From IMG/VR virus record IMGVR_UViG_3300017977_000077, positions 1 to 29,774 of that record: a DNA stretch of 29,774 nt, one strand, 5' to 3'. This document shows positions 1 through 29,774 of this stretch, piece after piece (within the stretch, counting starts at the first letter, position 1; the number at the start of each line of letters is the position of its first letter). The position numbers and the translations under genes were made by a program. Below the pieces are notes generated by a model. The model was not told the DNA's origin and searched no databases. It saw only the letters and a list, made by a program, of their open reading frames with translations. This DNA comes from a virus.

Positions 1-115
1 CTTTAAACTTTCTACTTGTAGCAATCGCTGTACTAGATACTGCTGTGCCACCTTGCGTGTATCTGAGTTCTATTTCTCTTGTTAGATTTCCAACTAAAAT
101 TATTTTGTTAAACAT
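1..115 (-). CDS. ssb: Single-stranded DNA-binding protein, N-terminal part (cut by window edge)
   Basis: The minus-strand reading from the ATG at 113-115 gives MFNKIILVGNLTREIELRYT followed by QGGTAVSSTAIATSRKFK, the usual start of bacterial and phage SSB proteins (first OB-fold strands, with the NKIILVGNLTRE signature). Only about 38 residues lie in the window and the rest runs off the left edge. SSB coats ssDNA during phage replication and works with the RecE/RecT pair encoded just upstream. The start overlaps the recT stop codon and has a strong GGAGGA ribosome binding site (complement of 123-128). It is too short for an automated ORF cut-off but is clear by eye. Confidence 0.88.
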   Translation of the reverse strand, partial: MFNKIILVGNLTREIELRYTQGGTAVSSTAIATSRKFK

Positions 116-902
116 TTATCACTTCCTCCATAACCTCACCTGTTTCTGCGTCATGAGGAATATTATTTAAACTTTGTGGCATCTCTTGTTTTGGTTCTTC
201 AAAATCAGCTTCTATTGGCTTATCGTCAACAATAGTTGCTCTTGCAATTTGTTCCTCGCCTAATGGCAATTTCTTTACAAGTTTTTTAATAACTGTTTTT
301 AGTGCCATGCGGTCAAACCATTCAGCCCAAACACCGCTTGGTTTGTCACCTTTTTGATTTTGTGAAACTTTTCTATGTTTTTCAATTTGATTTTTATTCA
401 TGACTTCTACATATAAAGTTCCATCAGGTGCTTTTGCAACTGCAACTGAATATTTAAACACTTCATCTGTTCCGTCCAAATCTTTTTCAAACTTAATTGT
501 TTCATCAAACCCATTGACCGAATAAGAAAAAGTGTCAGCTTCATTAACTATGTAGCTCTTTATTTTCCAACCAATCCTTTCCAATAGAGCTGTATACCCT
601 CTTGCACTAATGATTAGTTGAACATTTGCAACTTTGCTTTCTTTTTTTGCTTTAAAAGGAACGAGATAAGCGTGTTGCAACATTGGGCTTAAATCTAAAT
701 CTAACTGAGCAACATTAACACACGCATCTATAATGCTTTGGGTGTGACACTCTCTCAATTTATAGTCATTTGCAACCTTAACTGCTGTTGCCATAAACTT
801 ATTTGCCTTTTCTTTATTTCCAAGTAGTGAGTTGATTATTTTTTGCTGTGCTATCAATCCACTTTTAATCTGTTGTTCCCTTGGTGCTATTTGGTTGCTC
901 AT
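108..902 (-). CDS. recT: RecT-family single-strand annealing protein
   Basis: 264 aa, the usual length of RecT/Bet-type annealing proteins. Recognisable RecT features run in order: an N-terminal helical segment, the SIIDACVNVAQLDLDLSP stretch, the YLVPF motif, the VQLIISARGYTALLER block and the late GVWAEWFDRMALKTVIKKL block, then an acidic variable tail. It anneals complementary ssDNA exposed by the neighbouring exonuclease, giving phage homologous recombination in the cytoplasm. It overlaps the exonuclease gene by 4 nt and the ssb start by a few nt, so the three are one translationally coupled operon. Family assignment is firm; activity is inferred. Confidence 0.95.
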   Translation of the reverse strand: MSNQIAPREQQIKSGLIAQQKIINSLLGNKEKANKFMATAVKVANDYKLRECHTQSIIDACVNVAQLDLDLSPMLQHAYLVPFKAKKESKVANVQLIISARGYTALLERIGWKIKSYIVNEADTFSYSVNGFDETIKFEKDLDGTDEVFKYSVAVAKAPDGTLYVEVMNKNQIEKHRKVSQNQKGDKPSGVWAEWFDRMALKTVIKKLVKKLPLGEEQIARATIVDDKPIEADFEEPKQEMPQSLNNIPHDAETGEVMEEVINV

Positions 903-1657
903 TCAATTTCTCCTAATTGTTTTAATCTCCATGTAGGCAAATCTATAAAATCAAAATAGACTTCCTCATGTGAGTCTGTATAGTTTAAAACCTTTTCTAT
1001 AATTTCACCGCTTATCGCTCTTCCATCTTCTATAAATCTTTTAGTAACTTGTAATGCAAAAGGCTCACACGGACTCTCGCTTGGAATTACTAAAAATGCG
1101 AAATAATCTGCCTTGTAACCTGCAAGTCGTAAAGTATCAATATAAAAACTTGCTTGAATGTGATAGCCTAAATCGTAAGCATCTCTTATAAACTTGGATT
1201 TTGAGTTATACCTTGTCGTTTTAACATCATATACAATTCCCTGTATTGGATCATAAGCATCAGGTCTTACTTTTCTAACATAACCCTCGTCTTGAAAAAA
1301 TAAGCTTCCCTCATTTTGTGTTTTTGACAAAATATAATCAAACATAACTTTTCCGTTATTTATCATTATCTCTGTTTTTAAGATATTTGCTTTGGTTAAG
1401 TCGTAAGTTTCTATATCAAAGTTATCAGGCTCTAATAATGCTTCATGAACTGCACTTCCCATATCTAAAGCAGGACTTGGCAATCTCATAAGTAAATCTT
1501 TTTTTGCGTAAAGCTTTGGGTCTTTAAAAGCTTGTTTTAGCCCACTTGAACTTAGCCCATAAGTAGCGTGATATTTTTCATTTGATAAATCATTTGGGTG
1601 TATCATTTTATTAAAAGGCAAGGTTTTTGATGGCATATCTTCAAAATCTAACTCCAT
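899..1657 (-). CDS. RecE-like PD-(D/E)XK exonuclease (DUF3799 type)
   Basis: About 252 aa, matching the C-terminal nuclease half of RecE rather than full-length RecE. Visible motifs are the YHATYGLSSSGLKQ entry helix, the GSAVHEALLEP segment (conserved His about residue 71), VRPDAYDP (Asp about 133) and IVYDVKTTR (Asp about 144 and Lys about 146, the D-x-K of the active site), then HIQASFYIDTL. It should degrade one strand of dsDNA ends and hand ssDNA to RecT. I choose the ATG at 1655-1657, which shares one base with the upstream stop (TGATG) and has GAGGT at good spacing; a GTG one codon earlier is possible. It overlaps recT by 4 nt. Confidence 0.9.
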   Translation of the reverse strand: MELDFEDMPSKTLPFNKMIHPNDLSNEKYHATYGLSSSGLKQAFKDPKLYAKKDLLMRLPSPALDMGSAVHEALLEPDNFDIETYDLTKANILKTEIMINNGKVMFDYILSKTQNEGSLFFQDEGYVRKVRPDAYDPIQGIVYDVKTTRYNSKSKFIRDAYDLGYHIQASFYIDTLRLAGYKADYFAFLVIPSESPCEPFALQVTKRFIEDGRAISGEIIEKVLNYTDSHEEVYFDFIDLPTWRLKQLGEIE

Positions 1658-2577
1658 CACATGACCTCAACATTTTTTAAAGTAGTTACACCAGCTTCAA
1701 TGAGCTTTTTATTAACAGCATTTTTAACTTGCTCTTTTGTAATATGTTTTGGAACAGGTACTTCAAAAGTAGCCAAGACCGTATAAACTATTTTATCCTC
1801 AACCTCTCTTGGTGCTACTTTCTCTATCATAGTCATATTCTCAGGAAGTTGCTCCTTTACTACCTCTTTTCTTATTTCAACTTTTGCTTCATTGACAGCA
1901 TTTTTCTTGTCAATTTCTGCTTGAGCAAGTAACCTACGCTCTCTCTCTTCATTCTCAACCTTTAGCCTTGCTTCTCTCTCTTCTGATTTTTTACGCTCTT
2001 CTTCTATTGCCTTATCTGCAATCTCTTTATCTCGCTTGGCTTTTTCTTCTGCTTCAAGTTTCGCTCTTAAAATCTCATTTACAACCAATGAAACTCTACT
2101 ATTAATAGCTTCTTTTGTAGCCTTAACAAGATTTCCTTTAGTTGTTATTGCTCCTAGCTTAATCAGGTCATTTACGCTAACAGATTTCCAATCAATACCT
2201 TTTTCAATACATACATCAGATAAGTATTTGAATATCTCATCTCTCGCAACATCCAATCTCTTTTGTTCAAAAACAGAAACTGCATCAGCTATTTCTTGTC
2301 TTCCTTGTGTTATAATTCCCTCAAGCTCTTTTTTCTCAGATTTGAGCTTAACTATTGGTGAAGATAGTTTGTCTATGTATTGCTTATATTGATTGCCTAT
2401 CTCACCTTTTACTTTGTTCATTTTTGCCATAGTAGATTTTGCTTCTTGTATGTTGTCCTCTGTAACATCAATAGAATATTTTTTTATCTCTACTGCAACA
2501 ACTCTTTTTAAATCTTCAAAATTTGTTTCCAAATTCTGAATATCACCATCTGATTTATAATTTATTACTAGGTTCAT
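1657..2577 (-). CDS. DUF1351 family phage protein, coiled coil
   Basis: 306 aa. The N-terminal part (LETNFEDLKRVVAVEIKKY, then the MAKMNKVKGEIGNQYKQYI stretch) looks like DUF1351, a phage family usually encoded just before RecE/RecT-type genes, as here. Residues about 170-240 form a highly charged Glu/Lys/Arg coiled coil, and the C-terminus is a small alpha/beta segment ending in HITKEQVKNAVNKKLIEAG. Its biochemical role is unknown; position suggests an accessory of the recombination module. It is coupled to the exonuclease gene by a 1-nt overlap and overlaps the preceding small secreted-protein gene by about 20 nt. Confidence 0.8.
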   Translation of the reverse strand: MNLVINYKSDGDIQNLETNFEDLKRVVAVEIKKYSIDVTEDNIQEAKSTMAKMNKVKGEIGNQYKQYIDKLSSPIVKLKSEKKELEGIITQGRQEIADAVSVFEQKRLDVARDEIFKYLSDVCIEKGIDWKSVSVNDLIKLGAITTKGNLVKATKEAINSRVSLVVNEILRAKLEAEEKAKRDKEIADKAIEEERKKSEEREARLKVENEERERRLLAQAEIDKKNAVNEAKVEIRKEVVKEQLPENMTMIEKVAPREVEDKIVYTVLATFEVPVPKHITKEQVKNAVNKKLIEAGVTTLKNVEVM

Positions 2578-2833
2578 TTTTTTCCTTTATTATAAATATA
2601 TATTTACCTTTAATCTCTCTAAAGGTCACCATTTTTGTTACATCTTCTTTCGTAGCGTATACTTTTATGATATTTTTTCTACCTGATAGAAACTCTATTG
2701 TTCTCCAACTATTTGTCCTAAAATCCCAAGCCATCTTGACATTGTTTGTATCTGCCCTTGCTTCCAATGCAACTAAAAGCAAGATAGACACTAAACCAAG
2801 CAATATTGCTTTAATAATTTCCGTTTTCATCAT
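2555..2833 (-). CDS. Small exported protein, function unknown
   Basis: About 92 aa. The N-terminus reads MMKTEIIKAILLGLVSILLL then VALEARADTNN: positive start, hydrophobic core and an ARA-D signal peptidase-like site, so it is probably secreted to the periplasm. The mature part is about 65 residues, basic, ending in IIKEKNEPSNKL. I chose the tandem ATGs at 2828-2833 because the signal peptide begins there; an ATG at 2860 would add nine residues before it. The gene overlaps the previous gene's end by about 23 nt and the next by about 23 nt, so it depends on coupling. No family recognised. Confidence 0.55.
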   Translation of the reverse strand: MMKTEIIKAILLGLVSILLLVALEARADTNNVKMAWDFRTNSWRTIEFLSGRKNIIKVYATKEDVTKMVTFREIKGKYIFIIKEKNEPSNKL

Positions 2834-3008
2834 CAAAACTTTTATAATGCTCTGGGGCATCAGATATTGGTTTATATTTCATCTTTAATTCCTTACATTT
2901 TTGCTTATATTCTTTTTGGGCTTGTTTGCTAACCTTTGTATCCAGGGCCTTTTCTTTTTTTGATCTAAAACATAAATGTACTTTTCCATTTTTCTTTATA
3001 TACATCAT
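2811..3008 (-). CDS. Small basic hypothetical protein
   Basis: 65 aa, very Lys-rich in the first two thirds (KKNGKVHLCFRSKKEKALDT) and acidic at the end (APEHYKSFDDENGNY). No known domain is recognised; the charge pattern would suit a nucleic-acid-binding protein, but that is only a guess. It lies between the 45-aa gene at 3034 and the exported protein, in the same direction and tightly packed, which supports it being a real early gene. Confidence 0.55.
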   Translation of the reverse strand: MMYIKKNGKVHLCFRSKKEKALDTKVSKQAQKEYKQKCKELKMKYKPISDAPEHYKSFDDENGNY

Positions 3009-3033
3009 GCATATAGCCTTAGAAGTGGATGTG

Positions 3034-3171
3034 TTAACATGTTTTTTGTTCCAACTGTTTATCCCATAATCTTCTCATATACTTTTGGGTAAGTTTTGAT
3101 TTTGTTACATAACCGTATTTGCTACATATTGGTAAGTTGTTTTTACCTTTTTTAATTATCTTTAAAGCCAT
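3034..3171 (-). CDS. 45-aa basic hypothetical protein
   Basis: Reading minus from the ATG at 3169-3171 gives MALKIIKKGKNNLPICSKYG then YVTKSKLTQKYMRRLWDKQLEQKTC and a TAA at 3034-3036. It is strongly basic, with a possible helix at the C-terminal half. An AAAAAGGA ribosome binding site lies about 6 nt upstream. It is the first gene after the non-coding region at 3172-3614 and so is probably the promoter-proximal gene of the recombination operon. Function unknown. Confidence 0.55.
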   Translation of the reverse strand: MALKIIKKGKNNLPICSKYGYVTKSKLTQKYMRRLWDKQLEQKTC

Positions 3172-3186
3172 TAAAAATCCTTTTTA

Positions 3187-3215
3187 TTGATTTTAAGTTG
3201 TCGACTACTTATAAA
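3187..3215 (+). promoter_or_regulatory. Candidate sigma70 promoter for a plus-strand RNA
   Basis: TTGATT at 3187-3192 and TATAAA at 3210-3215 are separated by 17 nt (4/6 and 5/6 matches). Predicted start near 3222. It points into the gene-free stretch that ends with a strong plus-strand terminator at 3402-3440, so it would make a short RNA of about 220 nt. The neighbouring genes all run the other way. Confidence 0.45.
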
Positions 3216-3247
3216 AGGGGGCATCCTTAAGGAGGGGAAATTACACC

Positions 3248-3276
3248 CTTATATAAATAGTTTTACTTTTGATTAA
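3248..3276 (-). promoter_or_regulatory. Candidate sigma70 promoter for the recombination operon
   Basis: On the minus strand, TTAATC (complement of 3271-3276) and TATAAG (complement of 3248-3253) are separated by exactly 17 nt. The -10 is good (5/6) and the -35 is weak. Transcription would begin near 3241, about 70 nt before the first small gene at 3171. Prediction by eye only. Confidence 0.35.
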
Positions 3277-3387
3277 GTTTTTTTGTGTTATTGTTTTTGC
3301 GTACGAAAGTACGATTTAAGCAGATAAATGATGTAAAAACTATTTCATAAATAGTGAACCATGGGTCTGTAGTGTGGTAGCTACGTT

Positions 3388-3479
3388 CCTTGTGTGAGAT
3401 GAAGCCTCATATCCTTTGTTGGGTATGGGGCTTTTTTTTTGGTCTTTATGGGTTGCGGGTTGGGTATCTCACACCAAGG
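3388..3479 (+). repeat. Inverted repeat able to mask a ribosome binding site
   Basis: CCTTGTGTGAGAT (3388-3400) can pair with ATCTCACACCAAGG (3466-3479), leaving a single bulged C. The intrinsic terminator hairpin lies between the two arms. The right arm contains AAGG of the AAGGA ribosome binding site (3476-3480) for the 31-codon ORF starting at 3486, so pairing would hide it. Confidence 0.6.
3402..3440 (+). terminator. Strong rho-independent terminator
   Basis: A 13-bp stem (3402-3414 with 3421-3433, two U-G pairs) around a 6-nt loop TTTGTT is followed directly by a run of T to 3440. The U-G pairs make it stable only as plus-strand RNA. No long plus-strand gene precedes it, which is the main reason to propose a small RNA here. 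Confidence 0.8.
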
Positions 3480-3485
3480 ATATTC

Positions 3486-3581
3486 ATGATTTCATTTTAT
3501 GAAAGAGTGATTTACATCATCATTGAGGTTGTTAAACTAACAACTGAACTTGTTAAAATCTTCTCAGGGTTAAGCCTATAG
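3486..3581 (+). CDS. Possible 31-aa hydrophobic peptide
   Basis: ATG at 3486 with AAGGA five nt upstream reads MISFYERVIYIIIEVVKLTT then ELVKIFSGLSL. It is an amphipathic, mostly hydrophobic helix with few charges, the size and character of type I toxins such as the roughly 30-aa AapA peptides of Helicobacter. The ribosome binding site lies in the right arm of the 3388/3466 inverted repeat. Much of the coding stretch can itself fold (TTTCAT-ttt-ATGAAA at 3490-3504; GTTGTTA-aac-TAACAAC at 3528-3544). It may equally be untranslated structured RNA; no protein homology is recognised. Confidence 0.3.
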   Translation: MISFYERVIYIIIEVVKLTTELVKIFSGLSL

Positions 3582-3588
3582 AAGTGTT

Positions 3589-3610
3589 GCACGAGTCTAC
3601 CACCTCGTGC
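3589..3610. repeat. Hairpin with loop complementary to an upstream loop
   Basis: A 7-bp stem GCACGAG (3589-3595) / CTCGTGC (3604-3610) closes the loop TCTACCAC. CTACCAC (3597-3603) is the exact complement of GTGGTAG (3374-3380), which is the loop of the hairpin at 3369-3384. This hairpin also sits 5 nt past the end of the minus-strand gene at 3615, so it could act as a weak terminator for it, although neither side has a T run. Confidence 0.5.
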
Positions 3611-3614
3611 TTCC

Positions 3615-3866
3615 TTACTCAAATATTTTAATAAACCAAAGTAATGCAAAAGACAAATAGATAAACATAAGTTCACCTCTTGTGATTAAAACTTTTTCTT
3701 TTAATCTAGAGCATATGCTTTTATTTCCAATGCGGTGTCCTCCTTTATTTACAGTTTCAGTTGGCTTCATAACGACTGTATCCGATACAGGCTTCCGAGT
3801 TGTTCTAACAGGTCTTATATGACCAGGTGGTACTATATTAACCTCTGACGGCGGTATTTTTGGCAT
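3615..3866 (-). CDS. Small membrane-anchored hypothetical protein
   Basis: 83 aa from the ATG at 3864-3866, chosen over an in-frame start nine codons upstream because AAAAGGAAAG lies about 4-6 nt before it. The N-terminal half is Pro/Val/Thr-rich (MPKIPPSEVNIVPPGHIRPV), the middle is basic, and residues about 62-81 (ELMFIYLSFALLWFIKIF) form a single C-terminal membrane helix. No family recognised. A CTTTACATGTAAAG palindrome lies 33 bp upstream, where the -35 element would be, and TAGAAT (complement of 3880-3885) could be the -10, so this gene probably has its own regulated promoter. Confidence 0.55.
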   Translation of the reverse strand: MPKIPPSEVNIVPPGHIRPVRTTRKPVSDTVVMKPTETVNKGGHRIGNKSICSRLKEKVLITRGELMFIYLSFALLWFIKIFE

Positions 3867-3898
3867 ATGCTTTCCTTTTATTCTAAAACACAATAAAA

Positions 3899-3912
3899 CT
3901 TTACATGTAAAG
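3899..3912. promoter_or_regulatory. Palindromic operator-like site, copy 1
   Basis: CTTTACATGTAAAG is a perfect 14-bp palindrome, placed about 20 bp upstream of a possible TAGAAT -10 (minus strand) for the gene starting at 3866. The identical 14-mer recurs at 5513-5526, and its TTACATGTAA core recurs inside the longer palindrome at 4017-4040. Confidence 0.5.
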
Positions 3913-4016
3913 CTTTAGTCTATTTCAAACACGATACTTTGTTGTACTAGGTATCAGCTAGTGAGCCTATGGTTGCAAGGCTTCCGATTTAGCGACAATG
4001 TGAGTTATAAACTCAA

Positions 4017-4040
4017 TAGAGCCTTACATGTAAGGCTCTA
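4017..4040. promoter_or_regulatory. 24-bp perfect palindrome, operator-like (copy 2)
   Basis: TAGAGCCTTACA followed by TGTAAGGCTCTA is a perfect 24-bp palindrome around the TTACATGTAA core. It lies in the -35 region of the TATAAT at 4052-4057, just before the plus-strand gene at 4064. It could also form a 10-bp RNA hairpin with a CATG loop, but there is no T run on either side, so operator is preferred to terminator. A second hairpin, TGAGTT-ata-AACTCA, lies just upstream at 4001-4015. Confidence 0.55.
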
Positions 4041-4051
4041 GGAATTTATGT

Positions 4052-4057
4052 TATAAT
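4052..4057 (+). promoter_or_regulatory. -10 box for a probably leaderless gene
   Basis: A consensus TATAAT ends only 6 nt before the ATG at 4064. A start point 6-7 nt after the -10 would fall on or next to the A of the ATG, and there is no ribosome binding site at normal spacing, so the mRNA may be leaderless, like lambda cI from pRM. Confidence 0.45.
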
Positions 4058-4063
4058 TCAATT

Positions 4064-4327
4064 ATGGAAACAGCAACTATTACCCAAATCATTCAAATTC
4101 TCGGCGTATTTATATCTGGGCTTACTATCGGTGTAGGTTTTGGATATAAATTTGCAAATAAAACTGTCACTTCTGAAAGTACATATTGCAACACTCCTGA
4201 TAATAGACAAGGACGAATTGGAATTAAAATGATTTTTGCTAATGGAAAAGCTAGTGGTGTAACTTGCTATTACAAGCAAAAAAATAATCTTTGTGAATGT
4301 ACCTCTGAAAAGTGCAAATACATTTAA
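4064..4327 (+). CDS. Small membrane protein with Cys-rich tail
   Basis: 87 aa. Residues about 8-27 (QIIQILGVFISGLTIGVGFG) form one membrane helix; the remainder is hydrophilic with five cysteines (about positions 42, 68, 77, 79, 84), including a CEC pair, perhaps for metal binding or disulfides. It runs plus, against the surrounding early genes and converging with the one at 4330, so it is transcribed independently, from the TATAAT at 4052 under the 24-bp palindrome. The opposite-strand reading of the same bases is a low-complexity shadow. Function unknown; an independently expressed prophage cargo gene is plausible. Confidence 0.6.
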   Translation: METATITQIIQILGVFISGLTIGVGFGYKFANKTVTSESTYCNTPDNRQGRIGIKMIFANGKASGVTCYYKQKNNLCECTSEKCKYI

Positions 4328-4329
4328 AC

Positions 4330-4419
4330 TCATTTCTTTCCACCACCTAGTAATATAGGGATAATAAATCCTATAAATATTCCAAATAAAAACACAACTA
4401 CTGATTGAACTAAACTCAT
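4330..4419 (-). CDS. 29-aa single-helix membrane peptide
   Basis: ATG at 4417-4419 reads MSLVQSVVVFLFGIFIGFII then PILLGGGKK, stop TGA at 4330-4332. AAAGGA lies 6 nt upstream, an excellent ribosome binding site. It is almost entirely one membrane helix with a GGGKK tail. It is the last of a run of small minus-strand early genes. Function unknown. Confidence 0.5.
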   Translation of the reverse strand: MSLVQSVVVFLFGIFIGFIIPILLGGGKK

Positions 4420-4432
4420 CTATTGTCCTTTA

Positions 4433-4573
4433 TTACATCAATTCTTTTTTTGCAGGTGTTACTAGTTTTTTGATTTCGTTTAAGCGATTTCTATTTCTTG
4501 CTTTTCCAGCTTTGTTGTCTTTTTCTGTTTTGATTTGTTCAAACAAGTACATGATTCTTTCAAAGTTTTCCAT
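4433..4573 (-). CDS. 46-aa basic hypothetical protein
   Basis: ATG at 4571-4573 directly abuts the previous gene's TAA and is preceded by a strong GGAGGA. The product begins MENFERIMYLFEQIKTEKDN and ends in KKLVTPAKKELM. It is predicted helical and Lys/Arg-rich. No family recognised; tight packing and the ribosome binding site support it. Confidence 0.55.
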   Translation of the reverse strand: MENFERIMYLFEQIKTEKDNKAGKARNRNRLNEIKKLVTPAKKELM

Positions 4574-4813
4574 TTAGTCCTCCTTTATTGATTCTATTTC
4601 TTTTTTAATGTCATCGTTTGCCATTATTGCAAGTTCCATAACTTCTGTAGTTACATTAGAATCAGCAGAATATGGTTCTTTTAGTTTTGCATTTATTTTG
4701 GATAGTTCACTTATAAGAGCATCTCTGTAGGCAACAAGTGAGCCTGCTTCTATTTTTACATGTACGCCTGTTTCATTTCTTTCTAATACAATTTCATATG
4801 ATGTGCATTTCAT
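4574..4813 (-). CDS. Small hypothetical early protein
   Basis: 79 aa. The first half looks like beta strands (SYEIVLERNETGVHVKIEAG) and the rest is helical and acidic, ending EIESIKED. No known family recognised. It follows the antirepressor gene by 10 nt and has AAGGAAAAA upstream of the ATG, so it belongs to the same early transcript. Confidence 0.6.
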   Translation of the reverse strand: MKCTSYEIVLERNETGVHVKIEAGSLVAYRDALISELSKINAKLKEPYSADSNVTTEVMELAIMANDDIKKEIESIKED

Positions 4814-4823
4814 TTATTTTTCC

Positions 4824-5504
4824 TTATATTGCATTTTTTAATTTTGATTGTTGTATAATGTTCATGGCTTCTAAAAATCTTACTTTTGGTATGTCTTTGT
4901 AGGTTGCTACTTCAAAGTGTTGCCATAGATTTCTATGAATGCCTGAAAATATCTTTCTATCGGTGTCTTTTGTGAGGTTGTGGTTAATTCTCAATTCTGA
5001 CACCTTGATAGATATTGCTTTTTGCACTTTTTGTTGCTGTGCATAATCTAGTGTTGATGTGGCTCTTAGTTCTTGCACATCATCTTTTACTTCTAGTAGT
5101 TGAGTTTCTATGCCTTGAAAACTATTTGCCATTTCTGCTATGGCTTTCATTGTAAAAGCTTGTGGTGTTAGTTGAGGTTGTAGTTTTCCATTTCTGTAAG
5201 CTACAAATACATCTATCATTTCGTCCATAATTGCATCTGCTTTTTTTGTTTCACTTTTTGAAATTACTTTTAGGGCTTGTTTTTCGTTTAAGTGAAATAC
5301 ATTAACTGTTTTACCATTGACTACTTCGACTTCGCCACACGGTGTGGCGTTCCCAAATTGACCTTTTTCTGCCATTCTTTCTATAAGTTGTCTAATAGCT
5401 CTTGGTCTTGAATATCCTAATCTTTCAGCCAAATCTATATCTTTTACAGTTGGCTCACCATTTACTTCTGTTACATTCCAGTTGTTTATTTGTATTGCAC
5501 TCAT
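4824..5504 (-). CDS. Phage antirepressor, ORF6C-domain type
   Basis: 226 aa. The N-terminal half (GEPTVKDIDLAERLGYSRPR, then IRQLIERMAEKGQF) resembles the DNA-binding domain of phage regulatory/antirepressor proteins, including a NEKQALKVISKSETKKA segment; a helical linker spans about 125-150. The C-terminal part (about 155-215, with DRKIFSGIHRNLWQHFEV and YKDIPKVRFLEAMNII) fits the ORF6C domain. Such proteins counter the CI-type repressor and help lytic entry. It is the second gene from the early promoter, overlapping the first by 4 nt (ATGA). Its ribosome binding site overlaps a CTTTACATGTAAAG palindrome, which could control its own translation or transcription. Confidence 0.8.
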   Translation of the reverse strand: MSAIQINNWNVTEVNGEPTVKDIDLAERLGYSRPRAIRQLIERMAEKGQFGNATPCGEVEVVNGKTVNVFHLNEKQALKVISKSETKKADAIMDEMIDVFVAYRNGKLQPQLTPQAFTMKAIAEMANSFQGIETQLLEVKDDVQELRATSTLDYAQQQKVQKAISIKVSELRINHNLTKDTDRKIFSGIHRNLWQHFEVATYKDIPKVRFLEAMNIIQQSKLKNAI

Positions 5505-5707
5505 TTTTCTTCCTTTACATGTAAAGATAAAAACTTATCTTTTTTTAGTTGTTCTTTTAGTCTAAAAGACTCGGATTGAGTTCCACCATATCCATCTGAT
5601 TTTTTGTCTTTTAAAACCCTCATAGCCCAAACTTTAAACCCCTTTGCCCTTAGATAGTTTGCTACACTTCCAAATTCGTCTCTGATTTCAGCTTCTTTTA
5701 TTGTCAT
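5501..5707 (-). CDS. Cro-position small regulator (probable)
   Basis: 68 aa, first gene transcribed from the consensus early promoter opposite the repressor, the place of cro in lambda. The segment FGSVANYLRAKGFKVWAMRV could be the core of a small helix-turn-helix, followed by a Lys-rich linker and LKEQLKKDKFL. I do not see a textbook HTH signature, so the Cro role rests mainly on position. AAAGG lies about 9 nt before the ATG. It overlaps the antirepressor start by 4 nt. Confidence 0.55.
   Translation of the reverse strand: MTIKEAEIRDEFGSVANYLRAKGFKVWAMRVLKDKKSDGYGGTQSESFRLKEQLKKDKFLSLHVKEEK
5513..5526. promoter_or_regulatory. Palindromic operator-like site, copy 3
   Basis: CTTTACATGTAAAG, identical to the site at 3899-3912, here inside the last codons of the Cro-position gene and overlapping the AAAGGA ribosome binding site of the antirepressor gene (start 5504). 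It may act on DNA, or as an RNA hairpin at the ribosome binding site. Confidence 0.45.
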
Positions 5708-5781
5708 CTTTGTTAACCTTTCATAAGTTGTTATTAAAACATTGTCAGCTTTTGCCGATATGTTTTATATATTGTAATGAA

Positions 5782-5810
5782 ATTATATACTCATTGTATA
5801 GATTTGTCAA
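5782..5810 (-). promoter_or_regulatory. Early lytic promoter (pR-like), perfect consensus
   Basis: On the minus strand TTGACA (complement of 5805-5810) and TATAAT (complement of 5782-5787) are separated by exactly 17 nt: a perfect sigma70 promoter. Transcription would start near 5775 and run into the Cro-position gene and the antirepressor. The spacer contains the TATAC-N5-GTATA palindrome, so bound repressor would block it. Confidence 0.8.
5786..5800. promoter_or_regulatory. Candidate repressor operator
   Basis: TATACTCATTGTATA: TATAC and GTATA arms around a 5-bp centre, lying between the -35 and -10 of the early promoter and 41 bp before the repressor start. Position makes it the best candidate binding site for the S24-type repressor or the Cro-position protein. 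Confidence 0.5.
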
Positions 5811-5820
5811 GGTTTATTCT

Positions 5821-5826
5821 TATAAT
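5821..5826 (+). promoter_or_regulatory. Possible -10 of a repressor promoter
   Basis: TATAAT at 5821-5826 lies 14 nt before the repressor GTG. A transcript starting 6-7 nt after it would carry a leader of under 10 nt and lose most of the AAAGGA ribosome binding site. A second possible plus-strand -10, TATACT at 5786-5791, would leave a normal leader. Which is used cannot be told from sequence. Confidence 0.35.
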
Positions 5827-5840
5827 TGAAAGGATTTGTA

Positions 5841-6473
5841 GTGAATGATGCTAAAAAAATACTTGATAAGTGGCTTGTTGAAGGGCTTTTTAAGACATAC
5901 AAAGAACTTGCAAAATTTTTAGAAGTTGCCCCAAATACTCTTGATGCATGGAAGCAAAGAGGACATATTCCTAAAAAAAATATACTCAAATATACTCAAA
6001 AAATGGATAAACTCCATTTGGCTGCATGGGGTAAGCCTATTGAAGATTACAATCCTTCATATGAAACCACCACCTACCAAATAGACCTACTATCAGTCAA
6101 AGCAAGTGCAGGTAATGGCATAAGAAATCACAATGTAGAGATAATAGGGCAGTTTCCTGTGCCAATTGAGTATTTTAAAGTAAAACCTAACCTAGAGAAA
6201 TTAAAAGCTATACAAGTGATAGGTGATAGCATGATGCCTACTTTAAATGATGATGATATAGTTATCATTGAAGAAAGTATTGATTTTGATAGTGACGGTA
6301 TCTATGTGATTAACATGGGAAGTGAGCTGAGAGTAAAAAGGCTCATAAGAAGAACGAGCGGTATAGAAATTAAGTCCGATAATCCTACTTATGGCTCTGA
6401 ATTTATAAACAATGAGACTATGGAGTCTTTTAGGATAGTGGGTAAGGTTAGGATAGAGATAAAGAGATACTAA
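5841..6473 (+). CDS. CI-like phage repressor with S24/LexA peptidase domain
   Basis: 210 aa from the GTG at 5841, chosen because AAAGGA ends 6 nt before it; an upstream TTG at 5826 would lack a site. Residues about 1-50 form a helix-turn-helix (TYKELAKFLEVAPNTLDAWK), followed by a linker and an S24 peptidase domain. An Ala-Gly bond in KASAGNG (about 90-91) is the likely self-cleavage site, Ser about 130 in GDSMMPTL and Lys about 166 in LRVKRL form the catalytic dyad. It should hold the prophage silent and be cleaved after RecA activation by DNA damage. It is divergent from the early promoter and heads the plus-strand lysogenic block. Confidence 0.92.
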   Translation: MNDAKKILDKWLVEGLFKTYKELAKFLEVAPNTLDAWKQRGHIPKKNILKYTQKMDKLHLAAWGKPIEDYNPSYETTTYQIDLLSVKASAGNGIRNHNVEIIGQFPVPIEYFKVKPNLEKLKAIQVIGDSMMPTLNDDDIVIIEESIDFDSDGIYVINMGSELRVKRLIRRTSGIEIKSDNPTYGSEFINNETMESFRIVGKVRIEIKRY

Positions 6474-6497
6474 TATAAAAAAACAATTAGTGTAACA

Positions 6498-6623
6498 ATG
6501 GAAAAACGTGATATCCCTCAAATAAAGATTCTTTTAGATAAAACGGACCAGAAAAGGATTTACTCAGAAATAAAAAAACTTTCAGATGAAAAACTCAATA
6601 TGTCTTTTTTGGATGAAGATTAA
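6498..6623 (+). CDS. 41-aa protein at the head of the HipA_2/DUF3037 cassette
   Basis: ATG at 6498 reads MEKRDIPQIKILLDKTDQKR then IYSEIKKLSDEKLNMSFLDED. It is charged and helical with a four-residue acidic/hydrophobic end. Its TAA (6621-6623) shares one base with the ATG of the kinase-like gene (TAATG), so the two are translationally coupled, which supports a real gene despite a poor ribosome binding site. No family recognised. Its size and position would suit an antitoxin or a kinase regulator, but nothing in its sequence shows this. Confidence 0.5.
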   Translation: MEKRDIPQIKILLDKTDQKRIYSEIKKLSDEKLNMSFLDED

Positions 6624-7456
6624 TGTATGAAACTTATCTTGTAAAGAATGTAAGTTTGAACGAATTTCCTGCGAAAGATGGTAGATTTTATGTTATTGCT
6701 ACTATTACTGATGGTAGACAGTACCAGGTTAAATTCAATGTAGCAAACAGTGCAGGCAATCAAAAAGAACTCATATCAAACTTTGTAGGCAAAGAAATGG
6801 AAGCATCTGTTCTTGATGGTGCTTATTTGCAATTTTCTCAAAGACAAATAGAGTGGGTAATTAATCAAATAAAATCTTTTCGTGCAATTGTTCCCAATTT
6901 AGAATGCTTTTCAAAAAATATATTTTTTGGTGTTGAGTGGCATGTTGCTGCAAGAAAACTTTCTAATGAAGATGAACTTCAAGAAGCCTTACTTGAATGT
7001 AAAAATCAAAAAGAGTTCTTTTGTGTGTTTCCTTTTGACCAGTATCTTAGAAATTATGACCGCTTTTATAAAAACCATTTAGTTGTTAAGAAATCCGGAG
7101 ATAAAAAGCCATCACATTATGCTGTAATAGATGGAGACAGAATATTTGGCTGCACCTCATGGAATGAACTTGATAATGAAAAAATAAAATTTAAGTGTTT
7201 TAGTGAACCATTTCATAAAGGATTGTATAATTTAGTCAAAGATACGGACTATACCCAAGTATATAAATACCTTGCGAAAGTTGGACTTGTTTCAGTAAGT
7301 AACTTAATTATTGAAATGGACAAGATTTATGATGATCCAAAGTTAATTCATGGTAAAATAAAAGATGTATTGGAATACAGAAAAGACAAGATGTTTGACT
7401 ATTGTGATGGCTCGTGTTTTCCAAATGTAAAAAAGAAAAGGCTTAGCTGTGAATAA
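6623..7456 (+). CDS. HipA_2-family kinase-like protein
   Basis: 277 aa. It resembles the HipA_2 (HipA-like kinase) family rather than classical HipA. Residues about 22-38 hold strands ending in DGRQYQVKF (Lys about 37, the likely ATP-contact lysine). The catalytic-loop-like RNYDRFYKNHLVV has Asp about 146 and Asn about 151 (D-x4-N), and YAVIDGDRIF holds Asp about 170, equivalent to the metal-binding Asp. These residues are intact, so it may be an active kinase. It is followed, with an 8-nt overlap, by a DUF3037-like gene, the usual partner of HipA_2 genes. It lies in the lysogen-expressed block behind the repressor. Target and role unknown; defence, exclusion or toxin-antitoxin are all possible. 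Confidence 0.72.
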   Translation: MYETYLVKNVSLNEFPAKDGRFYVIATITDGRQYQVKFNVANSAGNQKELISNFVGKEMEASVLDGAYLQFSQRQIEWVINQIKSFRAIVPNLECFSKNIFFGVEWHVAARKLSNEDELQEALLECKNQKEFFCVFPFDQYLRNYDRFYKNHLVVKKSGDKKPSHYAVIDGDRIFGCTSWNELDNEKIKFKCFSEPFHKGLYNLVKDTDYTQVYKYLAKVGLVSVSNLIIEMDKIYDDPKLIHGKIKDVLEYRKDKMFDYCDGSCFPNVKKKRLSCE

Positions 7457-8249
7457 TTTCAATGAGTACCAATGCTCAACTGTTAAACTAAAACTTCCTA
7501 CAACAGGAGAAGTGTTTAATGTTGGGGTTATTCTTATGGATGAAAGTGGACAAAATAGAAAAATCAAAACTATTGAGTCATTTAAAAATATTGCAAAATG
7601 CCTTAAGGTTGAATCTGCTGATAGTCATGACTATATTCTCCAAAAACTAGCAGAATACTACAAGAGGGACAACTTTGAGTTTGGCACAAACTTTTCAAAT
7701 ACTTTATATGTAGAAACACCAAGCTGGATTAATAGTGAAAAATCTTTAGAAGAAGAATTGCAGATTACTTTTGAGGAAATGGTATCTATTAGTCATGCTT
7801 CAAAGCACAACAAAATAGGCGAATATACAAGCCAAACAATCGTCTCTAAACTAAAAAATATAGCAGATACAAGAAGTATGAAAAATATAGACTTTAGAAA
7901 AGACACTGGAGTTGCATATAAAAGAATAGATGCTGTAACTAATTTGAAAGACAAGTTACTTGTAGCAGGCGAAGTATGCTCCCCTCATGTAGATGGATTT
8001 ATGCAACATTGGAGTAGTTCAACCATGGCATTTAATCAACTAAAAGAGAAAAAGAAAATAAAAGTATGTTTAATGTATTTGCCAATTATGGAGATGATTA
8101 GTGGGCAACTTAGGTCAAACTATAATTATGCAAAGGATTATAGTCAAAGAAATGGCATCAAAGTAATAGACTCAAAATTTCCTGAACACTTTCTCTCTGA
8201 AATTGAAAAAGAGACTAAAAAATATGGGCAAACTCTTTTTGAAGATTAG
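7449..8249 (+). CDS. DUF3037-like partner protein with extra C-terminal domain
   Basis: 266 aa from a GTG at 7449 with AAAAGG 8 nt upstream; it overlaps the kinase-like gene by 8 nt. Near the N-terminus STVKLKLPTTGEVFNVGVIL fits the start of DUF3037, a family of unknown function commonly encoded beside HipA_2. DUF3037 proteins are usually shorter (often near 120-140 aa). The second half here, with KRIDAVTNLKDKLLVAGEV and HWSSSTMAFNQLKEKKKIKV, is a separate alpha/beta domain that I cannot assign; a nuclease-like fold is conceivable but no clear active site is visible. It closes the cassette. Confidence 0.62.
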   Translation: MNNFNEYQCSTVKLKLPTTGEVFNVGVILMDESGQNRKIKTIESFKNIAKCLKVESADSHDYILQKLAEYYKRDNFEFGTNFSNTLYVETPSWINSEKSLEEELQITFEEMVSISHASKHNKIGEYTSQTIVSKLKNIADTRSMKNIDFRKDTGVAYKRIDAVTNLKDKLLVAGEVCSPHVDGFMQHWSSSTMAFNQLKEKKKIKVCLMYLPIMEMISGQLRSNYNYAKDYSQRNGIKVIDSKFPEHFLSEIEKETKKYGQTLFED

Positions 8250-8274
8250 AACCAAATGTTAAGCAAAATTTAGT

Positions 8275-8331
8275 AATAATATTATTTGGATTGTATAAGT
8301 GTGAATACTCTTAAAATTTAAAGGAGTTTTT
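8275..8331 (+). promoter_or_regulatory. Upstream region of the lipoprotein gene
   Basis: The gap after the cassette holds an AATAATATTATT palindrome (8275-8286), a possible -10 TATAAG (8295-8300) and AAAGGAG five nt before the ATG at 8332. This suggests the lipoprotein can be made independently of the genes before it. CCAAAT (8252-8257) and ATTTGG (8283-8288) can pair, but no T run follows. Confidence 0.35.
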
Positions 8332-9417
8332 ATGAAATATATTTTTATGGCTTTGGTTGTATTTATTCTTTCTGGGTGTGATAAGATAACAGAGCTTACG
8401 CAGCCTAACTCAAGTGATATAGTAAATAACTACATTGAATTATCCTTAAAAAAACTTGATAGTGAATCTTATAAATTTATATCTTCTGAAGATAAAAAAA
8501 TAAAAACTATAGATGAATATAAGAGAGAACTACTTAAGCAAAAATCTCCAATATATACTGAAATGTCAAAAAATATTACATTTAAAATAAACTCCCTTAA
8601 AGAAAAAGACGATACTGCTGTTGCTGAAGTAGAAATTTCTATGCCTGATGTAGGAATACTAATAAAAAAATTTATGAAACAAGCATTTGAAGGTATTCTA
8701 AAGAAGAGCATAAGTCACAAAGATATAGAATCTAACATTCTAAAAAATAATAATATTTCAGAGCTTCCTAAAAAAATCATTAATAAGAAATTTTCTCTTA
8801 TTAAAGAAAAGGACGGATGGAAAATTTTTTTAAACTGGAAAAAAGAAAAAGAAGATAATGAAAAAATAGCAACGATAAAAAAACTAACAAAAAAAGCAAA
8901 CTCCCTAAAAAAGGCCGATAAGCTAGACGAAGCAATAGGTGTCTATGGTGAAATTTTAAATATAAATACTTCTAATAAAGATGCTTCATACAACATTAAA
9001 AATCTTCAAAAAGAAATTCAAAAAGCAAAACAAGAAAAGAAACTTTTGATTGAAAAACAAGCATATATTAAAAAAATTGATTTGTATAGCATTGTAGCGA
9101 AATATTTTAACACATATCTTGATAAAAAAATTCCAGGTGTGCAATTTAAATTAAAAAACAATGGTGATAAAACTCTATCAGAAGTTCAAGTCACTTTTTA
9201 CTTTAAAGATACAACTGGAAAAACAATTGCAGAAGAAAAATTTTATCCAATTTTAGTATCAAAATATTCATTTGGAAAAAGAAATGGTCCATTAAAACCA
9301 AACTACATATGGCAAATGGAAAAAGATAACCTTTATACTGCTAAATCTGTTCCAACTGAATGGAAGGAAGGCTCTTACGCAGCTAAAATAACAAATATTG
9401 AGTTTGTGAAAAATTAG
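8332..9417 (+). CDS. Large lipoprotein, candidate exclusion/conversion factor
   Basis: 361 aa. A signal peptide MKYIFMALVVFILSGC ends in a lipobox (L-S-G-C, Cys about 16). Asp follows the Cys (CD), which in enterobacteria keeps lipoproteins in the inner membrane; whether that rule holds here is uncertain. Residues about 25-170 look like an NTF2/DUF4878-type lipoprotein domain. About 175-245 is a long Lys-rich coiled coil that may contain a TPR-like repeat. The end (VQFKLKNNGDKTLSEVQVTF) is a small beta domain like FxLYD. Placed in the lysogenic block, it may act at the envelope, for example blocking phage DNA entry, but there is no direct evidence. It overlaps the remnant at 9417. Confidence 0.7.
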   Translation: MKYIFMALVVFILSGCDKITELTQPNSSDIVNNYIELSLKKLDSESYKFISSEDKKIKTIDEYKRELLKQKSPIYTEMSKNITFKINSLKEKDDTAVAEVEISMPDVGILIKKFMKQAFEGILKKSISHKDIESNILKNNNISELPKKIINKKFSLIKEKDGWKIFLNWKKEKEDNEKIATIKKLTKKANSLKKADKLDEAIGVYGEILNINTSNKDASYNIKNLQKEIQKAKQEKKLLIEKQAYIKKIDLYSIVAKYFNTYLDKKIPGVQFKLKNNGDKTLSEVQVTFYFKDTTGKTIAEEKFYPILVSKYSFGKRNGPLKPNYIWQMEKDNLYTAKSVPTEWKEGSYAAKITNIEFVKN

Positions 9418-9581
9418 TGAGAAGAAAAAACTTATGCTTAAAAAGCTTGAAGCGTAGTAAGTATTTTAGGATTGTTGCGGATGTTTTTGTGGATGGTGAG
9501 AGTTTGGGTGAGATGTTAGTTAATAAAGAGTTGGCTGTGCCATATAGTGGTAGGAAAAAAATAAAAAAATGGTGTAAATAA
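9417..9581 (+). pseudogene. C-terminal remnant of a thermonuclease-like (SNase) gene
   Basis: In frame from the GTG at 9417, overlapping the lipoprotein stop, the bases read KRSKYFRIVADVFVDGESLG, then EMLVNKELAVPYSGRKKIKKWCK and TAA. This is the C-terminal third of staphylococcal-nuclease-like proteins (R-I/V-x-V-D-V-F-V-D-G and G/E-L-A-V-P-Y motifs). The catalytic N-terminal part of the domain is missing, so it is almost certainly inactive. The sharp join with the lipoprotein gene suggests that cargo was inserted here and removed the front of a nuclease gene. Confidence 0.6.
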
Positions 9582-9591
9582 AGGAAATTTA

Positions 9592-9765
9592 ATGGCAAGA
9601 TATGTTTGTCCTAAGTGTGGAAGTGATGATACGTTCAAAGAAAAAATAATGGGTCAAGATACAATGGATCGTGAATGTAGAAGTTGTGGGTATATAATGT
9701 CTGCAAAAAGCTTTGAAGAAGCTGCAACAAAGGAAGAAGAAGAAAAGAAAAATAGAGAGGACTAA
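9592..9765 (+). CDS. 57-aa zinc-ribbon protein
   Basis: ATG at 9592 with AAAGGA about 8 nt upstream. The product starts MARYVCPKCGSDDTFKEKIM; two CxxCG knuckles (CPKCG about 6-10, CRSCG about 29-33) make a complete four-Cys zinc ribbon, followed by an acidic/Lys tail ending EEEEKKNRED. Such ribbons bind nucleic acid or proteins; the role is unknown. It is the last plus-strand gene, with a hairpin overlapping its stop. Confidence 0.7.
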   Translation: MARYVCPKCGSDDTFKEKIMGQDTMDRECRSCGYIMSAKSFEEAATKEEEEKKNRED

Positions 9766-9773
9766 ACCTCTCT
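9754..9773 (+). terminator. Weak hairpin at the end of the plus-strand block
   Basis: AGAGAGG (9754-9760) pairs with CCTCTCT (9767-9773) around ACTAAA, overlapping the stop of the zinc-ribbon gene. No long T run follows, so termination may be weak or factor-aided. Confidence 0.45.
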
Positions 9774-9811
9774 CATAATTTGCCATTCTTTTGCTCTATT
9801 TGGTATTTGTC

Positions 9812-9839
9812 TAAGCACTATTGAGCATTTTAGTGCTTA
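9812..9839. repeat. Inverted repeat between converging gene blocks
   Basis: TAAGCACTA (9812-9820) and TAGTGCTTA (9831-9839) form a 9-bp stem with a 10-nt loop between the plus-strand cargo and the minus-strand lysis genes. It lies where a two-way terminator is expected, but no T run is present on either strand. Confidence 0.45.
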
Positions 9840-9849
9840 CTATCTTATA

Positions 9850-10194
9850 CTACCTTTTTTCTTTTTTAATATCTTCTCTCGTCTTATGCGCACCTACTTT
9901 CTCTGTAATAATCAACTCTGCTAGATAAAATGCCCTAGTGCCTCCATGTGCAAGAAAACCTGAAATACCAGCACTTATTACTTCATTTAGACCATAACCA
10001 GTCAATGTGAGAAATACGAGCATTGCAATGCCTGAACTTGTTAGCAAGTCTTTTAGAAAGGATAAAATCTTTTGCCATACTGTTTTTTTAGAAGTATCTC
10101 TATTTGTATAATTCATCAAAGCAGCCCAAATACCAAAAAGTAAAACGATTGCGGATGACATACTGGGAATATCATCAAAATTTTTAAAGGCCAT
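9850..10194 (-). CDS. Phage holin, superfamily III (LydA-like)
   Basis: 114 aa. There are hydrophobic helices at about 14-28 (SAIVLLFGIWAALMN), 53-70 (SSGIAMLVFLTLTGYGL) and 72-90, with the late GISGFLAHGGTRAFYLAE stretch typical of the LydA/holin-III family (G-x-x-G-H-G-G-x-R) and a charged tail KTREDIKKEKR. Holins form inner-membrane holes that time lysis. It overlaps the o-spanin stop by one base (TAATG) and ends the lysis cassette. Confidence 0.75.
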   Translation of the reverse strand: MAFKNFDDIPSMSSAIVLLFGIWAALMNYTNRDTSKKTVWQKILSFLKDLLTSSGIAMLVFLTLTGYGLNEVISAGISGFLAHGGTRAFYLAELIITEKVGAHKTREDIKKEKR

Positions 10195-10460
10195 TATTTA
10201 TTCCACTCTTTTATTGATTTTATATTTGCTTTACATGAACTTGCTGAATTGTACAAATCTATAATATACGCTGATACTTGACTTTGTAGCTTTATATTTT
10301 TAGGAACTTTTGGCAATGGTTTAGTGTCTAAAAGACTTGATGGAATCTTATCTTTTTGTATCGCTATCTTTGTCACCGTAACAGTTTTTACGATTGGTTC
10401 TGGCATTTTTTGGCTGCACCCTACAAATAAAACAGCTAAAAACAATAATAAATATTTCAT
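10194..10460 (-). CDS. Outer-membrane spanin lipoprotein (Rz1-like)
   Basis: 88 aa. Signal peptide MKYLLLFLAVLFVGC with lipobox (F-V-G-C, Cys about 15), Ser at +2 (outer-membrane type), a Pro-rich middle (KIPSSLLDTKPLPKVPKN) and a C-terminal segment (SASSCKANIKSIKEWNK) like Rz1-type o-spanins. It would pair across the periplasm with the product of the overlapping upstream gene to fuse the membranes at lysis. Overlap with that gene is 4 nt, typical of spanin pairs. Confidence 0.7.
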   Translation of the reverse strand: MKYLLLFLAVLFVGCSQKMPEPIVKTVTVTKIAIQKDKIPSSLLDTKPLPKVPKNIKLQSQVSAYIIDLYNSASSCKANIKSIKEWNK

Positions 10461-10900
10461 TTTGTCTCCAATTTTGATATTTGCTCTAGTGTGTCTTTGA
10501 GAACTTTTGCAACATTCCCATCATCTTTTGGTTTTACATATTTGATGCGGTCTTTTATAACTGTAATAGTTTTAACTCGTTGTATGTCTTTAATCATCTT
10601 CTTTTGGAGTAGTTCCAAATTACTTTTATATTTTATCTCGGTTTCATGTAGCTTTTTGATATTATCTTCATTGAGTATTTGCAAAGATTTTATCTGATTT
10701 TGGTTGTCAATGTTGATCATCTTTTCTGTTACGAGTTGGGTTTCATAGTTTGATATTGTATGCTGCATACTCTCATACTTCCAATACACTCCACTTATCA
10801 ATCCAATTGCCACTACCCCAATAATAAGATATGCACCGATGCCACTCTTATTTGTAAAGAATCCGCTGAACATACCTAACACTGTGCTTAACCATCCCAT
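10457..10900 (-). CDS. Inner-membrane spanin (Rz-like)
   Basis: 147 aa. One membrane helix at about 20-40 (GAYLIIGVVAIGLISGVYW) is followed by a long coiled coil (about 45-110) and a basic end with VIKDRIKYVKPKDDGNVAKV. This membrane-anchor plus periplasmic coiled coil, next to the small lipoprotein gene, is the i-spanin layout. It follows the transglycosylase gene by 9 nt. Confidence 0.72.
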   Translation of the reverse strand: MGWLSTVLGMFSGFFTNKSGIGAYLIIGVVAIGLISGVYWKYESMQHTISNYETQLVTEKMINIDNQNQIKSLQILNEDNIKKLHETEIKYKSNLELLQKKMIKDIQRVKTITVIKDRIKYVKPKDDGNVAKVLKDTLEQISKLETK

Positions 10901-10909
10901 TTTATATCC

Positions 10910-11497
10910 TTACCAAAACTTATAATCTGTATCAAAGAGCTTATATTTAAGCCCATACTTAAAAACTTTTTCACTGTACTCGTAGTTAATATCACAAGCA
11001 TTTATCCTCTGACCTGAACTAAATACAACATCTTTTCTTTTGCAAAATTCTCGTGCCATAGAGTGAGGTATTTCTCTTATGCCGTATATTTTTCTAGCTC
11101 TGCTAATCTCTTTGTTTACTGCTCCGCCACCATTGTAAACTTGATACCAAACCCACATATGTGAACTATATGCTTGAGCTTTTGAGTTTTTCATAATCCA
11201 AGCTTGGGCTTTAAACTGATTACTCAAACTCTTTATCTCATTAATTCCTTTTTTTTGAAGATACTTTTGCCAAATTCTATAAGTAATCTGGGGAAGACCT
11301 TGAGAACCTACTCCATCATTGCTTATTATGTTTCTACATCCGCTCTCTTGTTGCAGTTGGCCTACTCCGTACCAATAAGGAAAATTGAGTCCAAATACTT
11401 CATAGTGAGCTTTTCTTACATCATGGATATAGCTATGGCATCTACCCGCCCATAGCGTAAGCGTAAATGATAACAATATAAAAAGCAATCGCAACAT
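10910..11497 (-). CDS. Lytic transglycosylase (SLT-type endolysin)
   Basis: 195 aa. N-terminal signal-like helix MLRLLFILLSFTLTLWAG, then a goose-type/SLT lysozyme domain: catalytic Glu about 51 in QLQQESGC, the GVGSQGLPQIT block (about 62-72) and the YNGGGAVN block, with paired cysteines. It cleaves the glycan strand of peptidoglycan. The signal helix suggests export or a signal-anchor-release mode, so the holin would then speed rather than enable its escape. It has a strong GGAGG ribosome binding site about 6 nt before the ATG and overlaps the preceding membrane-protein gene by 56 nt. Confidence 0.85.
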   Translation of the reverse strand: MLRLLFILLSFTLTLWAGRCHSYIHDVRKAHYEVFGLNFPYWYGVGQLQQESGCRNIISNDGVGSQGLPQITYRIWQKYLQKKGINEIKSLSNQFKAQAWIMKNSKAQAYSSHMWVWYQVYNGGGAVNKEISRARKIYGIREIPHSMAREFCKRKDVVFSSGQRINACDINYEYSEKVFKYGLKYKLFDTDYKFW

Positions 11498-11705
11498 AAT
11501 GACCTCCAGTTAATGTAGTAGCAGTCCAATCCAACTTAGGAAATACAAACTTCCTAGCTATATGAGCGTGTAATATCGCAGCACTAACTAACATAGCTTT
11601 AAATGAAAGGAGCTGTAATGGACTTGGAAGTGAAGCATACTCATGCAATATAAATAATGCTAAAGTGCATACGAAAAGTAAAATATCTACCAAAACTCTT
11701 TTCAC
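11442..11705 (-). CDS. Small multi-helix membrane protein
   Basis: 87 aa from GTG at 11703-11705: the start overlaps the previous stop (GTGA) and GGAG lies 6 nt upstream; an ATG four codons earlier (11717) is possible, and the longest open frame (to 11777) is less likely. Helices lie at about 4-18 (LVDILLFVCTLALFI), 33-48 and 68-86 (GGHYVAIAFYIVIIYAYAMGG). Placed before the transglycosylase, it could be a second holin or an antiholin; no family is recognised with confidence. Confidence 0.6.
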   Translation of the reverse strand: MKRVLVDILLFVCTLALFILHEYASLPSPLQLLSFKAMLVSAAILHAHIARKFVFPKLDWTATTLTGGHYVAIAFYIVIIYAYAMGG

Positions 11706-12268
11706 AATACACTCCATATAATGATTATAAACACTACATCTTGCATTATTCCATAGAAACCTTCTTGAAGTTCCCATGCACCTTTATACTCTAAAAACTT
11801 ATATTTAAACTCTAAGTAATTACTATTCTTATATCCTAACTCACAAGCTATTGGAAAACATATAGATAGAGCTAATATACTTCCTATAAGTAGATAAGGA
11901 TTAACACCAACAAAATACAATGGTGCTATTGTAGGTATCCACCAGTATAACCCTCTAATAGATAAAGCTACTCTGCAATATTTTATATAGTTGGTTAGGT
12001 AGTTTGGCACTAATTTCTTAGATAACCATTGTATTCCATTTGTAACACCTTCATCTTTCAATGAGTCTATCTGTACCATTCTATGCACAGATAAGTTACC
12101 TACCCATTCACCCCAACCAAAGCTTTCACCTAGTACATACCCTATACCTACCATTAAAGCTACATATGGATTATTAAAAGCTAGAAATACTACTATTGCT
12201 AACAGTACTCCTATAACTTTACTCATCCATCCATATGTACCTCTGAGTCTATTTAGTATAGTAAACAT
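11702..12268 (-). CDS. Phage membrane protein, function unknown
   Basis: 188 aa with helices at about 15-32 (SKVIGVLLAIVVFLAFN), 35-52 (ALMVGIGYVLGESFGW), 110-140 (two, including YLLIGSILALSICFPIACEL) and a C-terminal one at about 172-187 (GIMQDVVFIIIIWSV). A conserved-looking WGEWVGNLSVHRMVQ loop separates the pairs. It lies between the fibre chaperone and the lysis genes. I cannot assign a role; it may act in lysis or exclusion. Confidence 0.6.
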   Translation of the reverse strand: MFTILNRLRGTYGWMSKVIGVLLAIVVFLAFNNPYVALMVGIGYVLGESFGWGEWVGNLSVHRMVQIDSLKDEGVTNGIQWLSKKLVPNYLTNYIKYCRVALSIRGLYWWIPTIAPLYFVGVNPYLLIGSILALSICFPIACELGYKNSNYLEFKYKFLEYKGAWELQEGFYGIMQDVVFIIIIWSVL

Positions 12269-12760
12269 CTAAATGCTCCATAATCTAGTTTGTTCTTGTC
12301 CAGCTAACAAACAAGCTTCTTTTAGTTCAGCTTTAGTCACTTGTGTCATTACCCCAGTAGGTGTATCTGCTAAACTCCACTCAGTAGTATCTGTGTCTAG
12401 TTCTAATAGAGGCCATGTTCTAGCCATTCTAGCTTGACTAATTTCATCACCATCAAATTGTTTACCACTTGTTGTTGTAACTACTATTGCATCTACTTGA
12501 GCTTGTCTATTAGCCTTCCAATCATTTAACACTTTAGTATCTGCTTCTACTTGTAGTTGTGTTACAAGTTCTATTGGTGCTGTTACACTACCATCAACAT
12601 CTCTTTCTACTGCTACATATCCATCATTGTATGGTTTAATAGAAGTTCCATCATAGAACTCACCACCCTCTAGTGCTGTCATATCTTTGCCATAGCCTTT
12701 AGCTACTTGGCTATTGTCGTATGCAAAGATTTGATTGTCTGTGTTTTTAAAGTAATTCAT
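12269..12760 (-). CDS. Tail fibre assembly protein (DUF4376-like)
   Basis: 163 aa. The first part (FKNTDNQIFAYDNSQVAKGY) fits tail fibre assembly chaperones. The C-terminal part (about 85-160: QVDAIVVTTTSGKQFDGDEI, then SQARMARTWPLLEL) fits DUF4376. It sits directly after the fibre gene, where such chaperones are usual, and would help fold or trimerise the fibre. Confidence 0.75.
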   Translation of the reverse strand: MNYFKNTDNQIFAYDNSQVAKGYGKDMTALEGGEFYDGTSIKPYNDGYVAVERDVDGSVTAPIELVTQLQVEADTKVLNDWKANRQAQVDAIVVTTTSGKQFDGDEISQARMARTWPLLELDTDTTEWSLADTPTGVMTQVTKAELKEACLLAGQEQTRLWSI

Positions 12761-12770
12761 TTTTATCCTT

Positions 12771-14429
12771 TTATCTTAGTTCTGACCAATAAGATAGTGT
12801 TGCTGAAGCAGTTATATTATAAGTGCTTCCATTAGGTATAACCATTGAAATAGACACTTTTGCTGCACCAGCGGCTACCTCTGTAGTAGATGATTGTATT
12901 TTTTCATTAATATAAAATAGTACATCATTTCCGTCAGAAGAATAAGAAATGAGAACCATAATAGGTTTTCCAGTAGTATTAGTATAAGTAACACCAGTAG
13001 TTCTACTAGCTGTTATATCTTGCCAAGTCTGCCCTAAATCAAATCCATCTGTAACTTCTAAACTACCTACACTCAAGCTATTCATCACATTAGTAGCTAA
13101 CTCATCACTATAATCTATATATTGTGGTGTAGCACTTGTTACTTGTATAGGATTAGGTAGAAAGCTTAATGGTGTAGCTATTGGTGTATCTAATGTTGCT
13201 TGTTTTTTGTATACTGATATGTTGTCAAAACTCATTGTAGCTGTAAATGAATCTGCTATACCAACCATTAAGTAAGAAGCATTTGCTGATGCAGTAAATG
13301 TAAAAGTAAATGTTCCAGTAGATGAGCCATAAGAAACTCCAGTTATATTATTCACAATAGTAGTTCCATCATTTGCGAAAGTAATAATGGTTAAATGTCC
13401 GTCACTAGCAATAGTTGTTATATCTATACTTACGCCATAGGTAACACCAGCAATAAAACTAATTGGTTGTTTTGGTTGGTCGCTAAATTCTGCATTATTT
13501 CTACTGTAGTCAACAACCCCACTACTCCATGTCATTAATGCCGTAGCATATGTCCACCCACTAACATCAGTATCAAAAGTACCATTAGTAACTAACTCTC
13601 CACCAGTAGTACTATACCACTTACCATCATCTACATCAAATACATATCTATTATCATCTGCACTTACTTTATCATATAGCCCTATTTGCTTAGGTTTATA
13701 GTCTAAGAAGTTAAATGTATTAGTGTCTAAGTCTTTAGCTAACCATTTAAGTCCATCAGATACTCCAGTAAAGTCTATGCTTCCAGTAAATGTATTTGCT
13801 TTTCTGTTGTATCCATTAGATGCTTTACCATCTGTGTATGTGAATACTCCACTTGTTATATCTAATGTATTTGTTGTGTTAACAGTAAAGTAAGTTACAT
13901 TTGTAAGTAATTCTCCACTTGTACTGTTTAAAATACAATCATACATTATACTTGTGCTACTATCTAATATGTGTTGCCCTGCTGTATAATTAGCTGTTGT
14001 TGTAGGACTTGTTTCTGTTGCATCTGGTGTTATTGATAGTGCTACTGTACCATCTACTAATACATTTGAAGCTGTAGTTGATATTGATTGTTTTGTATCA
14101 AGTAAGTCCTTTAAAACTTTACCTTGATTTGCACTTAATGGCTTATCAGTATCTGGGCTAGTTAGGTTATCTTTTATATCAGTTGCATTTAGTTTTTCTG
14201 CGAGTTTTTGGTCTACTTCTATAGTCGAATATACTGTATCACCAGAACTTGCCAACGAATTTAACTTATCATCAACTTGCGTTTCCATTTGAGTGACTGC
14301 ATTTTGAGTTTCTGTTTCTAAATAATTTCCTGCTTCATCCATAACCGTTCTTATTTTATCATCAGCAGAAGCTATGGCATCAGTTCCAAGTACTTCTGTG
14401 CTTGGAGTAAATGTATTTACTGTTATCAT
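12771..14429 (-). CDS. Tail fibre protein
   Basis: 552 aa, Thr/Ser-rich and mostly beta. An N-terminal helical part (about 20-90) leads to DNLTSPDTDKPLSANQGKVL, a motif common in tail fibres. A carbohydrate-binding-like module begins about 280 (GGELVTNGTFDTDVSGWTYA), and the end (about 455-552) is a beta sandwich. It binds the host surface receptor. It overlaps the tip-protein gene by one base. Fibre sequences vary fast, so the exact receptor cannot be guessed. Confidence 0.82.
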   Translation of the reverse strand: MITVNTFTPSTEVLGTDAIASADDKIRTVMDEAGNYLETETQNAVTQMETQVDDKLNSLASSGDTVYSTIEVDQKLAEKLNATDIKDNLTSPDTDKPLSANQGKVLKDLLDTKQSISTTASNVLVDGTVALSITPDATETSPTTTANYTAGQHILDSSTSIMYDCILNSTSGELLTNVTYFTVNTTNTLDITSGVFTYTDGKASNGYNRKANTFTGSIDFTGVSDGLKWLAKDLDTNTFNFLDYKPKQIGLYDKVSADDNRYVFDVDDGKWYSTTGGELVTNGTFDTDVSGWTYATALMTWSSGVVDYSRNNAEFSDQPKQPISFIAGVTYGVSIDITTIASDGHLTIITFANDGTTIVNNITGVSYGSSTGTFTFTFTASANASYLMVGIADSFTATMSFDNISVYKKQATLDTPIATPLSFLPNPIQVTSATPQYIDYSDELATNVMNSLSVGSLEVTDGFDLGQTWQDITASRTTGVTYTNTTGKPIMVLISYSSDGNDVLFYINEKIQSSTTEVAAGAAKVSISMVIPNGSTYNITASATLSYWSELR

Positions 14430-17400
14430 TAGATACCTCCTTTTATATTTTCTAATTTTGTGGCTATTGTTATTTCTTCTTGACTATGTACTGTCCAATC
14501 ACTTGCATTAAAAGAGCCACTCGCAAGACTTGTAGTACAAATTTTTATTGTTGTTCCATCTATCCAAAGGTCATTTACTGCGTAAGGAGTATATGGCTGA
14601 ACATTAAAAACTTTTACCTCATTATCTGTAATACCTGCAGTGGTTAATTGTCCTAGCATACGCCTAACAACTGCCGTTTGTTCTGTAGTACATAAAAGCC
14701 ATTCGTTACCATTGAAGTATTTGTAAAGTTCTACACCTGAACCTGTATCCCAAGTTACCCCTGTAAGAATTTCCGAATTAAATGTGAGTTCATCTAATGT
14801 TATATTTAAAACTGATACTTTCCATATGTCATATTTGTTTGCATTTATCGGAGTAGCTAAAGAAGTATATATCGTCATTGCCCCATCAACAAAAGCTTTT
14901 TCTATCAAGTAAGCATCTCTAATCATATAAATCATACAAGGTTGTGTTACATGTAGATTATAAGCAGTAACATCAGATTTATTTTGAGTTGTATCGACTG
15001 CATACGCATTGATTGAATAATCGCCTACATCAAGGTTGTATATTGTAAGTGAATTAATAGAAACTATGTACACTTGCCCTGCAATATTTATTTCGTAATG
15101 GTCCAAGTCTACTTCTATATTTTTATCCCAAGTAATGACTATTGAGCCATTAGACCAGTTTGCTGTTATATTTTGTACTGGTGAAGGCTTTTGGGTTTTT
15201 CCTAAAAAAGTATGAGTTAGTTCTTGACTTGCTACTTTAAATACATATGTATTTCCTGCAATAAGTGTGTTTTTAAAGCTAAATGTATTTGTTTCTGATT
15301 GCCCATATTTAACATTGTCTGCATAAACACTTTCATAAAAGTTTTCTTTCCCAACCCAATTAAGTGTTAATATTTCATCGATAGTTCCATCTGCATTTTT
15401 AATAAGAGTTTCGTCTGCTTGAAGATTGCGAACTGCATTCACATATGCAACTTCTTCAACATTTATAACTGCACTATCATTATAAACATCTACATTGTAT
15501 TCAATAGCTGAAATTTTACGAGTGAAATCACTAGCTCGTGAGATATTGACAACTCTATAAAGATTAGTTGCTTCTGTATCTTGTCTACCAAAAGCATAAA
15601 CATCATACTGTTGTGGAATATCTGCCATAGTTGGTACTGTTAATGTATCTGTTATAGTTTCTACACTTACGCTTGGAACATCTACTATTATAATTTTATC
15701 ATTTTGTAGCCTGAATTGAATTTCATAATTCACACCAACTTCAAGAGTTACTTCTTGATCTAATTTTATGCTTGTTGCAGTTGCTTCAACAATTCTCCCA
15801 TCTGCGATAGTATTTGTCATGTATTTTTTTCCAACTTTTATAACATCACCAACCCCACACGCTATTGCATCAATATCTGCTGTAAAAGATACTGTTTCCG
15901 TAATGTAGCGATTGCTATTTAATAAAAATTGAGCGTAATTTGCTGCTTGTTGTCTATCAATACATCCGTATAGATTTACAGATGATTTTCGCTCTACGGT
16001 TGTACTATCAAAGTCATGTGATTGTATTTGAACAGTTTTTGCTTTGTAGCTATCTGTTTTATCATAATAAGTAACCTCTACTATATTTGAGCGTTCATTG
16101 TATGGTATATAATCAAGACTAAAACTACTATCTACTATATTTCCACTTGTAAATAAAAATGATTGAGTAGGTATATCTACTGCCATATCAATAATTGGCG
16201 CAAATTTATTGCCAAATTGTACAACCGTAGCACGACCAAGCAAAGAAACCATATTTAGTGCAGATTGTAGTTCTTGTTGTGAGTCAAGATATAGACCTAC
16301 TTTAAGACTATTGGTGTCACAATAATCAGCCCATGCTTGAAACTTTGTTAAATCTATATTTGCATCTACCACTCCATCTCGTTTGAGCAAATCATAACAA
16401 GCCCACGCTGGATTGTCTTTTGGTTTAACTGCTCCAATATTTGAAACGTTACAAGTTATAGTAGGAAAACTACCGTTTAATTGGTCTGTCGCCAATGCAT
16501 TTACACTTAGAAGTGCAACAACAGGGTAGATAAAGTCATCATATACTATTTCATTTACATAATCTAAAGTCAAAGAGTTTGTAACTCTGGTATTTGTATC
16601 ATAAGAACTTGTTCTTTTTAACTTTATTTCATATTGCCCTATTGGTAAGTTTTTGTATGTATAAGCCAATCTTTTAGTAGTTTTATATGTTGTATTTATG
16701 TTTTTCGTTTCGCTTATCCATGTGGCATCGCCTACTTTTTTATAAGCTATCTCAAAACTAACACTTTTACTCTTATATGTCCCATCATCGCTAACAGTAT
16801 AAAGCCCATTAGGCAAAGCCATGACAATTTCGAGTTCTTGTATGCTATTACCTTGAGTTGTATAAGTAGTTTCAACATTAATCACATTTAAATTTCTTTG
16901 CAAACTTACCGTGGTTTCACTATCTCTAAAATTTCCTATTGCTGATTGATTTTCTGTTCCTTGAGTGGTGTAAAATGAAATATTGTTGTAGTTTGTAATA
17001 GCTTGAGAGTTTATTTCTATGTCACTTATTGAATCAACTTCTCCATCATTTACAGCCATTAAAACATTTAAATACTGCTTATCACCATCTAGCGATAAAT
17101 AACTTCCTATTACTGGTGGAGTTACTCTTGCAGTTCCTAACATTATAGGGAGAGATGAGCCTGCTTCTCTTGCATTACTTCCACCACTAAATGCGTATGT
17201 CGGTGAAACATTTTCAAGTGATGTGTTGGAGCTATCAGTTGCAGATGGTAATGGCAAAAGTGTATTTACTAACATTCCTCCAGCAATAAGAACTGCTGCT
17301 TGAGTTCCATACATTATTGCCATAGCACCGCCATAACTTAGTGCTGTTGTCGCTCCGATTGTATTAAGTGCCATAAGACCCAATTGAGGTGCAACTACAG

Positions 17401-17662
17401 TAAGTGCTATCATTGCTACAACTCTTAAAACACTACTTCCACCACCGCCACCACCTTTTGGAATTGGTACAAACGCTAAGTGGTCGTTCTCTTTTAATAC
17501 ATATGTATAATCTTCTGTAATTTGTCCATTTATTGAAACTATAAGGTCTGTGTCTTCATCTTCTTTATTGAGAAAATAGAATATTGCAACTCCAGGAGCT
17601 ATTCCTTTGACTGTTTTATCATGAGGGTTAAAAGGATTATGTAGTACTGTTAAAAGTGCCAT
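14429..17662 (-). CDS. Tail tip / central hub protein (lambda gpJ-like)
   Basis: 1077 aa. The N-terminal ~75 residues look like a ubiquitin-like gpI-type domain (DPHDKTVKGIAP-like start and SINGQITEDYTYVLKENDHL), then a six-Gly linker and a hydrophobic stretch (about 78-135), which is the gpI layout fused to gpJ. The body has hub domains (about 140-700) and fibronectin-III-like modules at about 760-1000 (VQNITANWSNGSIVITWDKN). It forms the tail tip, contacts the host and closes the tube. It overlaps the NlpC/P60 gene by 13 nt, and the fibre gene follows at once. Confidence 0.85.
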   Translation of the reverse strand: MALLTVLHNPFNPHDKTVKGIAPGVAIFYFLNKEDEDTDLIVSINGQITEDYTYVLKENDHLAFVPIPKGGGGGGSSVLRVVAMIALTVVAPQLGLMALNTIGATTALSYGGAMAIMYGTQAAVLIAGGMLVNTLLPLPSATDSSNTSLENVSPTYAFSGGSNAREAGSSLPIMLGTARVTPPVIGSYLSLDGDKQYLNVLMAVNDGEVDSISDIEINSQAITNYNNISFYTTQGTENQSAIGNFRDSETTVSLQRNLNVINVETTYTTQGNSIQELEIVMALPNGLYTVSDDGTYKSKSVSFEIAYKKVGDATWISETKNINTTYKTTKRLAYTYKNLPIGQYEIKLKRTSSYDTNTRVTNSLTLDYVNEIVYDDFIYPVVALLSVNALATDQLNGSFPTITCNVSNIGAVKPKDNPAWACYDLLKRDGVVDANIDLTKFQAWADYCDTNSLKVGLYLDSQQELQSALNMVSLLGRATVVQFGNKFAPIIDMAVDIPTQSFLFTSGNIVDSSFSLDYIPYNERSNIVEVTYYDKTDSYKAKTVQIQSHDFDSTTVERKSSVNLYGCIDRQQAANYAQFLLNSNRYITETVSFTADIDAIACGVGDVIKVGKKYMTNTIADGRIVEATATSIKLDQEVTLEVGVNYEIQFRLQNDKIIIVDVPSVSVETITDTLTVPTMADIPQQYDVYAFGRQDTEATNLYRVVNISRASDFTRKISAIEYNVDVYNDSAVINVEEVAYVNAVRNLQADETLIKNADGTIDEILTLNWVGKENFYESVYADNVKYGQSETNTFSFKNTLIAGNTYVFKVASQELTHTFLGKTQKPSPVQNITANWSNGSIVITWDKNIEVDLDHYEINIAGQVYIVSINSLTIYNLDVGDYSINAYAVDTTQNKSDVTAYNLHVTQPCMIYMIRDAYLIEKAFVDGAMTIYTSLATPINANKYDIWKVSVLNITLDELTFNSEILTGVTWDTGSGVELYKYFNGNEWLLCTTEQTAVVRRMLGQLTTAGITDNEVKVFNVQPYTPYAVNDLWIDGTTIKICTTSLASGSFNASDWTVHSQEEITIATKLENIKGGI

Positions 17663-18039
17663 TTATAAAATCCTTTTATTTGATTTTTAACTGTTGGATG
17701 TTCTATTTCTATAATATGAGAATTTGTGTTTTTATAGGTATGCAACATCCTTTTTTCATCTATCATTACACCAAAGTGAGTTACCATGTTTGGGTGTTCT
17801 TCATTTAAACACATTGCAACTGCACAGTTTTTTATAGGAGTTTTTACTTCTTCCCAATGTTTAGATATTTCTTCAAGATATTTAGCAAGACTTCTTCTTG
17901 GTTGGTCCGCACTTACATTTACCTCAGGAATATCAATATTTAACTGTTCTTTGTAATAAAGTTTTAAAAGCCCATAACAATCACTACCATTAAAAGTTCT
18001 TCCTTTGTCTTTGTAAGGGATTCCAATATAATTAATCAT
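17650..18039 (-). CDS. NlpC/P60 tail peptidase (gpK-like)
   Basis: 129 aa. An NlpC/P60 fold with Cys about 21 in FNGSDCYGLLKLYY, His about 88 in VTHFGVMI and His about 100 as the likely catalytic set. It is at the gpK place between gpL and gpJ genes and lacks the N-terminal JAB/MPN half present in lambda gpK. It probably cuts peptidoglycan stem peptides during DNA entry or trims tail proteins. It overlaps both neighbours by a few nt. Confidence 0.85.
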   Translation of the reverse strand: MINYIGIPYKDKGRTFNGSDCYGLLKLYYKEQLNIDIPEVNVSADQPRRSLAKYLEEISKHWEEVKTPIKNCAVAMCLNEEHPNMVTHFGVMIDEKRMLHTYKNTNSHIIEIEHPTVKNQIKGFYKWHF

Positions 18040-18665
18040 AAAGAAATTCCTTTATTGCCTATTGTTGGAAAGCCACCATATCTGTTCGAGTTACTTAGTT
18101 CTCGGCATCTCTTTAAAGTTTTATCACAAACTGTTTCTATTCCCGCATAGCCACAAGCCGTTGATTTAAATTTAAACCTACATGAATTTGGGTACATCTT
18201 ATATTGTGGTGTTCTTGCTCTAAACAAATCTCTTGCTGATACTGTGAAAGATACTTCTATATGATTTATATTTTGAGTTGATAATATTAAATTATGGGCA
18301 TAAATAGGAGTTGTATTAGCTAAATCTTTATTGTTTATCACATACAAAACTACTTCGATTGGGCTAAAACCATTTTGTTTTACATAAGTATCATATGCTC
18401 TGATATGCTGTCCTATGATGTTGTTAACATTTGCGACTTTTATTTGAAATTGTGAAGTTTCTGCGTTTGAGCTTTCGCTTATTTCGTCTAGTTCAAAAGG
18501 GAATTTTTGCCATGTAAATGAGTTCCATATAATATCTTCGTTATTGTTTACGATTCTTATTGTTTCAGCAACGATTGGAATAGTAATCTCTAATAAAACA
18601 AGAAATACACTATCAGTTGTAAGTTTGTTTTTTTCTACCTTAACTACAGGGCTTAAAACTTCCAC
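18036..18665 (-). CDS. Minor tail protein L-like, four-Cys domain
   Basis: 209 aa. The C-terminal part has CRFKFKSTACGYAG, then CDKTLKRC (Cys about 162, 171, 180, 187) and NSNRYGGFPTIG, the signature of lambda gpL, whose C-terminal domain is reported to hold an iron-sulfur cluster. The four ligands are intact. It assembles at the tail tip with gpM and gpJ homologues. It has a 4-nt overlap with gpK-like and a 1-nt overlap with gpM-like. Confidence 0.85.
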   Translation of the reverse strand: MEVLSPVVKVEKNKLTTDSVFLVLLEITIPIVAETIRIVNNNEDIIWNSFTWQKFPFELDEISESSNAETSQFQIKVANVNNIIGQHIRAYDTYVKQNGFSPIEVVLYVINNKDLANTTPIYAHNLILSTQNINHIEVSFTVSARDLFRARTPQYKMYPNSCRFKFKSTACGYAGIETVCDKTLKRCRELSNSNRYGGFPTIGNKGISL

Positions 18666-18994
18666 TACACTTCCTTTATGTCAAATGAAACACTTTGATA
18701 CAAAGGAGTGTTTTGTGTGAAAGATATTGAGTTTTCATCAAATCTTACTGTATGTGTATTGTTTGTAATAGGATGTGTAAAGCTAAATTCTAGTGCTTGA
18801 TTTTGTTCAAAAAATGTTTCGAGTGTTTGAGCTTCATCATTTGTAAGTGCAGTAAAGCCTATTGAAAACTTTTTTATAGATCTAGTATTTTTTAATCTAG
18901 TCTGCTCATAACCGCCATCATAGCTCGCTGTATGCCTCGGCTTTATTACTTCACTTTTTATTGAATTGATTTTTATATTAGGAAAGCTATTCAT
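18665..18994 (-). CDS. Minor tail protein M-like
   Basis: 109 aa, matching the usual length of gpM. Beta-rich with a FSIGFTALTNDEAQTLETFF segment and QALEFSFTHP, typical of the phage minor tail family PF05939. It lies between the tape measure and gpL genes as in lambda, and would join the tip to the tape measure end. It overlaps the tape measure gene by 4 nt. Confidence 0.8.
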   Translation of the reverse strand: MNSFPNIKINSIKSEVIKPRHTASYDGGYEQTRLKNTRSIKKFSIGFTALTNDEAQTLETFFEQNQALEFSFTHPITNNTHTVRFDENSISFTQNTPLYQSVSFDIKEV

Positions 18995-21126
18995 CTAATA
19001 CCCTTTAGCGCATCTCTTATTCCACCCATATTTCTGTTTACTCCATCCATTACAAAACTTATTACTTTTTCTTGTTCACCTCTGGAATTAGTGCGTGTCA
19101 TTTCTCCAATTTGTTTTGCTGATACATCTTGACCGCTATTGTTTTCTATTTGGATTACTACGTTTGTTCCATTTCCTTTCATGGTAACAGGGATATTTTT
19201 CCCATCAGGAAGTGGTACATAAGCTTCATTCATTCTGCCCTCGCCATAAACTGCTAATTGTGGGCTGTTTGCTATGCCACCATTTGAATAAGCTCTTAAT
19301 GGAATTGCACCTTGATTTGACATTATTCCACCGTTTGCAAATAGATTTCCTACAAAACTTGTTATGCCGCTTGCCATAGGTTTTGCAATTTGTGTTTTTA
19401 TGATTTCATTCGAAATCGCATCAGCTACACTCATACCAAGTTTTTTCAGGTCTCCAAACCCATCTTTGGTAAAGTTGAAAAAATCTTCAAAACCACTTGT
19501 TAGACTGTCTTTCATTGTTGCTTGCATATCTTCCCAAGTGCTTTTTGATTTGTCTTTTATTTTGTCAAAGAAGTCTTTTTTATATACTGCAACTAATTTT
19601 GTAAGTTCTTCTGGTTTTAACATAGAAAATTGGCTTTCTATGTTATCTTTTTCAATATTCCATGCTTTATTATATTGACCTGTAGCATTGTAGTATTTTG
19701 AATATTGGCTATTTTGATTGTTAACATACGCTTTTGCTTTTCTCTCTATATCTTTTTGAATTTTAAGAGCTTCATTATATTCTTTAAGTGTACTTTTTGA
19801 TATTTTGTTTGACGAACCAAGTCTTATATTTCCATCTGATGAACCAGGTACATTTTCTTTTGGTGTATTTTCTACACTATTAATGTCTGTAGATATTTGT
19901 TGAAATGCTTTATTTACATCTGCAACAAAATTTTTAGTGAATGTTTTGCCAGTTTTTGACAAAAGAGAGTCAACATCTTTTCCCATAGAATCCCATGTAT
20001 TTTTTAACTCTTTATCAAGTCCAGAAGTATCAATCAGTTTATTAAATTTAAAATCTATTTTTTGATAGCCCAAATAGCCCATTTTATCGCTTAATGCGTT
20101 ATAGGCATCTATTAGTCCGTTAAGCATATGGATAGGCCCATTTATTGCTTCAACAAAATATTTTATAATTCCCATAAATAAAACTTTAATTGATTTTAAA
20201 ACCAATTTGATACCAGTAATTGAATCGTAAAGAAATCCAAAGCCTTCTATAGTTGAGTTAATACCATCAATGATAGTATCTGTAAAAGCAGCGCTTGCTT
20301 TTGCACCACTTTTGAAAGCGTTTTGAAATCTTGTTGTTAAAACTTTCATAACAGATTTTATATAAACAAATAATCCTGAATCCATAATGTCTTTTTTAAA
20401 CCTGGTCCATGAGTCACTTAAGTTTGACATCATGCCATCATATGTTTTCATTTGGTTTTTCATTGCGTCTTTATATTTGCTGTTGAAAATAGCACTTAGT
20501 GTTGATTGTATCATCTCAGAGTTATTTTCAATAACAATATGTTTAGCTTTGTTGTTTGCATCGACCCAATTATAAGCAACTTTATCACCTTGAGCACTTG
20601 CTTTGATACCAAACTCTTTAAGTCTTTCATTTTCGCCAGTCATTGCATCTGCCATAGCTTCAACAGCTTGCATGAGTGGTTTACCCATAGCACTTGCAGT
20701 ATCTCCAAGTGTTTTGAGTGTTCCATTTGTTGGATTTATTCCATATGCTCTAAGCTTTACAAATGATTCTGTGATGTCTGTGAGCTGATACGGTGTTTTT
20801 GATGCAAAATCTTCTATCCACTTCATAGCCACTTTTGCTTTTTTTGAACTTCCCTCGATGGTAGATAAAGTGGTTTCAAACTTTTCAAATTGTGCTGATG
20901 TTGACACTAAGCTTGATACTCCAGATACGATACCATCAAATGCTTGTTTAACAACATATAACCCTGCACCAATATGCGCCATATTCACTAGTCTTTGAGA
21001 GAAGTTTTTAACAGATTTACTTGCAGTATTTGTAACTTTAGAAAGCTTTCCAAATTCTTTGCGAGTAACTATAAGTTCCCCATTGTTTGAATCCACTTTA
21101 ATTTTTATGCGTAAATCATTTGCCAT
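18991..21126 (-). CDS. Tape measure protein (lambda gpH-like)
   Basis: 711 aa. The N-terminal part (about 60-200) has the tape-measure block FETTLSTIEGSSKKAKVAMK, then FASKTPYQLTDITESFVKL. Middle helices include a hydrophobic stretch (about 300-350). The C-terminus has YGEGRMNEAYVPLPDGKNIP, found at the end of many gpH-like proteins. It sets tail length: at about 0.15 nm per residue, roughly 105 nm. It is preceded by the G/GT chaperone pair and followed by gpM. Confidence 0.9.
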   Translation of the reverse strand: MANDLRIKIKVDSNNGELIVTRKEFGKLSKVTNTASKSVKNFSQRLVNMAHIGAGLYVVKQAFDGIVSGVSSLVSTSAQFEKFETTLSTIEGSSKKAKVAMKWIEDFASKTPYQLTDITESFVKLRAYGINPTNGTLKTLGDTASAMGKPLMQAVEAMADAMTGENERLKEFGIKASAQGDKVAYNWVDANNKAKHIVIENNSEMIQSTLSAIFNSKYKDAMKNQMKTYDGMMSNLSDSWTRFKKDIMDSGLFVYIKSVMKVLTTRFQNAFKSGAKASAAFTDTIIDGINSTIEGFGFLYDSITGIKLVLKSIKVLFMGIIKYFVEAINGPIHMLNGLIDAYNALSDKMGYLGYQKIDFKFNKLIDTSGLDKELKNTWDSMGKDVDSLLSKTGKTFTKNFVADVNKAFQQISTDINSVENTPKENVPGSSDGNIRLGSSNKISKSTLKEYNEALKIQKDIERKAKAYVNNQNSQYSKYYNATGQYNKAWNIEKDNIESQFSMLKPEELTKLVAVYKKDFFDKIKDKSKSTWEDMQATMKDSLTSGFEDFFNFTKDGFGDLKKLGMSVADAISNEIIKTQIAKPMASGITSFVGNLFANGGIMSNQGAIPLRAYSNGGIANSPQLAVYGEGRMNEAYVPLPDGKNIPVTMKGNGTNVVIQIENNSGQDVSAKQIGEMTRTNSRGEQEKVISFVMDGVNRNMGGIRDALKGIR

Positions 21127-21155
21127 ACTTCAAGCCTTTTGGTATAATGGATATT

Positions 21156-21284
21156 ATGCAAATATTAATAACTATGTTTATCGTACTTATATCCATTGTT
21201 TTGTCTCTCGTTTACAGCCCTTATTGGCTTTTGCTGATAGTTGCAAGATACTACGAGATTTACAAAAACAAAATACTGATTTAA
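21156..21284 (+). CDS. Possible 42-aa antisense membrane peptide
   Basis: In the 154-nt gap between the GT and tape measure genes, the plus strand reads MQILITMFIVLISIVLSLVY then SPYWLLLIVARYYEIYKNKI and a short end, stop TAA at 21282-21284. It is a strong membrane helix or hairpin with a basic/aromatic tail. TATAAT at 21143-21148 ends 7 nt before the ATG, the same near-leaderless layout as the gene at 4064; an in-frame ATG lies three codons earlier. It runs against the whole late operon and has no ribosome binding site. It may be a real small peptide or chance. Confidence 0.35.
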   Translation: MQILITMFIVLISIVLSLVYSPYWLLLIVARYYEIYKNKILI

Positions 21285-21604
21285 TTTTTCGTTTCATTAA
21301 CCCAAATCCTTCCCATATCTACAACTATTGGAGTCCAGTACTTGACATCAAAGTTATTCCACTTTAGATAATCTTTGATTGCTTCGTACTTCTTCCCAAC
21401 TACACCCATCGCCCCATATTCAAATGGTATCTTCAAAAAAACACTTACTAGGACAATCAACTCTAAATCTTTTAAGACAACTGTCTTGGATAAAGGATTA
21501 TCTAGCAACTCTTCTTTTTCTTCCTGGTTAAGTGATAATTCACCAACACCTTTTGCATTTTGTTCGCACCAAAGATAAAGTTGATCTATCTTTGCTTTTT
21601 CTGC
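21281..21604 (-). CDS. T extension of the gpGT tail chaperone (made by -1 frameshift)
   Basis: After a -1 slip on GGGAAAG (complement of 21604-21610) the reading continues without a stop as AEKAKIDQLYLWCEQNAKGV and on to KYWTPIVVDMGRIWVNETKN, 107 aa, giving a fused G-T protein of about 197 aa. This part has no start with a ribosome binding site of its own; the only in-frame candidate is a TTG at 21508. In lambda the T part binds the tape measure protein and the G part the tail tube protein during assembly, which fits the gene order here. Confidence 0.85.
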   Translation of the reverse strand, partial: AEKAKIDQLYLWCEQNAKGVGELSLNQEEKEELLDNPLSKTVVLKDLELIVLVSVFLKIPFEYGAMGVVGKKYEAIKDYLKWNNFDVKYWTPIVVDMGRIWVNETKN

Positions 21605-21873
21605 TTTCCCAACTCCAAATCCAATAACTCTTTGAAGTCAAAAATATTAGCTTCTTCTTGTTCTGCTATGATTTCATTAACTCTTTCACTCTCTAAGCAC
21701 TCTTTGAGTGTATTTACTGTGAAATCGAGTTGTGCATTAATATCTTTTTCACTTATTTGCAAAGCAGTTCTCAATTGCTTAGTTGTTGGAGCTTTATAGA
21801 CAACTTTTTCTATACTTCCATCTAAAAACTCATAATCAAATTTAATTGAATTCCTATTTTGTTTTAACTTCAT
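21586..21873 (-). CDS. Tail assembly chaperone (gpG-like)
   Basis: 95 aa. Starts MKLKQNRNSIKFDYEFLDGS; helical second half ending in FKELLDLELGKQKKQR. Position between tail tube and tape measure genes, small size and the slippery site just before its stop all mark it as a gpG-type chaperone. Most ribosomes should stop at 21586 and a few per cent shift into the T frame; the exact ratio cannot be told from sequence. Confidence 0.85.
   Translation of the reverse strand: MKLKQNRNSIKFDYEFLDGSIEKVVYKAPTTKQLRTALQISEKDINAQLDFTVNTLKECLESERVNEIIAEQEEANIFDFKELLDLELGKQKKQR
21604..21610 (-). other. Programmed -1 frameshift site GGGAAAG
   Basis: The minus-strand codons TTG GGA AAG CAG contain G-GGA-AAG in the X-XXY-YYZ phase required for slipping, six codons before the gpG stop. 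The same heptamer is used by lambda G-T. The -1 frame then stays open for 107 codons. Confidence 0.85.
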
Positions 21874-21940
21874 TTTATACCTCGTAGTTTGATTTATAGT
21901 TTGATTTTTATGGGTGGCTCAAACTACTAAAGCCACCTTT

Positions 21941-22864
21941 TTATGACCACTTTAATTCGTAGTGATTATCCCCATTTGCATCGCCTTGACATCGGAAAGT
22001 GCGACTAAAGTTAACAAGACCATCACTATCACTTTCACTCATCTCTGTTGTTTTTGCTTGACTCGCTGTAAGCGTAACAGTTTTACCTGCTCCACCACCT
22101 AATGTGATTATAATTTCTCTTACACTATCAGCTATAAGGTCCGTCCATCCTGATTCATCACCTTTTGTCTTTATCCCTGATAAAGTTATGGTGGTTTTAA
22201 AATCAGTCCGTACAAACTCAGATGTGGAAATAGCATAAATGTCTTTAATTTCATTACCCAAATCAAAATCAAAACTCTCCATATTTATTGTTGAGCCATC
22301 AAGAGTAACTGCACTTACTTTTGAAACTATCATTAATGATTCTGTATCTGTCACTACTGTTGGGTTTGTTTCTGCAACAGCTCCTGGTGTGGTAAATCCA
22401 CTCACACTAAAAGTTGCTTTTGCACACTCTCCTACAGTTCCACTTATTTTTAAGTTTGCAATTGCACCATCGATGATACGCTTATATCCATCAATATAGA
22501 CTACCGATTGACTTAGGGCAATATCTCCATGATTTGGGGCATAAGTTACATTATCTGGCCCTATTGTTTCAGTTATTCCACAAGCCTTCAGAAGGTCAGC
22601 TATTGCAGGAGGTGTTTCAGGCGCAACACCTGTTTTATCATTTCCTCTTAGCATTGTTACTAAGTCAAATTCTACTGTTGTATTATTTTCATCAACATAG
22701 TTTTTTGTTTGGCCTAGTTTTCCACTTCCAATCTCTTTATATTCTTGCGATTTAACATCAGGACTTAAAAATGGCGTTTCTGTAATTGTTGCTACATCTG
22801 AACTTGTTGCTGATCCGTTATACTTAAATAAAACAGCACTTTTGTCAGTTATTTGTCTTGCCAT
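21941..22864 (-). CDS. Major tail tube protein
   Basis: 307 aa, beta-rich, Thr/Ser/Gly-rich. SAVLFKYNGSATSSDVATIT and YKEIGSGKLGQTKNYVDENN at the N-terminus, then TFRCQGDANGDNHYELKW at the end. Order (terminator, tube, chaperone, tape measure) marks it as the tail tube (gpV role), although it is longer than many tube proteins and may carry an extra Ig-like or surface domain. It forms the hollow tube rings. Confidence 0.8.
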   Translation of the reverse strand: MARQITDKSAVLFKYNGSATSSDVATITETPFLSPDVKSQEYKEIGSGKLGQTKNYVDENNTTVEFDLVTMLRGNDKTGVAPETPPAIADLLKACGITETIGPDNVTYAPNHGDIALSQSVVYIDGYKRIIDGAIANLKISGTVGECAKATFSVSGFTTPGAVAETNPTVVTDTESLMIVSKVSAVTLDGSTINMESFDFDLGNEIKDIYAISTSEFVRTDFKTTITLSGIKTKGDESGWTDLIADSVREIIITLGGGAGKTVTLTASQAKTTEMSESDSDGLVNFSRTFRCQGDANGDNHYELKWS

Positions 22865-22872
22865 AACATCTC

Positions 22873-23160
22873 CTATATTAAATTAATTTCAGCATCTATC
22901 GTAAGCACTTCAAAATCTAAATCTCTTAAATCTCTACTCGTGCCTAAAACTTCTACTTTTTCATTTCCATTCTCAATAAAATAAGTTATTACACTCAATA
23001 ATATTGTTGGAGTAAATGATTGATCTTTAGCTATAACTGCGATTGTCGCTTTGTATTTAGAAACACCTATAAAAGTTCTTTTTATAACTTCTACTTTTGA
23101 GCCTTTTATAGTTTTTTCTATCTCAGTTTTTATCTGATTTACAATCTCTGTTTCAGTCAT
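22873..23160 (-). CDS. Tail terminator / completion protein (gpU-like)
   Basis: 95 aa. An N-terminal helix (TETEIVNQIKTEIEKTI) followed by beta strands, typical of small tail terminator/completion proteins, in the right place just before the tail tube gene. The sequence is too divergent for sure family naming; gpZ-like is the alternative. Confidence 0.6.
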   Translation of the reverse strand: MTETEIVNQIKTEIEKTIKGSKVEVIKRTFIGVSKYKATIAVIAKDQSFTPTILLSVITYFIENGNEKVEVLGTSRDLRDLDFEVLTIDAEINLI

Positions 23161-23161
23161 G

Positions 23162-23446
23162 CTATACCTCGTTCAAAGCTATCAACATTTCAAGATGATA
23201 TTTGTCTTTATAGTCAAAATTGATAACTTGATAGACTACTTCATCTATAGTCATTTCGTCACCAATTTTTACACCTACGACATCTGAGCTCATACATGAA
23301 AGTACAAACTGCTCACTATCTGATATTTCCATATCTTCTACATGTAAAGCAGATATAGTTGCAGTCTTGTACAAAACAGATATGGCAAACTCATCGGTGT
23401 TATAAAAAACACTTAAATCATCTGCCATAGTCTGTTTTAAATTCAT
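23162..23446 (-). CDS. Head-tail joining protein (gpFII-like)
   Basis: 94 aa. MNLKQTMADDLSVFYNTDEF opening, then a beta core (SCMSSDVVGVKIGDEMTIDE) and DKYHLEMLIALNEV end, which fits the small beta-barrel gpFII/head-tail attachment family. Order relative to capsid and tail genes agrees. It joins the filled head to the tail. Confidence 0.68.
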   Translation of the reverse strand: MNLKQTMADDLSVFYNTDEFAISVLYKTATISALHVEDMEISDSEQFVLSCMSSDVVGVKIGDEMTIDEVVYQVINFDYKDKYHLEMLIALNEV

Positions 23447-23448
23447 AA

Positions 23449-23742
23449 CTAATCTGCCCCTAATTCTAAATCTTCTATGAGATTTATGATTTCTTCTTTA
23501 TTTGCTTTACCTGGAACATCTATACCTAAGGAAGATGCATACTCTACTAAATCATTTTTATTTAAGCTATATATATCTACATCAATATCTATATCTTGCA
23601 TATCTTCGATTAATACCGCTCTTCCTAGCCTTACAACTTCATTGGCAGTTTTAGTGTCTACTTCTATCTCTTCCCCTACAAAACAATCATTACCTTTTAC
23701 TACGGTAGCTCTTGTTATTTTAATTGTTTGATTTTTCATCAT
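23449..23742 (-). CDS. Small head protein with C-terminal HeH/SAP-like motif
   Basis: 97 aa. The N-terminal part is a small beta unit (TIKITRATVVKGNDCFVGEE) like phage head proteins of the DUF7210 kind, followed by an acidic linker (EDMQDIDIDVDIY). The end (SLNKNDLVEYASSLGIDVPG then KANKEEIINLIEDL) fits a HeH/LEM/SAP-like helix-extended-helix fold, which can bind DNA. It lies in the gpFI place after the capsid gene and may help head completion or packaging. Confidence 0.6.
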   Translation of the reverse strand: MMKNQTIKITRATVVKGNDCFVGEEIEVDTKTANEVVRLGRAVLIEDMQDIDIDVDIYSLNKNDLVEYASSLGIDVPGKANKEEIINLIEDLELGAD

Positions 23743-23748
23743 TTTTCC

Positions 23749-25515
23749 TTACGCTGTAACAGCAGCATCTTTAATGACAGAAAAACTTTCTGCATTTCTT
23801 ATGCCTACATCTGCAAACTGATCAGCCACAATAGATATTTTTCCTACTTTTGCTAGTGTGTATGGATCAACTGTTAAATCAATACCACCCCACATACCGA
23901 TAAGTAAATCAGCAAAATTTCCAAAAAGCAATGCACTTAAATCTGTACCAGTTCCTTTTGTAAGATTTGAAGCTAACTGATTTGAAACCTGATAGTTATA
24001 TCCATTTAAATCACTTCCTTCCAAAATCATTTTTGGATTACCACTTGTAATAGGTGTCTTTTTCAAGAAACCTCTTGTTCTTGCATTAAAGATATAAGCT
24101 AATCTTCCTAAATCTGCATTAGCAACTGCCACTTCTGTTTCCATATCTACGATATGTGAGTTTGTCAGTGCTCCCCCATCAGTACCAATCGCAATAAGTC
24201 CTACACCAGTTTCATTTAAAATGGCATCAATTGCTTCAAGGTCTATTTTTAAACCAATCTGTCCAATAAGGTCATTTCTGATTAGGTTTTCAATAGCAAC
24301 AGATGACTGGTGTAATAACTGCTTTGAGTAATTTCCACTACCACCATATCTATTTGGACTCATAGTAAGTTCTGTTAATCCAATATCACTATCAACTGTA
24401 GTTTCTGTTTCCGCAAGTTTTTTGATAGTCATAGAACTTGTTTGTTTAGGAAAAGATACATTTCCATTTAGTCCAGGTAATATCTGAGCTAATTGCATTA
24501 CTGCTGATTTGTTTTTGAGTAAGTCAATAAGCCCACCCATATTAGTATCAACTGTAACTCCAGCAGTACTTGCTACTGTCAAATCTCTTGAAAAGACATC
24601 AAAAGGAACTAAAACACCTTGAGATATAATCCCACTTCTTTTTTGTGCTTCTTGAGACATTTCAAACTCAAAAGCAGCATCATCTTGCGCTTGTCTACTG
24701 TTTGGATTTGCTAAAGCTCTTAACGCTTTTGCAAAAGAGTATTTTTTAATATCGTTTTCATCCATACCAATTTCAATTGATTTTGTAGACACAGCAGTTG
24801 GTTCTTTCATGCTGTCTAAAACAGCAGTTCTAAACTCTGCAACACTCATGCCATCATCAATAGCTTTTGTCATCAAACTCTCTTGGCCAAATTTTTTGCC
24901 TATGGCACCTATCTCTTTTACTCTATCTCTTTCTGCTTTTCTCGTCTCTACTTGGATTGACTTTACATCAACTTCCTGTGGTTTTTTTTCTTCTGGCATT
25001 TTCATTTCCTCTTTTATAATTTTTACTTCTTTTTGTTCAAACTGAGCATCTCTTCCAACTCCAACTGTGTTGTCAGCTGGTATAGAAACTATGCTTACCT
25101 CAAATGGAGTCCAAGAAGTTACTCGGTAGGTTTCCACACCATCTTTTTCACTCTCTTTTTTCATTTCGTCTATCTGATAACCTACAGATACATTTTTCAA
25201 AATTCCATCTTCTACATCTTTAAAAACTTCTTTAGCTTTTGCACTGTTGCCAAAACGAACAGTGGCTAAACCTCTTTTGTTATCTATCACTGCATTTTCA
25301 ACCACACCAATGACTAAATCTCTGTCATGATTAAAAAGTACAGGTGCTGAATTATTGAGTCTATCCATCTTGATTGATTTTTGTTGATGGTCAAGTATCT
25401 CAACTCCAAAATACCTCTCATAAGGCTCTTCACTAGAAAAGCTCAACTCGACTGTTCTATTTTCTTTGTTTAAGTTCCTAACTTCATAGGTCCTAAACTG
25501 AGGTTTTAATTTCAT
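23749..25515 (-). CDS. Fused prohead protease and HK97-type major capsid protein
   Basis: 588 aa from the ATG at 25513-25515, chosen because GGAG lies 7 nt before it; a start six codons earlier is open but lacks spacing. Residues about 1-150 are an S78 prohead protease with His about 63 in VLFNHDRD and Ser about 110 in KNVSVGYQ. A charged scaffold-like linker follows (about 165-275), then an HK97-fold capsid protein (about 285-588; DLTVASTAGVTVDTNMGGLI onward, ending in AESFSVIKDA). The protein makes protease, scaffold and shell in one chain; self-cleavage should release the capsid part. It overlaps the portal gene's end. Confidence 0.9.
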   Translation of the reverse strand: MKLKPQFRTYEVRNLNKENRTVELSFSSEEPYERYFGVEILDHQQKSIKMDRLNNSAPVLFNHDRDLVIGVVENAVIDNKRGLATVRFGNSAKAKEVFKDVEDGILKNVSVGYQIDEMKKESEKDGVETYRVTSWTPFEVSIVSIPADNTVGVGRDAQFEQKEVKIIKEEMKMPEEKKPQEVDVKSIQVETRKAERDRVKEIGAIGKKFGQESLMTKAIDDGMSVAEFRTAVLDSMKEPTAVSTKSIEIGMDENDIKKYSFAKALRALANPNSRQAQDDAAFEFEMSQEAQKRSGIISQGVLVPFDVFSRDLTVASTAGVTVDTNMGGLIDLLKNKSAVMQLAQILPGLNGNVSFPKQTSSMTIKKLAETETTVDSDIGLTELTMSPNRYGGSGNYSKQLLHQSSVAIENLIRNDLIGQIGLKIDLEAIDAILNETGVGLIAIGTDGGALTNSHIVDMETEVAVANADLGRLAYIFNARTRGFLKKTPITSGNPKMILEGSDLNGYNYQVSNQLASNLTKGTGTDLSALLFGNFADLLIGMWGGIDLTVDPYTLAKVGKISIVADQFADVGIRNAESFSVIKDAAVTA

Positions 25516-26896
25516 TTTCATTCTCCAATCCATATTTTTTAATTAGACCTTGCTCTTTTTGTCTTTGTCTTAATGTTTCTTCAAGATCCATTCCTTGTTC
25601 ATTTAAAATTTGAGTTAGTGTTTTAAAGTTGTTTTCTAAAGCAGTTTGATTTGCTTTTGCATCTTTTTGAGGGTCCACCCATGCCCAGCTTTTACCTGCA
25701 AAAGAAGGTTTATCAAACTTTGATAGTTTAGAAAATGGTAAAGATATAGTTTGTCGCAAAAGTTGTATCTCTAGCCAGTCGCTAAAAAAAGGCTTCAAAA
25801 AGTGTTCTATCAACCATAGTTGTTGCGCTTTATAGTAGTCTCTCTCTTCTATAAGTCCTGCTCTGATAGAGCTAAAGTTAACGCCCTCTAAATCACTTGC
25901 TAAAGAGTTATAAGAGATATTTAATCCACTTGCTATATTTCTGAGTACTGCTTTTCCAAATCCTATAAAATCATCATTGCCACTTTTTGGGTCAAACGCT
26001 TCAAAATCCCAATTTTCTGGAAGGATTTCAAACTGCCCTGGTGTTGCTTCATTGATAACATTGTTGTTATCATCTGTTTCATCTCCAGTGTAATCTTCAT
26101 CTTTAGGTCTTTTATAAAAACCCATCTTTGAAGCAGTAAGTCTTTTTTCAACTAAACTCGCTTCAGCAAAGCCATCATACATCTTCAAACTGTTCATAAC
26201 ACTATGCAACCATGTCACACCACGACTTTGACTTGGTCTCTCTTTTTTATACAGATGTATAATTTCATCCGCTTTTATACGGATTCTCTCTCGTTGTTTT
26301 TCAAAGTCACTAGGATGATTTTTGAAGATGTGATATGCAATCGGTTTTCCCCACTGATTATGCTCTATACTCATCTTGATATTTCTGTTTACATCGTTGA
26401 AATTTTCATCTAAATGGTCACACTCTATAAGTTGCAAAGCAATACCATACTTGCTTGGATATTTTTTTACGATGCGTATAAGTATCTCTCCATCTCTTGC
26501 AACTGTTGTTATGATTTGGTTAAGGATCTCTTTAAAACTAAGCAGTCCTGTCACATCACAATTGCCTTTTAAAGTAAAACCTCTCCAACACTCTTCTATA
26601 AGCTCATTTGCTTTACTATCAGTTGTTCCGTTTGTATCGATAGCTTTATTTTGGAGTGTAAAACCATGGCCAGTTATATTACTTCGTAAAAGTTCTAAGT
26701 ATCTTTTTACATGGGCATTGTTTCGCTCCAAATCTCTTGAGCGATTTCTTAAACCTGATAGTGATTTTTTGATAAGATCATCAGCACTTCCACCAGATGT
26801 TTTCCATGATGCAAAAAGATTTCCTGTATTTGCGCCGTAGTATCTTTTTTTGAGTGGTTTTGTTTTTTGTTTTTTGAAGAAGTTAAAAATACCCAT
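25493..26896 (-). CDS. Portal protein, lambda gpB family
   Basis: 467 aa, near the family's usual 480-530. Visible blocks include YYGANTGNLFASWKTSGGSA, RDLERNNAHVKRYLELLRSN, the GEILIRIVKKYPSKYGIAL stretch, HIFKNHPSDF and NISYNSLASDLEGVNFSSIR, all typical of lambda-type portals. It makes the twelve-part ring for DNA entry and exit. It overlaps the protease/capsid gene by 23 nt. Confidence 0.92.
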   Translation of the reverse strand: MGIFNFFKKQKTKPLKKRYYGANTGNLFASWKTSGGSADDLIKKSLSGLRNRSRDLERNNAHVKRYLELLRSNITGHGFTLQNKAIDTNGTTDSKANELIEECWRGFTLKGNCDVTGLLSFKEILNQIITTVARDGEILIRIVKKYPSKYGIALQLIECDHLDENFNDVNRNIKMSIEHNQWGKPIAYHIFKNHPSDFEKQRERIRIKADEIIHLYKKERPSQSRGVTWLHSVMNSLKMYDGFAEASLVEKRLTASKMGFYKRPKDEDYTGDETDDNNNVINEATPGQFEILPENWDFEAFDPKSGNDDFIGFGKAVLRNIASGLNISYNSLASDLEGVNFSSIRAGLIEERDYYKAQQLWLIEHFLKPFFSDWLEIQLLRQTISLPFSKLSKFDKPSFAGKSWAWVDPQKDAKANQTALENNFKTLTQILNEQGMDLEETLRQRQKEQGLIKKYGLENENEIKTSV

Positions 26897-26898
26897 CT

Positions 26899-27102
26899 CT
26901 AAAACCTTGTCAAAATATTTCTTTTAGGCTGATTTACTCTATTAAGCTCAGCTCTCCAAAAAGCTAACTCTTCCCTGAGTTCTGCTCTTCTTTTTTTGAC
27001 AGTTTTATCTCCAATGGTATATTCTATAACTTCACTTGCAGGGTTAGCAGTTAATGCAGCTAAAATAGTATCGATTTGAGTTTGTATATCTTCTACTGTC
27101 AA
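26899..27102 (-). CDS. Head-tail connector (gpW / DUF6148-like)
   Basis: 67 aa, the length of lambda gpW (68 aa). Helix at the N-terminus (VEDIQTQIDTILAALTANPA), a two-strand hairpin (VIEYTIGDKTVKKRR), then a helix AELREELAFWRAELNRV that is typical of gpW/DUF6148 proteins. It starts at a TTG (27100-27102) with AAAAGGGG upstream. It joins below the portal before tails are added. Confidence 0.72.
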   Translation of the reverse strand: MTVEDIQTQIDTILAALTANPASEVIEYTIGDKTVKKRRAELREELAFWRAELNRVNQPKRNILTRF

Positions 27103-27150
27103 AATCTACCCCTTTTCTCAATCATTAACCGTATTTTATGAATTTAATGT

Positions 27151-27166
27151 GTAATTGTGGTATTAC
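27151..27166. promoter_or_regulatory. Inverted repeat in the terminase-connector gap
   Basis: GTAAT and ATTAC arms around TGTGGT lie in the 78-nt gap before the gpW-like gene, which has several AT-rich -10-like stretches. The RHH protein is encoded immediately upstream, so this could be its operator. Confidence 0.3.
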
Positions 27167-27180
27167 ATAAAAAAGAATAT

Positions 27181-27378
27181 TTATTTATCTAAGTCAAGAA
27201 GTTTATAGTGAGCATCTATTGCACTATCAATAATATGTTGCATTACTTGACTTTTTGATTTTCCTGATACTTCTGATATTTCATCTATTTTTACAAGTGT
27301 AGACACACTTAACCTTACCGATTGGACATATTTTGGGTTATCTATTTGTTTTCTTCCGCTATTGTGATTTCCAGCCAT
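27181..27378 (-). CDS. Small ribbon-helix-helix protein
   Basis: 65 aa. NPKYVQSVRLSVSTLVKIDE followed by ISEVSGKSKSQVMQHIIDSA is an Arc/CopG-type ribbon-helix-helix: a strand with alternating residues (SVRLSVST), then two helices with the GKSKSQV turn. It is predicted to be a dimeric DNA-binding regulator. It overlaps the end of the terminase gene by 20 nt, an unusual place for a regulator in a lambda-type operon, where this slot is normally structural only. Confidence 0.72.
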   Translation of the reverse strand: MAGNHNSGRKQIDNPKYVQSVRLSVSTLVKIDEISEVSGKSKSQVMQHIIDSAIDAHYKLLDLDK

Positions 27379-29146
27379 TTACCCATCCTCTTTTCTTTTG
27401 TTGTGGTTTATTTTTAGGTTTTTTTATTTCCTTTTGTTTAGCTATTTTATTTTTTATAGCTTTAAAATTTGGATTTAAAATCGCCAACGCTGCTAAATTA
27501 TAAACAGTAATATCTAATGCTTCATTCCTTGCTCTTGTTTTTCTCCATTCTCTTTTTGCAAATCCTTTATGATAAACAGTTGCTATTTTTTCTGCTGTTA
27601 ATTGCTTAAAATATTCCTCATCAAAAGATTTATTAAAGTGCATATAGCCATTTCCATAATCTTCAATTTGTAAACGGGAATAAATAAGCTCTTTGGCTGT
27701 ATCAGTTCCAACACTAAATAATTTAACTTTTTGTTTATTGCTTGTTGTAGGTCTTGAAACAATAGGCTTACCTGCTACACTTGATCCTTTAATTGCGAAA
27801 ACTCTATTGGCTGCTCTTCGTTTACAATATTTATAAACATCATCTGTGAAGTGACCACCACTATCGATACAAGTGCATGACACTCTAAGCAAAGTGCCAT
27901 CTTCTCTCTTGTATGTATTTAAAATAGTATCATCTAAATCTTCCCACACTTTAGTTAGTGATGGTCTACCGTGAAAAACAAAAAGCAAAACTCCCCAACT
28001 CTCCTCTTTATCGCCCCATGCTTTTATTTCTCCCTCAATTCTATCGTCTTGAATGTCAACGCCACAAGTAAGTATTAGTGCTTCATTAGGTATTAGTTTA
28101 TATGATTCTCGACGATTATAAATTTCATCATCTTCTATTCCATCGCCTTGATCTTCTTCCCATGTTTCGCCTAATGATGTGTTTATAAAAGTTTTAAGTG
28201 TATGCGGTGACTTCTTGGCTTCTATAAAGTTTTCAACCATTTCAGATAGCTTTACCCAAGATGAGTATATTTCGTTTAACCAAAAACCTGCTATATTTTT
28301 TGTCGGCTTTTCTGCCCTCCACTCCCCTTTTTTAATTGCATTCCATCTTTCTGAGTCAGCCCATAAACTTCCGCAATTTTCGCACTTATAAGTTGCTGTA
28401 CTTGGTTTATTATCTTCCCATATAACATTAGACCACATTAACACTTGATTATGTTTACATGAAGGACATGGCACATAAAACTTTCTTTTGTCGCTTTCTT
28501 CATATGCCATTTCAATTCTACTTTCTCCTTTAACTGTTGGAGTAGATACAATCATTCTTTTTTTATTCCAAAAAGTAGTGCTTCTTTTAAAAGCAAGATT
28601 TACTGGGTCACCTTCATCTCCTGCACTTGCAGGGTATCTATCAATCTCGTCACATAAAACAACTCTTACCGGTCTTGATGCTAGTGATGCAGGACTGTTC
28701 GCTCCTGCCATAGTTATATGGCCTCCATTAAATACTTTGTGTAAAATTGTATTTCCACTTGAGCGAGTTTTTGCATCTGATAATTTATCAGTTATTTTTG
28801 ATGTGTCACGAGCCATTGGAGTTAGTCTATCTTTTGAGAATGTTTGGGCCATTTCTAAAGTAGGTTGCAACAAAAGTATAGGAGATGGGTCCTGATCTAT
28901 AAAATATCCAATAATATTTAAAAGCGCCTCTGTTTTTCCTACTTGTGCTGAACTCATCCACACAACAGTATTTATAGATTTATCACTTAGTGCGTCCATA
29001 ATGCCACGCTGATACTCTGCTCTGCTAGTTTTCCATCTTCCACTCTCTGCACTTGCTTCACTTGATAGCATTCTACAAGAATCAGCCCACTCACTAACTG
29101 TTAATCTTTTAGGTGGTGTAAAATTATTAAACCAATTCTGTGACAT
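27359..29146 (-). CDS. Terminase large subunit (gpA family)
   Basis: 595 aa, slightly shorter than lambda gpA (641). Walker A-like SSAQVGKT at about 65-72, Walker B VVLCDEID with Asp about 166 and Glu about 167, a four-Cys zinc knuckle (CPSC about 227-230, CENC about 255-258) and a nuclease domain beginning LTCGVDIQDDRIEGEIKAWG. It cuts concatemers and pumps DNA into the prohead. gpA-type terminases usually make cos ends. The C-terminus is very basic (KPKNKPQQKKRGW). It overlaps the small subunit gene by 20 nt. Confidence 0.93.
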   Translation of the reverse strand: MSQNWFNNFTPPKRLTVSEWADSCRMLSSEASAESGRWKTSRAEYQRGIMDALSDKSINTVVWMSSAQVGKTEALLNIIGYFIDQDPSPILLLQPTLEMAQTFSKDRLTPMARDTSKITDKLSDAKTRSSGNTILHKVFNGGHITMAGANSPASLASRPVRVVLCDEIDRYPASAGDEGDPVNLAFKRSTTFWNKKRMIVSTPTVKGESRIEMAYEESDKRKFYVPCPSCKHNQVLMWSNVIWEDNKPSTATYKCENCGSLWADSERWNAIKKGEWRAEKPTKNIAGFWLNEIYSSWVKLSEMVENFIEAKKSPHTLKTFINTSLGETWEEDQGDGIEDDEIYNRRESYKLIPNEALILTCGVDIQDDRIEGEIKAWGDKEESWGVLLFVFHGRPSLTKVWEDLDDTILNTYKREDGTLLRVSCTCIDSGGHFTDDVYKYCKRRAANRVFAIKGSSVAGKPIVSRPTTSNKQKVKLFSVGTDTAKELIYSRLQIEDYGNGYMHFNKSFDEEYFKQLTAEKIATVYHKGFAKREWRKTRARNEALDITVYNLAALAILNPNFKAIKNKIAKQKEIKKPKNKPQQKKRGWVNGWKSQ

Positions 29147-29705
29147 TTGATAATTCCTTCAATATTTCATATATTGCTTCGCTTACTATAAGCTCAGCTT
29201 CTTCTATATTCTTAATTCCAACAAGCAAAGGTGCAACTTTTGATGGCATACCAAGAAACTTGTTTTTAGCTGATACAATTACATACTCTGCTTTTTTATC
29301 AATCTCTTCTTTTGCATAGTATTTTCCTTTTTCCACTTCATACTTGTGTTCTGTAAGCTTTGCATTCCAAAAAGATGCCATTACTTGAACTCTTTGATAT
29401 GGCGTTTTTACTCCTTGAAGTATAATTTTTAATTCACTAAGATTGTCTTCATTATATAGACTTGAATTTTTAATACTTTCGTCAATATTTTCTTCTATAT
29501 CAATTACATCTTTATTTCTATTATTAGCTTGTCTTTGTGACTCTCTTGTTGGATCTTTATTTTCTAAGTATGATTGAATTGCACAATCTCTTTTTAATTT
29601 TTTACCATCCATGCAATGGTCAAATATTCCTTTTTTAACTAATTTTGATATGTATGCAGGAGATACTTTATATATTCTTGCAAGTTCACTTTTAGTAATA
29701 TACAT
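29127..29705 (-). CDS. Terminase small subunit (gpNu1-like)
   Basis: 192 aa, near lambda gpNu1 (181). The N-terminal winged helix-turn-helix (ITKSELARIYKVSPAYISKL followed by VKKGIFDHCMDGKKL) should recognise cos-adjacent DNA. The C-terminal part (FLGMPSKVAPLLVGIKNIEE then AELIVSEAIYEILKEL) is the helical block that binds the large subunit. First gene of the structural operon in the window; three TTAACC repeats lie just upstream. Confidence 0.85.
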   Translation of the reverse strand: MYITKSELARIYKVSPAYISKLVKKGIFDHCMDGKKLKRDCAIQSYLENKDPTRESQRQANNRNKDVIDIEENIDESIKNSSLYNEDNLSELKIILQGVKTPYQRVQVMASFWNAKLTEHKYEVEKGKYYAKEEIDKKAEYVIVSAKNKFLGMPSKVAPLLVGIKNIEEAELIVSEAIYEILKELSNVTELV

Positions 29706-29768
29706 TTTTAACCTTATTTGTAAAAATTAACCTTTTTAACCAGATGAGTTAAATATGCTACGCATATT
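29705..29768. repeat. Direct repeats and palindrome before terminase (possible cos-related sites)
   Basis: TTTTTAACC occurs at 29705-29713 and 29733-29741, with TTAACC again at 29727-29732. AATATGC-tac-GCATATT (29752-29768) is a 7-bp-arm palindrome. In lambda the gpNu1-binding R sites and the cos cut lie directly before Nu1, so these are reasonable candidates, but AT-rich repeats arise easily by chance. Confidence 0.3.
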
Positions 29769-29774
29769 AGAAAC

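Follow-up and report, generated by a model that had tools for sequence, protein, structure and literature searches.

What does a strongly folded element do among the early genes of a virus? The virus record analysed here (29,774 bases, the whole of which is referred to as the window) encodes RecT, a Bro-N/ORF6C antirepressor, an S24-type repressor and a large terminase. Among genomes, the nearest relatives of this terminase come from a Sulfurimonas MAG and from an uncultured Campylobacteraceae MAG (71%). The minus strand is the main direction of the early genes, from 5707 to 108, and the folded element lies among these, flanked by the minus-strand ORFs 3034–3171 and 3615–3893. Elsewhere in the early region, exact TTACATGTAA palindromes are present three times at gene borders (3901–3910, 4024–4033 and 5515–5524) and are candidate repressor operators, and the early operon contains a hydrophobic 29-aa ORF, MSLVQSVVVFLFGIFIGFIIPILLGGGKK, with a good Shine–Dalgarno sequence (SD) at 4330–4419 on the minus strand.

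Strand and fold of the element

The MFE z-score is −6.2 for the plus strand and −8.95 for the minus strand, with no shuffle equally low on either. As both strands fold better than all of the shuffles, energy alone does not allow a choice between them. The plus strand is favoured by the internal terminator, which has a U9 run and two G–U pairs that become mismatches on the minus strand, by an ORF and by the promoter kept in relatives. A preliminary description of the region had also placed it on the plus strand, on the basis of its U–G pairs and GAAA loop. The features of the plus-strand element are collected in Table 1.

Table 1. Plus-strand features of the folded element, with positions in the window
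Feature	Positions	Strand	Remarks
Candidate promoter	3187–3215	+	TTGATT 3187–3192, 17 nt, TATAAA 3210–3215; start ~3222; from sequence
GAAA-capped 5-bp hairpin	3300–3313	+	Leader; from sequence and fold; outside the modelled family core
Outer leader arm	3328–3366	+	Pairs with start codon and first codons, 3482–3520 (MFE fold)
5′ kissing hairpin	3368–3385	+	Loop GTGGTAG 3374–3380
Anti-SD arm, TCCTTGTGTGAGAT	3387–3400	+	Pairs with 3466–3480; helix 3 of alignment A5
Internal intrinsic terminator	3401–3440	+	14-bp hairpin 3401–3434, T9 3432–3440; helix 4; conserved in the family
Linker with four G-tracts	3441–3464	+	GG 3441–3442, GGG 3450–3452, GGG 3457–3459, GGG 3462–3464
SD arm	3466–3480	+	SD AAGGA 3476–3480; mean unpaired probability 0.03
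ORF, 31 codons, MISFYERVIYIIIEVVKLTTELVKIFSGLSL	3486–3581	+	Predicted amphipathic helix; toxin candidate
3′ kissing hairpin	3589–3610	+	Loop CTACCAC 3597–3603; long RNA probably ends here

The hairpins and the long inverted repeat listed in the preliminary description are present in the sequence, but they are not the independent hairpins that it took them for. In the MFE fold of the 3222–3612 transcript they are instead parts of one nested structure, a rod (3328–3400/3466–3520) that buries both the SD and the AUG and within which the terminator hairpin is nested. The unpaired probability is 0.02 or less for SD bases 3476–3479 and the start codon, and 0.12 for the last SD base. Deleting all sequence 5′ of 3441 raised the mean unpaired probability of 3475–3481 from 0.23 to 0.47 and that of the AUG from 0 to 0.39. 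The 7-bp match between the two kissing loops, also described previously, is present, and a 7-nt loop–loop match was reached by chance in 2 of 300 shuffles.

The hairpin and T run that had been described as a terminator are likewise present, and form the only terminator-like site in 3150–3720. The candidate promoter resembles the consensus, as had been pointed out, but failed a promoter scan; a second TATAAA is located at 3252–3257.

The earlier view that the region lacks a confident gene is refuted by the SD-led ORF at 3486–3581. This ORF is bracketed by the two kissing hairpins, has a 5-nt spacing between its SD (AAGGA) and the ATG, and is the sole SD-led ORF of at least 15 aa in the region. 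When the window region was shuffled 3000 times, an SD–ATG ORF of at least 31 aa arose in 89 cases. The hydrophobic moment of the encoded peptide is 0.53, with a peak at the helical angle (TisB 0.50), and AlphaFold2 gave a single helix over residues 4–27 with a mean pLDDT of 92. Peptide searches found no significant sequence homologue and there was no Pfam or NCBIfam match to the 31 residues. Since the peptide has no homologue of its own, the coding status of the ORF rests on its position, its SD and the RNA family. We read the product as a tiny amphipathic membrane peptide, which is probably toxic.

A weak peptide match had suggested a multi-copy Campylobacter peptide family as a relative, but an HMM ranked the window peptide no higher than background and this link was therefore dropped. 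The Campylobacter family itself (24–27 aa; MxE[RK]ILxILILxLQLVKELxxLxN) is partly tandem and was seen at loci L122, L123 and L124 of genome G209, L127, L138 and L143 of G375, L132 and L139 of G280, and L140, L141 and L144. It has a conserved RBS hairpin (CTTTC..GGAAAGGAGG), with complementarity between a 5′ loop and a 3′ loop in G209 when inspected by eye, and looks to be another type I toxin family, distinct from this one.

Relatives, covariation and mobile-element contexts

A covariance model (R1) was built from window positions 3360–3492 alone, a stretch that ends 7 nt past the start of the ATG and holds almost no coding sequence. Among 397 Campylobacterota genomes, R1 gave matches in 15 at E ≤ 0.05 (best 1.5e-8, several full-length), and 18 matches, the window included, when run on the fetched surroundings of the genome matches. 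A refined model (R2) found four plasmid copies (E 1.9e-20 to 2.1e-16) and a Helicobacter prophage copy (E 6.6e-10), all of which were outside its training set; the window, which was among the training sequences, scored E 1.2e-33. The 18 members considered in detail below are the window, 13 genome copies and four plasmid copies.

Other searches gave less. BLAST matches in the 397 genomes were mostly chance, with three (G079, G259 and G022) coinciding with covariance-model matches. When the sequence of the region was compared with phages, plasmids and 19 related IMG/VR records, no match could be used, and searches with neighbouring proteins found nothing. Related prophages had been suggested as a source of homologous intergenic regions; the position-matched gaps of RecT-bearing relatives were folded and none was homologous. 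A 436-nt gap 5′ of the exonuclease–RecT genes in one prophage (L117, in G023) is strongly structured (z about −8) and contains two paralogous small hydrophobic ORFs, MEVFISVVDLMTAIIKLALVYLLIKKIKR and MEVFNTILDLVIVALLAVIVYKMGGAK.

The Rfam search that had been recommended gave no score above the gathering threshold for either the window or its relatives. Weak scores of the window for PyrR and trpB reflect the terminator hairpin only, and a riboswitch was rejected. The earlier statement that no matching family could be named was borne out, as Rfam, Pfam and NCBIfam are all without an entry. We found no published description in the open PMC literature, and an earlier report elsewhere is possible; plasmid sRNAs of the leader family may already be among those detected in C. 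jejuni 81-176 dRNA-seq data (PMC3656092).

All 18 members share the kissing hairpin, the anti-SD arm, the terminator with its U run, the G-tract linker, the SD arm, the AUG and a hydrophobic peptide. The U run is accompanied by GG, and 43–50 nt further on comes the SD–ATG of a hydrophobic ORF of 26–32 aa. The partner of the SD lies ~94–106 nt upstream in most members; the model pairs the AUG and not the SD in L188 and L192, and the SD of L190 is paired locally. A plus-strand promoter hexamer is found 5′ of the element at a near-constant distance, with TATAAT or TATAAA 146–190 nt 5′ of the ATG in 15 of the 18 members and none in L187 or L191; the two hexamers of the window are farther away, at 276 and 234 nt. 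In most relatives the 3′ hairpin is followed by a T tract (TTTT), and judging from these sequences the two together are the mRNA terminator. The internal terminator and its U run are conserved in 18 of 18 members and this, together with the covariation described below, makes it probable that there is both a short and a long form of the RNA, as first proposed. In all 18 members the linker that joins U run and SD arm contains four or more G-tracts. The G-tracts of the window linker (3441–3464) and its relatives are compatible with a two-tier RNA G-quadruplex, which would sit in the loop of the rod that locks the SD.

The peptides split into several sequence groups, so that they vary more than the RNA frame does. 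The first (FREEIR; M[DE]xLNxFIAxIAVxxTLFREEIRxxLxxxK) is conserved as amino acids across L181–L186, L190 and L193–L198. The second (AY..IAI.YL) includes MEHTSWLATFAYLMLAVGYILLAVTH, MLHSAFGDLTLHQIAYVLIAILYLLLAFKG and MIELIHSVVTPHRVAYVAIAIIYLYLAWASR. The third, at L189 and L177, has candidate TTG-start ORFs of 18–19 aa, such as LYRVFLLLLILGYLVELY. No such hydrophobic ORF was found by the same rule in L176 or in the second L187 copy. Three leader relatives occur ~300 nt apart at L189.

The preliminary description regarded the element as a plain non-coding sRNA, in which the ORF would be incidental. The internal terminator, the abundant structure and the short, diverse peptide families would suit such an RNA, but the amino-acid conservation of the FREEIR peptides, the constant distance at which the SD-led hydrophobic ORF recurs in 18 members and its rarity by chance (of the 3000 shuffled versions of the window region, just 26 had a hydrophobic SD–ATG ORF of at least 25 aa) make this reading highly improbable. 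The idea of an undescribed phage small RNA thus survives as a structured plus-strand RNA, but one that is an mRNA, and that is common on conjugative plasmids rather than restricted to phages.

Compensatory change among relatives, which had been put forward as a check on the structure, was assessed in alignment A5 (22 sequences from the R2 search). In A5, 90.6% of cells pair and 39 of 41 pairs show two-sided changes, counts that are inflated because the alignment was fitted to the structure; the covariation score is nevertheless 0.681, compared with 0.183 ± 0.014 for shuffled controls and at most 0.16 for slid controls, which thus remain far lower. Two-sided changes are seen in 14 of 14 pairs of the anti-SD helix (helix 3), and positions 3360–3366/3482–3488 of the outer leader arm (helix 1) also covary in relatives.

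The 5′ and 3′ hairpin loops were compared in 14 members. Watson–Crick loop–loop runs are 7 long in the window, L188 and L192, 6 in L190 and L191, and 5 in L182–L185, with shorter runs of 4 in L181, L187 and L193 and 3 in L186. The loops were defined by hand, and the possible bias from this is reduced, though not abolished, by the following swap control. In a reduced set of ten, the matches of loops with their own partners total 53, against 31.8 ± 3.9 when partners are swapped, and none of 20,000 swaps reached 53. The loop pairs can be wholly replaced between members, as in GTGGTAG/CTACCAC, GACTAA/TTAGTC, CGCCCAA/TTGGGCG and TGGTTA/TAACCA. These matches support a real contact between the 5′ and 3′ loops, which would bracket the ORF.

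A similar preference was seen for the leader arms, which pair with their own RBS at −23.3 kcal/mol and with those of others at −17.9 kcal/mol (0 of 20,000 permutations). The own RBS was the single best partner in 7 of 18 members, and in this crude duplex test the window leader showed no preference for its own RBS. The overall preference suggests that recognition is specific to the locus, which would be expected of trans-acting RNAs.

Both phages and conjugative plasmids of Campylobacterota carry the family, which is widespread. Thirty-four plasmids (33 from Campylobacter and 1 from Helicobacter) have a relative of the L185 copy, and 32 of the 34 are conjugative. On pCC42 the element is located between a VirB8/TrbF-like gene and trbL, and on another C. 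coli plasmid it is within an F-type tra region. Next to the genome copies lie genes for TrbL, TrbI and CagX as well as phage tail genes, with a flagellar hook gene in one instance; in the Helicobacter prophage the element is inside the tail operon and is followed by the peptide MDLNILFVVLSMLISIFREEIRDFLNLK. By a simple ORF call the element is opposite to both neighbours in ~17 of 18 co-directional contexts, a count taken over L181–L198 with the window, the Helicobacter prophage and the plasmids, which do not form an independent sample. No signal supported a replication origin or a ColE1-like primer, nor a role in antisense control of the early operon, and the family contexts in conjugation operons and beside phage tail genes speak against both readings.

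A proposed mechanism and its relation to known systems

We consider it fairly likely that the element is an attenuated, translation-locked gene for a small membrane toxin, and that its terminated leader is also its antitoxin. Support is good for the structure, the coding and the family; promoter use, the share of transcripts that terminate, action in trans, toxicity and the trigger are inferences. A single plus-strand promoter would start the leader, and the majority of transcripts would be stopped by the internal terminator at 3440, leaving a short RNA with both the 5′ kissing hairpin and the anti-SD arm. Read-through would produce a longer transcript that includes the ORF and reaches the 3′ hairpin. 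In this long RNA the anti-SD arm would cover the SD and the AUG in cis, and the 5′ loop would kiss the 3′ loop and close the lock. The abundant short RNA, having the same two recognition elements, could act in trans on mRNA that has been processed or opened, binding its SD and 3′ loop, and so serve as the antitoxin; in silico, pairing between the short RNA and the remaining mRNA gains ~19 kcal/mol. If the element were lost or the lock cut, the peptide would be made and the membrane damaged.

All of the structural evidence would be satisfied equally by a lock that acts only in cis. The short form would then be an attenuation by-product and the element a tightly regulated gene for a small membrane protein, for example one for entry or superinfection exclusion, or a modulator of lysis or of mating, with a signal that stops termination and opens the lock. 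Its place inside conjugation and phage operons would fit such an accessory function, and the conserved G-rich linker could serve as a sensor or protein site. However, the loops and arms diverge between loci yet keep their own match, a diversification that a pure cis lock does not need, and the peptides differ in kind (FREEIR, AY..IAI.YL and that of the window). Such variety suits a generic small membrane disruptor better than a protein with a single dedicated function. We therefore regard a lock restricted to cis as unlikely, and prefer action in trans because the recognition sequences co-vary between loci, as would be expected if silencing between neighbouring copies had to be avoided.

A classical type I arrangement, in which the antitoxin is an antisense RNA from the minus strand, was also considered. 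The window has a candidate −10 (TAAAAT, 3630–3625) for an RNA of ~75 nt over the 3′ hairpin, ending after CTTCT..AGAAG-ATTTT at about 3547. This RNA would form two hairpins (z −2.2), and an antisense RNA would have a natural kissing site in the 3′ loop; read-through from the flanking operon would also be antisense to the element, since the two are opposite in nearly all co-directional contexts. Against this, the minus-strand −10 matches are all weak, as is the tail past the second hairpin, and an antisense TATAAT in the ORF or the next 140 nt is present in 1 of 18 members and absent in 17, so that the promoter expected for a classical antisense antitoxin is not conserved. An antisense antitoxin thus seems quite improbable.

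A close parallel for the lock is AapA of Helicobacter, in which a long-distance 5′–3′ contact buries the SD of a small hydrophobic toxin ORF, and which is also multi-copy and locus-specific (PMC6733600). In AapA/IsoA, however, the antitoxin IsoA is a separate antisense RNA and the anti-SD is 3′ of the ORF start, whereas the element has its anti-SD upstream and an internal terminator between leader and ORF, and lacks a conserved antisense promoter. The AapA peptide appears unrelated to that of the window, which has no Pfam or NCBIfam match.

The element also resembles tisB/istR-1, zorO/orzO and hok/sok in having a structured 5′ UTR and an inaccessible RBS, and its peptide resembles TisB and ZorO, which are amphipathic or hydrophobic membrane toxins of ~29 aa (PMC3919570, PMC11449926). 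These systems differ in that the antitoxin gene is divergent or antisense and has its own promoter. To our knowledge, none of the three has a terminator in the toxin leader or kissing 5′ and 3′ hairpins of this kind. The type I systems bsrG/SR4 and yonT/SR6 of prophage SPbeta are, like the element, phage-borne small toxins under RNA control, but their antitoxins are convergent antisense RNAs that overlap the 3′ end of the toxin gene. By analogy with AapA, TisB and ZorO, the element would work like a type I system with a buried RBS. As in type I systems there is, on sequence grounds, a small hydrophobic or amphipathic peptide with an SD. The leader is in silico complementary to the putative toxin mRNA, with burial of the RBS, and might block translation by base pairing. 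For an antitoxin with its own antisense or divergent promoter we found no conserved antisense −10 and only the weak candidate in the window.

The order promoter, RNA, terminator and toxin, with expression by read-through, is that of ToxIN (PMC4147584) and AbiF/RCd22 (PMC12373285), which like the element have one promoter and an intrinsic terminator and are found on plasmids and phages. The same order is present in the window, with the promoter placed by consensus only. In type III systems a toxin protein of ~170 aa is bound by an antitoxin RNA made of tandem repeats, whereas the product of the element is a membrane peptide of 26–32 aa and its RNA is complementary to the RBS. A search of the leader for direct or tandem repeats found none, and the 31-aa product, with no Pfam or NCBIfam match, is not a type III endoribonuclease toxin. 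We therefore place the element in neither type I nor type III, there being no separately transcribed antisense antitoxin on the one hand and no tandem repeats or protein-sized toxin on the other. The window does share what defines the leader family, namely a nested covarying fold and 5′ and 3′ loops that are complementary over 7 bp.

The analysis brings to light an unannotated gene family on Campylobacterota phages and conjugative plasmids (33 Campylobacter plasmids among them), and the covariance model can be used by others to find members and test them in existing RNA-seq data. We tentatively suggest, as a somewhat less than even possibility, that the family represents a new class of RNA-controlled toxin–antitoxin system, absent from the databases searched, on Campylobacterota phages and conjugative elements, C. 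jejuni and C. coli plasmids included. In this class the antitoxin would be the prematurely terminated leader of the toxin mRNA itself, base-pairing in cis and in trans through locus-specific kissing loops and needing no antisense gene. If the leader is the antitoxin, the element would offer a direct test of how the plasmids and phages that carry it are kept, and would combine the base-pairing logic of type I with the attenuator logic of type III in one transcript.
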